Assembly: GCF_038789205.1 (NCBI RefSeq) | Contig: NZ_CP128355.1 | Span: 682,001-746,000 of the forward strand | Origin: Staphylococcus hsinchuensis | Lineage (GTDB): Bacteria; Bacillota; Bacilli; Staphylococcales; Staphylococcaceae | Direction of reading: 5' to 3' | DNA: 64,000 nt | In this document: positions 1-64,000 of the stretch, in pieces | Numbering within the stretch: the first letter of the stretch is position 1 | Layout: each line of letters opens with the position of its first letter | Program-made: the position numbers and the translations under genes | The notes under the pieces: model-generated | The model's input: the letters and a program-made list of their open reading frames with translations, nothing else | Told to the model about the DNA's origin: nothing | Databases searched by the model: none

Positions 1-2
1 TT

Positions 3-1277
3 TTCAAAGCAGAAGATAAAGCCGGATTGTTCTTATGGGAAACGCTGCGAAATAACTTCTATTATTCAGCGATTAACGTCCCTAAGGCAGCTAAGGACTT
101 TAAAGATATAGACAGAGCAATCGTATGGGGCTTCAATTGGAAACAAGGGCCATTCCAACTTTGGGATTTAATGGGCTTCGACAGAGTGAAACAACGTATG
201 AAAGCAGAACTTGGAGAATTACCAGAGTGGATTGAACAACGCAATGAACCATTTTACCAAGAAGGAGAAACGATTGAACGAATTACGCCTGTTGATGCTT
301 ACATCGACCGTGAATTGTGGAATAAAGAAGATTCAAACCTCTCTGTAACGTATCAACAACAACTGCTATTGAAATTAAAAAGTAAAAATAATGTGATTTC
401 AGATGGCTTTGTAGATGATCTTGTTGAGGCTATTGATCGTCTAGAAAATGAAGACTATAACAGCATGGTCATTTATGCAGGAGGACATAATTTCAGTGTA
501 GGTGCGAATTTAATATTAATGAAAAAAGCCCATGAAGAAGGACGTGTAGATGATTTAGTTGGTGCATCTATTGAGAAATTACACTACAGTTTCAGTAGAT
601 TGAAATATGCATTGAAACCAATTGTTACTGCAGTACATGGCAAAGCGCTTGGTGGCGGATGTGAGCTTGTCCTCCACTCACCGTTTGTAGTAGCAGCAAG
701 CGAGACATACATCGGACTTGTTGAAACAGGCGTGGGTCTCTTACCAGCTGGTGGCGGTCTAGCCGAACTTACAGATCGTACTCTACGTACAACGCATAAA
801 AATGACGAAAAACAAACTCAGATGCAGAAAGTGTTAATGAACGTCGGATTAGCCAAAGTATCAACGAATGCTTATGAAGCGCAAAAATACGGCTATTTAA
901 GAAATACCGACACAATTATTTTCAATTCGGAAAAACGTGTTGAAATTGCATTAAAACGTGCGTTATTTGAAGCTGAAACGAATTACATTCCTCAACCTAA
1001 ACAACGATATATTGGTTTAGGTCGCGACTTTAAAGCGTTGGTTGAAGGTCAAATAGATGCACAGCGTGTGGGACACTTTATTAGTGATTATGACTACGAA
1101 ATTACATTGAAAATTGCGGAAGTGTTATCCGGCGGCGATATCCCGAGAAATACATTTATCGATCAACGTTATTTACAAAAAATGGAAAAAGAAAGATTTA
1201 TCGAACTGCTAAAAAATAAAAAAACCTATGATCGTATTTCGCACATGTTAGAAAAAGGGAAACCGTTACGTAATTAA
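3..1277 (+). CDS. fadN: 3-hydroxyacyl-CoA dehydrogenase / enoyl-CoA hydratase, FadN-like (5' end outside window)
   Basis: Only the C-terminal 424 residues are present. The frame is open to the left edge, so the TTG at 27 is not taken as a start. The visible part begins within the dehydrogenase C-terminal region. It then carries a crotonase fold with VHGKALGGGCEL and GLVETGVGLLPAGGG, which form the enoyl-CoA hydratase oxyanion hole and active-site loop. In Bacillus subtilis FadN this order (dehydrogenase, then hydratase) performs two steps of fatty acid beta-oxidation. The thiolase for the last step starts 35 bases downstream, so the two probably share a transcript. Confidence 0.85.
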   Translation, partial: FKAEDKAGLFLWETLRNNFYYSAINVPKAAKDFKDIDRAIVWGFNWKQGPFQLWDLMGFDRVKQRMKAELGELPEWIEQRNEPFYQEGETIERITPVDAYIDRELWNKEDSNLSVTYQQQLLLKLKSKNNVISDGFVDDLVEAIDRLENEDYNSMVIYAGGHNFSVGANLILMKKAHEEGRVDDLVGASIEKLHYSFSRLKYALKPIVTAVHGKALGGGCELVLHSPFVVAASETYIGLVETGVGLLPAGGGLAELTDRTLRTTHKNDEKQTQMQKVLMNVGLAKVSTNAYEAQKYGYLRNTDTIIFNSEKRVEIALKRALFEAETNYIPQPKQRYIGLGRDFKALVEGQIDAQRVGHFISDYDYEITLKIAEVLSGGDIPRNTFIDQRYLQKMEKERFIELLKNKKTYDRISHMLEKGKPLRN

Positions 1278-1312
1278 GTAAAGCATATAAAATCAAGAAA
1301 GGGTGAGGTCAC

Positions 1313-2506
1313 ATGAGAGATGCATATATTGTTGCTTATGGACGTTCAGCAGCTGGAATAGGGAAACAGGGTAAAGGTGCAATGATTCACGAACGACCGG
1401 ATGAAGTTGCCGCTAAAGTATTAAAAGGTGTATTAGATAAAGTAGGAGGCACATTTGAGCCTTCGATGGTGGAAGATGTTATTGTTGGGAATGCATTTCC
1501 AGAAGGTTTACAAGGTCAAAATATAGCAAGAACGATCGCATTATTAGCTGGTTTACCAAATGAAGTACCAGGTCAAACAGTTAACCGTTATTGTTCATCT
1601 GGTTTACAAACGATTGCACATGCAGCTAACCAAATTAATGCAAATGAAGCGGATATCATTGTTGCTGGTGGAGTAGAACTCATGAGTGCCGTGCCAATGG
1701 GAGGAAACGAACCGACTAACAACCCGTTATTACAAGATAATGATATAGGTGTTTCTTATCCGATGGGATTAACGGCAGAAATGGTTGCAGAAACATATCA
1801 TGTATCGCGTGAAGATCAAGACCAATATGCAGTGCAAAGTCATAAACGTGCTTACGATGCACAACAGGTTGGTAAGTTTAAGGAAGAAATTATCCCGATC
1901 GATATTAATCAAATCACTTATGATGAAGAAGGACCTGTTGTAAATAAGGTGCCTTTTATGGAAGATGAAACGTTGAGACCTAATACAAATACGGATGACT
2001 TAGCAAAATTACCGACTGTGTTTAAGGCTGACGGGACAGTGACGGCAGGCTCCTCGGCCCCTTTAACAGATGGTGCAGGCTTTGTAGTCGTAATGTCAGG
2101 CGAAAAGGTTAACGAACTTGGCGTCACGCCAATTGCACGATTCGTAGGTTATAAAGCAGTGGGCGTTGAACCTAAATTAATGGGTATTGGACCAGCATAT
2201 GCAATTCCTGAAGTGTTAGAATCAACTGAATTAGAACTTGAAGATATTGATTTAATAGAATTAAACGAAGCTTTTGCTGCACAAACCATCGCAGCAATCA
2301 GAGAGACAGGTTTAGACATGGATAAGACAAATGTTAATGGAGGTGCCATCGCTTTAGGCCATCCATTAGGAGCGACAGGTGCGATGTTAGTTGGGAAGTT
2401 ATTATCTGAAATGAAACGACGACCTGAATCGAAATACGGCATGGTGACGATGTGTATCGGTGGCGGCATGGGTGCAGCAGGTATCTTTGAATACGTGAGA
2501 AATTAA
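1313..2506 (+). CDS. fadA: acetyl-CoA C-acyltransferase (thiolase)
   Basis: This 397-residue protein is full length for the thiolase family. The nucleophilic Cys94 lies in NRYCSSGLQT. The C-terminal catalytic motifs GGAIALGHPLGATGA (His) and MCIGGGMGAAG (Cys) are intact. A strong AAAGGGTGAGG precedes the ATG. It would cleave 3-ketoacyl-CoA to acetyl-CoA in the cytoplasm as the last beta-oxidation step, working with the FadN-like enzyme just upstream. Staphylococcal homologues are often called VraB. A biosynthetic acetoacetyl-CoA thiolase role is possible, but the pairing with FadN favours degradation. Confidence 0.88.
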   Translation: MRDAYIVAYGRSAAGIGKQGKGAMIHERPDEVAAKVLKGVLDKVGGTFEPSMVEDVIVGNAFPEGLQGQNIARTIALLAGLPNEVPGQTVNRYCSSGLQTIAHAANQINANEADIIVAGGVELMSAVPMGGNEPTNNPLLQDNDIGVSYPMGLTAEMVAETYHVSREDQDQYAVQSHKRAYDAQQVGKFKEEIIPIDINQITYDEEGPVVNKVPFMEDETLRPNTNTDDLAKLPTVFKADGTVTAGSSAPLTDGAGFVVVMSGEKVNELGVTPIARFVGYKAVGVEPKLMGIGPAYAIPEVLESTELELEDIDLIELNEAFAAQTIAAIRETGLDMDKTNVNGGAIALGHPLGATGAMLVGKLLSEMKRRPESKYGMVTMCIGGGMGAAGIFEYVRN

Positions 2507-2548
2507 GGAAAGCTCAAATATATACTTTATCATTTATAAATACTTGAG

Positions 2549-2640
2549 GCTGGGACAAAAATAGTTGTCTCAGCTTCTTTGTCATTTAGTGGGACTACGA
2601 AATCTCTTAGAAAATTCGGTTTCAGTTCCACGCTCGAGTA
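2549..2640 (+). repeat. dispersed staphylococcal intergenic repeat with terminator hairpin
   Basis: GCTGGGACAA pairs with TTGTCTCAGC (2549-2574), followed by a T-rich tail that could end the fad transcript. The next bases (TCATTTAGTGGGACTACGAA and onward) resemble the segment after the hairpin at 23035, so the whole unit looks like a repeat family. Confidence 0.6.
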
Positions 2641-2721
2641 TTTTTTTATCTTAACACAAGATTAATTTATTTATGGTAAAGTAAAATTGTTGAAAAAATA
2701 AATGTGTGGAGGAAATTAAAC

Positions 2722-3303
2722 ATGAGGAAAAGTGTTTTGGAATGGCTTATCGCTATCGTAATCGGTTTATTGTTAGCGTGGGTCGTGAGCACGTTTTTAT
2801 TAACAAGATATACTGTTCAAGGTGAATCGATGTATCCTACCTTTGAAGACAACGATGAGCTATTAGTAAATAAAACTGCCAAACCTTTAAATCGATGGAA
2901 TCGTGGTGATGTAGTTATTTTCCACGCAGATGCAAAAAGAGATTATATTAAAAGATTAATTGGTAAACCAGGAGATAAAGTAAGTTATAAAAAAGATAAA
3001 TTATACATAAATGGTAAATACGTCAAGGAACCATATTTAAAATATAATAAGAGAGTGAATGTTAGTCCGCGTTTAACAGAAGACTTCGATGTTTCTGATA
3101 TTCAACATTCGCACGGCAAACGTACTATCCCTAAAGATAAATATTTAGTATTAGGGGATAATCGTGCTGTGAGTAATGATAGTAGACGTGATTTAGGGTT
3201 AGTTTCGAAAGATAAGATGGTCGGCAAAGTCTTTATGCGCGTTGCACCATTTGATGAATTTAAAGTTAACTTTTATCCAAAATCATTCGATAAGGTTAAT
3301 TAA
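2722..3303 (+). CDS. type I signal peptidase, SpsB-like
   Basis: This 193-residue membrane protease cleaves signal peptides on the outer face of the membrane. The start is placed at ATG 2722 because GGAGG (2707-2711) lies the right distance upstream; the GTG at 2704 would put the ribosome site inside the gene. One N-terminal membrane segment (about residues 7-27) precedes the catalytic Ser36 in GESMYP and the general base Lys77 in RDYIKRLIG. GDNRAVSNDSR is the conserved box E. These are the catalytic positions I recall for S. aureus SpsB. From memory, SpsB is encoded elsewhere in S. aureus, so this may be an extra paralogue. Confidence 0.85.
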   Translation: MRKSVLEWLIAIVIGLLLAWVVSTFLLTRYTVQGESMYPTFEDNDELLVNKTAKPLNRWNRGDVVIFHADAKRDYIKRLIGKPGDKVSYKKDKLYINGKYVKEPYLKYNKRVNVSPRLTEDFDVSDIQHSHGKRTIPKDKYLVLGDNRAVSNDSRRDLGLVSKDKMVGKVFMRVAPFDEFKVNFYPKSFDKVN

Positions 3304-3343
3304 ACATTCTCCGTATCTTAAATAGATACGCCCTCCATATTTA

Positions 3344-3381
3344 TAAAAAAGCCACATCCTATAATGTAGGATGTGGCTTTC
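3344..3381. terminator. bidirectional terminator between signal peptidase and met operon
   Basis: An 11-bp stem (AGCCACATCCT / AGGATGTGGCT) is flanked by A-run and T-rich sequence, serving the convergent genes on both sides. Confidence 0.85.
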
Positions 3382-3388
3382 CATAATT

Positions 3389-4135
3389 TTATTCATTAGG
3401 TTTTATCGCAAAAGCACGTACAGGGAAGCCAGGTGCTTTGTCTGGCTTTGCACTTATTGTATAAATGATTGCTCCGCGCGTAGGGAGTTGGTCTAAATTC
3501 GTAAGTAATTCAACTTGGAAAGTGTCTTGAGCAAGCACATAACGTTCACCTACGATATCACCATTTTTAGCAACATCAACGGAAGCGTCAGTATCAAAGG
3601 TTTCATGACCAATTGCCTTAATATGACGTTCTTCGAGTAAATATTTTAATGCATCTAATCCCCAACCTGGTAAGTGAAGATTACCTTCGCTGTCTTTGTT
3701 TTCAAATTGTTCTGCATCTGGCCAACGTTTTGACCAATCTGTACGTAATGCGACGAATGTACCAGGTTCAATTTCACCGTGTTGTTGTTCCCAAGCTTTG
3801 ATATGTTCAGTTGTGACGATGAAATCAGCATTGTCAGCTACTTCTTTTGAAAAATCTATTACAATTAATGGTAAGACAAGTTCTTTTAAATCTAATTCGT
3901 TTAAATAGCGTTTATTTTCAACGAAATGGATGGGTGCATCGATGTGTGTACCATATTGTGTAACGATATTCCAATTTTGAACGTAAAATCCATCGTCAGC
4001 TACATTAAATAATGTAGAAACCTTAGCGCGTTCAAACTCACTAAAACATGGAATGTCTTCATTGAATGTATGTGTTAAATCGACCCATGTTGATGCTTTC
4101 AGTTGTTCTAGTTGTTGCCATAAAGGATAGCTCAT
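3389..4135 (-). CDS. cyclase / kynurenine formamidase-like hydrolase
   Basis: This 248-residue cyclase-family (PF04199) protein carries the metal-binding signature TQYGTHIDAPIHF near residue 69, an expected Asp/His pair (WVDLTHTF) near the N-terminus, and IKAIGHETFDTDAS later. Family members are Mn/Zn-dependent hydrolases such as kynurenine formamidase or isatin hydrolase. It starts 38 bases after metE on the same strand with a good AAGGTGAT site and no terminator between, so it looks like the fifth gene of the met operon. Its substrate cannot be read from the sequence; no tryptophan degradation genes are nearby. Confidence 0.75.
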   Translation of the reverse strand: MSYPLWQQLEQLKASTWVDLTHTFNEDIPCFSEFERAKVSTLFNVADDGFYVQNWNIVTQYGTHIDAPIHFVENKRYLNELDLKELVLPLIVIDFSKEVADNADFIVTTEHIKAWEQQHGEIEPGTFVALRTDWSKRWPDAEQFENKDSEGNLHLPGWGLDALKYLLEERHIKAIGHETFDTDASVDVAKNGDIVGERYVLAQDTFQVELLTNLDQLPTRGAIIYTISAKPDKAPGFPVRAFAIKPNE

Positions 4136-4173
4136 GATATCACCTTCAATTTACTATATTTAATAACTTCTAA

Positions 4174-6414
4174 TTAAACTGCTTTAGAATGCGATTTTCT
4201 TAATTTATTAACTGAATTAACGAGTACCGTTAATGCTTGTTGAACTTCTTCTTCTTTACGTGTCTTCAATCCGCAGTCAGGATTTACCCAGAACAGTGAG
4301 CGATCGATTTGCTGTAAAGCGCGGTTAATCGCAGTTGTAATTTCCTCTTCAGTTGGAATACGCGGACTGTGAATATCGTATACGCCAAGTCCAATACCTA
4401 AATCATATGTTATATCTTCAAAATCTTTGATGAGATCGCCATGACTTCGTGATGTCTCGATTGAAATGACATCGGCATCTAAATCATAAATCGCATGGAT
4501 AATCTGACCAAATTGAGAATAACACATATGCGTATGAATTTGTGTAGCATCATCCACGGACGAAGTTGAAAGTTTAAAGGAACGTACGGCTTTATCGAGA
4601 TAATCTTTATGGTATTCAGAACGTAATGGTAAACCTTCTCTTAATGCAGGCTCATCAACTTGGATAATTTGAATACCCGCTGATTCTAAAGCTAGGACTT
4701 CCTCGTTGATAGCGAGAGCGATTTGATCTTGTACAGTTTCACGTGGTAAATCAACACGTTCGAATGACCAATTTAAAATAGTTACAGGACCTGTGAGCAT
4801 ACCTTTTACAGGTTTATCAGTTAAACTTTGAGCGTAGGTCGTTTCTTTGACTGTGATAGGTTCAGTCCATTTAACATCTCCATAAATAATAGGTGGTTTC
4901 ACAGCGCGTGACCCATATGATTGTACCCAGCCATATTTTGTAACTAAGAAACCTTGAAGTTTTTCACCAAAGAATTCGACCATGTCGTTACGTTCGAATT
5001 CACCGTGGACAAATACATCTAAACCGATATCTTCTTGTATGTTAATCCAGCGAGCGATTTCTTGTTCTAAAAACGTTTGATACGCCTGATCTGAAATGCG
5101 GTTATTTTTCCAGTCTGCACGTTGCTTACGAACTTCACGAGATTGCGGGAAAGAACCGATTGTTGTTGTAGGTAAATCAGGTAAATTAAGACGCAGTTGT
5201 TGTGCGACTTTACGTTGTTGGAAATCAGATTGTCTTGAGGTAGGCACGCTGTCAAAGTCATATTCAAGATTTTTAAATGACTGTTGTTGGAAACGTTCAT
5301 AACGTGCTTTGAATTGATTAAATTTCTCATCATCTTTGTCATTGAACAGACGGCGCAATGCATCGAGTTCATCTAACTTTTCAGTTGCGAAACTTAACCC
5401 TTCAGCGATATCTTCGTCTAACGATTCGTCATCTAGTGAAACAGGTACGTGTAATAGTGACGAAGACGGTTGAATAACAAGATCATCTGTATAATTAGAT
5501 AATGTTTCGATAAGATTTTTCTTAGCTTCAATGTCACTAGCCCACACATTACGTCCATCGATGATGCCTGCGTATAATGATTTATCTTTGTCTAAATCAC
5601 CTGCTTCAATTTGTGATAAATTGTTGCCGTGATCGTGAACAAAATCCAATCCATATCCTTTAACTGGCAAACGGTTGAGAAACTTTAAGTTTACGCGTTC
5701 GAAGTAAGTTTGAATCACTATTGATTGACCTAAACCAACTTGTGCAAAGTATTCGTAGGCTTGTTGAGTGATAGTTTCATATTGTTCACTATCATCCTCA
5801 ACTAATACCGGTTCATCTATTTGGATATACTCGACGCCAGCATCGACGAATGATTGTAAGACTTCTTTATATAAAGGCAGTAACGTTTCAACTTTCTCTT
5901 CGAATGATTGATTACCACCTTTAGATAATTTAACGAAAGTGACAGGTCCAACGATGACAGGGTGGGCATTGACGTTTAAGGACTGTGCATACTGTAATCT
6001 TTCTAATAAGATATTATGATTTAATTTAGGTTCAGCTGCATCCCATTCTGGCACGATATAATGGTAGTTCGTGTTAAACCATTTAATTAAAGCACTTGCT
6101 ACGTGTTCTTTATTACCGCGTGCAATATCAAATAAAAGGTCGTCATTAACTGGACGTCCTTGGAAACGTTCAGGTATGATGTTGAACAACAATGATGTAT
6201 CTAATATATGGTCATACAGGGAGAAGTCTCCTACCGGAATACTATCTAAATGATAATTTTTTTGTAATAATAAGTTTTCTTTGTGCAAATCTTTAAGTTG
6301 TTGGTGTAATGTGTCGCGGTCAATCTTATTTGACCAATAGCTTTCGATTGCTTTTTTCCATTCTCTTTTTCTACCTAATCTTGGGAATCCTAAGTTTGAT
6401 GTTTTAATTGTCAT
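4174..6414 (-). CDS. metE: cobalamin-independent methionine synthase
   Basis: This 746-residue enzyme has the two-barrel MetE architecture. The C-terminal half carries the zinc ligands in HTHMCYSQF and PDCGLKTR and the substrate loop [15 protein letters not shown]. It transfers the methyl group of 5-methyltetrahydrofolate-polyglutamate to homocysteine. Its ATG overlaps the TGA of the upstream metF-type gene (ATGA), which suggests translational coupling. MetE is slow and easily oxidised, so cells usually express it only when methionine is short; the T-box leader of this operon fits that. Confidence 0.95.
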
Positions 6415-8261
6415 AGTATTGCCTCCTGTTTATTTGTGTTTGTTGTAATTTGCTTCGAATAATTCGCTAGCTCAAGTGTGTATTCGACACTTTGGAAGGG
6501 GGTAATTAAGTATAAACCGTTGAAATATTCATGTACTGTATCGATTAAATCTTTAGAAATGCGCATACTTAGTTCTTTTGTCTTCGCTTTATCATCCTTT
6601 ACAGCTTCAAATTTTTGTAACACTTCTTCAGAAAGTTTGATGCCAGGGACTTCATTGTGTAAAAATAATGCATTTTTATAACTCGTTATCGGCATGATAC
6701 CGATGAATAGGGGGGTATCAAGGTGTTTCGTTGCTTCATATACTTCTTTGATTTTCGCTTTGGAGTAAACGGGTTGTGTGAGGAAATAGTGCATGCCACT
6801 TTCGCTCTTTCTCTCGAGTCGTCTAACGGCACCGTCAAGCTTTCTCACATTAGGGTCAAAAGCCCCTGCGATGTTGAAGTTCGTATGGACCTTCAGCGCA
6901 TCTCCGTCAGTATTAATACCTTGGTTAAAGCGTAAAGCGATTTCGGTTAAACCTTTGGAATTTACATCATAAACATTTGAAGCACCGGGTAAATTGCCAA
7001 CTTTGGCTGGATCGCCTGTAATCGTCAATATTTCATTTACGCCGAGCAAGGATAAACCAAGTAAATGAGATTGTAAGCCGATGAGGTTCCGGTCTCGACA
7101 CGTAATGTGTACGAGAGGTTCGATGTCGTATTGTTGTTTAATAATACTTGCAGCCGCGATATTACTAATGCGTACAGTGGCCAGTGAATTATCGGCTAAA
7201 GTCACTGCATCGATATCAGCCTCATCTAATTGTCTGATATTTCTGAAAAATTTATCTGTATCTAAATGTTTAGGGGTATCTAGCTCTACGATAATCGTTG
7301 GGCGTGACTTCACTTTATCTGTTAAATTGTGATTTGGTTGTGTGTGATTTGTACGATTACTATGTTTTTCAAAGGGAATGACATTTTTCTGAGTAATCGG
7401 TGTTAAATCTTTAACGGCTGACTTGATATGTTGAATATGTTCTGGTGTTGTACCACAACATCCACCAATTATTCGTACACCTTCATCGACAATTTGCTTA
7501 GCAACTTCACCGAAATAAGCTGCATTATCACTATATTTAAATTCACTATTTTCAAGGTCAAGCAAACTCGCATTTGGATAACATGATAAGTACGCATTTT
7601 CCGGTAGTTCAATATGGGAAAATGATTCCTGCATATGATGTGGACCATGATGACAATTCAGTCCAACAACATTAGCACCGCTTGCGATAATTTGCTTTAA
7701 TGCTTTGTTAATCGGTGTACCATCTCTAAGATAGTTCGTATTGAGCGCTGTAAATTGAGCAATGAGTGGTAGTTCAGGATATTTACGCTTTGTTTCTTGA
7801 ATAACTTGGGTGAGTTCATCTAAATCATAATACGTTTCAAACAGTAGACCGTCGACACCGGATTCTACTAATGTATCGATTTGAATACCGCTATGATAAA
7901 GAATAGAAGATAGTTCCAGGTCTTCTTGTTTTATTCCTCTAAAGCCGCCAATCGTTCCTAAAATAAAGGTTTGATCGTTCGCAGCACGTTTGGCTATTCG
8001 CACAGCCGCTTGGTGTATGTCTTTAACTTTATGTTCTAGTCCGAAGGGTTTTAACTTTTCAAAGTTGGCACCATACGTGTTTGTTTGGATAATATCTGCA
8101 CCAGCTTCTATATAGGAGCGGTGAATACGTTCTATCTTCTCAGGGTGCGTTAAGTTATAAGCTTCTGGGCAAGTATCGATGCCTTCTGAGTATAAGATGG
8201 TTCCAACTGCACCATCAGCGACGAGTAGGTTGTTGTGTAATTTGCTTAGTAATGGATTCAT
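6411..8261 (-). CDS. metF: bifunctional homocysteine S-methyltransferase / methylenetetrahydrofolate reductase
   Basis: This 616-residue fusion has an N-terminal homocysteine methyltransferase domain (residues about 1-300) with zinc ligands in GLNCHHGPH and [11 protein letters not shown]. The C-terminal MetF domain (about 320-600) starts at [14 protein letters not shown] and includes [13 protein letters not shown]. It resembles Bacillus YitJ. The MetF half makes the 5-methyltetrahydrofolate used by MetE, encoded directly downstream. Its ATG lies 47 bases inside the 3' end of metC with its own AGGAGGC site, a strong overlap typical of a coupled operon. Confidence 0.92.
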
Positions 8262-9390
8262 TGAAAGCCTCCTTTAGTGCGTAATTTAAATCTGCAATTA
8301 ATTCGTCAGGATTTTCTAATCCGACACTTAATCTAAATAAACCAAAGGTAATGTTACGCGCTTGACGTACATCTTCTGGTATTGCTGCATGTGACATCGT
8401 GGCTGGATGAGACAATATAGTTTCAACACCGCCTAAACTGACAGATACGAGCGGTAATGTTAAAGCGTCCACGAAAGCTTGTGCTTTACTTTCATCCGCT
8501 AACCGAAATCCTAATACAGCGCCACCATGATGCGCTTGTGCTAAATGTAAGTCGCTATTTCCTGGGTAATAAATTTCGGCTATTTCAGGACGTTGTGCTA
8601 AAAATGAATAAAGCTGTTGTGCATTTGCAACTGATTGTTTGTATCTTATAGGTAGTGTTTTTAAATGTTTAGCTAAAGTCCAACTATCTTGTGCTGATAG
8701 GGCATTGCCAGTACCATTTTGTATGAGATACAGTGCGTCTGCGATTTCACTGTTATTTGTTATAGCAACGCCTGCAATAAGGTCACTATGACCACCTATA
8801 AATTTTGTGGCACTATGGACGACGATATCTGCACCTAAATCTAAAGGTGACTGTCCTAGTGGTGTCATAAAGGTATTATCGACTGCTAAATATAAATCGT
8901 GCTGTTGTGCGATATTTGCAACCCCGCGAATGTCTGTGATTTTAAACAGAGGGTTCGACGGAGTTTCGATATAGATGAGTTTCGTATTATCTTGAATGGC
9001 CTTTTCAATGTTAGTTAATTGCGTTGCATCAACCGTTGTAAAGTGAATATCGAAACGCGTTAAGATCTGCTCAGTTAATCTGAACGTACCGCCATACACA
9101 TCATCCGGTAAAATTACGTGATCACCTGCATTAAGCGTGAGTAGTACGGCTGAAATAGCTGCAATCCCTGATGAGAAGGCGAATGCGTGTGAGCCGCCTT
9201 CTAGTTTGGCTAACTTTTCTTCTAATAAAGTTCGGTTTGGATTTCCACTTCTTGCGTAATCGTATGGTGCATCGCCTCCTAATCGTTTCTGATGGAAAGT
9301 CGATGAATCATATAAAGGCGGGTTTGCCGAATCATAATCGTGTCCTCTACGTGTATCAAATATGACTTCAGTTTGTTTAGATAAACTCAT
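8215..9390 (-). CDS. metC: cystathionine beta-lyase
   Basis: This 391-residue PLP enzyme of the Cys/Met metabolism family has the Schiff-base lysine in VVHSATKFIGGHSDLIAG and the cofactor-phosphate region AFSSGIAAISAVL. It converts cystathionine to homocysteine, pyruvate and ammonia. It is preceded by the paralogous metI with a 4-base ATGA overlap, so the pair matches the staphylococcal metI-metC arrangement. The call of beta-lyase rather than gamma-synthase rests on gene order, because both enzymes share the same motifs. Confidence 0.85.
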   Translation of the reverse strand: MSLSKQTEVIFDTRRGHDYDSANPPLYDSSTFHQKRLGGDAPYDYARSGNPNRTLLEEKLAKLEGGSHAFAFSSGIAAISAVLLTLNAGDHVILPDDVYGGTFRLTEQILTRFDIHFTTVDATQLTNIEKAIQDNTKLIYIETPSNPLFKITDIRGVANIAQQHDLYLAVDNTFMTPLGQSPLDLGADIVVHSATKFIGGHSDLIAGVAITNNSEIADALYLIQNGTGNALSAQDSWTLAKHLKTLPIRYKQSVANAQQLYSFLAQRPEIAEIYYPGNSDLHLAQAHHGGAVLGFRLADESKAQAFVDALTLPLVSVSLGGVETILSHPATMSHAAIPEDVRQARNITFGLFRLSVGLENPDELIADLNYALKEAFNESITKQITQQPTRR

Positions 9391-10496
9391 GTAATCACTT
9401 CTTTCTTAGATTTTGCTAATGCCTGTAAAATATCTGCCTCGATATCGTTATAATCTTCAATGCCAATAGATAGTCTGAGTAAATGTTGATCGATGCCACG
9501 TTTGTCTTTCTCTGCATCTGGCATATCTACGTGGGTTTGTGTATAAGGGAAGGTGATAAATGTTTCTGTGCCCCCTAAACTTTCAGCAAAGATGCATACA
9601 TTGAGATGTTCTAGAAATTGATCCGTTTGAAATGCTTTGTTTAAACGGATGCTTAACATGCCAGTACTTCCGCAATACAATACTTCATCAATAGCATCTA
9701 AGCTTCTACATCGTTCAGCTAGTAATTGTGCGTTATATTCAGCACGATCCATTCTAAGGTGCAGTGTTTTCAGTCCACGTTGTAACAAATAACTATCAAA
9801 CGGTGATAGCGTTGCACCAATCATATTGTGTAACTCGGAAAGCTGTTGTTCTAAGTACGCATCGTTGACAGTAACAACTCCTGCGAGCACATCATTATGA
9901 CCACCAATATATTTTGTCGCTGAATGCAATACAATGTCAGCGCCTTCTTCAAGCGGCGTTGATAAGTACGGTGTTAAAAAAGTATTGTCAATGATTGTTA
10001 AAAGATTATGTTCGTGTGCTAAGTCGTAATAAGGTTCAACATCAACTTCAATCATTTGTGGATTGGAGATTGGTTCAATGAATAATGCTTTCGTATTGTC
10101 GTTGAGTTGCTGTTTGACTGAATCGAAATCTAAGAAATCGACATATTTGAACTGGATACCGTACTGTTTCTCATAAAAATCAAAGAGTCTGAACGTACCG
10201 CCATATAAATCAAATGAAACTAAAATTTCATCACCAGCTTTGAAGAGGTTACAAATTAATTGAATCGCTGCCATACCACTAGATGTTGCATACGATGCAA
10301 TGCCGTGTTCTAACTGTGCGAAAGCTTCTTCAAAGGCCGTACGAGTTGGGTTCTTCGTACGAGTATAATCGTAACCAGTGGATGCGCCTAACTTTGGATG
10401 TTGAAATGCTGTTGAAAGATAAATCGGATTTGCAATTGCGCCTGTATCGTCATGTGTTAATGAAATTTGTGCGAGTTCAGTATGTTTTGTCATCAT
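9387..10496 (-). CDS. metI: cystathionine gamma-synthase / O-acylhomoserine thiolyase
   Basis: This 369-residue PLP-dependent protein is a paralogue of the next gene. The lysine lies in VLHSATKYIGGHNDVLAG and the N-terminal cofactor region is YATSSGMAAIQLI. It would join an acylated homoserine with cysteine (or sulfide), the first committed step towards methionine in this operon. It is the first gene after the long T-box leader, with AGGAGGT seven bases upstream of the ATG. Some relatives also use sulfide directly, which would link it to the sulfate reduction genes downstream of parB. Confidence 0.85.
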   Translation of the reverse strand: MMTKHTELAQISLTHDDTGAIANPIYLSTAFQHPKLGASTGYDYTRTKNPTRTAFEEAFAQLEHGIASYATSSGMAAIQLICNLFKAGDEILVSFDLYGGTFRLFDFYEKQYGIQFKYVDFLDFDSVKQQLNDNTKALFIEPISNPQMIEVDVEPYYDLAHEHNLLTIIDNTFLTPYLSTPLEEGADIVLHSATKYIGGHNDVLAGVVTVNDAYLEQQLSELHNMIGATLSPFDSYLLQRGLKTLHLRMDRAEYNAQLLAERCRSLDAIDEVLYCGSTGMLSIRLNKAFQTDQFLEHLNVCIFAESLGGTETFITFPYTQTHVDMPDAEKDKRGIDQHLLRLSIGIEDYNDIEADILQALAKSKKEVIT

Positions 10497-10965
10497 TGAG
10501 ACCTCCTTTAGAAAATAAAAAAAGCTTCCGTCCTTTGCACCCGAAATAAATCGGATGTAAAGGACGAAAGCTCGTTTCGTGGTACCACCTTAATTTGTTA
10601 CTTTATCGCTAAAGCAACCTTATCCAGTACGCTAAATTGTTAAATAGAATAACGCCACTGGGGTCAACGATTAAAAATTCGCAAAATAAAAACCCACTTT
10701 AGAACAATAAAATGAGTATTAACGAATTAAAATGATGGTATGATTCCAGTACGCCATTTAACAAAATGTTAATACTGTATCACTATAACGGGTGAACCCG
10801 TTGACACCTCATATTGGCATCACCACTCAAAGGCCATTTTCAAACTTTCTTTCCGTGTCCTCTCTCAGCAAATGAAGACTCTCTGTGCCAGTAGTTTAAG
10901 TTCTACTTTCCTTATTACTGTGTTTAAAGATTGTGTTGATCTATTTTGATATTACTTAGCTTACA
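10497..10965 (-). ncRNA. methionine T-box leader of metICFE
   Basis: About 470 bases of untranslated leader precede metI. On the minus strand the antiterminator holds AAGGTGGTACCACG (plus-strand 10575-10592), the invariant T-box that pairs with the tRNA acceptor end. A terminator hairpin and T-run follow. An AGAGAG-type element (CACAGAGAGTC) sits in the expected stem I region, and an ATG in CAATATGAGG is a plausible Met specifier. Uncharged tRNA-Met would favour the antiterminator and turn on the operon. The leader is long for a T-box, as known for staphylococcal met leaders. Confidence 0.92.
10512..10572 (-). terminator. T-box attenuator terminator
   Basis: On the minus strand AGCTTTCGTCCTTTACA pairs with TGCAAAGGACGGAAGCT and is followed by a run of T. 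It is mutually exclusive with the antiterminator containing the T-box just upstream. Confidence 0.88.
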
Positions 10966-10988
10966 TAGTTCTATTTCATTTGTCAACA

Positions 10989-11003
10989 ACTTATCTGAAA
11001 ATT
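10989..11003. promoter_or_regulatory. CodY-box-like site at the met promoter
   Basis: ACTTATCTGAAAATT matches the CodY consensus AATTTTCWGAAAATT at 13 of 15 positions. It lies immediately upstream of a minus-strand TTGACA (plus-strand 10981-10986), a candidate -35 for the met leader. CodY control of the met operon is known in S. aureus, so dual control by CodY and the T-box is inferred. Confidence 0.6.
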
Positions 11004-11109
11004 TTGATAAAACAAAAAATTAAACTCTACCAGTGTTGCCAGTGACGTAATGATATAATGGCGATAACAAAGTATTAATTTGATAAAAAATAATTGTGAA
11101 AGCAGGTGA

Positions 11110-11958
11110 ATGATATTGGGTAATAATGATGAGCAACCTTTACCTATAAATGATGATGAAACAGTTCAAAATATAGCAATTAAAGATATCAAAGCTAATC
11201 CATACCAACCGCGTAAGACGTTTGACGAACAGCGCTTAGAAGATTTAGCAGGTTCTATTAAAAATCACGGTATACTTCAACCTGTTGTGTTACGAAAGAC
11301 GATTGTTGGCTATACAATTGTCGTAGGTGAAAGACGCTTTCGTGCAGCGCAAATGGCAGGACTGGATCAAATACCAGCTATCGTTAAGACATTAACAGAT
11401 GAAGAAATGATGGAGTTAGCCATCATTGAAAATTTACAACGTGAAGATTTAAATGCAATTGAAGAAGCGGAAGGTTACCGTAAACTCATGGACGATCTTA
11501 ACCTGACGCAACAACAAGTAGCCAAACGACTCAGTAAGTCTCGTCCATATATTGCTAATATGTTGCGACTCCTTCATTTACCTATAAGCATCGCAAATAT
11601 GATTAAAGATGGTCGTTTGTCAGGTGCCCATGGAAGAACGTTGCTAACAGTTAAAGATGATTATCAAATGAAACGTATAGCACAACAAGCAGTAAAAGAG
11701 GCTTGGAGCGTCCGTTACTTAGAACAGTACGTGAATGAACATTTTGGTAAAAAAAATGAGACAAACTCAAAAAATCAGGCTACGGTGAAACCTAAATTTA
11801 TTAAACAACAAGAACGTCAATTGAAAGAACAATATGGATCGAATGTAACAATTGCGACGCGAAATAAAAAAGGACAAATCACGTTTGAGTTTACTTCAGA
11901 GGAAGAATTCAAACGATTGATACATCAACTTAATGAAAAATACCATCGCGATTTATAG
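11110..11958 (+). CDS. parB: ParB/Spo0J chromosome partitioning protein
   Basis: This 282-residue ParB-family protein has the N-terminal CTPase/ParB nuclease-like fold with KANPYQPRKTFDE and GERRFRAAQMAG, the ENLQREDLNAIEEAEGY signature, and a helix-turn-helix (LTQQQVAKRLSKSRPYIANML) for parS binding. It would load on parS near the origin and recruit SMC. ATG 11110 lies almost on top of the AGGTGA site. The in-frame TTG at 11116 has better spacing and may be the true start. Noc is the main alternative, but staphylococcal synteny with met and mscS favours ParB/Spo0J. Confidence 0.85.
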   Translation: MILGNNDEQPLPINDDETVQNIAIKDIKANPYQPRKTFDEQRLEDLAGSIKNHGILQPVVLRKTIVGYTIVVGERRFRAAQMAGLDQIPAIVKTLTDEEMMELAIIENLQREDLNAIEEAEGYRKLMDDLNLTQQQVAKRLSKSRPYIANMLRLLHLPISIANMIKDGRLSGAHGRTLLTVKDDYQMKRIAQQAVKEAWSVRYLEQYVNEHFGKKNETNSKNQATVKPKFIKQQERQLKEQYGSNVTIATRNKKGQITFEFTSEEEFKRLIHQLNEKYHRDL

Positions 11959-12004
11959 TTAGTTAAGGAGAACGACCTCTTTATATATTCGATAATATAC
12001 CTTG

Positions 12005-12050
12005 GCGGGACATTGAAATTTGCTCTATGTAGATTTCTGTCCCGCTTTTT
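12005..12050 (+). terminator. parB terminator, member of the GGGACA intergenic family
   Basis: GCGGGACA...TGTCCCGC encloses a further GAAATTT/AGATTTC pairing and is followed by TTTTT. The core words GGGACA and TTTCTGTCCC recur in the repeats at 2549 and 23035. Confidence 0.85.
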
Positions 12051-12266
12051 ATTTTTATAAGGAAAAATTTTAACTTGAATTATACAAATTTTAAAAATTC
12101 TTTAAAGATTGTCTAAGCATTGATATGACAATCACGAGTCGGTTTTTATAATTTGTTTAATTTTTTGAAAATGAAAAGATATAAATATGATTTAAGCCTG
12201 TCATATAAAGTCTGAAAACATTTTTATCCTTATCAGTTTAATCGGTTTTGAGGGCTTGAGACGTGG

Positions 12267-12272
12267 TATAAT
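12267..12272 (+). promoter_or_regulatory. candidate -10 box for the cys operon
   Basis: A perfect TATAAT lies about 120 bases before cysH. No good -35 is found at 16-18 bases, which would fit a promoter needing an activator or one controlled by a repressor such as CymR. The regulator is not determined. Confidence 0.45.
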
Positions 12273-12394
12273 ACACTTGACATTGCATATTACAGTGCGT
12301 AAAGTATGACACATAATTTATTTTCAAACAATTCGCAAAATAGAATATTTCATAAATAAATAGAGCATATTTTAGAAAAGGGGATGACCCGTCA

Positions 12395-13120
12395 ATGTCA
12401 GAAAAGCAAATTACTTATGATAATTTTGATGACACTATTTTTGATTCAATAGATATCACAGACGATACGAAAGGTGCTCGCGAAGTTGTGAAATGGGCAT
12501 ATGATACGTATGGTGATTCTATTGTGTATTCTTGCAGTTTTGGAGCAGAGGCCATGATTTTACTTGATTTAATCTATCAAGTTAAACCAAATGCAGAAAT
12601 TGTGTTCCTTGACACAGGGCTACACTTCCAAGAAACGTATGATTTAATCGATCGAGTGCAACAACGTTACCCAGAGCTTAACATTAAGATGAAAAAGCCA
12701 GAACTCACGGTAGAAGAACAAGCGGAGGAGTACCAACCAGCTTTATGGAAGAACGATCCTAACATGTGCTGCTACATTCGCAAGATTAAACCACTTGAAG
12801 AAGTACTTTCAGGTGCTACAGCATGGGTTTCAGGTTTAAGACGTGCACAGTCTCCAAGTCGTGAGAACACAAACTTTATTAATAAAGACGAACGTTTTAA
12901 ATCAGTTAAAGTTTGTCCACTGATCCATTGGTCTTGGGATGACGTGTGGGACTATATCAAATCACATGATTTACATTACAACGAATTACACGACCATAAC
13001 TATCCAAGTATTGGATGCATTCCTTGTACTTCAGCAGTAGCAGATGCAAGCGATTCCAGAGCGGGTAGATGGATGCATGCCAACAAGACAGAATGTGGTT
13101 TGCATACGACTAATCCTTAG
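12395..13120 (+). CDS. cysH: phosphoadenylyl/adenylyl-sulfate reductase (Fe-S type)
   Basis: This 241-residue enzyme reduces activated sulfate to sulfite with thioredoxin. The PP-loop-like SCSFGAEAM binds the nucleotide. Cys pairs in MCCYIRKIK and CIPCTS form the CC...CxxC set that holds a [4Fe-4S] cluster. The C-terminal ECGLH carries the catalytic cysteine. The cluster cysteines mark the APS-reductase-like class, which in Bacillus accepts both APS and PAPS. It opens a nine-gene run for sulfate assimilation. An AGGGG site lies upstream of the ATG. Confidence 0.92.
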   Translation: MSEKQITYDNFDDTIFDSIDITDDTKGAREVVKWAYDTYGDSIVYSCSFGAEAMILLDLIYQVKPNAEIVFLDTGLHFQETYDLIDRVQQRYPELNIKMKKPELTVEEQAEEYQPALWKNDPNMCCYIRKIKPLEEVLSGATAWVSGLRRAQSPSRENTNFINKDERFKSVKVCPLIHWSWDDVWDYIKSHDLHYNELHDHNYPSIGCIPCTSAVADASDSRAGRWMHANKTECGLHTTNP

Positions 13121-13217
13121 TGGAATATTTTTTTAACATTAAAGCCTAGTATTCCAATCGGCAATATAAATTATTTAAAATACATTTCAATTTTGAATTT
13201 GATGAGGTGAAACAACG

Positions 13218-15056
13218 GTGAATTTATCAGTCTCGAACAGCCCTTTTAACGAAGAACAGGCAGCACAACTTAATCAAGTGCTTAAAGATTTAACCCCGGA
13301 GCAGCGCATCTGGCTTAGCGGTTACTTAACTGCTGGTCAACAAGTTGCAGCTCAAGCAGCGACTACCGATGCAGCAGCAGCTTCGCCACAAGTCGCTGAA
13401 AATGTACTCAACAGTGACACACCAACACAAGCTAAGCGAGAAATTACGGTGCTATATGGTTCAGAAACCGGCAATGCACAAGGTTTAGCAGAAATGTTTG
13501 CAGATCGACTCGTTGAACAAGAATTCGCAGTGAAACTGAACGCGATGGATGGTTTCAAAGCGAGAGATTTAAAGAAAGTACAAGATTTATTTATTATCAC
13601 GGCAACGCATGGTGAAGGTGACCCACCTGATAATGCTTTAACCTTCCATGAATACGTTCACGGTCGAAAGGCGCCAAAGCTTGATGGCGTGAGATTCTCT
13701 GTGTTGGCACTTGGAGATGAGTCATATGAATTCTTCTGCCAAACAGGTAAAGATTTCGATGCGAAACTAGAAGAACTTGGCGCCGAACGCTTAGTTGATA
13801 GACAAGATTGCGATATCGATTACGACGATCCAGCTGAAAAATGGATGAACGCGAATATCGAAAAGTTGATTAATGAATCAGGCGTTGAACCAACTGTAAC
13901 AGCTACTGAAAGTGGTCAATCAGCACAAAAACAACGCTATTCAAAATCAAATCCATATGAAGCAGAAGTACTTGAAAATATTAACTTAAACGGACGTGGT
14001 TCCAATAAAGAAGTCCGTCATATCGAACTCTTGTTAGATAATTATGGTGAAGAATACGAGCCGGGTGACTGTGTCGTAGTGAAACCTCAAAATGATCCAG
14101 AAATTGTAGCATTGTTGCTTGAAACATTAGGTTGGGACGGTCAACAAGAAGTCACAATCAACGAAGATGGCGATACGCTTGTCCTAGAAAATGCATTAAA
14201 AGAACATTTTGAAATTACTAAACTGACAAAGCCATTACTTCAAAAGGCAGCACCATTATTTGAGAACAGTGAACTTAATGACAAAGTAAACGACAATGAA
14301 TGGATTCAAGAATATATCTACGGTAGAGATGTGATTGATTTAATTCAAGACTTTCCATCAAACAATTTACAGCCACAAGATTTACACCGATTCTTAAGAA
14401 AGTTACCACCGAGAGAATATTCAATCGCAAGCAGTTACAAAGCCAACCCTGATGAAGTACATATTACGGTAGGGGCAGTGAGATACGAAGCACATGAACG
14501 TGCACGTAACGGTGTCTGTTCGGTACAACTTGCTGAACGCATAGAACCCGGCGATACGATTCCAATTTATTTAAAGAAAAATCCGAATTTCAAGTTCCCA
14601 TTCGATGAACAAACACCAGTTATTATGATTGGTCCAGGTACTGGTGTTGCACCATTTAGATCATATCTTCAAGAACGCGAAGAACTAGGACTGACAGGTC
14701 ATACGTGGTTATTCTTTGGTGAGCAACATTTCACTACAGATTTCTTATACCAAACTGAATGGCAAACGTGGTTGAAAGATGATGTCTTAACAAAAATGGA
14801 TATCGCATTTTCAAGGGATAGTGACGAAAAAGTATATGTCCAACATCGCATATTAGAAAACAGCGAAACATTTTATCAGTGGTTAATCAATGGCGCAGCA
14901 CTTTACGTTTGTGGCGATGAAAAATATATGGCGAAAGATGTACATCAAACGATACAACATGTGCTTCAAACGGAAGGTAATATGTCTGAAACGGAAGCTG
15001 AAGCCTACTTAGCAGAAATGAGAAAAGAAAATCGTTATCAAAGAGATGTATATTAA
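13218..15056 (+). CDS. cysJ: sulfite reductase (NADPH) flavoprotein alpha subunit
   Basis: This 612-residue diflavin reductase has a flavodoxin domain (about 74-215, FMN loop [10 protein letters not shown]), an FAD domain (about 235-450, REYSIASS), and an NADPH domain with [14 protein letters not shown] and a C-terminal aromatic RDVY that stacks on FAD. The start is GTG 13218, seven bases after GAGGTG. It passes electrons from NADPH to CysI, encoded 20 bases downstream. The 97-base gap after cysH contains no clear terminator. Confidence 0.95.
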
Positions 15057-15076
15057 CAGAAAGGAATGATGATGAG

Positions 15077-16789
15077 ATGTCTGAAACGTATACAAACTTT
15101 TTAGATAAACTAGATGAGTTAGAACGTATCAAACATGATAGTAATTACCTACGTGGCACAATCGAAGAAGGATTAGCTGACCCGATTACAGGATCTATCT
15201 CACAAGCAGATACAAAGCTCTTAAAGTTCCATGGTAGTTATCAACAAGATGACCGAGATTTAAGAGATGAACGTCGTAAACAAAAATTAGAACCTGCATA
15301 TAGCTTCATGATTAGAGTAAGAGCGCCAGGTGGTGCAGCAACACCTGAGCAATGGATTGCAATGGATGATATTTCAAATAATTATGCGAATCAAACGATT
15401 AAATTAACAACGAGACAAGCATTCCAATTCCATGGCATTTTAAAACGCAATCTTAAACAATCTATGAAAGACATCAACCAATCATTATTAGACACACTTG
15501 CGGCATGTGGTGATGTAAACCGTAACGTCATGTGTAACCCAAACCCTTATCAATCTGACATTCATTCAGAAATTAATCAATATGCCCATGACATCAGTAA
15601 ACATCTATCACCGAAGACACAAGCCTATCACGAAATTTGGTTAGATGGCGACAAAGTCTTAGATACAAGTGATGAAGAAGAAGTGGAACCAATTTACGGT
15701 AAGACATACTTACCTCGTAAATTTAAGATTGGTATCGCTGTTCCACCTTCAAACGATATTGATGTGTATTCACAAGATATAGGTTTAATCGCGATCATTG
15801 AAAACGATGCGCTCGTCGGTTTCAACGTAACAGTTGGCGGCGGCATGGGTATGAAACATGGTAATGACGATACTTATCCTCAACTTGGCCGTCTTATTGG
15901 TTATTTCCCTAAAGAACAAGTTGTGGACGTCTGTGAAAAAATCTTAACGATTCAACGTGATTATGGTAATCGTGAAAATCGTAGCAATGCACGCTTTAAA
16001 TATACTGTTGATCGACTTGGTGAAGACTGGATTACAAACGAATTGAACAATCGTTTAGGTTGGGAATTAGAAGAAGCACGTCCATTCCATTTCGATCATA
16101 ACGGTGACCGTTTAGGTTGGACAGAAGGTAATGGTAAATGGCATTTCACACTATTTATCCAAAATGGTCGTGTCAAAGATACAAAAGATTACCAATTGAA
16201 AACGGCTTTACGTCAAATTGCTGAAATACACGAAGGAGATTTCCGTTTAACACCTAATCAGAACTTAATTATCGCAAATGTGGATCCATCGAAGAAACCA
16301 GACATCGAAGCAATTATTTCTGAGTATGGCATCACTGATGGTGAACAATATACAGGTCTTAGAAGAAACTCAATGGCATGTGTTGCTTTCCCTACATGTG
16401 GATTAGCAATGGCAGAGTCAGAGCGTTATTTACCGTCATTGATTAATAAAATTGAAGATTTACTCGATGAAGCAGGACTTAATGAAGAAGAGATTACTAT
16501 CCGAATGACAGGTTGTCCGAACGGTTGTGCAAGACCAGCGTTAGCTGAAATTGCATTTATTGGTAAAGGCCCTGGTAAGTACAATATGTATCTTGGAGGT
16601 AGCTTTACAGGTGATCGCTTAAACAAAATGTACAAAGAAAATATTGGTGAAGCTGAAATATTAGAAAGCTTGCAACCGATTTTAACGCAATATGCGAAAG
16701 AAAGAGAACAAGGTGAACACTTCGGTGATTTCGTCGTTCGTGCAGGAATTGTAGAGGCCGTTACAGATGGTCGCGTATTCCATAGTTAA
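15077..16789 (+). CDS. cysI: sulfite reductase hemoprotein beta subunit
   Basis: This 570-residue protein carries the paired cysteines [11 protein letters not shown] and [10 protein letters not shown], which ligate the [4Fe-4S] cluster and siroheme. Siroheme and sulfite contacts include RAPGG and [10 protein letters not shown]. With CysJ it performs the six-electron reduction of sulfite to sulfide. The three genes that follow make its siroheme cofactor, so the operon is self-sufficient. An AGAAAGGAATG site precedes the ATG. Confidence 0.95.
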
Positions 16790-16812
16790 TAATTATAGAA
16801 AGTGGTGACAGT

Positions 16813-17580
16813 ATGGGCAAAGTATTTTTAGTAGGCGCAGGCCCTGGAGATCCTGATTTAATTACCGTTAAAGGTATGAAAGCCATCGAACAAGCAGATG
16901 TTATTTTATATGATCGCTTAGTCAACAAAGCATTATTTGAATATGCCTCACCTACTGCGAAATATATGTATTGTGGGAAAGACCCCAATCGTCATTCGTT
17001 ACCGCAGGAAGATACAAATAAAGTGTTAGTTAATTTGGCGAAGAAAGGTTATACCGTTACGCGCCTCAAAGGTGGAGACCCTTTCGTCTTTGGCCGAGGC
17101 GGAGAAGAAGCTGAAATATTATCTCAAAATCATATCCCGTTTGAAGTGGTGCCTGGCATTACATCCGGCATTGCCGCACCTGCTTATGCTGGTATTCCAG
17201 TGACACATCGTGATTATAGTTCTTCTGTTGCATTTGTGACAGGGGTGATTAATAAAGATGTGAATGAAGCGGACTATTGGACGCATCTTGCTTTAGGTCC
17301 TGAAACACTATGTATTTACATGGGTGTTAAAAATTTACCAGTGATTCGCGATCGATTGATCCGATATGGACGTGCTAGTGATACACCAGTCGCACTCGTC
17401 CACCTCGGTACTTCAAACAAACAAAAAACAGTCGTCGGTACTTTAGATAATATCGTCGAAGTTGCGAAAGATGTAGCAAACCCATCGATGATTGTCGTCG
17501 GAGAAGTAGTGAAACTTAGAGAGCGTATCAGTTGGTTTGAAGAAATGCCAACTGAAGAAGTTATAGCTAAACTAACTTAA
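16813..17580 (+). CDS. cobA: uroporphyrinogen-III C-methyltransferase
   Basis: This 255-residue SAM-dependent enzyme has the family start VFLVGAGPGDPDLITVKG, the RLKGGDPFVFGRGGEEA signature, and VVPGITSGIAAPAYAGIPVTHR. It methylates uroporphyrinogen III at C2 and C7 to give precorrin-2, the first committed step to siroheme. It stands 23 bases after cysI, ahead of the chelatase and the dehydrogenase. No HemD fusion is present. It is also called SumT. Confidence 0.93.
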   Translation: MGKVFLVGAGPGDPDLITVKGMKAIEQADVILYDRLVNKALFEYASPTAKYMYCGKDPNRHSLPQEDTNKVLVNLAKKGYTVTRLKGGDPFVFGRGGEEAEILSQNHIPFEVVPGITSGIAAPAYAGIPVTHRDYSSSVAFVTGVINKDVNEADYWTHLALGPETLCIYMGVKNLPVIRDRLIRYGRASDTPVALVHLGTSNKQKTVVGTLDNIVEVAKDVANPSMIVVGEVVKLRERISWFEEMPTEEVIAKLT

Positions 17581-17643
17581 AGTTTAGCGGCAGGAATAAA
17601 AATAATGAGTTCGATTAAGCTTTGTTGAGAAAGGAGGGTCAGT

Positions 17644-18405
17644 ATGCGCGGCGTCTTATATGTCAGTCACGGAAGTCGTGTTCCAGAAGCTGTTGCAGAA
17701 GCAACGACCTTTATAGAATCCGTAAAAACCCGTGTAGATGTACCATTACAAGAAACATGTTTCTTAGAACTCGTAGAACCTACCTTATCACAAGGGTTTC
17801 AACGTTTAGTTGAACGAGGTGCCACAGAAATTTCAGTTGTACCCGTATTGTTATTAAGTGCAGGTCATTACTTTAAAGATATCCCAGCTGAAATTAAAGA
17901 GAACCAACAGCGTTTTCCAAACGTTGCAGTGAGTTACGGTAAGCCACTTGGGGTACAACGGCGTTTAACAGAAATTTTAAAGGATCGCATTGAAGAAACG
18001 CAAGCTACGGTACAGTCTGATGCCAAAATATTAATTGTAGGTCGTGGCAGTCGTAACCCCCAAACACAACGCGATTTAACTGAGATACAGCAACAACTTT
18101 GTGACATGTTAGACATGAGCAATATTGAAGTTTGCTATTTAGCAGCATGTAGTCCTGCCTTTGAAGGTAAGCTACAAGATGCTGTTAATGAACAACCCTC
18201 TCAAATCTTTATCGTGCCATATTTATGGTTTACCGGCATATTAGACCAACATATTATATCAGAGGCCGGACGATATAAAGATGAACCTAGCGACATTATC
18301 TTGTGTGAGAGATTAGGTCATCATTTAAACTTACAGCTTGCCTTAAGAGATCGAGTGATAGAAACATTTGATGACATAGACCAAACAGTGAAATTGAATT
18401 CATGA
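17644..18405 (+). CDS. sirB: sirohydrochlorin ferrochelatase
   Basis: This 253-residue CbiX/SirB-type chelatase opens with MRGVLYVSHGSRVPEA, the catalytic His motif, and carries a second metal-site His in VLLLSAGHYFKDIP. The length implies two CbiX repeats (IVGRGSRNPQT marks the second half). It inserts Fe2+ into sirohydrochlorin to make siroheme. An AAAGGAGG site lies upstream. Its last bases overlap the start region of the next gene, which supplies its substrate. Confidence 0.88.
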   Translation: MRGVLYVSHGSRVPEAVAEATTFIESVKTRVDVPLQETCFLELVEPTLSQGFQRLVERGATEISVVPVLLLSAGHYFKDIPAEIKENQQRFPNVAVSYGKPLGVQRRLTEILKDRIEETQATVQSDAKILIVGRGSRNPQTQRDLTEIQQQLCDMLDMSNIEVCYLAACSPAFEGKLQDAVNEQPSQIFIVPYLWFTGILDQHIISEAGRYKDEPSDIILCERLGHHLNLQLALRDRVIETFDDIDQTVKLNS

Positions 18406-18419
18406 TGAGGAGTGACAAT

Positions 18420-19034
18420 ATGTCTCTAATGCCTTTGATGATTGATATGCAAAATAAACATGTAGTCATAATCGGTGGCGGAAAGGTAGCCGAACGTAGA
18501 GTTCACAAATTCATAGATTTTACATCGCATATTCGAATTATTAGTCCTGAGTTAACACCTAATTTAAATGAGTTATATCAAGATTCGGTGATTGAATGGA
18601 TTCAAAAAAAGTTTGAATCTTCAGAGGATATTGCACAAGCTGATTTAATCATTGTTGCAACGAACGATGAAGCAACGAATCAGCACATCTTAAAGGTGAA
18701 ACCACCACACGCATTAATCAATATGGCTGGAGAGGCAAGTCAAGGTAATGTCATTGTTCCAAATATATTAAGACGTGGGCACTTAACGATTAGTATTACA
18801 ACCAATGGTGCGAGCCCAGGGTTAACGTCACAACTATTATCAGAATTTGAGCAACGCTTTCCTACTTCTTACGAAAGTTACGTCGACTTTTTATATGAAT
18901 GTAGGACTAAAGTGAAAAATAGTTCACTTTCATCAACTGAAAAACAAAACATATTAAAAGCATTGTTAGATGAAACGTATTTAGATACAAAAAAGCAAAA
19001 AGAAATAAAAATATGGTTAGATTCAATAAATTAA
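18420..19034 (+). CDS. sirC: precorrin-2 dehydrogenase
   Basis: This 204-residue protein has an NAD-binding fold (VVIIGGGKVAERRV near residue 18) and the CysG N-terminal signature ITTNGASPGLTSQL. It oxidises precorrin-2 to sirohydrochlorin. ATG 18420 is chosen over ATG 18402 because GAGGAG (18407-18412) provides the ribosome site for it. The short C-terminal domain lacks a separate chelatase, which SirB provides. It resembles Bacillus YlnF. Confidence 0.88.
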   Translation: MSLMPLMIDMQNKHVVIIGGGKVAERRVHKFIDFTSHIRIISPELTPNLNELYQDSVIEWIQKKFESSEDIAQADLIIVATNDEATNQHILKVKPPHALINMAGEASQGNVIVPNILRRGHLTISITTNGASPGLTSQLLSEFEQRFPTSYESYVDFLYECRTKVKNSSLSSTEKQNILKALLDETYLDTKKQKEIKIWLDSIN

Positions 19035-19058
19035 ACGTATTGAAAGGGGTGCCCACAC

Positions 19059-19952
19059 ATGAGAAAACTATTGATATTTGCACTGGCAGGTTTTGTTGCA
19101 CAAATGATTGATGGTTCATTAGGTATGGGTTTTGGTGCATCCTCCTCTTCTATTTTACTTACATTTGGGATAACACCTGCAATCGTTTCAGCGACCGTTC
19201 ATTTTTCAGAAATAGCAACGACCGCCGTTTCAGGTACATCTCATTTGAAGTTTGAAAATGTGCATAAACCCACACTCATTAAATTAGCAATACCAGGAGC
19301 TATTGCAGCCTTTCTTGGTGCTGCGTTATTAAGTCATATTAAGGGCGATCTAATCAAGCCCGTAATAGCAATATTCCTATTATTGATGGGATTCTATATC
19401 TTATATCAATTTTTAATTAAACGAAACGAAGCAGTTGAAGATGATATCGATGTGAATAGTAAAAAACGACTTTTAGTTATTCCACAAGGTGCGATTGCAG
19501 GATTTTTAGATGCAATCGGAGGTGGCGGTTGGGGTCCAGTCAACACGCCACTCTTATTAGCACAGAAGAAGTTAGAACCAAGATATGCAATTGGAACTGT
19601 ATCAGCGAGTGAATTTTTCGTCACTTTATCAGCTTCACTAGGATTCATTATTTTCTTAGGTTGGAGCGAAATTAACTGGGCACTCGTCATTTTCTTAAGT
19701 ATCGGTGGCATGATAGCCGCGCCAATTGCTGCCTGGTTAGTAAAGGTTTTACCGATGAATATATTAGCGATATGTGTCGGTGGCTTAATCATTTTTACCA
19801 ACAGTAATTCGTTGTTAAGTATAGCGAAATTCTCTGACTCCACAGAAACTACAATAAAAGTAGGCATTATCGTTGCTTGGATTATATTAGTAATTTTTGG
19901 AATTATACAAAATCATCACCATTCATTACACGTTTCTAAAAGTAAAAAATAA
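19059..19952 (+). CDS. TauE/SafE family sulfite/sulfonate exporter
   Basis: This 297-residue membrane protein has about eight hydrophobic segments and two related halves marked by DGSLGMGFGASSSSIL and DAIGGGGWGPVNTPLL, the internal repeat of the TauE/SafE (PF01925) family. It lies between siroheme and sulfate-activation genes in the same direction, 24 bases after sirC. Export of excess sulfite or uptake of a sulfur oxyanion are both possible. No classic sulfate permease is present here, so a role in sulfate entry cannot be excluded. Confidence 0.82.
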   Translation: MRKLLIFALAGFVAQMIDGSLGMGFGASSSSILLTFGITPAIVSATVHFSEIATTAVSGTSHLKFENVHKPTLIKLAIPGAIAAFLGAALLSHIKGDLIKPVIAIFLLLMGFYILYQFLIKRNEAVEDDIDVNSKKRLLVIPQGAIAGFLDAIGGGGWGPVNTPLLLAQKKLEPRYAIGTVSASEFFVTLSASLGFIIFLGWSEINWALVIFLSIGGMIAAPIAAWLVKVLPMNILAICVGGLIIFTNSNSLLSIAKFSDSTETTIKVGIIVAWIILVIFGIIQNHHHSLHVSKSKK

Positions 19953-19993
19953 AGCGAAACATTTTAAAATTTCTAGAAAAGGAAGTGTGAATC

Positions 19994-21160
19994 ATGACAA
20001 ATCATACAATGACAATCGAACCCCACGGTGGGCAATTAATCAATAGACAATTAGAAGGTTCTGAAAGAGAACAACTCATCGCTGAAGCAAAGGAATTTCC
20101 ATCCATCACATTAAATCCTTGGAGTTTATCTGATTTAGAGCTCATCGCAATCGGTGGGTTCAGTCCATTAACAGGGTTTATGAATCAAGCGGACTACAAA
20201 GAAGTTGTCGAAAATCTACATTTAAGCAATGGACTTGTATGGAGCATTCCTATTACATTACCAGTAATTGAAGCACAAGCCGATGCATTAACGATTGGCT
20301 CACGTGTCGCATTGTACGGTGAGGACGACCAACTTTATGGTGTACTCGATCTGGAAGAAAAATACACTTATGACAAAGAGCAAGAAGCAAAACTAGTCTA
20401 CGGCACGACAGATGACGCGCATCCAGGTGTAAAAAAGGTTTACGAAAAAGGTAACGTTTATCTTGCAGGTCCAATCCATTTAGTAGAACGTCCAAAACAC
20501 GACGAATTCGTAGACTTCCATTTAGACCCTGTTGAAACACGTCAATTGTTCCAAGATTTAGGTTGGAAGACAGTAGTAGGTTTCCAAACACGTAATCCTG
20601 TGCACCGTGCACACGAATACATTCAAAAAGCTGCGCTGGAATCAGTGGATGGTTTATTGCTAAATCCGTTAGTAGGTGAAACAAAATCGGACGATATTCC
20701 CGCATCTGTCCGTATGGAGAGCTACCAAGTTATCTTGAAAAACTATTATCCAGAAGATAGAGCACGCTTAGTCATCTATCCAGCTGCAATGCGATATGCA
20801 GGACCACGTGAAGCAATCTTACATGCGACAGTACGTAAAAACTACGGTTGTACACACTTTATCGTCGGCAGAGACCATGCTGGAGTTGGCGATTACTACG
20901 GTACATACGAAGCACAAGAGCTCATTGGTCAATATGAAGATGAACTAGGCATTCGCATATTGAAATTTGAACATGCTTTCTACTGCACAACATGTGAAAA
21001 TATGGCGACAGCTAAGACATGTCCACATGATGCTTCTGCACATTTACATTTAAGTGGTACGAAAGTGCGTGAGAAATTGAAAAAAGGTGAATCACTACCG
21101 AAAGAATTTTCAAGACCTGAAGTTGCCGAAGTATTAATCAAAGGCATGCAAGAACAATAA
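19994..21160 (+). CDS. sat: sulfate adenylyltransferase (ATP sulfurylase)
   Basis: This 388-residue monofunctional enzyme has the catalytic [12 protein letters not shown] and GRDHAGVG motifs for ATP and sulfate, and a C-terminal cysteine/histidine cluster ([16 protein letters not shown]) that binds zinc in bacterial relatives. It makes APS and pyrophosphate from ATP and sulfate. It is the Sat type, not CysDN. An AAAAGGAAGTG site precedes it. In the operon it comes after the reductases although it acts first in the pathway. Confidence 0.95.
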
Positions 21161-21208
21161 AATTGAACAACAATCACATTAATTATTCATAATAAAAGGA
21201 GTGGCACG

Positions 21209-21814
21209 ATGGCTCAATCGGAAAATATTACTTGGCATGACTCAGAAGTTAAAAAAACAGAACGTCAACAACGTAATAATCATAAAAGTGCAGTTATATG
21301 GTTCACTGGACTATCAGGGTCAGGGAAGTCTACAATCTCTGTCGCGTTAGAACAAGCACTATTCAACCAAGGTATGCAAACGTATCGTTTAGACGGAGAT
21401 AACGTTCGACATGGATTAAATAAAAATCTTGGCTTTAGTCCAGAAGATCGCCAAGAAAATATTAGACGTATCGGTGAAGTGAGTAAATTAATGGTCGACG
21501 CAGGTATGATTACGGTGACTGCGTTTATTTCACCATATCGGGAAGATCGCGATGCTGTAAGAGCATTGTTGGATGATCAAGAGTTCATCGAAGTTTACAC
21601 GCAATGTAGTTTAGAAACGTGTGAAGCGAGAGACCCTAAAGGACTGTATAAAAAGGCGAGAAATGGTGAAATTAGCGGGTTCACAGGTATTGATGCACCG
21701 TATGAAGAACCGACTCAAGCAGAAATCGTCGTAGATACGGAACAGTTGAGTGTCGATGAAGCGGTAGAACAAATTATTGCTTATCTTAAACAACACCACT
21801 ATATCGACGCATAA
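21209..21814 (+). CDS. cysC: adenylyl-sulfate (APS) kinase
   Basis: This 201-residue kinase has the P-loop GLSGSGKST near residue 33, [10 protein letters not shown], and [13 protein letters not shown], all CysC signatures. It phosphorylates APS to PAPS. It is the last gene of the run and is followed by a strong terminator. Because CysH here carries Fe-S cysteines, PAPS formation may be optional for sulfate reduction. An AAAAGGAG site precedes the ATG. Confidence 0.94.
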
Positions 21815-21840
21815 TTAAATGGTTAACACCGGTTTTATAT

Positions 21841-21875
21841 AAAAAGAAGTGCTATGATAGCACTTCTTTTCTTTT
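21841..21875 (+). terminator. cys operon terminator
   Basis: An 11-bp stem AAGAAGTGCTA / TAGCACTTCTT with a short loop and T-rich tail closes the sulfate assimilation run. Confidence 0.9.
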
Positions 21876-22019
21876 ATTTAGAGGACGAAAATAGTACTTA
21901 AGGTGTTGAATATAGAATAATCGTTGTCAAAATGTTATAGTAAGTCAATAAAATTTTTAGAAAATGAATATTAACAACGGTCATGATAAAAGATGTTTCA
22001 AGTGAGGTAGGTCATTAAG

Positions 22020-23003
22020 ATGGAGAAACGTTTAGAAGAAATTTCGAAAGTTGAACTGCATTGTCATTTAGATGGTTCAGTGAGCGTAGAATTAATTAAA
22101 CAATTAGCTCAAGAGCAAGGTGTGGCTTTAAACGAACAGCATTTATTAGTTAACGAAAAATGCGACAGTTTAGATGAATATTTACAATGTTTCGATGAAA
22201 TTTTGAAAGTATTGCAAACTTACGATAGTTTAAAAAGGGCAGTTGTCGATGTAGTAGCTCAAGCAAATCGAGATAACGTGAAATATATCGAAATCCGTTT
22301 CGCACCTTTATTACATACAGAGCAAGGATTAACCGTACAAGATACGTTTGAAGCAGTCGAATCAGGTGTACAAGCAGCACTCGAACAGTTTGATATTAAA
22401 GTAAATATATTAGTATGTGCCATGCGCCAACATGAAAGTGAAGTCAATCGACAATTATTTGATGCAATTGCCGAACATCAAATCGATAGTAAAACACTTT
22501 GTGGCATTGATTTTGCTGGACCTGAAGCGGGTTTTCCTCCCGAATCCATTTCTTCGACGATACAATATGGCTTAGACCAAGGTTTCAACTTAACATTGCA
22601 TGCAGGTGAATGTGGTTGTAAACATAATGTAATGGAATCTATGAGACTAGGTGCTCGTCGTATCGGTCATGGCGTTGCGATTAACGATGATGAAACTGCC
22701 TTGCAAGAAGTAAAGCAACGAGACGTATTACTAGAAATTTGTCCAAAAAGTAATATTCAGACAAACGCAATTCAACAATTGTCACAATTAAATCTTCCAT
22801 ATTTGTTAGAGCATGACATCCCTTTTATCATTAACACGGATAATCGCACAGTGACACAGACGTCATTAAATGAAGAATATCATTTATTATTGGACCATCA
22901 TTTCATAGACTTAAAGCAAATTGTTGAAATTAATCAACGTGCGATTCGTTATGCATTTTTATCAGATCAAGAGAAAGAGAAATTACGAGCAGTGATAAAG
23001 TAA
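22020..23003 (+). CDS. add: adenosine deaminase family protein
   Basis: This 327-residue metal-dependent deaminase carries the zinc ligands VELHCHLDGSV, TLHAGECGC and RRIGHGVAI, plus FIINTDNRTVTQT with the catalytic Asp. It converts adenosine to inosine in purine salvage; adenine deaminase relatives cannot be fully excluded. It stands alone between the cys terminator and its own repeat-type terminator. A CodY-like 15-mer (21952-21966, 13 of 15 matches) lies upstream. Confidence 0.88.
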   Translation: MEKRLEEISKVELHCHLDGSVSVELIKQLAQEQGVALNEQHLLVNEKCDSLDEYLQCFDEILKVLQTYDSLKRAVVDVVAQANRDNVKYIEIRFAPLLHTEQGLTVQDTFEAVESGVQAALEQFDIKVNILVCAMRQHESEVNRQLFDAIAEHQIDSKTLCGIDFAGPEAGFPPESISSTIQYGLDQGFNLTLHAGECGCKHNVMESMRLGARRIGHGVAINDDETALQEVKQRDVLLEICPKSNIQTNAIQQLSQLNLPYLLEHDIPFIINTDNRTVTQTSLNEEYHLLLDHHFIDLKQIVEINQRAIRYAFLSDQEKEKLRAVIK

Positions 23004-23034
23004 AATAGCCGTTTAAAACACAAATGGCAGGGGA

Positions 23035-23128
23035 GAGTCTGAGACAAAAAATGTTGTTTCAGGCTCTTTGTCAATAAGGTGGGGCTACGAAAGCTTTATT
23101 AAAAATTCGATTTCTGTCCTACTCCTTT
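23035..23128 (+). repeat. second copy of the dispersed intergenic repeat, with terminator
   Basis: GAGTCTGAGACAA pairs with TTGTTTCAGGCTC (23035-23066) and ends add. The following GGTGGGGCTACGAAAG and ATTCGATTTCTGTCCTAC segments match the unit at 2549-2640 in order and spacing. Confidence 0.65.
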
Positions 23129-23277
23129 TTTGTAGTATTCGGTAGTGTGGTAGAAATTTGAAAGAAATATAGGAAAGTGCCATAATCAAGTTAATTCGGT
23201 ATAAGTTAGTATCAATCATTAAAAATATAACGATGACGTATAAAATAAATCTTGAGTAAAAAGAGGTGAAACAAATC

Positions 23278-23445
23278 ATGGCACAAATGAGAAAGAACTT
23301 TATGTTGGGCGTCGGAGGCATCCTCGTTGCGATAGCAATGCTACCATTTATATTAATGATTCTCTCAATATCATTAGTCTTCCCACCCGTAGCAGATTCC
23401 CTTTACCGTGTGATCAACCGCGCAAAAGGTGGGGAAGAGGAGTAA
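23278..23445 (+). CDS. small membrane protein (55 aa)
   Basis: A 55-residue reading frame starts at ATG 23278, nine bases after AAAGAGGTGA. It reads MAQMRKNFMLGVGG, then a hydrophobic segment of about 27 residues, then a tail ending AKGGEEE. It has good coding bias, a ribosome site and its own terminator at 23471. One membrane segment with a basic N-terminus and acidic tail is predicted. I do not recognise the family. It is too hydrophobic and well framed to be noise. Confidence 0.7.
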   Translation: MAQMRKNFMLGVGGILVAIAMLPFILMILSISLVFPPVADSLYRVINRAKGGEEE

Positions 23446-23470
23446 GGAAAAAATTTATTAAATATCACTT

Positions 23471-23500
23471 AACCACCCGCTGAAAAAGGGTGGTTTTTTA
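23471..23500 (+). terminator. terminator after the 55-aa membrane protein
   Basis: AACCACCC / GGGTGGTTT stem followed by a run of T. Confidence 0.85.
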
Positions 23501-23525
23501 ATATAATTCGGCATCATCATTTTAT

Positions 23526-24137
23526 TTATCGTTTCAATCCACTAGCGATAAACATGCTAGCGTCTTGGTTCATAAATATTTGTTTGCCATGATAAAACGT
23601 GTGAGTATGAATATCTTTCAATCCAATTGTTTCTAGGGTTTGCTTGATCTCTGATTGGTGGAAACCATTATAGACTGCGGGATGACTGACTTTATCATTT
23701 TTATCGAAATCAACGATAATGAACATGCCGTTTTGTTTTAATTGTGGTTCTAGTTGCTTTAATAATTGCTGGTAATCTCCACTATGCAATAATACTAAAG
23801 ATAAAAATATGACGTCATATTGTTCTTTTTCAGTGGCTATGTTTGAATCGGTTAAAATATCTCCGACGAATCCTTGCATATTGTCTTTATCTAAAGCTTT
23901 GTATTTCTCTTTAAAGACGTTCACAATCTGTTCAGATGAATCTATAAGTATTACTGATTTAAAATGGTGATCGATTGATAAAGTAACTAAACCGGTACCA
24001 CCACCATAGTCTAATAATGACTCGTATTGAGTTGTATCTAAGAGCTTATTTGTTTCATTGGCAATAATTTGTGCGAGTTCAATTCTGTTAGGGCTATCGT
24101 AGGCTTGTGCTAACTCGTTAAATTTTTCCTCATTCAT
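23526..24137 (-). CDS. class I SAM-dependent methyltransferase
   Basis: This 203-residue protein has the SAM-binding motif I LLDYGGGTGLVTLSI, the acidic end of strand 2 (ILIDSS), and motif IV-like DVIFLSLVLLH. It resembles small-molecule methyltransferases of the UbiE/Tam type, but nothing fixes its substrate. It is convergent with the 55-residue gene and divergent from the PAP2 gene. An AGGAGT site lies before its ATG. Confidence 0.8.
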   Translation of the reverse strand: MNEEKFNELAQAYDSPNRIELAQIIANETNKLLDTTQYESLLDYGGGTGLVTLSIDHHFKSVILIDSSEQIVNVFKEKYKALDKDNMQGFVGDILTDSNIATEKEQYDVIFLSLVLLHSGDYQQLLKQLEPQLKQNGMFIIVDFDKNDKVSHPAVYNGFHQSEIKQTLETIGLKDIHTHTFYHGKQIFMNQDASMFIASGLKR

Positions 24138-24388
24138 ATAAATACTCCTTTAGTTTATTCCTCACATTCATTTAAAACGTAATCATTCGTATTTATCTAA
24201 CAACAATAAAATAACACATTTTGTAAATCGAAACAATTACGAAAATTTTTAATAAGATAAAAGGTTTCTCCACCCAAAGTAGTATTGAGCTATCAATTGA
24301 AATTTGGTTTACTTGAGTTTCTAAGTTTAATCTCCTTTTTGCCCTAATGTAAGCGACCATAAGCGGTGAATGTGAAAGGGGGATGATT

Positions 24389-24988
24389 GTGAAGTACTAT
24401 ATAAAAATGGTAGTTGCTGCGATTTGTATTTTATTACTGATGGTATGCATTCATTTTCAGTTAACGACGGGATTAGACCGTGCAGTTTATCAAACTTTGA
24501 GAGAACATATGAAGTCTGAAGTTGTAGTTCAATATTTACATATCATTTCGAATGTTTTTTCACCAGTGAATTGTTTGATATACATATTAATTATTTTAGT
24601 AGGGTTATTTGTTTATCGAAGATTTTTATTTTGGTGGTATGGTCTGTGGTGTTTTAGCATTTTTGCAATAGGTACATTTTTAAAGTATGTGATTCAACGT
24701 ACCCGTCCGAATATTGATATTGACGGCTTTAGCTTCCCGAGTATGCATGTATTGAGTATCTGCATATTAGTGAGTTTCATCCTATTGTTAAAGCGCAATA
24801 AATTGTTAAAAATCATAGCCGTTTGCCTCGTCGTTTCTTTAATGATTTCGCGTATTTATTTACAAGCACATTATTTCACAGATACTTTAGCAAGTTTATT
24901 CGTTATTTATATGATGTTACAGGCATGCTATCTTATGCAAAATAGTGACAAACGTTTCCAAACAACTGAACCTCCCGATAAAAATTAA
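24389..24988 (+). CDS. PAP2 superfamily membrane phosphatase
   Basis: About 199 residues with five to six membrane segments. The three phosphatase motifs are visible as KYVIQRTRP (KX6RP), PSMH (the PSGH position) and SRIYLQAHYFTD (SRX5HX3D). Such enzymes hydrolyse phosphatidic acid, phosphatidylglycerophosphate or undecaprenyl pyrophosphate at the outer membrane face. GTG 24389 is preferred because the AAAGGGGG site abuts ATG 24383. PSMH in place of PSGH is a mild departure. Confidence 0.82.
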   Translation: MKYYIKMVVAAICILLLMVCIHFQLTTGLDRAVYQTLREHMKSEVVVQYLHIISNVFSPVNCLIYILIILVGLFVYRRFLFWWYGLWCFSIFAIGTFLKYVIQRTRPNIDIDGFSFPSMHVLSICILVSFILLLKRNKLLKIIAVCLVVSLMISRIYLQAHYFTDTLASLFVIYMMLQACYLMQNSDKRFQTTEPPDKN

Positions 24989-25118
24989 ACAATATATCCA
25001 CTTTTACAACTATAGTAATAACAAAACAATATAATATGAATGGAAATTAATTTATCTAGAATATTGAAACTAGAAAATGCATTTTACCTCTTATGTATAA
25101 AAAAGAAATATAAAAACT

Positions 25119-25135
25119 TATTGAAACGCTTACAT
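25119..25135 (+). promoter_or_regulatory. cre (CcpA) site upstream of the sugar transporter
   Basis: ATTGAAACGCTTACATT matches the core WTGNAARCGNWWWCAW with one mismatch (T for G). It lies about 47 bases before the start of the sugar porter, where CcpA would repress in glucose. Confidence 0.65.
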
Positions 25136-25181
25136 TTTAGGATTATAATTTAATAAAGGATTTTAAAGGAGTTGTAAAAAC

Positions 25182-26531
25182 TTGAAAATAAATAAAAGTT
25201 TAATTTTTATTTTGGGAGCACTGGGAGGCCTATTGTATGGTTATGATAATGGTGTTATATCTGGTGCGCTATTATTCATAGATAAAGATATTCCGCTCAA
25301 CCAATATACTGAAGGTTTGGTTGTATCAGCAATGGTTGTAGGTGCAATCATCGGCGCTGGTGGTAGTGGGCCTTTATCAGATAGAATTGGTCGGAGACGT
25401 TTAGTGTTAATTATCGCATTAGTTTATATAATAGGTTCGTTGTTAATGGCATTTTCACCAAATATAGCGGTACTTATTTTAGGACGTTTCGTTATTGGTT
25501 TAGCTGTTGGTGGTTCAATGGCAACAGTACCTGTTTATTTATCAGAAATGGCACCAACAGAATTTCGTGGTTCACTTGGCTCTTTAAACCAATTGATGAT
25601 CACGATTGGTATTTTAGTTGCGTTCTTAGTCAACTATGCCTTTACAGATATTGAAGGTTGGCGTTGGATGCTAGGTTTAGCTGTAGTACCATCTGTTATC
25701 TTATTAATTGGTATTGCATTTATGCCTGAAAGTCCAAGATGGTTGCTAGAACATCGTAGTGAGAAAGCAGCACGTGATGTAATGAAGATTACATTTAATA
25801 GTGATAAAGAAATCGATCATGAAATTAAAGAAATGCGTGAGATTTCGAAAGTTTCAGAATCTACATTGTCTGTGTTGAAATCACCGTGGTTACGTCCGAC
25901 GTTAATTGTTGGTTGTGTGTTTGCGTTATTCCAACAAATCGTAGGTATCAATGCGATTATCTTCTATGCGCCTAAGATATTTGGTAAAGCTGGATTAGGT
26001 GAAGCGACATCAATCTTAGGTACAGTGGGTATTGGGACAGTCAATGTATTAGTTACGATTATCGCAGTATTTATTGCAGATAAAGTTGGCCGTAAGAAAC
26101 TATTAGTGACAGGGAATATTGGGATGGTAGCATCATTAGTAATTATGGCTATCCTGATTTGGACAATGGGAATTAAATCATCTGCCGTAATTATCATTAT
26201 TTGTTTATCATTATTTATCGTATTCTTCGGTTTAACTTGGGGACCAATTCTTTGGGTAATGTTACCTGAAATGTTCCCAATGCGTGCACGTGGGGCAGCT
26301 ACAGGTATTGCCACACTTGTACTGAACTTCGGTACGTTACTTGTTGCGCAAATATTCCCAATCTTAAATAGTGCACTTAGCACAGAATGGGTCTTCTTAA
26401 TCTTCGCGGTAATCGGTATTTTAGCAATGTTATTTGTTATTAAATACTTACCAGAAACGCGAGGCCGTAGTTTAGAAGAAATTGAATATGATTTAAGAAA
26501 ACGTACATCTGCGAAGACACCAGATATGTAA
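25182..26531 (+). CDS. MFS sugar porter (sugar:H+ symporter)
   Basis: This 449-residue, twelve-helix transporter has the sugar porter signatures GPLSDRIGRRR, PESPRWLLEHR, ADKVGRKKLL and a C-terminal PETRGRSLEEIE. It resembles Bacillus AraE/IolT/CsbC and staphylococcal glucose/xylose/arabinose porters; the exact sugar is not readable. The start is TTG 25182, nine bases after AAAGGAG. The cre box upstream suggests catabolite repression, which argues for a secondary sugar rather than glucose. Confidence 0.9.
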   Translation: MKINKSLIFILGALGGLLYGYDNGVISGALLFIDKDIPLNQYTEGLVVSAMVVGAIIGAGGSGPLSDRIGRRRLVLIIALVYIIGSLLMAFSPNIAVLILGRFVIGLAVGGSMATVPVYLSEMAPTEFRGSLGSLNQLMITIGILVAFLVNYAFTDIEGWRWMLGLAVVPSVILLIGIAFMPESPRWLLEHRSEKAARDVMKITFNSDKEIDHEIKEMREISKVSESTLSVLKSPWLRPTLIVGCVFALFQQIVGINAIIFYAPKIFGKAGLGEATSILGTVGIGTVNVLVTIIAVFIADKVGRKKLLVTGNIGMVASLVIMAILIWTMGIKSSAVIIIICLSLFIVFFGLTWGPILWVMLPEMFPMRARGAATGIATLVLNFGTLLVAQIFPILNSALSTEWVFLIFAVIGILAMLFVIKYLPETRGRSLEEIEYDLRKRTSAKTPDM

Positions 26532-26561
26532 TTCGTAGTGAAACGTTATTTATAATAAAGC

Positions 26562-26600
26562 AAACGCTGACTTCATGATTAGATGAGGTCAGCGTTTTTT
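26562..26600. terminator. bidirectional terminator between sugar porter and condensation-domain gene
   Basis: A 15-bp stem (AAACGCTGACTTCAT / ATGAGGTCAGCGTTT) with flanking A and T tracts serves two convergent genes. Confidence 0.92.
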
Positions 26601-26614
26601 TAATAAGTATATGA

Positions 26615-27898
26615 TTATGATTTAGCAAATAAATCGATGGCTGCTAGTGCACTGATGCGTTGGTTAGGGCTATTTGTAATTTCACCGATGATGTTCATAA
26701 TGTCTTGGTGTGCGGCAACAACATCTTCTTCTGTTAAGTAGTCGACTTGGTAATTGTAGTCGATTGCTATGTCATTTTGGCTGTTTCTATTACTTACATT
26801 GAGACCTAGCGGAATGTGGTGTGCGTAAGAACTAAACCACTTATCTGTAAATCCTTTTTGGATTAAAGTCGGGTTATATTGATTTTTCTGGAATGAGACT
26901 GTGCAATCAAACAGTGGTTGTGTGCTCTTTGTATCTTTACGTAATGAATTGAAAGGATACTTACGGTGTTTAAGCACTTTGAAGGCCTCATTTTTAACTG
27001 TTCTTAAATGTGTAAGTAATGCATCTTGTGGGTCAATTTCCATAATAATGGGTAAGACACGTGCATAGTCACCGATCGTTGTTTTTTCGAATTGTTTATT
27101 TCTGTTATGAATTAGAATACCAGTTGATACTTGAGGAGAGCCTGTTCTGATATATTTTAAAAGCATCATAGCCGATGAAAATAAATTATTTAAACTGATT
27201 TCGTTATTTTCGCAAAATGTATAAATACTTTGAGTTGTCGTTTCTGATAAATGGAAACTCACTCTATCAGCCACTGCGTTTGAGTTTGAATGCTTTTCGA
27301 ATAAAGGTGCAAATTTAAAGTTCTCAACTTTATTAGACCAGAAACGTTTGTCTTTGTTGAATTTATTTGAGTTTTTATATGCAATTTCATTTTCAATTGA
27401 TTCTAAATAACCATGAGAAGAATTTGTCTTATGTTCACCATATAAGAAGTATTCGAACAATGCATTGCCAGATAGTGTCGTGCTCCATGCATCTGAAATC
27501 ATATGGTGGTGTAATGTGAAGATTGCTGTTTGACCTTCAGGTAATGTTAGGATGGTAAATTCATAAAGAGGTTGGTCCATGCGGAAGATATTTTTACGGA
27601 CTTGTTTGTCTACCCAGTAATCATAGGATTGTGGGTCGTTTGTAAAATCAATATATTCAAATTCTTGTTCCTTAAATTCGTCAATGTACTGTCTATATTC
27701 TGAACCGACTTGTGTTAATCGATACATATAAACGTCATGTTGGGCCATAACGTGATTGATACCTGTTACAATATCTGAAAATGGTATATCGTTGTTTATT
27801 GTAATGATACCAGCGATATTATTGATACTCGTATTAACATGCATCAGTTCTTTATTTAAAGATTCGACTTGTGCGTCTGATAATTGGAATGTTTTCAT
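26615..27898 (-). CDS. stand-alone NRPS-type condensation-domain protein
   Basis: This 427-residue protein is a single condensation (C) domain. Its N-terminal lobe carries FTLHHHMISDAWS, the HHxxxDxW catalytic signature with the second His as base. A later GDYARVLPI corresponds to the solvent-channel region. No adenylation, carrier or thioesterase domain is attached, and none is encoded in the window. C domains normally join acyl or aminoacyl groups held on carrier proteins; free-standing ones may use soluble acyl donors. AGGAGGGC precedes the ATG. An acyl-CoA ligase and amide hydrolases lie within 10 kb, but none directly abuts this gene. Confidence 0.8.
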   Translation of the reverse strand: MKTFQLSDAQVESLNKELMHVNTSINNIAGIITINNDIPFSDIVTGINHVMAQHDVYMYRLTQVGSEYRQYIDEFKEQEFEYIDFTNDPQSYDYWVDKQVRKNIFRMDQPLYEFTILTLPEGQTAIFTLHHHMISDAWSTTLSGNALFEYFLYGEHKTNSSHGYLESIENEIAYKNSNKFNKDKRFWSNKVENFKFAPLFEKHSNSNAVADRVSFHLSETTTQSIYTFCENNEISLNNLFSSAMMLLKYIRTGSPQVSTGILIHNRNKQFEKTTIGDYARVLPIIMEIDPQDALLTHLRTVKNEAFKVLKHRKYPFNSLRKDTKSTQPLFDCTVSFQKNQYNPTLIQKGFTDKWFSSYAHHIPLGLNVSNRNSQNDIAIDYNYQVDYLTEEDVVAAHQDIMNIIGEITNSPNQRISALAAIDLFAKS

Positions 27899-28320
27899 TC
27901 TAGCCCTCCTTGTTCCATGTTATGACAATTTACCATAATTATATTTAATGAATGTTAAGAAAATTTGATGAATTATGTCAATTTTGTTTCGTTTTCTTTT
28001 ACAATTTGTATATATTCTTAAAGGATTTAAAAAATAAATAAATTAATTCTATGATGAACGCTGTTATAACAGGGATTATCAAGCATTGATTTGTAAATTT
28101 TATAGGAGGTTTTATTATATAAATTGAGGTAGCATTGTAAATTTTTTTCGGTAAAATTTTTTGTTTTAACTTTTTTTAGTCATTAGCTATCAAGTTTGAG
28201 TACCAATTGTGAGATAGTATGCATTATGACTTCGCTATAAACGAAGTTTTAATATAAAAAAGCCAATCCAAAAGATTGATTCACCTTTTAGATTGACTAT
28301 GTCATAAATTCGTACAAAAA
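27899..28320. other. intergenic region with palindrome
   Basis: 422 AT-rich bases between two minus-strand genes. They contain the perfect palindrome CTGTTATAACAG (28061-28072), an isolated AGGAGGT at about 28103 with no usable frame after it, and the hxlR terminator. No gene is seen. Confidence 0.5.
28262..28297 (-). terminator. terminator of the HxlR gene
   Basis: On the minus strand AGTCAATCTAAAAGG pairs with the CTTTTGGATTGGCT region and is followed by a run of T. Confidence 0.75.
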
Positions 28321-28692
28321 TTATGGAATATTGACGTGATCCTGTCGTATGAGGGAGACGTTTTCACCTTGGTTATAAAGTTTTTCAACATGAAATTCAC
28401 CCCAGTAACATAAAGCGCTGAGTATGTTACTTAACGACTTGCCGTATTGAGACAATTCATATTCTACTTTGGGAGGGACTTCATTATAAACAATACGATT
28501 AATGATTCCGTCTTTTTCTAATTCGCGTAATTGTTGTGTTAACATTTTTTGAGTAATCGTAGGGATTGCACGTTTTAATTCAGAAGTTCGCATTAATCCA
28601 TTATTTTGTAAGTGACATAAAATAACCGGTTTCCACTTTCCTCCGATAACATCAATCGTTGCTTCTACCCCGATATTATACGATTTTGGCAT
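28321..28692 (-). CDS. HxlR family winged-helix regulator
   Basis: This 123-residue MarR-like regulator has the family opening IDVIGGKWKPVILCHL, then the helix-turn-helix TSELKRAIPTITQKMLTQQLRELEKDG and the wing RIVYNEVPPKVEYELS. HxlR proteins respond to aldehydes, thiols or redox signals, often through one cysteine near the N-terminus; CHLQNNG supplies one here. It is divergent from the M20 amidohydrolase, separated by about 230 bases, so it probably controls that gene and perhaps itself. Confidence 0.87.
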   Translation of the reverse strand: MPKSYNIGVEATIDVIGGKWKPVILCHLQNNGLMRTSELKRAIPTITQKMLTQQLRELEKDGIINRIVYNEVPPKVEYELSQYGKSLSNILSALCYWGEFHVEKLYNQGENVSLIRQDHVNIP

Positions 28693-28921
28693 AGTTTAAG
28701 CCTCCTTATGGATCATTTGAAATGCGTATCAATGACTGATTGTTATTTTACATTCTAACACAACTGTGTTAAATGGTATTTGAATTTAACTCAATATAAT
28801 ATATTTGAACAGATCAAATAAATATTAGGAATTATTATTCTATGTTTGAATTAATATATTTAAATATCTAATATAGTATATAAGTACCATTATAATAATT
28901 GTGATGAAAGAGGTATGTGAT

Positions 28922-30124
28922 ATGAATATAAAAGATATATTATTTGAAAAATTAGAAAGTAAAGAACAGGAAATGATTAAACATCGCCGTTATTTACATC
29001 AACATCCTGAGTTATCTTTTGAAGAAGAACAAACTGCACAATATATCAAAGATTATTATAAAGGTAAGCCTGTGAACGTGACCCAACCTGTTGAAGGTGG
29101 ACATGCTGTAATCGTTGAAATTGAAGGTAAGTTACCAGGTAAAACAATTGGATTGCGTGCTGACTTTGATGCGTTGCCAATTAAAGAAGAAACAGATTTT
29201 GATTTTAAATCTGAAAATGAAGGTGTCATGCATGCTTGTGGACATGATGCACATACTGCGTCACTATTAACTTTAGCAGACGCGTTAATCGAAATCCGTG
29301 AGCAGTTACCAGGTACTGTGAAAATTGTACATCAACATGCTGAAGAACAACCGCCTGGTGGTGCGCAACAAGTTATGCAATCAGGTGCATTAGATGATGT
29401 TGCCGAAATTTATGGTTTACATGTGGCACCTGTCGTAGGTCCAGAAATTATTGCTTATAATAAAGGCAACGCATTTTCTGGTAGTTCAGTGTTTACGTTG
29501 AAGATTAAAGGTGTGGGAGGCCATGCTGCTAGTCCTCATAAAACGAATGATGCACTTGTTGCAGGTGCGAATTTCGTAAGCACAGTTCAAACAGTGGTTT
29601 CACGACGTATAGATCCATTAGAAATGGGCGTAGTGACAATTGGTTCATTTGATGCGCCAGGCAAAGCAAATGTAATCCAAGATACAGTGACGATTAAAGG
29701 TACTGCCCGATATTTAAATGATGAAGTGGGTCAAAAAATGTATGAAGAAATTGAGAAAGTAGTTAAAAGCGTGGCAGTAGGCTTCGACATTGATTATGAC
29801 TTAGACTATATGTTCGGCTATCCAGTACTGTATAATCACCCAAAAGAAACAGATAAAGTGGCTGAAATCTTATCTGAAAGTCAAGGCAGCTATTTCCAAC
29901 AATTGATGGAAATGCCACCTGTTACAGGTTCAGAAGACTTTGCTTACTATTTAAAGGAAATTCCAGGCAGTTTCTATGTTGTGGGATGTAAGCCAGTAGG
30001 TGTTAAAGATCCGTACATGAACCATCACCCTAAGTTTGAAGTAAATGAAGATGCCTTAATCGTTGCCGCAAAATCGTTAGGTGACATTGCCTTAAATCGA
30101 TTACCACTAGATTCAGTCGAATAA
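28922..30124 (+). CDS. M20 family metallo-amidohydrolase (N-acyl-amino acid hydrolase-like)
   Basis: 400 residues. Metal and catalytic motifs are GLRADFDALPI, HACGHDAHTA, HQHAEEQPPGG and the C-terminal VTGSEDFAYY, with GVGGHAASPH in the dimer domain. This is the M20D pattern of hippurate, IAA-amino acid and N-acetyl-amino acid hydrolases. ATG 28922 is chosen because GAAAGAGGT lies seven bases before it; upstream GTG and ATG codons would overlap that site. It would release an acid from an amide-linked amino acid. The substrate is unknown. Confidence 0.87.
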   Translation: MNIKDILFEKLESKEQEMIKHRRYLHQHPELSFEEEQTAQYIKDYYKGKPVNVTQPVEGGHAVIVEIEGKLPGKTIGLRADFDALPIKEETDFDFKSENEGVMHACGHDAHTASLLTLADALIEIREQLPGTVKIVHQHAEEQPPGGAQQVMQSGALDDVAEIYGLHVAPVVGPEIIAYNKGNAFSGSSVFTLKIKGVGGHAASPHKTNDALVAGANFVSTVQTVVSRRIDPLEMGVVTIGSFDAPGKANVIQDTVTIKGTARYLNDEVGQKMYEEIEKVVKSVAVGFDIDYDLDYMFGYPVLYNHPKETDKVAEILSESQGSYFQQLMEMPPVTGSEDFAYYLKEIPGSFYVVGCKPVGVKDPYMNHHPKFEVNEDALIVAAKSLGDIALNRLPLDSVE

Positions 30125-30221
30125 CATATATTTAAGAGGGTGTAATATTGTCTTAAATCGGATGATAAATGCTTCGTTATAATAGGTTTTAATGAAAAAT
30201 TTTACGACTTTTTCTTAGAGA

Positions 30222-30265
30222 AAAAACGCTGATTTCTACTTTTCATCGTAGAAATCAGCGTTTTA
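30222..30265. terminator. bidirectional terminator between M20 and MFS genes
   Basis: A 17-bp perfect stem (AAAACGCTGATTTCTAC and complement) with a short loop and T-rich flanks. Confidence 0.93.
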
Positions 30266-30294
30266 TTTAGATTCATATTAATACGCAAGCCACA

Positions 30295-31698
30295 TTACAT
30301 TGTATTACGTGATGTTTGGCTTGGATTTTTAAGCTTTTTAGAAAATAGTAACGCAACGACTGAAATGACAGTTGCGACTGTGAATGTGACATTAACGCCG
30401 TGGATCATACCTTCAAGTCCTTGTTTTGGAATGGCTGTGACAGACATTAATGTAATGAATACGGCTGTACCAATGGCACCAGACATCTGTCTAAAGGTAT
30501 TGTTAACGGCTGTACCATGTGGAACGAGTTTATTTGGTAGTTGGTTAATTGCTAATGTCGTCATCGGCATCATAACCATAGAAATGGATAACATACGTAA
30601 CGCGTTACCTACTGCTAAATAAGTGTAGCTCGTGTGTGTTGAAAGCATTGTGAAAGGAATCGTTGACATCACAAGTACTAACAAGCCGATACGCGCTAAC
30701 CATTTACCACCGAACTTATCAAATAAGCGACCAGTGATTGGGTTCATAATACCCATTAGTACTGCACCAGGTAATAATACTAAACCTGATTCTAAAGCTG
30801 AGAAGTGTAACATGTTTTGCATATATAAAGGTAAGATGATGTTCGTTGCAATTAAAATACCAAATACGAACATACTTAATATCGTACCGAGTGTGTAAAT
30901 ATTGTACTTAAATACTCTAAATTCGAGCATAGGGTGTTCGAGTTTTAACTGACGACGGATGAAAATAACTAAAGTAATCGCACCAATAATTAAAGGAACG
31001 ATAAATTGTAAGTGATTCCAACCGACATCTCCAACAATACTAAAGCAATATAATAGACCGCCAAATCCTATTGTAGATAGGAAAACCGATAGTATGTCTA
31101 ACTTCGGACGTGTAGTGTCGGTAACATTTTTTAATAAAAAGAATGAAGTGATAATAATAATAATAGCGATAGGTAGTACGACATAGAAAACACTTCTCCA
31201 TGTTAAATGTTCTACTAATATTCCGGATAGTGTTGGACCAATTGCGGGTGCAAATGCGATGACGAGTCCGAATAATCCCATTGCTGAACCTCTTTTTTCT
31301 ACAGGGAATAGTAAGAAAAGAATCGTCTGCATGAGTGGCATCATAATACCAGCACCGGCCGCTTGTAAGACGCGTCCAAAGAATAAATATGTGAAATCAG
31401 GGCCAACTGCACAGAGTAATGTGCCGGCAGTAAATACGCCCATTGCGGTTAAAAAGAGCTGTCTCGAGGTGAATCGTTCAATGAGATAAGCTGTTACAGG
31501 AATCATAATTCCGTTGACGAGCATAAATATCGACTGTAACCATTGAACAGTACTTTCTGATACTTTAAGGTCTTTCATAATAGGTGGAAGTGCTGTACCG
31601 AGCAATGTCTGGTTTAATATCGTAATAAATGCACCAGACAAGAGTACGATAAATAAAGGCACACGCTTTTCCACATGGAATGCATTTTCTTCAGGCAT
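30295..31698 (-). CDS. MFS drug exporter, DHA2 (EmrB/QacA) family
   Basis: This 467-residue protein has about 13-14 hydrophobic segments. LFGLVIAFAPAIGPTLSG matches motif C, the antiporter signature, and GRVLQAAGAGIMMP is the usual helix 4 region. It would export lipophilic or cationic compounds using the proton gradient. It is convergent with the M20 gene and divergent from the AMP ligase gene. A role in exporting a product of the neighbouring acyl/amide genes is possible but unproved. Confidence 0.87.
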   Translation of the reverse strand: MPEENAFHVEKRVPLFIVLLSGAFITILNQTLLGTALPPIMKDLKVSESTVQWLQSIFMLVNGIMIPVTAYLIERFTSRQLFLTAMGVFTAGTLLCAVGPDFTYLFFGRVLQAAGAGIMMPLMQTILFLLFPVEKRGSAMGLFGLVIAFAPAIGPTLSGILVEHLTWRSVFYVVLPIAIIIIITSFFLLKNVTDTTRPKLDILSVFLSTIGFGGLLYCFSIVGDVGWNHLQFIVPLIIGAITLVIFIRRQLKLEHPMLEFRVFKYNIYTLGTILSMFVFGILIATNIILPLYMQNMLHFSALESGLVLLPGAVLMGIMNPITGRLFDKFGGKWLARIGLLVLVMSTIPFTMLSTHTSYTYLAVGNALRMLSISMVMMPMTTLAINQLPNKLVPHGTAVNNTFRQMSGAIGTAVFITLMSVTAIPKQGLEGMIHGVNVTFTVATVISVVALLFSKKLKNPSQTSRNTM

Positions 31699-32097
31699 TT
31701 ATCTCACTTCTTTCATATATAATTTTGCATACTTGTATACTATAACACGATGTCGTAGGGTAATCTAAAGATTGATTTCATATGTAATATGTTTAGATTT
31801 GAGTCATATGTTAATGATAAGTCTATATACGTTTTGTTTTTTAATCATTGGATAGATAGGTGTCATAAATACTGTTATTTTGAAGTAATTCAAAAATTGA
31901 AAAATTACTTCAATTGTAAAAGTTGTTACACATAAATATTTCCGTATTCTACAAATTGTAAACACGTGTAGCTTTTTTGTTACAATAATTAGGTGTAAAA
32001 TCGTAAGAGTAAGTTTAAATTGTTATACAATCGTACAAAGCGTAATTAGGGATTTTAAAATATAAACAGTGTTGTACGAGGTAAGGAGAGTAAATTT
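31699..32097. other. divergent promoter region with inverted repeat
   Basis: 399 AT-rich bases between two divergent genes. TGAAGTAATT (31881-31890) and AATTACTTCA (31903-31912) form a 10-bp inverted repeat with a 12-base spacer, an operator-like layout. No reading frame with a ribosome site is seen. Confidence 0.55.
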
Positions 32098-33675
32098 ATG
32101 AATAAAAGAGACCTCATTGCACCAGATAAATATAATATTGTAAATGAGATTGAACAATATGCCAAACAGCCTGAGAAGAAAGCCATTATATTTGAAGATG
32201 TGCAAGGTCAACGCTATGACATTACATATCGTCATTTAATGGAGAGAGCGAACCAAATTGGGCATGTATTTTTAAAGCATGGTTTAACAAAAGGGGACAA
32301 AATGTTAATCATGATGCCTAGAAGTATCGCAACATATGAAATATATATTGCAGCATTAAAGTTAGGTATCGTTATCATTCCAAGTTCAGAAATGCTACGC
32401 ACAAAGGATTTACAATATAGAATCACACATGGTGAAGTCAAAGCCGCAGTTATTATGAGTGAACGTATTGAAGAGCTAGAAGGTGTAGAACAATATAATG
32501 AGCTAACGAAATTTATCGTTGGTGGGGAACATGAAGATTGGTACGCAATAGATCAAGAAATGGAATCACAAGATATTCATTTAGATACTGCGGACACTTC
32601 CAGTGAAGATGTAGCATTGTATTCCTATACATCAGGGACAACGGGTAACCCGAAAGCAGTAATCCATTCACATGGTTGGGGTTACGCACATATGCAAATG
32701 GCACCAGAACATTGGTTGAGTATTAAGGAAGACGATTTAGTTTGGGCTACTGCTGCCCCTGGTTGGCAAAAGTGGGTGTGGAGCCCGTTACTTTCTATAT
32801 TAGGTTCAGGTGCGACGGCATTTGTATTTAATGGTCGTTTTGCAGCTGAAAAATACTTACAATTACTACAAGATTATCAAATCAATGTACTTTGTTGTAC
32901 ACCTACTGAGTATCGTATTATGGCGAAATCACCACAGCTGACTGAGTATAATTTAGAACATTTGCATAGTGCAGTATCTGCAGGTGAACCACTCAATAGA
33001 GAAGTAGTAGAGAAATTTAAAGATAACTTTGATTTAACTGTGAGAGATGGTTATGGACAAACAGAAAGTACGTTATTAATTGGTTTCTTAAAGGATACAG
33101 AAAGCCGACCTGGTTCAATGGGCAAAGCGATACCAGGTAGTCAAGTTACTGTCGTAAATGATGACGGTGAAATTGCACCTGTTGGAGAAATCGGTAATAT
33201 TGCAGTGCCGGTAGACTTACCTGCATTATTTAAAGGTTATTATAAAGATCCAGAAAGAACTGAAGAACCGAAAGTGGGAGATTACTTTATCACAGGTGAT
33301 TTAGCAAAACGTGACGAAGATGGCTATTTCTGGTTCGAAGGACGCCGTGATGATATTATCATTAGTTCAGGTTATACTATTGGACCATTCGAAGTTGAAG
33401 ACTCATTGACTAAGCATCCTTACGTTAAAGAGTGTGCAGTCGTAGCGAGTCCGCATGAAATTAGAGGTAATATCGTTAAAGCATTTGTGATATTACAAGA
33501 TGATGTAGAAGGTAATGAAGACACAGTGAAAGAATTACAAAACTTCGTTAAACAAGATGTGGCACCTTATAAATACCCAAGAGCTATTGAATTTGTCGAA
33601 GATTTACCGAAGACAAACTCAGGTAAAATACGCCGCGTAGAATTAAGAGATGCAGAACAACAAAAATTCAAATAA
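32098..33675 (+). CDS. acyl-CoA synthetase / AMP-dependent ligase
   Basis: This 525-residue ANL-superfamily enzyme has the P-loop YTSGTTGNPKAVIHSHG, GYGQTE, TGDLAKRDEDGYFWFEGR, and the C-terminal lysine in PKTNSGKIRR. It activates a carboxylic acid as acyl-AMP and transfers it to CoA. It resembles acetyl/medium-chain acyl-CoA ligases (AcsM/MACS type). It has its own strong site AAGGAGAG and its own terminator, so it is a single-gene unit. In principle it could supply acyl donors to the condensation-domain protein; that is inference from proximity only. Confidence 0.87.
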   Translation: MNKRDLIAPDKYNIVNEIEQYAKQPEKKAIIFEDVQGQRYDITYRHLMERANQIGHVFLKHGLTKGDKMLIMMPRSIATYEIYIAALKLGIVIIPSSEMLRTKDLQYRITHGEVKAAVIMSERIEELEGVEQYNELTKFIVGGEHEDWYAIDQEMESQDIHLDTADTSSEDVALYSYTSGTTGNPKAVIHSHGWGYAHMQMAPEHWLSIKEDDLVWATAAPGWQKWVWSPLLSILGSGATAFVFNGRFAAEKYLQLLQDYQINVLCCTPTEYRIMAKSPQLTEYNLEHLHSAVSAGEPLNREVVEKFKDNFDLTVRDGYGQTESTLLIGFLKDTESRPGSMGKAIPGSQVTVVNDDGEIAPVGEIGNIAVPVDLPALFKGYYKDPERTEEPKVGDYFITGDLAKRDEDGYFWFEGRRDDIIISSGYTIGPFEVEDSLTKHPYVKECAVVASPHEIRGNIVKAFVILQDDVEGNEDTVKELQNFVKQDVAPYKYPRAIEFVEDLPKTNSGKIRRVELRDAEQQKFK

Positions 33676-33689
33676 CCAGTATTTCACTT

Positions 33690-33726
33690 AAAAGCGAGGA
33701 CGCGTTGAAGGTCCTCGCTTTTTTTG
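33690..33726 (+). terminator. terminator of the acyl-CoA ligase gene
   Basis: AAGCGAGGAC / GTCCTCGCTT stem followed by a run of T. Confidence 0.92.
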
Positions 33727-33752
33727 ATGTATTTATTTATCTATTGCAATAC

Positions 33753-33802
33753 AAAACACCCTACAGACTTACATAACATGTAAGGTATTGTAGGGTGTTT
33801 TA
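33753..33802 (-). terminator. terminator of fmdA-fmdB
   Basis: AAAACACCCTACA / TGTAGGGTGTTTT stem, with an inner AC(T)TTACAT...ATGTAA pairing, just past the FmdB stop. Confidence 0.88.
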
Positions 33803-33807
33803 ACTTA

Positions 33808-34074
33808 TTAGTGGCCTGCCATCCATGGACGCGGTGCTTTAGGTGTCTTGCGTGGTTGTTTAGGCAGTTTATCTTTAGAAACGACTTTAGGTTCTTGACC
33901 TTGTTCGATACGTTTTTTTAAATTAGTATTCATTGTGTTCGTTTGAAATGCTGTGAAGACACGTTTTGACGTAGAGCCACAAGTAGGGCATGATGCAGTT
34001 TCGTGTGAATCGTGTATTGACTGTTTGAGTGTGAATTCATCGCATTTTGGACATGCATATGTGTACTGCGGCAT
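33808..34074 (-). CDS. fmdB: FmdB-type zinc ribbon protein
   Basis: This 88-residue protein starts with MPQYTYACPKCDEF and has a second pair in CPTCGS, giving one four-cysteine zinc ribbon, then a basic tail rich in Lys and Pro. In the fmd cluster of methylotrophs the FmdB ribbon accompanies amidase genes as a putative regulator or accessory. It overlaps the fmdA stop by one base and is certainly co-transcribed with it. Confidence 0.85.
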   Translation of the reverse strand: MPQYTYACPKCDEFTLKQSIHDSHETASCPTCGSTSKRVFTAFQTNTMNTNLKKRIEQGQEPKVVSKDKLPKQPRKTPKAPRPWMAGH

Positions 34075-35267
34075 TACTCATCAGGCTCCAAGTTAGGTAA
34101 GATATCTGCATTGAAGATTTCACGTGGAATAGCTAGGGTACAACAAGCATTTGGCACATCAACGATACCCGCAACTGTACCTTGAACAGGTGCAGAACCT
34201 AATAACATATAGGCTTGTTCGCCAGTGAAACCACGTGTCTTTAAGAATTCGATTGCGTTTAAACAAGCATTACGATAAGCCGTGTTTGCATCTAAGTATG
34301 TTTGTTTACCGTTAAATTCATTTACTGAAATACCTTCGAAGACAATGTAATCTGTATAGTTTGGCATAACTGGGCCTGGTTTGAATGCAGGGTTTTTCTT
34401 AATGCTATATTTTTCCATACCATTTTTAATGACATTAACACGTAGTTCAATCCAACCTGGCATTTCAATACCACCACAGAAAGTGATTTCGCCATCACCT
34501 TGAGAGAAATGTAAATCTCCGACAGATAGTTTGGCACCGTCTACAAATACTGGGAAGTACACACGAGAACCTTTAGATAAGTTCTTGATATCGCAGTTAC
34601 CTCCGTTTTCACGTGGTGGAACTGTACGTGCACCTTCTTTAGCTACGCGTTCGAAATCTTTCCCCTTAAGATTCCCAACTACTGCTGCATCTGTTTCTGG
34701 TAAATTTGCTAGTACTGGTTCACGATTTGGATCTGTATCTACTAATTCTCGTTCACGGCGATTCCATTCATCTAACATTTCTTGTGAAGGTGCGACACCG
34801 ATTAACCCTGGGTGAATAATACCAGCGAATTCAACGCCAGGTACGTGACGGCTTGTCGCATAGATACCGTTGAAATCCCAGATAGATTTTTGAGCATTCG
34901 GATAGTGATCAACTAAGAAACTACCGCCGTTTGTCTTATCGAAAATACCGTTAAAGCCCCATGCGTGATCTTCAAATGTACCAATATCTAAAATGTCGAC
35001 TACAAGTAAATCGCCAGGTTCAACACCATTAACGTGCACAGGTCCGCTTAAAACGTGAACACGGTTTAAATTGACGTTCTTAATATCGCTTGCATCATCA
35101 TTGTTACCAATTTGTCCGTCCGTCCAATCTAAACACTCCATACGGAATGATTCTCCAGGATCTACTGAAAATGCTGCTGGAATATCTGGATGCCATCGGT
35201 TGTGTCCTGGATGATCTTGTTGATCCATTTTCTTGTTTAAATCAATGTTAAATAACTTTTTAGGCAT
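34074..35267 (-). CDS. fmdA: acetamidase/formamidase
   Basis: This 397-residue protein belongs to the FmdA_AmdA family. GHNRWHPDIPAAFSVDPGE opens the enzyme, HFSQGDGEITFCGGIEMPG is the family core, and a C-terminal VPNACCTLAIPREIF follows. Members hydrolyse formamide, or short amides, to ammonia and the acid. The zinc ribbon partner directly follows. It could feed nitrogen and formate to the cell. The upstream leader contains AT-rich promoter sequence and an AAGGGGG site. Confidence 0.9.
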   Translation of the reverse strand: MPKKLFNIDLNKKMDQQDHPGHNRWHPDIPAAFSVDPGESFRMECLDWTDGQIGNNDDASDIKNVNLNRVHVLSGPVHVNGVEPGDLLVVDILDIGTFEDHAWGFNGIFDKTNGGSFLVDHYPNAQKSIWDFNGIYATSRHVPGVEFAGIIHPGLIGVAPSQEMLDEWNRRERELVDTDPNREPVLANLPETDAAVVGNLKGKDFERVAKEGARTVPPRENGGNCDIKNLSKGSRVYFPVFVDGAKLSVGDLHFSQGDGEITFCGGIEMPGWIELRVNVIKNGMEKYSIKKNPAFKPGPVMPNYTDYIVFEGISVNEFNGKQTYLDANTAYRNACLNAIEFLKTRGFTGEQAYMLLGSAPVQGTVAGIVDVPNACCTLAIPREIFNADILPNLEPDE

Positions 35268-35512
35268 ATTATAATCCCCCTTTATTATTATTAATATAAT
35301 ATGACTGAATTTTCCGTCAATTAAATTTTATCACATATTAATGTAAAAGTACTATTCAAGTGATAAAAGTGACAGTTGTAATCTGAATAAAAGGCACCTA
35401 AGTTGGGTTTCAACACAATGATCATTATTTATAATGAGGTTATGTGAGATCGTTCATTATATGATACACTACAAATTAGTTATGAAATCGCTTACGAACA
35501 GGAGGAATTCGT

Positions 35513-36496
35513 ATCTGTACAGGATTTTCAGTGCAGTCTGTACTGCAACATAATTATCTAGCAAGGACGATGGATTTTGCGTTTGAATCTAATAACATTC
35601 CTATAGCTGTCCCAAAGCGTTACAATTACGAATTTGAAATAGCAGGGAAACAGGAACTGAAATATGGTTTCGTCGGAACAGCTATGATGGTCGGACAATA
35701 TCGCTTTAGTGATGGCGTAAATGAACAGGGCTTGGCTATTTCTAACCATTATTTTAGTAGGCTTGCGAGTTATACTACCAACCCAAGAGAGGGGTACTTT
35801 AACGTAGGACCAGAAGAATTTATCTTATGGTTACTTGGATTTAATAACTCAATAGCCACGTTGAAACAGAGTATTGCTCAAGTGAATATCGTAGCTATCG
35901 GTAATAAAGCATTAGATAATATACCTCCGCTACACTTTATCGTGACAGATAAAACAGGAGAAACTGTGACAATTGAACCCCACAATGGTTTGTTAGTAGT
36001 GAAAGAGAATCCTGTACATGTGTTGACGAATAGCCCTAATTTAGAATGGCATTATGAAAATTTGAAAAACTACACACATCTATCGCCTCTGCAACATCAA
36101 CAAAAACAATTTGGTGAACGAAACTTTGAAGCACTCGGTAATGCTGGGGGCACATTTGGTTTGCCAGGAGGATTCACATCATCTGAACGTTTTGTAAGAG
36201 CGGCATATTTACGACAACATTTAATATTAGAGGGCAGAGATATTAATCAACATGTCAACCAATGCTTTAAAGTGTTGGATAATGTCAGTGTTCCGTACGG
36301 CGCGATTAGGGAAAACGGTGAAACGCACTATACACAATTTCAGTGTGTTTTAGACTGTAAGCATCAGACGTACTATATTAAACCATATGATAGTAGTGAA
36401 GTGTTTGAAGTCCAACTATGCCAAACGTTACTTGAAAAGGATACGCCGACGTATTTTTCATTAGAACACAAATTTAAAACACATCGTCTCAATTAA
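35513..36496 (+). CDS. linear amide C-N hydrolase (choloylglycine hydrolase / penicillin V acylase family), non-ATG start
   Basis: This Ntn-hydrolase of about 327 residues has the family opening (start)-CTGFS, where Cys2 (codon TGT 35516-35518) is the nucleophile. RTMDF with its Asp, the Asn of LTNSPNLEWH, and GLPGGFTSSERFVRAAYL with its Arg complete the active site. The reading frame has no ATG, GTG or TTG between an upstream stop at 35483 and the cysteine. AGGAGG (35500-35505) lies seven bases before ATC 35513. A GTG at 35531 is too late because it would remove the nucleophile. Family members cleave bile salts, penicillin V or N-acyl homoserine lactones. Confidence 0.82.
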   Translation: MCTGFSVQSVLQHNYLARTMDFAFESNNIPIAVPKRYNYEFEIAGKQELKYGFVGTAMMVGQYRFSDGVNEQGLAISNHYFSRLASYTTNPREGYFNVGPEEFILWLLGFNNSIATLKQSIAQVNIVAIGNKALDNIPPLHFIVTDKTGETVTIEPHNGLLVVKENPVHVLTNSPNLEWHYENLKNYTHLSPLQHQQKQFGERNFEALGNAGGTFGLPGGFTSSERFVRAAYLRQHLILEGRDINQHVNQCFKVLDNVSVPYGAIRENGETHYTQFQCVLDCKHQTYYIKPYDSSEVFEVQLCQTLLEKDTPTYFSLEHKFKTHRLN

Positions 36497-36528
36497 TGTT
36501 TAATACATAGTACACATTGATGGTATTC

Positions 36529-36555
36529 TTGACAAAAACGAATAATAAGTATAAA
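36529..36555 (+). promoter_or_regulatory. promoter of the mpsA leader / sRNA
   Basis: A perfect TTGACA (36529-36534) and TATAAA (36550-36555) with 15-base spacing. The -10 could shift by one or two bases. Confidence 0.6.
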
Positions 36556-36561
36556 TTAGTA

Positions 36562-36847
36562 ACAATGGATAAAAATAGCAAGGGTAATGAGAGCACCGTT
36601 TCCTATTCGCGTGAAAGCTTTAGCGAGTTGTTAATCAACGGATTGGCATTCTTGAAAAAGCGGACAAACATATAAGGAACATTGAGATCATTCGGCTATT
36701 ATAATGAAATCGTTTAAATCAATTTTACAAATAATATTTCAATATAGATAAAGGTAGCAAAGCAAAACATTCGATAACAATGCGTTGTAATGAAACCGAC
36801 AAGTCTAATAAATCGCTACGGGTTTATTATGGTTTGTCGGTTTTTTT
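36562..36847 (+). ncRNA. candidate structured RNA upstream of mpsAB
   Basis: About 285 bases run from a promoter to a strong terminator without a reading frame. TTCCT (36600-36604) pairs with AGGAA (36675-36679) around two hairpins, TTCGC/GCGAG (36606-36627) and GTTG/CAAC (36627-36639), giving a possible multi-branch fold. It lacks a T-box motif and does not match a riboswitch that I know. It could be an attenuating leader for mpsA, whose start lies 60 bases beyond the terminator, or an independent small RNA. Confidence 0.4.
36793..36847 (+). terminator. terminator upstream of mpsA
   Basis: AAACCGACAA / TTGTCGGTTT with inner TAATAAA / TTTATTA pairing and seven T. It lies in front of mpsA rather than after a coding gene. 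Confidence 0.9.
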
Positions 36848-36906
36848 GTAAAGATGCATTAACACTACAAATATCAAAAGTTGTATAAGTCAGGAGGTAT
36901 GACGAA

Positions 36907-38436
36907 ATGTTTAGTTCACTTAACCCAAGCGTGTTATTAATAATTAATTACATATTCGTGATCATTTCACTTTTGAGTGGTGTGGTCTTTTTAAATAAAC
37001 GTGTTCCACTGAGTTATGTACGTGTGCACGTACTGTTAGTGGCGTTCCCACCATTAATGACATTTATCGGTTTAATATTTGCACATAAAAATGAAGCGGT
37101 TGGGCTATTTTATTCTGATGTGCTTGCGTGGCTCATGGCAGCATTTGTATTGATGGTTGGATTAATTATTCAACGTTACTGTATTCGTTATTTATCGGGT
37201 GATATGCATTACCGTAAATATTTCTTAATGTTTACGTTGACGACTAGCTTTGCCTCTACAGCATGGTTAACAGGTGATATTCGTATCATGGTTCTTTGCT
37301 GGGGTCTAACGCTGATAGGTTTAACGATTTTAATCGGTTTACAAAGTGCTTGGAAAGTAACACGTGCCGCTGCGATTGTAACAGGTAAATCATTCTTAAT
37401 CGGTTGGTTAGCGTTGTTAATCGCAGTGATATGGATAGGTATCTCTACAGGACATTGGACGTATCAATCAATATATTCACCACAAAGCATAGATCGAATA
37501 GGTGATGGTACGCGTTTAATTATACATTTACTAATGGTTATAGCTGTTTTAGTTCCGGCAGCACAGTGGCCTTTCCAAAGATGGTTGATTGAATCCGTGG
37601 CCGCTCCTACACCTGTATCAGCGATTATGCATGCGGGTATTGTGAACGCTGGTGGGATTATGTTAACGCGATTTTCACCATTGTTTAGCAGTGATATTGC
37701 AACTGTAATTTTAGTGTTATTAGCCAGTGTATCGGTCGTTATAGGTGCAGGTATTAGTTTAGTGCATGTAGATTATAAGCGACTACTCGTAGGTTCAACT
37801 ATTGGACAAATGGGCTTTATGTTAGTGCAGTGTGCCTTAGGTGCTTATATACCAGCAATCATACATTTGATTTTACATGGCATATTTAAAGCGACGCTCT
37901 TTTTAAGATCAGGTTCAGCAGTGCGTCATTTCAGTGTGCCAAGACGTGCAAATGAAAGAATGTCATATTTCTGGATTGTTGCAGGTCGTGTCTTAGCGTT
38001 ATTAATTGGTTTAAGTTACTGGTTGAGTGCACCAAGTGAAGGCTACCGCATCGTCAGTGGTTTAATCTTGGCATGGTCGCTTTCTCTATCATGGACACAA
38101 CTTGTGGCATTTGGTGAAGGGAAATTAGGTCGTATATTAGGTTTAGGCACAATGATTATCGTAGGTGCAGTATATGAACTGATACATCACTTCTTCGCAG
38201 AAACATTGCATACGATAACATTTGCACAAGGTGAACCACCTTTATTCTTAATATTGGTTGTTGCAATCATTTTATTATTAGGTAGTACGATAAGTATGTG
38301 GGTTGCACGTCATCGTAATTCTAGATTATTTTCAATTATTTATATGAGAATCGTACATTTGGGTGAAGCGCATAATAGTGCAGTTGAACGCCATCCAAAC
38401 TACCTTAAAAAATATATTGCTAGAGGAGGACGTTAA
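36907..38436 (+). CDS. mpsA: MpsA / DabB-type NADH-dehydrogenase-like membrane subunit of the bicarbonate transporter
   Basis: This 509-residue protein has about 14 membrane segments and belongs to the NuoL/MrpA proton-translocating family. PTPVSAIMHAGIVNAGG and the helix 7-8 lysine/histidine region (HLILHGIFKATLFLRSGSAV) are intact. In S. aureus MpsAB, and in DabAB elsewhere, this subunit powers CO2/bicarbonate accumulation together with the DUF2309 subunit encoded one base downstream. A CAGGAGGT site precedes the ATG. Without the rest of the Nuo or Mrp genes, the MpsA reading is the best one. Confidence 0.9.
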   Translation: MFSSLNPSVLLIINYIFVIISLLSGVVFLNKRVPLSYVRVHVLLVAFPPLMTFIGLIFAHKNEAVGLFYSDVLAWLMAAFVLMVGLIIQRYCIRYLSGDMHYRKYFLMFTLTTSFASTAWLTGDIRIMVLCWGLTLIGLTILIGLQSAWKVTRAAAIVTGKSFLIGWLALLIAVIWIGISTGHWTYQSIYSPQSIDRIGDGTRLIIHLLMVIAVLVPAAQWPFQRWLIESVAAPTPVSAIMHAGIVNAGGIMLTRFSPLFSSDIATVILVLLASVSVVIGAGISLVHVDYKRLLVGSTIGQMGFMLVQCALGAYIPAIIHLILHGIFKATLFLRSGSAVRHFSVPRRANERMSYFWIVAGRVLALLIGLSYWLSAPSEGYRIVSGLILAWSLSLSWTQLVAFGEGKLGRILGLGTMIIVGAVYELIHHFFAETLHTITFAQGEPPLFLILVVAIILLLGSTISMWVARHRNSRLFSIIYMRIVHLGEAHNSAVERHPNYLKKYIARGGR

Positions 38437-38437
38437 G

Positions 38438-41092
38438 ATGGGAGTAACGACAAGCGATAAACAGACAAATCAGTTTAATACGGACACAGTCTATTCTTAT
38501 ATTGATGAAGCTAAAAATGTCATCGTCCCTTTATCTCCCATTTCAATATTTGCAGCACGTAATCCGTGGTCTGGTTTAGAACATCAACGATTTGATGAAG
38601 TGGCTACGATGTTATGGAATGCACGTAACGTTGATATTTATCCTTCAGCAGCAATCATGTTAGAAGCTCAAGCACAAGGTGAAATTAATACCGAAATTGT
38701 TGAAGATTTAACAGAGCAGTGGTTAGCACAAGCGCAATTCACAATTCCTAAAAATGAGGCGGAACAATACGTTAGAAAAGCAATCACGTTAGAGTCTCCG
38801 TCAGTAACTCAAAAGGACCAACAACACATTGAAACTTTATTAAAGAAACGTTCAGATTTGAACGAAACACATCATATGAGGTATCAACAAAAGATTTTAG
38901 TAAGCCAATATTTGCGTGCCGAGAACGGCCAACCACTCAATAAAATAGTAGATTATCATGTAATTAAATGGTGTAAATTGTATTTGGATGATGCTCAAGC
39001 AGGCTGGACAATGCCAAATCGCGAGTGCGGGTTATTCTATGCATGGCGACATTTGGCACAACACGATCCTGCGTTGACGAAACAACAGCGCGACCGTATT
39101 AAACAGTTATCTGATAATCCACAAGAGGTTATCAAGATGACCCTCACACAACTTGATGTCCCTCAAGATAAAGTTCAAGGCTATTTCGAAAACCATCTCC
39201 TAGCCTTACCCGGATGGTCAGGTATGATGTTATGGCAAGAACAAAATAATAATAAAGAGTCCAAATTGATTGAGGATTATTTAGCACTACGTTTAGGGTT
39301 AGAATGGGTATTTGTAGCACCTAATTTACCTGTAGAACGCAATACAAATCAAGTGGTACCAGAGGTCGTGCAAGCGATTATAAAATGGGTGAACTGGAGT
39401 AATTTCTCAATAGATCAATGGTTCGAGCTTACAGAAGCACAGCAACGACAATATTTAGCGTTCAGCGCTCAATTTGATGACCATCAACGCCGTAAACTAT
39501 GGCTTGAAGCTTGGGAAATGACGTACAAACAACAATTGCAAGCACAAGTGGAGCCTGAAACTACAGATGAAGTTTCTCGTTCAGTAGAGCAATCATCTAT
39601 GAGCACCATCACACCTCAAGCGCAACTCGCTTTCTGTATCGACGTGCGTTCAGAACCATTTCGCCGCCAGATTGAAGCGGCTGGGCCATTCGAAACGATT
39701 GGGATAGCAGGTTTCTTTGGATTGCCTATTGAAAAGTGTGAACTCGATGCACCGCATACACATGCATCGTTACCCGTGATGAACGAACCGCAACATCGTA
39801 TTCAAGAATATACACACGAAAAACAACCGCACCTCTTTCAGCAACGTAAACATACTTTAGAGTCGGTCACGTATACGTTTAAGAAAATGAAACAAAATGT
39901 CTTACCGAGCTTACTCTTACCAGAATTGAGCGGTCCATGGTTAACGCTACAAATGTTATCACGTAGCTTTGTACCTGGACGCACTGGCACTTTAATTAGA
40001 AATTTCTATAAAAGGTGGCTACGTAAACCACAAGATACGGCATTAACACTCGAGCATCAGCCTCATCAACACGATGATGAGTTGCCAGTTGGATTTACTC
40101 AGCAAGAGCAGATTAATTATGCACAACAAACTTTAAAAATGATGGATCTAACACACGATTTTGCGCCACTCGTGGTGCTGTGTGGTCATGGTAGTCATAG
40201 TGCAAACAATCCCTATGCTGCCTCTTTAGATTGTGGTGCTTGTGGTGGTGCGGCAAGTGGCTTTAATGCGAAAGTACTGGCACAATTGTGTAATTTACCA
40301 GAAGTTCGCAAAGGTTTAGTTGACCACGGTATTGAGATTCCTGAAGGTACTGTGTTTGCGGCAGCTGAACATCATACTTCGGTTGACGATTTAGAATGGA
40401 TTTATTTACCAGATCTAACAGAACAAGCACAAACAGCATTTGAACAAATTCAACAAGCTTTACCTGATATTAGTAAGCGTGCAAATACGCAACGACTGGC
40501 ACAATTGCCGAACCATCATATAACAAAGAAAGATCCACTTAAAGAGGCCAACCGTCTCGCAAATGACTGGAGTGAAATTAGACCAGAATGGGGCCTTGCA
40601 AGGAATGCTGCATTTATTATTGGACAACGTAGTCTAACTGAAGGTACAGATCTTCAAGGACGCGTATTCTTGCATAACTATGATTGGGAGCAAGATTCAG
40701 ATGGTGCGTTACTGGCTAATATTATCGGAGGTCCTGCAACTGTTGCACAGTGGATTAACTTGCAATATTACGCTTCAACTGTGGCACCACATTATTACGG
40801 TAGTGGTAGTAAAACAACGCAAACAATTACTGCTGGTATTGGTGTAATGCAAGGTAATGCAAGTGATTTAATGACAGGTCTGCCTTGGCAATCAGTAATG
40901 AAAGGCGACGATAAAATGTATCACGCCCCAATAAGGTTGCTTATCGTGGTTGAAGCACCTCATTCATTTGTTAAACGTTTACTACAAGAAAATGAAGCAT
41001 TTGCTCAAAAGTTAAAAAATGGTTGGATTCAACTAGCAAGTATTGATGAAAATAAACAATGGCATGATTGGCCTGCTAACTCAGTTTCATAA
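38438..41092 (+). CDS. mpsB: MpsB / DabA (DUF2309), bicarbonate transporter catalytic subunit
   Basis: This 884-residue protein shows the DabA metal site: CIDVRSEPFRR (Cys, Asp) and CGHGSHSANNPYAASLDCGACGG (His, Cys). These resemble a beta-carbonic anhydrase zinc site. It would hydrate CO2 vectorially at the membrane, driven through MpsA. ATG 38438 follows AGAGGAGG and lies one base after the mpsA stop. An earlier in-frame start at 38363 would overlap mpsA by 74 bases and lacks a site. A terminator follows directly. Confidence 0.9.
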   Translation: MGVTTSDKQTNQFNTDTVYSYIDEAKNVIVPLSPISIFAARNPWSGLEHQRFDEVATMLWNARNVDIYPSAAIMLEAQAQGEINTEIVEDLTEQWLAQAQFTIPKNEAEQYVRKAITLESPSVTQKDQQHIETLLKKRSDLNETHHMRYQQKILVSQYLRAENGQPLNKIVDYHVIKWCKLYLDDAQAGWTMPNRECGLFYAWRHLAQHDPALTKQQRDRIKQLSDNPQEVIKMTLTQLDVPQDKVQGYFENHLLALPGWSGMMLWQEQNNNKESKLIEDYLALRLGLEWVFVAPNLPVERNTNQVVPEVVQAIIKWVNWSNFSIDQWFELTEAQQRQYLAFSAQFDDHQRRKLWLEAWEMTYKQQLQAQVEPETTDEVSRSVEQSSMSTITPQAQLAFCIDVRSEPFRRQIEAAGPFETIGIAGFFGLPIEKCELDAPHTHASLPVMNEPQHRIQEYTHEKQPHLFQQRKHTLESVTYTFKKMKQNVLPSLLLPELSGPWLTLQMLSRSFVPGRTGTLIRNFYKRWLRKPQDTALTLEHQPHQHDDELPVGFTQQEQINYAQQTLKMMDLTHDFAPLVVLCGHGSHSANNPYAASLDCGACGGAASGFNAKVLAQLCNLPEVRKGLVDHGIEIPEGTVFAAAEHHTSVDDLEWIYLPDLTEQAQTAFEQIQQALPDISKRANTQRLAQLPNHHITKKDPLKEANRLANDWSEIRPEWGLARNAAFIIGQRSLTEGTDLQGRVFLHNYDWEQDSDGALLANIIGGPATVAQWINLQYYASTVAPHYYGSGSKTTQTITAGIGVMQGNASDLMTGLPWQSVMKGDDKMYHAPIRLLIVVEAPHSFVKRLLQENEAFAQKLKNGWIQLASIDENKQWHDWPANSVS

Positions 41093-41144
41093 TGATGAGC
41101 ATAGGCCTTAACGATGAATATACTACAGATATAATGCGCAGTAA

Positions 41145-41186
41145 TAAGCCCATCAAAGATTAAAGAATCTTTGATGGGCTTAACTT
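41145..41186. terminator. terminator after mpsB, possibly bidirectional
   Basis: A 16-bp perfect stem (TAAGCCCATCAAAGAT and complement) with a 6-base loop. T-rich sequence is present on both sides, though neither tail is a long T-run. Confidence 0.85.
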
Positions 41187-41330
41187 ATATATCAATGTTT
41201 AAGCATATTTGCTCGCTTACCTAGGGGGGCGGGTCGAACTTCGGTCTCGACACGATAACGGTTGTATATAAGCGTCTCGCAAAATACTCAGTTCTTATAT
41301 GCTATTATTACAAAAAATAAGATGCATGCA
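41145..41330 (-). ncRNA. candidate minus-strand small RNA
   Basis: Between mpsB and the DUF2294 gene lies an unusually GC-rich patch. It includes a hairpin with a C(TTCG)G tetraloop (41233-41251) and, on the minus strand, the C-rich run GACCCGCCCCCCTAGG, ending at the strong hairpin 41145-41182. Staphylococcal regulatory RNAs often carry exposed C-rich motifs. No promoter could be fixed with confidence. Confidence 0.3.
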
Positions 41331-41471
41331 TTTTGTGTAATTGTAAATTATTGTACATTCCACTATGTCGTATTGAAATACAAAATGGTAAAATGATAAC
41401 GTTAGCTTGAAGCAGGCTATTTTCACAAAGAAGTTATTTTAAATTAAGGTTTTACAGGAGATGTATGACTA

Positions 41472-41840
41472 ATGAAAAAGACCAAAGGTACATATGAATC
41501 CGAGATTAGTAAGGCGATCACGCAATGGGAAAAAGACTACTTAGGGCGAGGTTCCCTATCTGTGAAGACCGATATTGTACGTGACATGATTATCGTCAAT
41601 TTACAAGGGATTTTAACGCAAGCCGAATACAAAGTATGCGAAACAAATGAAGGCTTATTAACGATTAAATGTACACGTTCAAAACTTGTAGAATCCGGGT
41701 TAGATGCATTATACGATATCATTGATTCCACTACAGGTGCTGAAGTCAAAAGTTTTCACACCGATTTAAGTTCGAGAACGGGTGAACGTGTGATGATATT
41801 TAAATTGACAGATGATTTAGCTAAACAATTGAATGACTAA
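41472..41840 (+). CDS. DUF2294 domain protein
   Basis: This 122-residue protein reads as a DUF2294 (PF10057-type) protein: SKAITQWEKDYLGRGSLSVKT, then DMIIVNLQGILTQAE and TGAEVKSFHTDLSSRTGERVMIF. Homologues are often encoded beside carbonic-anhydrase-like or DUF2309 genes, which fits mpsAB upstream, but the molecular role is unknown. No membrane segment or cofactor motif is visible. ACAGGAGATG precedes the ATG. Confidence 0.72.
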   Translation: MKKTKGTYESEISKAITQWEKDYLGRGSLSVKTDIVRDMIIVNLQGILTQAEYKVCETNEGLLTIKCTRSKLVESGLDALYDIIDSTTGAEVKSFHTDLSSRTGERVMIFKLTDDLAKQLND

Positions 41841-42015
41841 TGTGCATCATTATTGGATTAAAGGTTACACATTCATAATGGTTGAGTTTGTTTTCAAAAA
41901 TTGTAGATCGTCATAGGTCCTGTTTCAAAGATAAAACCGAAGTTGGATTTATTTTATAGTAAAATACTTTATTATAAAATAATCATGTAACAGCACGAGA
42001 AGGAGGAAACACAAT

Positions 42016-42894
42016 TTGAAACAAGTTCAAAACATCATAAATTCATTAATAGAACCTTTAACAAAACCAGAAACATATCAAACATTAATTTCAAATTTAA
42101 TTATGATAGTCATTTATATCATTGTTGCTTGGATCGTATTGTTTTTCGTCAATAAAGCAATTGCACAATTTTTCAAGATCCAAAACAAAGGTAGAAATGG
42201 TAATAAAAAACGTTCAAAAACATTAGTATCACTTATTCAAAATGTCGTATCATATGTGGTATGGTTTATAGTGTTAACTACAATTCTTAGCAAATTTGGT
42301 ATCAGCGTAGAAGGCATTATAGCCAGTGCAGGAGTTGTAGGATTAGCAGTCGGTTTCGGTGCACAAACGGTCGTTAAAGATGTCATTACTGGTTTCTTTA
42401 TCATTTTTGAAAATCAATTTGACGTTGGCGATTATGTTAAAATAAATAGCGGTGGGACAACTGTGGCAGAAGGTACTGTCACATCAATCGGTTTACGCTC
42501 AACACGCATCAAAACGGTAACCGGCGAATTAACGACTTTACCGAATGGTAGCATGGGTGAGATTACGAACTATTCAGTAACAAACGGGGAAGCACTAGTT
42601 GAAATTCCAGTTTCAATCGGTGAAGATATCGATTATGTTGAAGAGGTATTAAATGAACATTTTGAAGCATTACGTTCGAAATATTATTTATTTATTTCAA
42701 ACCCTAAAGTGCTTGGTATCAGTCGCATTACGCGTGACGAAATGATTGTAACGATATCAGCTGAAACGATTCCAGGAGAAGGTTTCGCGGCTGGACGTAT
42801 TTTAAGAAAAGAGATACTCAAACTATTTAAAGCGAAAGATGTAAAGGTACCTCAACCTGTTATGTTACAATATGATTCCAATCAACAACCTTAA
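42016..42894 (+). CDS. mscS: small-conductance mechanosensitive channel
   Basis: This 292-residue channel has N-terminal membrane helices, a pore helix with the Gly/Ala pattern GIIASAGVVGLAVGFGAQTVVKD, and a cytoplasmic beta domain (QFDVGDYVKI, PNGSMGEITNYS). It opens on hypoosmotic shock. The start is TTG 42016, seven bases after AGGAGG. It is first in a group with DUF951 and ychF, the order I recall in S. aureus and Bacillus. Confidence 0.92.
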   Translation: MKQVQNIINSLIEPLTKPETYQTLISNLIMIVIYIIVAWIVLFFVNKAIAQFFKIQNKGRNGNKKRSKTLVSLIQNVVSYVVWFIVLTTILSKFGISVEGIIASAGVVGLAVGFGAQTVVKDVITGFFIIFENQFDVGDYVKINSGGTTVAEGTVTSIGLRSTRIKTVTGELTTLPNGSMGEITNYSVTNGEALVEIPVSIGEDIDYVEEVLNEHFEALRSKYYLFISNPKVLGISRITRDEMIVTISAETIPGEGFAAGRILRKEILKLFKAKDVKVPQPVMLQYDSNQQP

Positions 42895-42920
42895 TACTAT
42901 ACACTTCGGAGGTGTGAGAC

Positions 42921-43136
42921 ATTACATCAGAATACGGTTTAAATGATATTGTAGAGATGAAGAAGCAACACGCTTGTGGGACGAATCGCTTTAAGATTAT
43001 TCGTTTAGGTGCAGATATCCGAATCAAATGTGAAAATTGTCACCGTAGCATCATGCTTCCGAGACAAACTTTCAATAAAAAACTAAAAAAAATAATAGTA
43101 TCTCAACAAGATACTGATAATAAGGAGAATGACTAA
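42921..43136 (+). CDS. DUF951 protein with ATT start codon
   Basis: A 71-residue reading frame begins ITSEYGLNDIVEMKK when read from ATT 42921, seven bases after GGAGGT. An in-frame TGA at 42915 excludes any earlier start, and the next ATG would delete the conserved opening. HACGTNRFKI and KCENCHRS give a small zinc-ribbon-like cysteine set. The family (YyzM/DUF951) sits before ychF in many Firmicutes. Its stop touches the ychF ATG (TAAATG). Its function is unknown. Confidence 0.8.
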   Translation: MTSEYGLNDIVEMKKQHACGTNRFKIIRLGADIRIKCENCHRSIMLPRQTFNKKLKKIIVSQQDTDNKEND

Positions 43137-44234
43137 ATGGCTTTAACAGCAGGTATTGTCGGCTTACCTAACGTAGGTAAGTCTACGCTATTCAATGCAA
43201 TCACTAAAGCGGGTGCGCTCGCTGCGAACTATCCATTCGCGACGATAGATCCGAACGTCGGCATTGTAGAAGTGCCAGATCATAGATTAAATGTATTAAC
43301 AGAAATGGTAGAACCTAAGAAAACAGTACCAACAACATTCGAATTTACAGATATTGCAGGTATTGTAAAGGGTGCATCAAAAGGTGAAGGATTAGGTAAC
43401 AAGTTCTTATCACATATCCGTGAAGTTGATGCGATTTGCCAAGTAGTACGTGCATTTGATGATGATAATGTTACACACGTATCAGGTCGTGTAGATCCAG
43501 TCGACGATATCGAAGTTATCAACATGGAATTAGTACTCGCTGATTTAGAATCTGTAGAAAAACGTTTACCTAAAATTGAAAAAATGGCGAGACAAAAAGA
43601 TAAAGATGCGATTAATGAGCAACGCATTTTATCAAGAATTAAAGAAGCATTAGAGGAAGGTACGCCTGTAAGAGGATTAGAGTTTACTGAAGAAGACCAA
43701 AAATATGTAAACCAAGCCCACTTATTAACTTCTAAAGAAATGTTATACATTGCGAATGTTGGCGAAGATGAAATTAATGACGAAGACAATGACAAAGTTA
43801 AAGCTATTCGTGAATATGCAAGCAAAGAAGATTCAGAAGTCATCGTAATTAGTGCGAAGATTGAAGAAGAAATCGCAACTTTAGATGATGAAGATAAAGA
43901 AATGTTCCTAGAAGATTTAGGCATTGAAGAACCTGGTTTAGATCGCTTAATCAAAACAACTTACGATTTATTAGGTTTAGCGACATACTTCACAGCAGGT
44001 GTTGAAGAAGTGCGTGCATGGACATTTATTAAAGGAATGACTGCGCCACAATGTGCGGGAATCATCCATACTGACTTTGAACGCGGATTTATTCGTGCCG
44101 AAGTAACGAGCTATGATGACTACGTTGAATATAATGGTGAAAATGGAGCCAAAGAAGCGGGTAAACAACGCTTAGAAGGTAAAGAATACATCATGAAAGA
44201 TGGCGACGTCGTTCATTTCAGATTTAACGTTTAA
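43137..44234 (+). CDS. ychF: redox-regulated ATPase YchF (Obg family)
   Basis: This 365-residue P-loop protein has GLPNVGKSTLFNA, the DIAGIVKGASKGEGLGN switch and NVGEDE. The NxxE variant of the usual NKxD guanine-recognition motif explains its preference for ATP. A C-terminal TGS domain ends in DGDVVHFRFNV. YchF/OLA1 binds ribosomes and influences oxidative and translational stress responses. It is coupled to DUF951 and ends at a bidirectional terminator. Confidence 0.96.
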   Translation: MALTAGIVGLPNVGKSTLFNAITKAGALAANYPFATIDPNVGIVEVPDHRLNVLTEMVEPKKTVPTTFEFTDIAGIVKGASKGEGLGNKFLSHIREVDAICQVVRAFDDDNVTHVSGRVDPVDDIEVINMELVLADLESVEKRLPKIEKMARQKDKDAINEQRILSRIKEALEEGTPVRGLEFTEEDQKYVNQAHLLTSKEMLYIANVGEDEINDEDNDKVKAIREYASKEDSEVIVISAKIEEEIATLDDEDKEMFLEDLGIEEPGLDRLIKTTYDLLGLATYFTAGVEEVRAWTFIKGMTAPQCAGIIHTDFERGFIRAEVTSYDDYVEYNGENGAKEAGKQRLEGKEYIMKDGDVVHFRFNV

Positions 44235-44249
44235 AGTAGAATATAATAA

Positions 44250-44287
44250 AGAGCCCTTACAGAAAATAATTTCTGTAAGGGCTTATA
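44250..44287. terminator. bidirectional terminator between ychF and the lysozyme gene
   Basis: AGCCCTTACAGAAA / TTTCTGTAAGGGCT stem with a 4-base loop. Confidence 0.9.
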
Positions 44288-44295
44288 ATATTTTA

Positions 44296-45084
44296 TTAAG
44301 AAGTAAACCAATCAGTGTTTACGTTTGGACCAGTGTAGTTAGCGTCTACATCTTGGTTAAGTTCTGGTGAATGATATTTACTTGTGTATTGCCATAAGAC
44401 ATGTTCACGTGTTGGGCGATCTGGGTTGTAATTAGCTAACCAGAAACCATCATAATCACTAACTGTTTGTGTAAGGTTTTGACGCATGAAGTTTTCATAA
44501 GAATATAATAAGACTTTTTTATCTCCAGCTAAACCTTTCATTTCGTCATACCAAGCAGAAGTACTTTCGTTTACGCCACCGCTTGTGACATTATTTTGTT
44601 CGAAATCATTAACGTAGAAGCTTGCTTTAGGTGCACGGTTATATAAGATACGTGCTTCGTTACGTGCATCTTGCGGGTTTGTGTACATACTATAAGAATA
44701 AACACCGAATTTCATACCATATTGATCTAATAAAGCTGAGTTATGTGCAAGTGCTGCATCAACTTTTGCTGAACCGTATTGCGCACGGATAATAATAAAG
44801 TCATAGTTTTCTTTTAATTCTTTGACTTGTTGTGCAGTGAGCTGGCCTTGCCATTCAGATATGTCTAACACACGGTCACCATTTGCTGTTGTACCAGCTT
44901 CAGATTTAAGTTGAGGTGATTTTGTCTTAGCTTCGGGATGTTTTTTAACATATTGTTGGTAACCATATCCCATTGTACCTTTTTCACTCGTTGATTCTTC
45001 AGCGGCATTGGCATTATGTATCGTCAAAGATGATATGAATAACACACTCATAGAGACGAGGCTTTTCTTAAAAGTAGAAACCAT
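44296..45084 (-). CDS. secreted GH25 lysozyme-like muramidase
   Basis: This 262-residue protein has a signal peptide ending near NANA-AEE (residues 25-28), a short linker, then a GH25 fold. VLDISEWQGQ and FYVNDFEQN carry the expected catalytic acids; YGMKFGVYSY and FWLANYNPDRP are typical strands. It would cut the beta-1,4 bond after N-acetylmuramic acid. There is no SH3b, LysM or LPXTG, so it is probably released. It differs from the amidase-type autolysins common in staphylococci. Confidence 0.85.
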   Translation of the reverse strand: MVSTFKKSLVSMSVLFISSLTIHNANAAEESTSEKGTMGYGYQQYVKKHPEAKTKSPQLKSEAGTTANGDRVLDISEWQGQLTAQQVKELKENYDFIIIRAQYGSAKVDAALAHNSALLDQYGMKFGVYSYSMYTNPQDARNEARILYNRAPKASFYVNDFEQNNVTSGGVNESTSAWYDEMKGLAGDKKVLLYSYENFMRQNLTQTVSDYDGFWLANYNPDRPTREHVLWQYTSKYHSPELNQDVDANYTGPNVNTDWFTS

Positions 45085-45344
45085 TACTTACTCCTTTGTT
45101 TATATATCATTTTGAAAGTATTTGGTGTATTTGAGTAAAATTAAATTTAGTTCAATACACCTAACTCGTATCCTATAAGAAATCAAATTTTTTATCAAGT
45201 ACAGTGTAAAAAAGAATAAATACGATTTGAAATAATGTTGTTTTCAGTTTAATAATTAAAGTTATTTTAAATTTTTATCTATATTAATGGGGGTTAATGC
45301 TGGTAGAACGCGGTGTGAGAGAGCCGAAATTTAAATATTTGCAG

Positions 45345-45360
45345 TGTTTCATATGAAACA
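45345..45360. promoter_or_regulatory. parS-like perfect palindrome
   Basis: TGTTTCATATGAAACA is a perfect 16-base palindrome. It equals the parS consensus TGTTTCACGTGAAACA except for the two central bases. It lies upstream of rpsF. Confidence 0.35.
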
Positions 45361-45391
45361 ACTGGAAAATAGTTGCTGTTTTGAAAATCCA

Positions 45392-45420
45392 TTGTAAATT
45401 GTAAAGGTCTATGCTATAAT
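45392..45420 (+). promoter_or_regulatory. rpsF operon promoter
   Basis: TTGTAA and TATAAT with 17-base spacing. The resulting leader of about 80 bases contains GATGAGCCGTATAG near the ribosome site. The CCG is reminiscent of S6:S18-binding rpsF leaders, but I cannot confirm the fold. Confidence 0.6.
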
Positions 45421-45506
45421 TCTTGGATGTGAGTAATGAAAATTATTCCTTGCTTATCACATTGAGATGATGAGCCGTATAGACCACAAGGAGGTGCAAT
45501 TATAAA

Positions 45507-45812
45507 ATGAGAACATATGAAGTGATGTACATCGTTCGTCCAAATATGGAAGAAGATGCTAAAAAAGCATTAGTTGAACGTTTCAACGGCATCCTAGCTT
45601 CACACGGTTCAGAAGTTTTAGAAGAAAAAGACTGGGGTAAACGCCGTCTTGCTTATGAAATTGAAGACTTCACTGAAGGTTACTACAACATCGTACGTAT
45701 CCAAACAAGTGACAATGAAGCTACTGATGAATTCCAACGTTTAGCTAAGATCAACGACGATATTCTTCGTTATATCGTTATTCGTGAAGACGAAGATAAA
45801 ACAAGAAAATAG
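45507..45812 (+). CDS. rpsF: 30S ribosomal protein S6
   Basis: This 101-residue protein has the S6 opening [17 protein letters not shown] and the [19 protein letters not shown] core that binds S18. CAAGGAGGTG precedes it. It leads the conserved rpsF-ssb-rpsR operon. Confidence 0.97.
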
Positions 45813-45830
45813 TAATTGGGGGTCATTTTT

Positions 45831-46346
45831 ATGATAAATAGAGTTGTTTTAGTCGGTCGTTTAACAAAGGATCCAGAATATAGAACAACACCCTCAGGCG
45901 TGAGTGTTGCGACTTTTACCCTTGCGGTAAATCGTACGTTTACAAATGCGCAAGGGGAACGCGAAGCTGATTTCATTAACTGTGTCGTTTTTAGAAAGCA
46001 AGCAGAAAATGTAAATAACTATTTATTCAAAGGTAGTTTAGCAGGCGTCGATGGTCGCATCCAATCACGTAGTTATGAAAATCAAGAAGGTCGTCGTATT
46101 TTTGTCACTGAAGTTGTTTGTGATAGTGTTCAATTCCTTGAACCTAAAAATCAAAACCAACGCCATTCACAAGATGGAAACAACAATTTCCAAGACTTTG
46201 GACAAGGCTTTGGCGGACAACAATCAGGTCAAAATGCTTCTTATCAAAACAATAACAATTCATCTAACCAAAATAATCAATCAGACAACCCATTTGCGAA
46301 TGCAAACGGTCCGATTGATATTAGTGATGATGACTTACCATTCTAA
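45831..46346 (+). CDS. ssb: single-stranded DNA-binding protein
   Basis: This 171-residue protein has an N-terminal OB fold ([16 protein letters not shown]), a Gln/Asn/Gly-rich linker and the C-terminal acidic tip ISDDDLPF that recruits repair partners. ATG 45831 is chosen over TTG 45816 because GGGGG (45818-45822) serves as its ribosome site. It binds ssDNA as a tetramer. Confidence 0.97.
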
Positions 46347-46468
46347 GCTACAGACATGAATACTTATGTGTAGTTTGTAGAATATTAAGCAGATTAAATG
46401 AAACATTATCAAAGCGATAATGTATATGAACGTAATAGAAAAATAATTTAAAAGGGAGGCAGTTAATC

Positions 46469-46711
46469 ATGGCAGGTGGACCAAGAAGAGGCGGACGTCG
46501 CCGTAAAAAAGTTTGCTACTTCACAGCAAACGGAATCACACACATCGATTATAAAGACACTGAGTTATTAAAACGTTTTATCTCAGAACGCGGTAAGATT
46601 TTACCACGTCGTGTAACTGGTACTTCAGCTAAATATCAACGTATGTTAACTTTAGCTATCAAACGTGCTCGTCACATGGCATTATTACCATATGTTAAAG
46701 AAGATCAATAA
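46469..46711 (+). CDS. rpsR: 30S ribosomal protein S18
   Basis: This 80-residue basic protein contains [23 protein letters not shown] and RHMALLPYV, the S18 signatures. AAAGGGAGG precedes it. The single cysteine near residue 15 leaves no complete zinc site, as in many Firmicutes copies. Confidence 0.97.
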
Positions 46712-46728
46712 GATATATTGGTCTATAG

Positions 46729-46766
46729 AACACCCTATAAGCATTTGCTTGTGGGGTGTTTTTTAA
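46729..46766 (+). terminator. rpsF-ssb-rpsR terminator
   Basis: AACACCC...GGGTGTT with inner TAAGC / GCTTG pairing, followed by six T. Confidence 0.9.
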
Positions 46767-46946
46767 TATGTAGTTACAGAAGTTATAAAAATAAATCCTC
46801 CTCATATAATTGTTATAAAATTTCGGAGGCTAGGTAAAACTGTTATAAAAGTATATTGAAATTAAAATAACTAAGGTATATAATATTGTTTATACACGAA
46901 ATAAATAAATTTGATTAATTATTTTATATAAAATAGAGGTGAAGAA

Positions 46947-47123
46947 ATGAGCATCAAAGAGTACATACAACAAACCAAAGAGAATTTATTAAAAATGGAG
47001 TTAAAATCAAAAAGTTTTGTAATAATGGTTATATCTATAATTTTATTGAGTATGATATTTACACCTCTTATAGGCATACCCGCAGGCTTATTTATCGGGT
47101 CATATGTGCAGTCAAATTCTTAA
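46947..47123 (+). CDS. small membrane protein (58 aa)
   Basis: This 58-residue frame starts at ATG 46947, seven bases after AGAGGTG. A charged helix (about residues 1-22: MSIKEYIQQTKENLLKMELK) leads into hydrophobic sequence of about 30 residues that may form one or two membrane passes. It has its own terminator. No family is recognised. Confidence 0.65.
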   Translation: MSIKEYIQQTKENLLKMELKSKSFVIMVISIILLSMIFTPLIGIPAGLFIGSYVQSNS

Positions 47124-47139
47124 ATACTTTTTCTAAATC

Positions 47140-47177
47140 AACTGATAGTGTCTTGTTAAAGGCGCTATCAGTTTTTG
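47140..47177 (+). terminator. terminator after the 58-aa membrane protein
   Basis: AACTGATAG / CTATCAGTT stem with a T-run. Confidence 0.82.
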
Positions 47178-47402
47178 TTTGAAGAAATTTATTAAATACT
47201 ATAGAAATGTATCTAATTGAGTTATTCAAATCATTGGTAATAATAATTAAACTAATAATAAGAGGGAATGAAAAATAATATTATAAGTTTAACTAAGTGT
47301 AAAAAATATAAATTATTGTAAAAAATCTATATAGTAATTGCTTTGCTTAATATGTATGATACGCTTTTATTAGAAAAAGTATATTAATAAAGGGGTATAA
47401 AA

Positions 47403-48539
47403 ATGAAAAAAACTATGTTTTTAACTGGTTCTTTTTTAGCAAGTACGTTAGCATTCACTACTATTCAACAAAATGTTGATGCAGCTGAAACAAATAGTGT
47501 AACATCAAATGAATCGCAACAATCAACAACTTCGCAAAAAGCTCAATCAGAACGCCCTTATGGTGGTTTTCCTCCTACAGGAATGACATATGACCAATAT
47601 AAGTTTTTTGAAGATAAGATGCCAAAACGATCTGAAGTATCAAAAGAGGAATATAACAAAATACTAAATAAAGAAACGCAAGCATTTGCTAGTCTTTATG
47701 AAACTACAATTTATGCGCCACAAAAAACATTTTACCCACAACATATCAATAGTATAGGCCAAACTCCTTATGCTGGATTAGCTCCTAAAGGAATGACAAA
47801 TAATGAATGGGATGAATTAACACAAAGAATGCCTTTACTATCACTTTTGACAACGAAAGAATATAACAGAGTTAGCGATCATGAGACGCAAAGAATTGCT
47901 AATAAATATAATCACGTGATTTATGGACCTACAAAGACGTATTATCCACAAAAAGATACTTCACAAACTTCTCAATCAGAGAGCCCTTATGGTGGATTCG
48001 CTCCTACAGGAATGACATATACTCAATATAAATATTTTGAAGATAAGATGCCAAAACGATCTGAAGTATCAAAAGAAGAATATAACAAAATACTAAATAA
48101 AGAAACTCAAACATTTGCAAATATTTATGAAACTACAATTTATGCACCACAAAAAACATTTTACCCACAACATATCAATAGTATAGGCCAAACTCCTTAT
48201 GCTGGATTAGCTCCTAAAGGGATGACAAATAATGAATGGGATGAATTAACACAAAGAATGCCGCTTTTATCAACTATGAAACCTAAAGAATATGAAAGAA
48301 CTATTAATCACGAAACTCAAAGAATTGCTAATAAATATAATCATGTAATCTATGCACCACAAAAAACATTCTACCCACAAACTCAACACACACAAACAGT
48401 AAGTGATCATTCTAAAGAAACATTACCTGAAACAGGGCAAGGCCAACATGGCTCTCAATCTATTACATTAGGCGCAGGTGTTGTGTCTATGGTATTAGGA
48501 GTATTTTTAGTTAGTTATAGACGTGTTTTAAAAAAATAA
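47403..48539 (+). CDS. LPXTG-anchored surface protein with four 62-residue modules
   Basis: This 378-residue wall protein has a signal peptide cut near NVDA-AE (residue 27), four modules at residues 52-113, 122-183, 195-256 and 265-326, then LPETG at 341-345, a hydrophobic span and RRVLKK. Modules alternate A-B-A-B, sharing PYxGxxPxGMT, a central MP, EY, ETQ and IYxPxKTxYPQ. Modules 1 and 3 are almost identical, as are 2 and 4, so a 143-residue unit has duplicated recently. No YSIRK motif is present. I do not recognise the module; host ligand binding is a guess. Confidence 0.85.
   Translation: MKKTMFLTGSFLASTLAFTTIQQNVDAAETNSVTSNESQQSTTSQKAQSERPYGGFPPTGMTYDQYKFFEDKMPKRSEVSKEEYNKILNKETQAFASLYETTIYAPQKTFYPQHINSIGQTPYAGLAPKGMTNNEWDELTQRMPLLSLLTTKEYNRVSDHETQRIANKYNHVIYGPTKTYYPQKDTSQTSQSESPYGGFAPTGMTYTQYKYFEDKMPKRSEVSKEEYNKILNKETQTFANIYETTIYAPQKTFYPQHINSIGQTPYAGLAPKGMTNNEWDELTQRMPLLSTMKPKEYERTINHETQRIANKYNHVIYAPQKTFYPQTQHTQTVSDHSKETLPETGQGQHGSQSITLGAGVVSMVLGVFLVSYRRVLKK
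47556..48380 (+). repeat. tandem duplication within the surface protein gene
   Basis: Two units with a 429-base offset begin at 47556 and 47985. Long stretches match at DNA level, for example around CCACAACATATCAATAGTA in both. Such a repeat can expand or contract by slippage. Confidence 0.88.
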
Positions 48540-48557
48540 TATTAAGATTAATGATAT

Positions 48558-48606
48558 AAAAAACACCACAAAAGTTAGGGGAGTCTAACTTCTGTGGTGT
48601 CTTTTT
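48558..48606. terminator. bidirectional terminator
   Basis: ACACCACAAAAGTTAG pairs with CTAACTTCTGTGGTGT, with A and T tracts on the two sides. Confidence 0.9.
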
Positions 48607-48635
48607 AACTTTAAAAGCATTTGTTTACTTATTTA

Positions 48636-49433
48636 CTACTGAAATAAGTTTTTAAAGAAATCGAATGGAGATGATTTCTGTTGTGTTTTGTTGTCTTTAA
48701 TCCCTTTAGTAACTGCATTTGCGAATTTAAAGATAGTTTTATTGTAATCATGAACGTTTTCTCTAGTGGAACGTGAGAAATCTTTGTTTTCGAAGAACTG
48801 TTGGCGATATTTTGTTGAAATTTCTAATTGTACACCAGAGCCTGATCCGTTTTGATTAATAATGTTGTGTTTAGAATCACCATTTACATAATTTGGGCTA
48901 TCTTCAACGTTAAATCCTTTTTTCTCGAGTGCATTTTTAATGGACTTAGCCAATCCTTTGTCTTGACCACCAATGTATACAACCTTTTTATCTTCATCTA
49001 AGCCGTGGACGGAAACAATTGTTTTTGATTTTTTACTCATCTTTATCAGTTTGGGTTCGTCAAATGTAGTAGACGTGATGTGTAGTTTTTGGTTATCTGA
49101 CTTTAATAAACCTTCAAAACTGTAAAGATTAAAGTCACCTTTTTTTGAGATAAGTTTCGCTAATTCTGAACTTCCCGGTTCGATACCGCCACCGTGAATT
49201 GCCGTTATCAGTATGTCGTTATTGTTAGAAGAAGTTGTATTGATTTTCCAATCACGGTACTCTTTCGTATGAGCTTTCATGTCTTTAAAGCTTTCATAAT
49301 AATCGTGGTTAATTGGTTGATCGTTACGCCAGACATACAAAAAATATAAAGCGGATAATATGATGCCTACAATCACTAGCATCGTTAAATAATAAATAAC
49401 GTTTTTAAATATATGATTCATTGTTTTCTCCAA
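48636..49433 (-). CDS. poly-gamma-glutamate hydrolase family protein (DUF867), membrane-anchored
   Basis: This 265-residue protein has one N-terminal membrane segment (about residues 10-30) and an extracellular domain with AIHGGGIEPGSSELAKLI, the metal-binding opening of the phage PghP/DUF867 family, plus VVSVHGLDE and VQLEISTKYRQQF. Homologues cut poly-gamma-glutamate capsules. No capB/capC genes are in the window, so the role here, whether self-processing or attack on others, is open. The ATG sits just after a GGAG site. Confidence 0.8.
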   Translation of the reverse strand: MEKTMNHIFKNVIYYLTMLVIVGIILSALYFLYVWRNDQPINHDYYESFKDMKAHTKEYRDWKINTTSSNNNDILITAIHGGGIEPGSSELAKLISKKGDFNLYSFEGLLKSDNQKLHITSTTFDEPKLIKMSKKSKTIVSVHGLDEDKKVVYIGGQDKGLAKSIKNALEKKGFNVEDSPNYVNGDSKHNIINQNGSGSGVQLEISTKYRQQFFENKDFSRSTRENVHDYNKTIFKFANAVTKGIKDNKTQQKSSPFDFFKNLFQ

Positions 49434-49625
49434 AATATTAAATTTATTGACTACAAGATTATATCAAATATCTGGCAACCTGTGTTAAATAGTTTAATTA
49501 CAGTTGTGTTAAGAAATTAAAAAATGATGAATTCTTTATAAAAAGAGAGTGATAAATATATTATTAAATTAAATAAAAATGTGTTTTAGTTGTCGAGTAT
49601 CCAGGCGTAGTATAAGAAAAAGGGA

Positions 49626-49802
49626 TTAAATTAAAGACTTTATAATTAAACCGATTAAATAAAATAGGCCAACAATTAAACAAATCGTGCCCAAACTGAT
49701 TAGACTTTGTTTTATGCTCGTCTTTGTTTTATTGGTTAATGTCTTTTTAAATGATAATAAAACTATACCAATAACAATGAGCAATATTGCAAAAATCCAC
49801 AT
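49626..49802 (-). CDS. small two-helix membrane protein (58 aa)
   Basis: This 58-residue frame reads MWIFAILLIVIGIVLLSF, a polar Lys/Thr loop, and a second hydrophobic segment CLIVGLFYLIGLII. AAAAGGAGC precedes its ATG. Two membrane spans are predicted. No known family is recognised, although holin-like sizes come to mind. Confidence 0.68.
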   Translation of the reverse strand: MWIFAILLIVIGIVLLSFKKTLTNKTKTSIKQSLISLGTICLIVGLFYLIGLIIKSLI

Positions 49803-49896
49803 ACTATCTGCTCCTTTTTTAAAATTAATAAAGTAGTCGATTTCGTTAAGTTATGTCTTATTAATTAGATTAACATATGTATAAGTGAAACAATTA

Positions 49897-49942
49897 AAAA
49901 AGATGAGCGTACTGTTTGATTAAAAACAGATAACTCATCTTA
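49897..49942 (-). terminator. terminator of the 76-aa gene
   Basis: On the minus strand AAGATGAG...CTCATCTT with inner CTGTTT / AAACAG pairing is followed by six T. Confidence 0.85.
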
Positions 49943-49959
49943 GTTTGCAGTATGTGTAT

Positions 49960-50190
49960 TTAGGATTGTAAAGAATGATGGTTCACGTCCTCGAAATCAT
50001 AATTTTTTAATATTGTGCAGCCTAATGGATGATGACCATTATCAACATGTTCATTGATTTCTTCAAGGACATCTAAAATCTCATATTCTGGGGTAGTTAC
50101 GTCGAAAGTATATTTAAATAAATGTTTGTTATCAGACATTACAGTGGCGATTAATTCATCATTTTGCATTTTATAATCTAATAATTGCAT
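49960..50190 (-). CDS. unknown small acidic protein downstream of a PerR box
   Basis: This 76-residue soluble protein (MQLLDYKMQNDELIATVMSD opening) contains several His residues (DNGHHPLGC, DVNHHSLQS) and one Cys. It has AAAAAGGAGAG before its ATG and its own terminator. A PerR-box sequence lies about 85 bases upstream, identical to one at ahpC. A peroxide- or metal-linked role is inferred from that site and the His-rich tail. I do not recognise the family. Confidence 0.75.
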   Translation of the reverse strand: MQLLDYKMQNDELIATVMSDNKHLFKYTFDVTTPEYEILDVLEEINEHVDNGHHPLGCTILKNYDFEDVNHHSLQS

Positions 50191-50273
50191 TGAATTTCTC
50201 TCCTTTTTTAAGAATACAACTGATTTTATTTCTAACCTAATTGAGAATGTGTGTCAGTTACATGTCTTATTGA

Positions 50274-50288
50274 TTATAATAATTCTAA
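50274..50288. promoter_or_regulatory. PerR box
   Basis: TTATAATAATTCTAA matches the PerR consensus TTATAATNATTATAA at 14 of 15 positions. It is 85 bases upstream of the 76-residue gene and overlaps a minus-strand TATAAT. Confidence 0.72.
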
Positions 50289-50411
50289 TCTGACTCTTAT
50301 TATACATTATATTTCATCAAATGTGGAGGGGTTTGCCTAAATTAAAGTCCATCATTTTAACGAAAACGGTTACGAATCGCTCCGCAATAAGGTTTTTACT
50401 TTCCGAATAAT

Positions 50412-50426
50412 TTATAATAATTCTAA
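50412..50426. promoter_or_regulatory. second PerR box
   Basis: The identical 15-mer TTATAATAATTCTAA, 138 bases further out. Its target promoter is not clear. Confidence 0.65.
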
Positions 50427-50525
50427 ATAGTGAGTTGGATACTTGAGATAACAGCTAAAATATAAAAATCATTCTAAATTAGAAGTGATAAATTGAAGAA
50501 AAATTTGAGGTTATAAAATAAAAAT

Positions 50526-50560
50526 AGCCACCAATATGATAATATTGGCGGCTGAAAAAC
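50526..50560 (-). terminator. orphan minus-strand terminator
   Basis: AGCCGCCAATAT / ATATTGGTGGCT on the minus strand, then TTTTTATTTT. No coding gene precedes it on that strand. Confidence 0.7.
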
Positions 50561-50806
50561 GGATAAAGAATACCGTCTAAAGAGTAATATGTTCATGAAT
50601 ATAAAAGACGAGTAGTTTATACAAACTACAAATACAATATAGCAATTTTTATTATGAGTTACAACAAAACTGCTAATCATTTTTACAGAATAACTGGGTG
50701 TCATATTTAGAAAATTTAGATTAAATTGAATTTAAAATATTGGGCTCTCCCATATTGAGAAGGCTCTTGGAAGTTGATAACATAGATGAGGATGGAGGTG
50801 GAAAAA

Positions 50807-51436
50807 ATGGAAGAAGTAATTACATTTATCACGATAACTTTAATGCTTATTTTAGTACCTGGTCCAGATTTCTTCGTAGTTATGAGAAATTCAATTCATT
50901 CTGGTAAAGCGAATGGAGCTATGGCAGCATTAGGTATAACTACAGGCCACGTTTGTTATTCTTTACTTGTTATCTTCGGAATTGTATTTATTTTAGCCAA
51001 AATGTATTACGTATTTTTAGCGATTAAGATTTTAGGTGCATGTTATTTAATTTATTTAGGTCTAAAAAGTATTTTATCAGCACGTAAGAGTATGGATTTT
51101 TCAGAATCTGAAACTCAATTAAAGCCTGATCGTACATCGTACTTTACTTCTTATCAACAAGGGTTTCTAAGTACGAGTTTAAATCCGAAAGCATTATTAT
51201 ATTACATAAGTATTCTACCTCAATTTGTTTCTGCAGGTGATGGCGCAACAGCGAAACTTACAATGTTGACTGCAATTACAACAACTGTTATTTTAACTTG
51301 GTTTATATTTTGCGTATTTATTTTCCAATACATTAAGAAGTTATTAACGCGCAGAAAAGTTAAAGCAATATTTGATTATACGATAGGTGCTGTACTTATA
51401 GCATTATCTATCAATTTATTACTAAGTAAAGGTTAA
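50807..51436 (+). CDS. LysE family amino acid exporter
   Basis: This 209-residue protein has about six membrane segments and the LysE/RhtB opening TLMLILVPGPDFFVVMRNSI, followed by GITTGHVCYSLLVIFG and a second-half LSTSLNPKALLYYISILPQF. It exports amino acids or homoserine-like compounds by proton exchange. ATG 50807 is chosen because GGAGGTGG lies six bases upstream; the ATG at 50786 precedes that site. It has its own terminator. Confidence 0.9.
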   Translation: MEEVITFITITLMLILVPGPDFFVVMRNSIHSGKANGAMAALGITTGHVCYSLLVIFGIVFILAKMYYVFLAIKILGACYLIYLGLKSILSARKSMDFSESETQLKPDRTSYFTSYQQGFLSTSLNPKALLYYISILPQFVSAGDGATAKLTMLTAITTTVILTWFIFCVFIFQYIKKLLTRRKVKAIFDYTIGAVLIALSINLLLSKG

Positions 51437-51497
51437 AGTTATTTAGAGCTTTAACAATTCAAAATGATGAGAGACTAAAATTCAATTAAGTGTCCAC

Positions 51498-51540
51498 ACT
51501 GGTTTATAGATTGAAATTAATCTGTAAACCAGTTTTTTAT
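51498..51540 (+). terminator. lysE terminator
   Basis: ACTGGTTTATAGATT pairs with AATCTGTAAACCAGT, then six T. Confidence 0.9.
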
Positions 51541-51669
51541 ATCCGACCAATCATATTCATTTTCATAAGATAAAAATAAATTTTTATTTAAAAATTCAGT
51601 CGTCACAAATTGTCTACATACTTTTTAAAGATTTCCCCTATAATATGTACAGAAAGGTGGAATTTTAAT

Positions 51670-53004
51670 TTGAAAAATAGTTTTAATCCATTACAAAGAT
51701 TACATTTTTATGCAGCATTTTTCATTGCACCATTACTGATAACATTAACGTTATCAGGGATAGGTTTTTTATTTTTCCAAGATGTAGAAAATAATATTTA
51801 TAAACATGAGTTTTTTGACAAAAGTAAGGTAGAGCATTATCAATCGCTCGATGACGCTGTGGAGGAAGTAGAGCATAAGTTTGAAGGGTTTTATATTAGT
51901 AAGGTGAGTATTATGTCTGAGCCTTATAATAGCCGAATAACGCTCGATGACATGGCAGGTAATCAACGCTATGTATATATTGATGATAATCATCAAATTG
52001 TAGCAGATCAAAATGCAAAACATACATATGCGAATGTGGTAAGAAGTATACATAGTTCACTTTATACGAATAATACGATTATTAATTATTTGGTAGAACT
52101 GACAGCGTGTTGGACTGTATTTATGATATTGTCAGGGTTGTTTATGTTATTTAAGAAGAAATTATTAAAAAATAATGCAAAACAACTGAGATTCCAGAAA
52201 TTACATGCATTCATTGGGATGGTTATTGCGATTCCGGTGCTTATTTTAGTGATTACAGGATTACCGTGGTCAGGTTTTACAGGTGCCAAGCTTGCGAATA
52301 TTCTAAGTACTTCTGGGACATTAGGGCAGTCTGAGCTCACTGTGAATCCTCCTAAATCAGATGTTAACGAAATACCATGGGCAACGAGAAAGAATAAGCA
52401 ACCTGAATCGAAACATGCAGCCCATCATGGAACTGGAGAAATACCTAAAACGGATTTCAAAAAACAAATTTCCATTGATAAAGTGGTTAAAGCAGCTAAA
52501 CAGAATGGTATGTCTAAACCTTATTCAATCGTTTACCCATCGAAACCAGAAGGCGCCTTTACACTGACGAAGAGTAGTAATACAGGTGTAACGGGGTTAG
52601 ACGTATCTCCATACGATGAAAAGACGTTGTACTTAGATCAATATACTGGAAAGAACTTAGGTCAAGTGAAGTATCAAGAGTACGGCATCATCGGTAAGTG
52701 GTTTACGTGGGGCATCCCATTACATGAGGGACATCTCTTCGGTATTGCGAATAAGATTATCAATTTAATTGTATGTATCGCATTGTTATGTGCAATAGGA
52801 TTTGGTTTTTACTCTTGGATTAAGAGAATGAAAAGTAGTAAAGTTAAAGTCCCTAAACGAGTGAAAAAGCCGATGTCTATTTCATTGTTCATCATACTTG
52901 TAATACTCGGGATTTTGATGCCACTCTTCGGTTTCTCACTCATCGTCGTATTTGCGATCGAAGGTTATTTATATCTCAAAGATAGAAGAGCAGGGCAAGG
53001 ATAA
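51670..53004 (+). CDS. PepSY-associated membrane protein (PiuB-like)
   Basis: This 444-residue protein has four strong membrane segments, RLHFYAAFFIAPLLITLTLSG at the start, PepSY-type extracellular regions (SLDDAVEEVEHKFEGF), and KLHAFIGMVIAIPVLILVITG. A Ser/His/Lys stretch around KHAAHHGTG lies in the extracellular loop. Such proteins accompany iron-siderophore or copper handling and may reduce substrates at the membrane. The start is TTG 51670, nine bases after AAAGGTGG. Confidence 0.85.
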   Translation: MKNSFNPLQRLHFYAAFFIAPLLITLTLSGIGFLFFQDVENNIYKHEFFDKSKVEHYQSLDDAVEEVEHKFEGFYISKVSIMSEPYNSRITLDDMAGNQRYVYIDDNHQIVADQNAKHTYANVVRSIHSSLYTNNTIINYLVELTACWTVFMILSGLFMLFKKKLLKNNAKQLRFQKLHAFIGMVIAIPVLILVITGLPWSGFTGAKLANILSTSGTLGQSELTVNPPKSDVNEIPWATRKNKQPESKHAAHHGTGEIPKTDFKKQISIDKVVKAAKQNGMSKPYSIVYPSKPEGAFTLTKSSNTGVTGLDVSPYDEKTLYLDQYTGKNLGQVKYQEYGIIGKWFTWGIPLHEGHLFGIANKIINLIVCIALLCAIGFGFYSWIKRMKSSKVKVPKRVKKPMSISLFIILVILGILMPLFGFSLIVVFAIEGYLYLKDRRAGQG

Positions 53005-53017
53005 CTTAAATTAAATA

Positions 53018-53056
53018 AAAAGCACTGGCGTATTGATTACGCGAGTGCTTTTTATG
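53018..53056. terminator. bidirectional terminator
   Basis: AAAAAGCACT...AGTGCTTTTT with inner CGTATTGATTACGCG pairing, between convergent genes. Confidence 0.88.
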
Positions 53057-53386
53057 TTACATCTTCATTTTATGAATTTTCATCATTAAACCGTGAGGAA
53101 TATCATCGTGTTTCACGATTTCTTTTTTATAGAAACTCTCACCTTCATCTTTTGAAGCGAGTTTAACGAAATCACCTTTTTTAGGTTTGAAATCATCTTC
53201 TTTTTCTATTTTAACATTTTTCGTTACGAGACCATCTTTCTCGCTGACAACCTTTTCAGCAGTTGTACTGTCTTTCATATAACCATAATATGTACTTGAT
53301 TGACTAGAGAACACCATCATTAATGTGAAGACAATCCCGATAATAGCCAGTACTAAAATAATAGGTAATGCAACTTTTTTATTCAT
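53057..53386 (-). CDS. DUF4889-like small membrane-anchored protein
   Basis: This 109-residue protein has a single N-terminal membrane segment (residues about 5-27) and a charged extracellular domain rich in Lys, Glu and Asp that ends HGLMMKIHKMKM. It resembles a family found in staphylococci (DUF4889). AGGAGG precedes its ATG. Convergent with the PepSY gene. The function is unknown. Confidence 0.72.
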   Translation of the reverse strand: MNKKVALPIILVLAIIGIVFTLMMVFSSQSSTYYGYMKDSTTAEKVVSEKDGLVTKNVKIEKEDDFKPKKGDFVKLASKDEGESFYKKEIVKHDDIPHGLMMKIHKMKM

Positions 53387-53786
53387 TGAGTTTATTTCCT
53401 CCTTTTCACTCCATTTTAAATGATTCGAGCTATTTGTGTATTGTTTTAAACAAACTTTTATAATATTGTCATAATTTACATCTTAATATTGAAAAGTATA
53501 TTTATAAAAAATACAACAGTATAAGATAACTTGATATACGAGCCGTTAAACAACTGTAAAATGTGAAAAAAGACGATATAACAGCAATTTTTGAGAAAAG
53601 TAACACCGTAAATCTCTGTTTGTCACAAACTTGTCAAAATTGTGTGATTGCTTTATTTGAACATTTGTAAAACCTTGGATATGATAGGGGTAGAGATATG
53701 TGTAAACTATTATGTAGTGTCTGCATATTGACAATTCTTATTATTTTATAACAGCTAAATATTTTAAGAGAGATGAGGAGAATTTC
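53387..53786. other. divergent promoter region
   Basis: 400 AT-rich bases between divergent DUF4889 and histidine-phosphatase genes. No reading frame with a ribosome site, repeat or known operator was seen beyond AT-rich promoter-like sequence. Confidence 0.5.
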
Positions 53787-54371
53787 ATGAAGATTTTTTT
53801 AATTCGTCACGGAGAATCACAATCCAACTATGATAAAAAACATGGGAAAGACTACTTTTGTGGACAAATGGATGTTCAATTAACTGAAAAAGGACTTCAG
53901 TCAGCCCAAGCTTTAAAAGAAGAATTTGAACAAAAAGATATTGACCGTGTTTATGTTTCTGATTTAACAAGAACAAAGCAAACGTACGGTGCAATATTCG
54001 ATAAAGCCATTCCTACAACAGTAACGAGTACTTTAAGAGAGCGCTCATTAGGGTTGTTCGAAGGTACTTTAGTTAGTGACTTAAAGCAAAATCCAACATA
54101 TTCAGCTTATTTTAATGATGAGAATTATAAATCATTTAGACATAGTTTCACTCAAAAGGCACCTGAAGGGGAAAGTTACACAGATGTATTAAACCGAGTG
54201 AAACAATTTTTCGAAAAAGAAGTTGACCCTTCTTTAGAAACCATCGCAGTCGTTGCACACCAAGTTGTAATTAGATGTATGATGGTATACTTAGGATATG
54301 ATAAACAAGAAACAGCAATTGACCGTGAAGTTGACAATTGCGTGCCATACGTGGTGGAAAAAGATTATTAA
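53787..54371 (+). CDS. histidine phosphatase family protein (phosphoglycerate-mutase-like)
   Basis: This 194-residue protein has the catalytic LIRHGESQSNYD, the Arg/Glu region LRERSLGLFEG and the second His in VVAHQVVIRCMM. It belongs to the cofactor-dependent PGM fold but is shorter than GpmA. It is more likely a phosphatase for a small metabolite or nucleotide-sugar type substrate. GATGAGGAG precedes it, and a terminator follows. Confidence 0.87.
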   Translation: MKIFLIRHGESQSNYDKKHGKDYFCGQMDVQLTEKGLQSAQALKEEFEQKDIDRVYVSDLTRTKQTYGAIFDKAIPTTVTSTLRERSLGLFEGTLVSDLKQNPTYSAYFNDENYKSFRHSFTQKAPEGESYTDVLNRVKQFFEKEVDPSLETIAVVAHQVVIRCMMVYLGYDKQETAIDREVDNCVPYVVEKDY

Positions 54372-54387
54372 TTATTTATATGTATGA

Positions 54388-54440
54388 GAAAGATATTAGT
54401 CTAAACATTGGGATTATAGTTTAGATTAATATCTTTTTTA
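54388..54440 (+). terminator. histidine-phosphatase gene terminator
   Basis: AGATATTAGTCTAAAC pairs with GTTTAGATTAATATCT, then six T. It may also serve the convergent gene. Confidence 0.9.
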
Positions 54441-54665
54441 TTTGTTATTTAATGTTTCATGAAATCCTTGAAATATAAAGTGAATATTATCTATGAAACT
54501 CCCCACGATGACCGCGGCTATTACATAGGTGACACTAAGTATAATCTTTTTATATGTGACGACACCGTACTTTTCTTCGGTTTCAAATATGTTATATGCG
54601 ATACAAATAGCAGTGACGGCACCTAATAACATCGTGATAATCAAAGCACTAACCTCCTTATTCAT
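54438..54665 (-). CDS. small two-helix membrane protein (75 aa)
   Basis: This 75-residue protein has membrane segments at about 7-26 (IITMLLGAVTAICIAYNI) and 41-60 (ILSVTYVIAAVIVGSF), separated by an acidic EEKYG loop. AAGGAGG precedes its ATG. No family is recognised. Confidence 0.7.
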   Translation of the reverse strand: MNKEVSALIITMLLGAVTAICIAYNIFETEEKYGVVTYKKIILSVTYVIAAVIVGSFIDNIHFIFQGFHETLNNK

Positions 54666-54749
54666 TTATTTTTTGTTTTATCTAAACGTCCTTAACGATT
54701 TCTGTTTAGCATAACAAAAGTCATTTTCAGATAAAATATATGTTAAATT

Positions 54750-54781
54750 AAAAAACCTTACAATCATGTAAGGTTTTTTAC
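54750..54781. terminator. hairpin terminator
   Basis: AAAAACCTTACA / TGTAAGGTTTTT, probably for the lipoprotein gene on the minus strand or an upstream plus-strand transcript. Confidence 0.75.
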
Positions 54782-54919
54782 AAATACAAAACAAAGTTTG
54801 ATAAATGAATTGAGATAACGTACTTAAATACGATGGTTATCGTATTTACGGTGTCGAAGGAATGTCACCGTTTTGTAATTTTAATTCAATGTATAAACAA
54901 ATTTATCTATCGCTTATAT

Positions 54920-55543
54920 TTATTTATCAATTGCTTTCGTGTCAATATTTTTAGATTTAAGGAATTTTTTGATTTTGTCTTGTTGCTTGCCGTTAACGTC
55001 ACCGGCGTATTTTGTAGAGACGTCCACGACATTGAGTTTGTTTTGTGGTTGATAGTCTAACTCTTCGATTTCTTGATCTGCATCTGCAATCGTACTATTA
55101 AGTGCTGTGAAATATTTAATAATGCGATCTACATTTTCTTTATAACCTTCTGGTAATGTGTTATTTTTTACAAACTTTTTAAAGCGAACGTCATTTTTAA
55201 TTGCATTGTGTGATAATTTCGATAATCTTTTAGCTTGAGCATCAGTGATTTTCTTATCAGAAGTAGATTGTTTATCTAACTTGTATTGAATTTGATATTT
55301 ATTATCTAAAATATCTGCGTTCGTTTCTAAGTATTTAGAAATCGCTTTATTCATTTCTTGCTCGCTAAGTTTTTTATCTTTTTTAGTAGAATGGAAGATA
55401 TTATTTTCAGTTACTTTATCAACGTTTTTAGGTGCTTCGTGATTGTTAGGTTGTTGTTCATCTTTATTCGCACCAGGGTTGCCGCACGCTGTAAGAGTAA
55501 CAGTAAATGCTATAGTTAATGCGGGGATAATTAATTTCTTCAT
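54920..55543 (-). CDS. NDxxF-motif-like lipoprotein
   Basis: This 207-residue protein has a lipobox LTACGN, with the lipidated Cys near residue 20, then a charged linker and helical sequence with NDVRFKKFV, the NDxxF motif of a staphylococcal lipoprotein family. It would sit on the outer face of the membrane. AAAGGAGC precedes its ATG. Nothing indicates the ligand. Confidence 0.8.
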   Translation of the reverse strand: MKKLIIPALTIAFTVTLTACGNPGANKDEQQPNNHEAPKNVDKVTENNIFHSTKKDKKLSEQEMNKAISKYLETNADILDNKYQIQYKLDKQSTSDKKITDAQAKRLSKLSHNAIKNDVRFKKFVKNNTLPEGYKENVDRIIKYFTALNSTIADADQEIEELDYQPQNKLNVVDVSTKYAGDVNGKQQDKIKKFLKSKNIDTKAIDK

Positions 55544-55750
55544 AAAAACGTATTGCTCCTTTGTGATGTTGAGTTGAAAATGTTATTCAACAGTTCTATT
55601 CTTTTAAATTATAACCTAAGCGTATCACGTCAAGCTAACTATTTAAATGCGCTATAAATGAACAAGTGACAAAGTTTTGAACATCATATCAAATTACTTC
55701 GAATTCGTAAGCAATAAAGTGTAAATATTGAGTTTTAAAATATATTGAAC

Positions 55751-55797
55751 AAAAAAACACGTTTCAAAGTAGTTGTATACTCTGAAACGTGTTTATT
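55751..55797 (-). terminator. ahpCF terminator
   Basis: AAACACGTTTCA / TGAAACGTGTTT with an inner stem. On the minus strand it is followed by seven T. Confidence 0.88.
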
Positions 55798-55831
55798 TCT
55801 AATATGATAGGGGGGTGATTCTTCTTAGGTA

Positions 55832-57355
55832 TTAATGTCTGATAATATAATCAAAGGCATTAAGTGCTGCATTAGCACCTGCACCCATTGAAATAATGAT
55901 TTGTTTGTTGCGATCGTCAGTTACATCGCCTGCCGCAAAAATGCCTGGCACGCTTGTTGCGTTCTTACGATCAATCATAATTTCTTTTGCCTCATTTAAC
56001 TCAACATAGTTATCTAACCATTCAGTGTTAGGCAGTAGTCCGATTTGTACGAAAATACCTTCTAATTCTAATGAATGTAGTTCTCCAGTTGATTTGTCTT
56101 GGTATTGTAGACCAGTTACGGAACCTTCACCTAATACTTCAGTTGTTTGAGCATTTTTAATAACCTTTACATTTGATAATGAATTTAATCTTTCTTGTAA
56201 TACGTTATCAGCTTTTAATTCTGGATTTCGTTCTAATAACGTAACGTTTTTAACGATACCAGCTAAGTCAATCGCAGCTTCGACACCTGAATTGCCGCCA
56301 CCAACGACAGCAACATCTTTGTTTTCAAATAAAGGACCATCACAGTGCGGGCAGAATGCGACACCTTTATTGATTAGCTCGTCCTCACCAGGTATTTCAA
56401 GTTTACGCCAACGTGCACCTGTTGAAATGATGACAGTTTTACTTTGTAATTGAGCGCCATTATCTAGCGTTACAGTAATACCATCGTCCTCTTTTTCGAT
56501 ACCGTCAGCACGAATACCTGTCATGATATCCACATCATAGTGATTGATGTGATCTTCTAAAGCTGATGAAAACTTAGGACCATCTGTTTCTTTAACGGTA
56601 ATGAAGTTTTCGATTGCTGCTGTATCATTTACTTGGCCACCGATGCGGTCAGCAACGATACCTGTACGCAAACCTTTACGTGCAGTGTAAATAGCAGCAC
56701 TACCACTTGCTGGTCCTCCACCAAGAATTAAAACATCATATGGGTCTTTATTGTCGAATTCTGCAGGGTCAGCTTGGCTGCCTAAACTAGATAAAATATC
56801 TTGAACAGTCATACGACCGTTACCAAATTCTTCACCATCTAAGAAAATAGCAGGCACAGCCATAATATCTTCAGATTCTTCTCTGAAAATAGCACCATCA
56901 ATCATTGTATGAGTGATATTTGGATTTAATAGACTCATTAAATTTAAAGCTTGGACAACGTCAGGGCATTTTTGACAAGTAAGACTAATATAAGTCTCAA
57001 AATGTAGCGGACGGTCGAGTGCTTTGATTTGATCAATGACTGATTGCTCTTCTTTTGGTGCACGACCACTTACTTGTAGAATTGCGAGTACAAATGAGTT
57101 GAATTCATGCCCCATCGGAAGACCAGCAAACGTGATACCACTTGATTCATCAGGTCTATCTACTGTGAAACTTGGTGTACGTTTAAGGTCTGCCTCTTCA
57201 ACAGTGATGCGTGATGACATTGACGCTACTTCATCTAATAATTCCTTTAATTCTTTAGATTTATCATCTGAACCGTAGCTAGCTTTGAATACAATGTCAC
57301 CTTCCATAAGTTGAAGTAATTGTTCTAATTGTGATTTGAGTTGTGCTTCAAGCAT
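55832..57355 (-). CDS. ahpF: alkyl hydroperoxide reductase subunit F
   Basis: This 507-residue NADH-dependent flavoprotein recycles AhpC. The N-terminal thioredoxin-fold pair has the redox center LTCQKCPDV, and the C-terminal TrxR-like part has [17 protein letters not shown], the active dithiol FCPHCDGP, and [15 protein letters not shown] for NAD(P)H. It lies 16 bases after ahpC and is co-transcribed, under the PerR boxes upstream of ahpC. Confidence 0.96.
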
Positions 57356-57371
57356 TTAAATCAATGCCTCC

Positions 57372-57941
57372 TTAGATTTTACCTACTAAGTCAAGACCAG
57401 GTTGTAATGTTTCTGAACCTTCTTCCCATTTTGCTGGGCAAACTTCGCCTGGGTGTTGACGTACATATTGTGCTGCTTTGATTTTGTCTACTAAGTTACT
57501 TGCGTCACGGCCAATGCCACCTGCGTTGATTTCAGTAGTTTGAACAACGCCATCTGGATCGATTACGAATGTAGCACGTTGTGCAAGACCGTCTTCTTCA
57601 TCTAATACGTCGAAGTTACGAGTGATTGTTTGAGAAGGGTCACCAATCATTGGGTATTGAATTTTGCTGATAGCATCTGAATGATCGTGCCAAGCTTTGT
57701 GTACGAAATGAGTATCAGTAGAAACTGAATAAACGTTTACGCCTAATTCTTGTAATTTGTCGTATTGATTTTGTAAATCTTCTAATTCAGTTGGACATAC
57801 GAATGAGAAGTCAGCTGGATAGAAGCAAAGAACGTTCCATGAACCTTTTAAGTTTTCATCTGAGATTTCGAAAAACTCATCTTTCTTTGGATCAAAAGCA
57901 TTTGCTGTGAATGGTAAAATTTCTTTATTAATTAAAGACAT
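57372..57941 (-). CDS. ahpC: alkyl hydroperoxide reductase subunit C (peroxiredoxin)
   Basis: This 189-residue 2-Cys peroxiredoxin has the peroxidatic Cys in [12 protein letters not shown] (about Cys49) and the resolving Cys in [11 protein letters not shown] (about Cys168). It reduces hydrogen peroxide, organic peroxides and peroxynitrite. AGGAGGAT precedes the ATG. Two PerR boxes of the same sequence in opposite orientation lie 35 and 73 bases upstream, so strong peroxide control is expected. Confidence 0.97.
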
Positions 57942-57975
57942 AAAAACATCCTCCTAAGAATTCAGTAATTTTGAT

Positions 57976-57990
57976 TTAGAATTATTATAA
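57976..57990. promoter_or_regulatory. PerR box, ahpC proximal
   Basis: TTAGAATTATTATAA, the exact reverse complement of the box at 58014, 35 bases from the ahpC start. Confidence 0.82.
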
Positions 57991-58013
57991 TATAGATTAT
58001 CATAATTACTTAT

Positions 58014-58028
58014 TTATAATAATTCTAA
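58014..58028. promoter_or_regulatory. PerR box, ahpC distal
   Basis: TTATAATAATTCTAA, 14 of 15 matches to the PerR consensus and identical to the copies at 50274 and 50412. Confidence 0.82.
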
Positions 58029-58077
58029 TCTTTCGTTATCTATTATTGCATTTAGTTATGATTTCGTCAATCTAAAA

Positions 58078-58108
58078 AGCTCAAGTGCCACTTCATAAAA
58101 GCTAAAGC
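58078..58108 (-). terminator. candidate catalase terminator
   Basis: On the minus strand AGCTTTTATGAAGTGG can pair with CACTTGAGCT and is followed by TTTTT. Confidence 0.5.
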
Positions 58109-58109
58109 A

Positions 58110-58175
58110 GATGCCACTTAATCTCGCGGTTGCTAATCAATCTCATTGATATTGAACTTGAGGATAAGTGGCATC
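58110..58175. repeat. inverted repeat between catalase and ahpC
   Basis: GATGCCACTTA (58110-58120) and TAAGTGGCATC (58165-58175) form an 11-bp perfect stem around a 44-base spacer. Part of the same word (TGCCACTT) recurs at 58086. Confidence 0.7.
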
Positions 58176-58293
58176 ACTTTAAATTATTTATCAAATGTGT
58201 CTTTGTGTTCTCAACTGTATTAACTTAATTGAGAAGATTTTTATATTTTATACGGAACGGTATAGTTAGATGCTTTCAAAAGGGAAGGCTATA

Positions 58294-60285
58294 TTATCTA
58301 TCCCAATATCTAGCTCTATCAAATGCATTTACGATTGTTGCTGGATCATTTGAAACGAATACGCCTGGTGCACTTAATGAAAGTTTAGAATTTTGTAATC
58401 TTTGTGCTGCTTCTTCGTTAACAACTAATGGTTTGTTGTGTTTGTACGTAAGCTCTGCAAATTCTTCTACTTCTGGTAATAAATCTTGACCATTAGCGTA
58501 TACCATTAAACTATCAAATAACGTTGGGTGCGCTGTATCGAATGTTTCAGTGATACCGAAGTCTTCTGAAATGTTGCGTGGTTGTTTACCAACGAAAGCA
58601 TAGTTTAATTTGTTATCAACGAATGTTTGAGCATATGATTTTAATGTTTCTTCATCAATATCATCGTTGATTAATACTGCAACAGAATGTCCAGGTAATG
58701 GAATATCGAATTTTTCCATTGTTAATTTGCTATCTTTAGCGTCTGATTGAACTTCTTCGTTTTCTTCTGGAACTTCAACGCCAATGTTATTAGCAACGCG
58801 TTCAGCAAGTTCGCGATCTACTTTGTTTAATTGATTAACAGCGTTTTGTTTAACCATGATTGATTTACACATACCAAGTTCAAATGAGAAACCATCTACT
58901 GTATGATCAAATTCAGGTTGAGTTAAACTATTTAAGTATAGTTTAGCTTGGCTATAGTAATCTTTAAAGCTTTCGCTACGTTTTCTGATTTTGTGTCCTT
59001 CTACTTTTTCTTGATAGTGTTCATAGCCGCCTTCTTCTTTTGAAGAAGTATGAGGCTCATTATTGTTAAGTGCATTTTTATGATAAGCGACTTGACCTTT
59101 GTGTACGTTCATTTGGTGCATTGCATCGCGTTGGTTGTTATGAACTTCGTTGACCGGGCGGTTGATAGGGATTTGGTTGAAGTTAGGACCGCCAAGACGA
59201 GAAATTTGTGTATCAGTGTATGAGAATAAACGACCTTGTAATAATGGGTCATTTGAGAAATCAATACCAGGAACAATGTGACCAGGATGGAAAGCAGCTT
59301 GTTCAGTTTCGTCGAAGACATTTGAAACGTTTTGGTTTAATGTCATTTTACCAACGATTTTTACTGGTACTTGATCTTCTGGCCAAATTTTTGTTGGATC
59401 TAGAATATCAAAGTCGAAGTCAAATTCTTGTTCGGGTTCAATGATTTGTAAACCTAATTCCCATTCTGGATAGTCGCCTTTTTCGATTGATTCATAAAGG
59501 TCTTTACGATGGAAGTCTACATCTTTACCATGTAAGATTTGTGCTTCATCCCAAACGAATGATTCTAAACCGTGTACAGGTTTCCAGTGGAATTTAACGA
59601 AATAAGATTTTCCTTCACTGTTTACGAGACGGAAAGTGTGTACACCGAAACCTTCAACTTGTCTGAAGTTTTTAGGGATACCACGGTCACTCATTGCCCA
59701 AACTGCAGTATGAGTTGACTCTGGATTTTGTGCGAAGAAATCCCAGAAAGTATCATGAGCTGAACCACCTTGAGGCATTTCATTATGAGGTTCTGGTTTA
59801 ACTGCGTGAATTAAGTCAGGGAATTTAATAGCATCTTGAATGAAGAATACAGGAATATCATTACCTACTAAATCGAATATACCTTCATCTGTGTAGAATT
59901 TTGTAGCGAAACCTCTTACGTCACGTACTGTGTCAGGTGAACCTTTTGAACCTTGTACAGTTGAAAAACGTACAAAGACTGGTGTTGTCTTATCTGGGTT
60001 TGTTAAGAAATCTGCAGAAGTGTATTTTGAAAGGTCTTCGTATACTTGGAATTCACCGTGCGCACCGAAACCTCTAGCATGAACGATACGCTCTGGAATA
60101 CGTTCGTGGTCGAAATGCATGATTTTTTCTCTGAAGTGAAAGTCTTCTAATAAACTAGGACCACGTTCTCCAACAGTTAACGTGTTTTCATCTTCATTTA
60201 CTTTAACACCATTATTCGTAGTCATTGCGTCGTTATCATTTTGTTTAGTGACTTTATTTAATTGTTCTTGTTTCTTATTAGTCAT
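58294..60285 (-). CDS. katE: large-subunit (clade 2) monofunctional catalase
   Basis: This 663-residue heme catalase has the distal His in [12 protein letters not shown], the Asn region [11 protein letters not shown], the proximal Tyr in [15 protein letters not shown], and [14 protein letters not shown]. It extends about 150 residues past the core into a flavodoxin/DJ-1-like C-terminal domain, the mark of large-subunit catalases such as E. coli HPII and Bacillus KatE. Staphylococcal KatA is a small clade 3 enzyme, so this one differs. No PerR box is seen upstream, unlike S. aureus katA, so its control may be different. GGAGGGG precedes the ATG. Confidence 0.93.
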
Positions 60286-60538
60286 AATACCCCTCCTTGA
60301 TTATATATTTGTTTTTCCACGCATTTGAAATTAAGAAACATTTTATTTATTTCATTTAAAATAAAAAATAGGTTGTAGATAAATACAGTGAACTGTCATT
60401 TAATAACTTTTACAAACTTTCAAATTTTCTCAATAATCTCCTTTTAATTAAAAGTGAAAAGGGTAACTCTAAAATAAGTATTATCACTATGACTTTGTTA
60501 AAATAATGCTATAAAGAATCTAGCAAGGAGATGATTAA

Positions 60539-61294
60539 ATGACTGATCATGTTTACAATTTATTGAAAAAGCATCACTCAGTAAGGAAATTTAAGAGTGA
60601 ACCCGTTCCTGATGATCATATTGAGCGTATGGTTGAAGCAGGACAAAGTGCTTCAACATCAAGCTACTTACAAACTTATTCAATTGTAGGTGTAAGAGAC
60701 CCTAAGATAAAAGAGGATCTTCAAGAAGTATCAGGCCAACCTTATGTCGTAGATAATGGTTATCTGCTTGTTTTTGTGTTGGATTATTATAGACACAGTA
60801 TTATCAATGAAGATACTGAAGAGAATATGGAGACATCATTTGAATCGGCTGAAGGCTTATTAGTAGGTAGTATCGATGTAGCATTAGTGGCACAAAATAT
60901 TGCAGCCACTGCAGAAGATATGGGTTATGGTATCGTCTATCTTGGCTCACTTAGAAATGATGTGGCAAGAGTGAAGGAAGTCTTAAATTTACCAGATTAT
61001 ACTTTCCCTCTATTCGGTATGGCATTAGGTGTACCTGCTGATGATGAAGCAGGCTCACCGAAGCCACGTTTACCTTTAGACCATGTATTTCATTTAGATC
61101 AATACAATACAGACAAAGAACAACAACGCAAAGCAATCGAATCGTATGACCAAACTGTTAGCGACTATTATAACCAACGTACAAATGGTCAAAGAACTGA
61201 AAAATGGTCTACTCAAATATCTAATTTCATGAGTTCTAAACAGAGATTAGACATGTTAAATCACTTAAACAATGCCGGATTTATCAAACGCTAG
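60539..61294 (+). CDS. nfrA: NfrA-type NADPH-dependent FMN reductase / nitroreductase
   Basis: This 251-residue flavin enzyme of the nitroreductase fold has VRKFKSEPVPDDHIERM and AGQSASTSSYLQTYS near the N-terminus, both FMN contacts, and GIVYLGSLRND with LFGMALGVP later. In Bacillus and S. aureus, NfrA oxidises NADPH, can reduce nitro compounds and disulfides, and supports thiol stress tolerance. Its place between catalase and TcyP matches S. aureus order from memory. AAGGAGATG precedes it. Confidence 0.88.
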   Translation: MTDHVYNLLKKHHSVRKFKSEPVPDDHIERMVEAGQSASTSSYLQTYSIVGVRDPKIKEDLQEVSGQPYVVDNGYLLVFVLDYYRHSIINEDTEENMETSFESAEGLLVGSIDVALVAQNIAATAEDMGYGIVYLGSLRNDVARVKEVLNLPDYTFPLFGMALGVPADDEAGSPKPRLPLDHVFHLDQYNTDKEQQRKAIESYDQTVSDYYNQRTNGQRTEKWSTQISNFMSSKQRLDMLNHLNNAGFIKR

Positions 61295-61379
61295 ATAAGT
61301 TTATATATAGGGGATAGTCATTGAACTGTTAGGTTAGCGTTATGTGAATTGATAAATAAAGGGGTTGGTTAATCTGAAC

Positions 61380-61937
61380 ATGTTTAATAAGTTGTTTAAG
61401 AGGAGGACGAATGAACTTCCAAAAGAGAAAGAAATGAACAACCCAAGCAGAGGATTGACAACTGAAGAAATTGAAGCATATTGGGTAAAATCAGCGAAAA
61501 AGTTAGTTTATGGCACTAATAAATCAGTTGAAAATACTGCAGATCGCATCTTTATATTGCTCTCATTTGATGATGTATCAATAGATATTTTCTTTCAAAT
61601 CAATGGCCAATTGAAATTGTGGACCGATTTAGATAATTTGGATTATAAGAAATCTATCTCACAGGATTTAATCGATCAAGCACCGACGCTCGTATCACGC
61701 GTCAATAAAGTATATGATAGTGCGAACAAACCGCGTATTGCATATGCTCAAATGCAATGCGTCGTTGATAGTCGTACATGGTATCTTCATGATGTGAGAA
61801 AAAATAGTATAGAAGCACAACTCGACAAAGATCCTGCTTTTTATAAATGGTTTGATGATATTTCTAAAGTGATTGATGCAGTACCGATTGATAGTAAAGA
61901 ACCGTTGCCGTGGGGCCCGTTTCATTCTGAAATTTAA
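61380..61937 (+). CDS. unknown conserved-looking soluble protein
   Basis: About 185 residues (MFNKLFKRRTNELP opening) with a basic N-terminus and a mixed alpha/beta sequence containing DRIFILLSFDDVSIDIFFQ and a C-terminal PLPWGPFHSEI. No signal peptide or membrane segment. AAAGGGG lies 16 bases before ATG 61380; the near TTG 61365 and CTG 61374 are alternatives with closer spacing. I do not recognise the family; toxin-immunity-like folds of similar size come to mind but nothing supports that. Confidence 0.7.
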   Translation: MFNKLFKRRTNELPKEKEMNNPSRGLTTEEIEAYWVKSAKKLVYGTNKSVENTADRIFILLSFDDVSIDIFFQINGQLKLWTDLDNLDYKKSISQDLIDQAPTLVSRVNKVYDSANKPRIAYAQMQCVVDSRTWYLHDVRKNSIEAQLDKDPAFYKWFDDISKVIDAVPIDSKEPLPWGPFHSEI

Positions 61938-61983
61938 TTGAAGCCAGTAAAAGGGTATATAAATTTAAATTTAACCCAAATAA

Positions 61984-62026
61984 ATAAGCCATACATCAAT
62001 GTTTACATTGATGTATGGCTCTTTTT
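61984..62026. terminator. bidirectional terminator before tcyP
   Basis: AGCCATACATCAATG pairs with CATTGATGTATGGCT around a 4-base loop and a T-run. Confidence 0.92.
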
Positions 62027-62049
62027 AATGGCCTAAAGTAATGCAACTA

Positions 62050-63435
62050 TTAATGACTTGTTGAAAGTTCGTTGTATTCTTTAGAATCGTATAAATCTTT
62101 ATCTAAGTTTTTAGTGAGTTTTGCAGTGCCTGTACCTGCTAACATTGAGTCGTTAACGTTTAGTGCTGTACGTCCCATATCAATGAGTGGTTCTACAGAA
62201 ATTAACACACCAGCAAGTGCAATTGGTAAATTTAATGTTGATAATACGAGAATAGAAGCGAATGTCGCACCACCACCAACACCTGCTACACCGAAGGAAC
62301 TGATAATTACAACACCTATTACGGTTAAGATGAATTGTAAGTTAACATCAAAGCCAGCTGCAGGGGCAACCATGATTGCTAACATTGCAGGGTAGATTCC
62401 TGCACAACCATTTTGACCAATAGATAAACCGAATGAAGCTGAGAAATTCGCGATGCCATCAGGAACACCTAAACGATTTTTTTGAGTTTGTACATTTAAC
62501 GGTAATGATCCTGCGCTTGAACGTGAAGTGAATGAGAATAATAGTACCTCAGCTGTTTTCTTAACGTAAGTTATCGGATTCAATCCGAGAATTGAAATAA
62601 TGATTAAATGAATGATATACATCGCAATAAGTGCTACATAAGAAGCAATTACAAATTTACCTAATGTCCAAATGGCTCCAAAATCACTTGTCGCAATTGT
62701 CGTAGTCATAATCGCTAAGATACCGTACGGTGTTAAACGTAAGACGAAAGTTACGATAGCCATAACTAAATCGTATAGGGCATCGATGCCACGTTTTAAT
62801 AGATGACCACTTTCAGGTTGTTTGCGCATAACACGTAAAAATGCGAATCCGATAAATGCTGCAAAGATGACAACTGCGATTGTTGAAGTTGTACGTTGAC
62901 CAGTGAAATCTAAGAATGGATTGCTTGGTAATAATTCTAGAATTTGTTGTGGTAACGTATGCGCAGTCATATCCTTAGCTTTATCTGCAATTTCATGACC
63001 TCTAGCACTTTCCGCATGACCTAAATCAATGCTTGATGCGTCTAAACCAAAGGCTAAGGAAGAGATGATTCCGATTATTGCGGCTATAGTCACCGTTCCA
63101 ATTAAAAATATAAAGATATACATTCCAATTTTTGCGAACTTTTCACCAATTTGAATTTTTGTAAACGCAGATACAATCGAAATAAATATTAATGGCATTA
63201 CAATCATTTGTAATAGAGCGACATAACCATCACCAACGATACTAAACCAATCCGTCGTTTGTTTAGTAACGTTCGAGTCAACGCCATAAAGTAAATGTAA
63301 AATAATTCCAAAAACAATACCTACACCTAAAGCGCTAAATACACGTTTAGGGAAGGAGACATGCTTTTTGGCCATGGCGAACAACCCAGTAAGCAATGCG
63401 ATAAATACAATGATGTTAATAATTGTGAATAACAT
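62050..63435 (-). CDS. tcyP: L-cystine:cation symporter
   Basis: This 461-residue dicarboxylate/amino acid:cation symporter (DAACS) has about nine membrane segments and the hairpin motifs SRSSAGSLPLNVQ and ASFGLSIGQNGCAGIYPAMLA, with GVAGVGGGATFAS near the C-terminus. The pattern is that of TcyP, which imports cystine. In staphylococci it is often CymR-controlled and lies near ahpCF. It complements the sulfate assimilation and met operons as a third sulfur source. Confidence 0.92.
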   Translation of the reverse strand: MLFTIINIIVFIALLTGLFAMAKKHVSFPKRVFSALGVGIVFGIILHLLYGVDSNVTKQTTDWFSIVGDGYVALLQMIVMPLIFISIVSAFTKIQIGEKFAKIGMYIFIFLIGTVTIAAIIGIISSLAFGLDASSIDLGHAESARGHEIADKAKDMTAHTLPQQILELLPSNPFLDFTGQRTTSTIAVVIFAAFIGFAFLRVMRKQPESGHLLKRGIDALYDLVMAIVTFVLRLTPYGILAIMTTTIATSDFGAIWTLGKFVIASYVALIAMYIIHLIIISILGLNPITYVKKTAEVLLFSFTSRSSAGSLPLNVQTQKNRLGVPDGIANFSASFGLSIGQNGCAGIYPAMLAIMVAPAAGFDVNLQFILTVIGVVIISSFGVAGVGGGATFASILVLSTLNLPIALAGVLISVEPLIDMGRTALNVNDSMLAGTGTAKLTKNLDKDLYDSKEYNELSTSH

Positions 63436-63629
63436 AAACAGGACCTACACTTTCTATATATAGAGTTTGGAATACCCTTTAATTCCGATACATCTACTAA
63501 GGATAATCCTAAATTTTATTTTAATCAAGGTTATTTTTGAAATTAATTTATAAATGAATAGAAAGTGAATGATTGAAAGTATCTGATAAATGTACTATGC
63601 GTGAAGTCTTGAAATTTAAATAATGGTAA

Positions 63630-63668
63630 AAAAGACATGTTTCAACGAAAGTATCGATGAAACATGTC
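63630..63668 (-). terminator. terminator of the gene at the right edge
   Basis: GACATGTTTCA / TGAAACATGTC stem; on the minus strand it is followed by six T, just after the stop codon at 63691. Confidence 0.85.
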
Positions 63669-63690
63669 TGATGTATAAACTTATAACATT

Positions 63691-64000
63691 TTATAGGTTG
63701 AAGAGACGTGCGAAAAATCCTTTGCGCTCTTCTTTAGGTTCTTCTTTTGAAAGTGGTGAGGATTGTGATTGTGTTGTATTATGGCTTGGTTGTGTCATTT
63801 GTTCCTCACTTGGTTTTGCAGATGATGTAGCATTTGTAGAATGCTGAGTTGATTGATCATCTGTTTGTTTAGAAGCTTGATTAGCCGTTGCTTTTGTTGT
63901 GTCAGTGCTTGATGTTGCAGTTGTTGATTGTGGTTGTGCACCAACTTGTGTAATTTCTTTGTTGTCTGTATTTGCTTGAGTTGATTGTTTAGATTGTGAA
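63691..64000 (-). CDS. C-terminal end of a Ser/Thr/Gln-rich protein (continues past window)
   Basis: The last 103 residues are visible. They are low complexity (TTATSSTDTTKATANQASK) and rich in Ser, Thr, Gln and Pro, then a charged KEEPKEERKG and a short amphipathic end GFFARLFNL. There is no LPXTG. This looks like a linker and tail of an exported or membrane-linked protein, but the folded part is outside the window, so no function is assigned. Confidence 0.7.
   Translation of the reverse strand, partial: SQSKQSTQANTDNKEITQVGAQPQSTTATSSTDTTKATANQASKQTDDQSTQHSTNATSSAKPSEEQMTQPSHNTTQSQSSPLSKEEPKEERKGFFARLFNL

What the first reader, a model, noticed from the sequence alone, without database searches (positions are those of the whole stretch)
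35500..35600. Ntn-type amide hydrolase whose catalytic Cys2 requires a near-cognate ATC (or ATT) start codon
The choloylglycine hydrolase/penicillin V acylase family needs Cys right after the initiator Met. The frame reads ATC-TGT-ACA-GGA-TTT-TCA (x-C-T-G-F-S) at 35513, seven bases after a perfect AGGAGG. Between the in-frame stop at 35483 and the Cys codon there is no ATG, GTG or TTG; only ATT 35507 and ATC 35513 remain. A GTG at 35531 would delete the nucleophile, so automatic calls will truncate the gene. Near-cognate starts are rare and can tie expression to IF3 levels. An ATG-to-ATC change that silences the gene is the other reading.
Basis: partly seen in the sequence, partly recalled or inferred. 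Interest (0 to 1): 0.72.

Follow-up and report, generated by a model that had tools for sequence, protein, structure and literature searches.

The report
Staphylococcal amidase gene starting at ATC
In one staphylococcal species, a gene for an amide-cutting enzyme (penicillin V acylase/bile salt hydrolase family) appears to start at the very rare start codon ATC instead of ATG; two strains share it and the gene still looks functional, so it is probably a natural low-expression setting and not a sequencing error or a dead gene.

Summary
Frame 35513-36496 encodes an intact choloylglycine/penicillin V acylase-type amidase (PF02275) whose nucleophile Cys directly follows ATC. The ATC lies 7 nt after AGGAGG, with no ATG, GTG or TTG between the in-frame TGA (35483) and the Cys codon. 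It is not an assembly error: a second strain (Staphylococcus sp. Marseille-Q5304, 97% identical over the gene) has the same ATC and leader. It is derived: of 67 places in 63 Staphylococcus genomes, 65 have ATG and these two ATC. It does not look silenced: between the ATC strains there are 9 nonsynonymous and 19 synonymous changes (omega 0.12, p=1.6e-5 against neutrality). The site carries the extended Shine-Dalgarno motif AGGNAT that published S. aureus work links to non-canonical starts. Best explanation: a real AUC start, decoded with fMet, trimmed to N-terminal Cys and weakly expressed. Translation and any IF3 link are untested. It is a new member of a known kind; AUC is not among the published staphylococcal cases that I found.

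The parts
35500..35505 (+). Shine-Dalgarno core AGGAGG; 35503-35508 AGGAAT matches the published extended-SD motif AGGNAT
   Evidence: motif definition PMC13009471 section 19
35513..35515 (+). ATC start codon (inferred)
   Evidence: same in L002/L011; the aligned codon is ATG in 65 of 67 Staphylococcus places
35516..35518 (+). TGT, catalytic Cys2
   Evidence: C2 invariant in 26 of 26 aligned proteins; aligns to residue 1 (Cys) of 2oqc and 3pva chains
35513..36496 (+). penicillin V acylase/choloylglycine hydrolase-family amidase, 327 aa plus stop
   Evidence: PF02275 260.4 bits; 2oqc_A is the best sequence match and the best fold match (TM 0.90/0.93); model pLDDT 85.1
35483..35485 (+). in-frame TGA that closes the frame upstream
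35531..35533 (+). first canonical in-frame start (GTG); would lose Cys2; weak SD; not GTG in the three nearest relatives

Best explanation
This is a working Cys-Ntn amidase gene of the penicillin V acylase-like branch whose ancestral ATG start became ATC in this species. The ribosome is probably placed by a strong extended Shine-Dalgarno (AGGAGG plus the AGGNAT motif). Initiator tRNA then decodes AUC in the P site with fMet, and removal of Met exposes Cys2. Output should be a fraction of that from AUG; the three published S. aureus AUU/AUA sites measured gave about 10-30%. Shown here by sequence: the site, its presence in two strains, its derived origin, purifying selection and an intact active site. 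Inferred: that translation starts there, the fMet step, the low output and any regulation.
For: Site geometry. Same ATC and leader in a second strain that differs at 28 of 978 nt in the gene. Derived: 65 of 67 Staphylococcus places have ATG, 2 have ATC, none GTG or TTG, and the ATC pair is nested among ATG genes. Omega 0.118, p=1.6e-5 against neutral. C2, R18, D21, N173 and R226 invariant in 26 proteins. Fold matches B. subtilis PVA. The extended-SD motif is present here and absent in the three nearest ATG relatives. A ccpN-like gene of the same genome has ATA and no canonical codon upstream in frame. A B. subtilis rny-lacZ fusion with an AUC start mutation still gave regulated expression, at much lower levels (PMC10303841, one passage). 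The NCBI-sourced protein of the second strain starts at this codon.
Against: No expression, ribosome profiling or N-terminal peptide data. Only two strains have ATC. Omega is higher than in three of four neighbours (0.018, 0.028, 0.040; FmdB 0.214), so constraint is somewhat looser. The 99-nt identical stretch around the start is not significant (permutation fraction 0.08), so special constraint on the leader is not shown. 12 of 65 Staphylococcus ATG relatives also carry the extended-SD motif, so it is not diagnostic. 'AUC' does not occur in the main text of the S. aureus paper. The B. subtilis AUC mutant was expressed at much lower levels, so output could be too small to matter. No convincing promoter was found: a 9-of-12 match at 35261-35288 is at chance level.
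Confidence: 0.83

Rival explanations
1. ATG-to-ATC silenced the gene and it is an early pseudogene in this species.
For: Three measured S. aureus non-canonical starts cut expression to about 10-30% of AUG (PMC13009471), and an AUC mutation in B. subtilis gave much lower expression (PMC10303841). Omega is higher than in three of four neighbours.
Against: Both strains carry ATC, so loss would predate their split, yet changes since then are 9 nonsynonymous to 19 synonymous against 72% nonsynonymous expected (p=1.6e-5). No stop in either frame and no length difference over the gene. Active-site residues intact.
Confidence: 0.1
2. The start is used, but a short tract around it was recently exchanged between the two strains, so ATC is younger than the gene's divergence and says little about long-term function.
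For: A 99-nt identical stretch 35476-35574 spans the start.
Against: Permutation fraction 0.08, so a run this long is not rare at the observed divergence; a longer identical run (164 nt, 35684-35847) lies elsewhere in the gene.
Confidence: 0.04
3. The gene is translated from GTG 35531 and makes a shorter protein without Cys2.
For: It is the first canonical start.
Against: Weak SD (-4.1 against -13.5 kcal/mol); the codon is not GTG in the three nearest relatives; it removes the Cys that is invariant in 26 of 26 proteins.
Confidence: 0.02
4. Base 35515 is a sequencing error.
For: Only one base separates ATC from the usual start.
Against: The same base is in a second assembly of a different strain.
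Confidence: 0.01

Closest known systems
Non-canonical start codons of S. aureus: infC (AUA), ccpN (AUA), cvfC1 (AUU), citZ (AUA in the NCTC 8325 lineage); PMC13009471
   Same: Near-cognate AUN codon and strong SD (extended SD predicted for infC, ccpN and cvfC1); citZ is likewise a lineage-restricted change in a metabolic enzyme
   Different: The codon is AUC; the enzyme's chemistry pins the start to one position; another staphylococcal species; no translation data yet
Penicillin V acylase of Bacillus subtilis (2oqc) and B. sphaericus (3pva)
   Same: Same fold (TM 0.90/0.93 and 0.88/0.86), N-terminal Cys nucleophile, Tyr at the position that separates PVA from BSH
   Different: 37% and 30% identity; substrate unknown; below the NCBIfam penicillin V amidase cut-off (254.7 of 600 bits)
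E. coli infC and pcnB AUU starts (recalled; pcnB is in the reference list of PMC13009471)
   Same: Low-output near-cognate starts subject to IF3 (recalled)
   Different: Other kinds of gene; AUU, not AUC

Membership tests
Choloylglycine hydrolase/PVA family (PF02275) | Whole-domain match to the family model | tested here: met
   260.4 bits against cut-off 20.4, residues 1-308 counted from the Cys, profile 1-310 of 316
Choloylglycine hydrolase/PVA family (PF02275) | Catalytic residues Cys2, Arg18, Asp21, Asn175, Arg228 (CpBSH numbering; PMC8066178 and PMC3289653, passages) | tested here: met
   C2, R18, D21, N173, R226 invariant in 26 of 26 proteins (the window's and 25 picked by me from the 120 listed of 825 hits). 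That N173 and R226 correspond to Asn175 and Arg228 is my reading of the motif context
Choloylglycine hydrolase/PVA family (PF02275) | Mature protein begins with the Cys after Met removal | not testable with these tools
   Needs N-terminal proteomics; only the codon order is shown
Penicillin V acylase (function) | Aromatic residue in place of the BSH Asn81 (PMC8066178, passage) | tested here: met
   Tyr80, nearly invariant, aligns with Tyr of 2oqc; its equivalence to BSH Asn81 is inferred
Penicillin V acylase (NCBIfam equivalog NF058572) | Score above the curated cut-off of 600 bits | tested here: not met
   254.7 bits; so PVA activity is not claimed
Bile salt hydrolase (NCBIfam equivalog NF038245) | Score above the curated cut-off of 350 bits | tested here: not met
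   237.3 bits
Staphylococcal non-canonical start sites | No canonical in-frame start that preserves the protein | tested here: met
   Codon list from TGA 35483 to Cys
Staphylococcal non-canonical start sites | Extended SD motif (AGGNAT/AGGNGT/GGGNAT/GGGNGT within 20 nt) | tested here: met
   AGGAAT; but 12 of 65 Staphylococcus ATG relatives also have such a motif
Staphylococcal non-canonical start sites | Initiation peak in retapamulin profiling, reduced output in reporters | not testable with these tools
   No expression data for this organism

The most novel reading that the evidence does not exclude
A natural AUC start codon acts as a species-specific volume control on a Cys-Ntn amidase: because the catalytic Cys fixes the start to one codon, the lineage lowered, and possibly made nutrient- or IF3-responsive, the enzyme's output by changing the start codon alone, with an extended SD keeping it recognisable.
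Probability: 0.3. Interest if true: 0.65.

Novelty: new member of a known kind. Interest (0 to 1): 0.5.

Why it matters
Natural non-canonical starts are hard to prove from sequence, because another in-frame start can usually be invoked. Here the N-terminal Cys nucleophile fixes the start chemically, two strains keep the codon while the gene is under purifying selection, and the other 65 of 67 staphylococcal places found use ATG. That makes it a clean natural case for asking whether AUC initiation is used, how weak it is, and whether the extended Shine-Dalgarno compensates. It would add AUC to the AUA and AUU cases published for S. aureus (PMC13009471).

Tried and rejected
Sequencing error: opposed by the second strain. 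Truncated GTG start: opposed. ATT 35507: leaves Arg-Ile before the Cys and sits 1 nt from AGGAGG. Overlapping frames with ATG 35461 and 35482 (30 and 23 codons) as leader peptides: weak predicted SD pairing (-4.9 and -2.2 kcal/mol), not pursued. RNA structure at the start: nothing unusual (z -0.96 and 0.14). Promoter/terminator scan of 35200-36950: 11 promoter-like sites against 8.9 expected, no terminator-like site. Rfam at gathering thresholds: one T-box far away. Special conservation of the leader: not significant.

Survey for other near-cognate starts: 400 kb of this genome (20 stretches) against 398 kb of G077 chosen to be syntenic (20 stretches) gave 136 reciprocal ORF pairs with both ORFs at least 100 aa. 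The filter flagged 9 in this genome and 5 in the outgroup. By eye I kept 2 in this genome (this gene, and a BCCT-type transporter also flagged in the outgroup); the rest looked like ordinary starts, overlap with an upstream gene, or rRNA antisense. It is a sample, not the genome, and the sorting was by eye. Two looser versions of the filter had their output cut.

Literature: ten full-text searches. Six were aimed at non-canonical starts, one at betaine transporters and AUU, three at the enzyme family. Judged from the listings, none showed a natural AUC start in Staphylococcus; the library lacks most subscription journals. Hecht 2017 is not held.

Full report
WHAT IS THERE. The window lies in a 2.28-Mb genome (G000) whose nearest match is Staphylococcus sp. 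Marseille-Q5304. Frame 35513-36496 encodes an amidase of the choloylglycine hydrolase/penicillin V acylase family (PF02275, 260.4 bits). Upstream are AGGAGG (35500-35505), a 7-nt spacer, ATC and then TGT for the catalytic Cys. From the in-frame TGA at 35483 to the Cys codon there is no ATG, GTG or TTG. The protein search finds one copy in the genome. Neighbours are a divergent formamidase (FmdA, 659.7 bits against cut-off 500) and, downstream, a pair that I would call DabB/DabA (recalled from their sequence, not tested).

IS THE ATC REAL. Marseille-Q5304 (L002, the same sequence as G034/L011) has the same ATC and 37 identical upstream bases, while the gene differs at 28 of 978 nt. Raw reads could not be checked.

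IS IT DERIVED. I read the start codon at all 67 places that the genus search lists (63 of 84 genomes have a match): 65 ATG, 2 ATC (this strain and Marseille-Q5304), none GTG or TTG. Six Enterococcus/Vagococcus loci also have ATG. In a maximum-likelihood protein tree of 73 rows the two ATC genes are sisters (support 100/100) inside a 16-row clade (99/96) whose other 14 rows are ATG; their attachment to the nearest three is weak (88/44), and the program warns of long branches elsewhere in the tree. A single ATG-to-ATC change on this species' branch is the simplest reading.

IS IT DEAD. Between the two ATC strains the gene has 9 nonsynonymous and 19 synonymous differences, dN/dS 0.118. A simulated neutral gene would have 72% nonsynonymous (one-sided binomial p=1.6e-5). 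Neighbours give 0.018 (FmdA), 0.214 (FmdB), 0.040 (DabB-like) and 0.028 (AMP-binding, last 371 aa). So the gene has been constrained while carrying ATC, though less tightly than three of four neighbours. C2, R18, D21, N173 and R226 are invariant in 26 aligned proteins: the window's and 25 that I picked from the 120 listed hits. The AlphaFold2 model (pLDDT 85.1, weak around 181-220) matches B. subtilis penicillin V acylase best (2oqc_A, TM 0.90/0.93).

WHY THE START IS PINNED. In this family the N-terminal Cys is the nucleophile and its free alpha-amino group takes part in catalysis after the initiator Met is removed (PMC8066178 and PMC3289653, passages). Therefore only a start codon immediately before TGT can make active enzyme. 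ATT 35507 would leave Arg-Ile ahead of the Cys, and GTG 35531 would delete it.

HOW IT PROBABLY WORKS. In S. aureus, profiling, reporters and a structure show Shine-Dalgarno pairing that extends towards the start codon. Non-canonical starts are described for infC (AUA), ccpN (AUA), cvfC1 (AUU) and citZ (AUA, one lineage); the three tested in reporters (ccpN, cvfC1, citZ) gave about 10% of AUG output in poor medium and up to 30% for ccpN in rich medium (PMC13009471: abstract, passages, sections 8, 10, 18, 19 and part 1 of 2 of section 9). That paper's extended motif AGGNAT occurs here as AGGAAT at 35503-35508. The predicted duplex with the 16S 3' end (same in all six rRNA copies) is -13.5 kcal/mol and includes pairs beyond the core. 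The three nearest ATG relatives lack the motif, but 12 of 65 Staphylococcus ATG relatives have one, so this fits compensation without proving it. AUC can initiate in a related bacterium: a B. subtilis rny-lacZ fusion with an AUC start mutation was expressed, at much lower levels (PMC10303841, one passage).

OTHER SUCH STARTS IN THIS GENOME. A ccpN-like gene (named by me from its HTH and CBS layout; found through the CBS family) has ATA and no canonical codon between its upstream stop and the ATA. infC has ATA at the position published for S. aureus, after GGAGGTG, but an in-frame GTG that overlaps the SD lies three codons upstream, so ATA is not forced there by sequence alone. In a 400-kb sample, 2 of 136 ORF pairs showed a convincing near-cognate start by eye: this gene, and a BCCT-type transporter (ATT) shared with the outgroup. 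For the transporter, 18 of 22 loci examined have ATT at the same codon and 4 more distant ones ATG; in 10 of the 18 no canonical codon lies between the upstream stop and the ATT, and one of those ten (L134) has an internal stop. Two further orthologues listed at 80% identity got no locus and were not examined.

WHAT IT IS CALLED. It is a member of the PF02275 Cys-Ntn amidases. Tyr80 is of the penicillin V acylase type, but the protein is below the NCBIfam cut-offs for both the penicillin V amidase and the bile salt hydrolase equivalogs, so I name no substrate. As a start codon it is a new member of the staphylococcal non-canonical starts. 'AUC' does not occur in the main text of the paper that lists them, and six searches on such starts listed no natural staphylococcal AUC start (judged from listings).

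LIMITS. Nothing here shows translation. Two strains are few. IF3 dependence and a regulatory purpose are inference. 

Noticed in passing
L090:7324-8868 (G000:C1:667324 on, outside the window); orthologues L122-L143: A BCCT-type betaine/choline transporter (below NCBIfam cut-offs) has a conserved ATT start: 18 of 22 orthologous loci examined have ATT at the same codon, 4 more distant ones ATG; in 10 of the 18 no canonical codon lies between the upstream stop and the ATT. It is not among the four S. aureus non-canonical starts in PMC13009471 and may be the better case, since it is conserved across species.
   Followed up: partly
L040 minus strand near 1731 (infC); L160 minus strand (ccpN-like gene): infC has ATA after GGAGGTG, as published for S. 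aureus, though an in-frame GTG overlapping the SD lies three codons upstream. The ccpN-like gene has ATA with no canonical codon upstream in frame.
   Followed up: partly
window 10557-10927, minus strand: A T-box leader is the only Rfam match in the window at gathering thresholds.
   Followed up: no
window 35461-35553, plus strand: Two nested ATG frames (ATG 35461 and 35482; 30 and 23 codons) overlap the amidase start in another frame; predicted SD pairing is weak for both.
   Followed up: partly
G000:C1:121326-122765 (outside the window): Another BCCT-type match in this genome has an internal TGA, while Marseille-Q5304 has a match of similar score without one (G034:C1:436374-437813); whether these are the same gene was not tested.
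   Followed up: no
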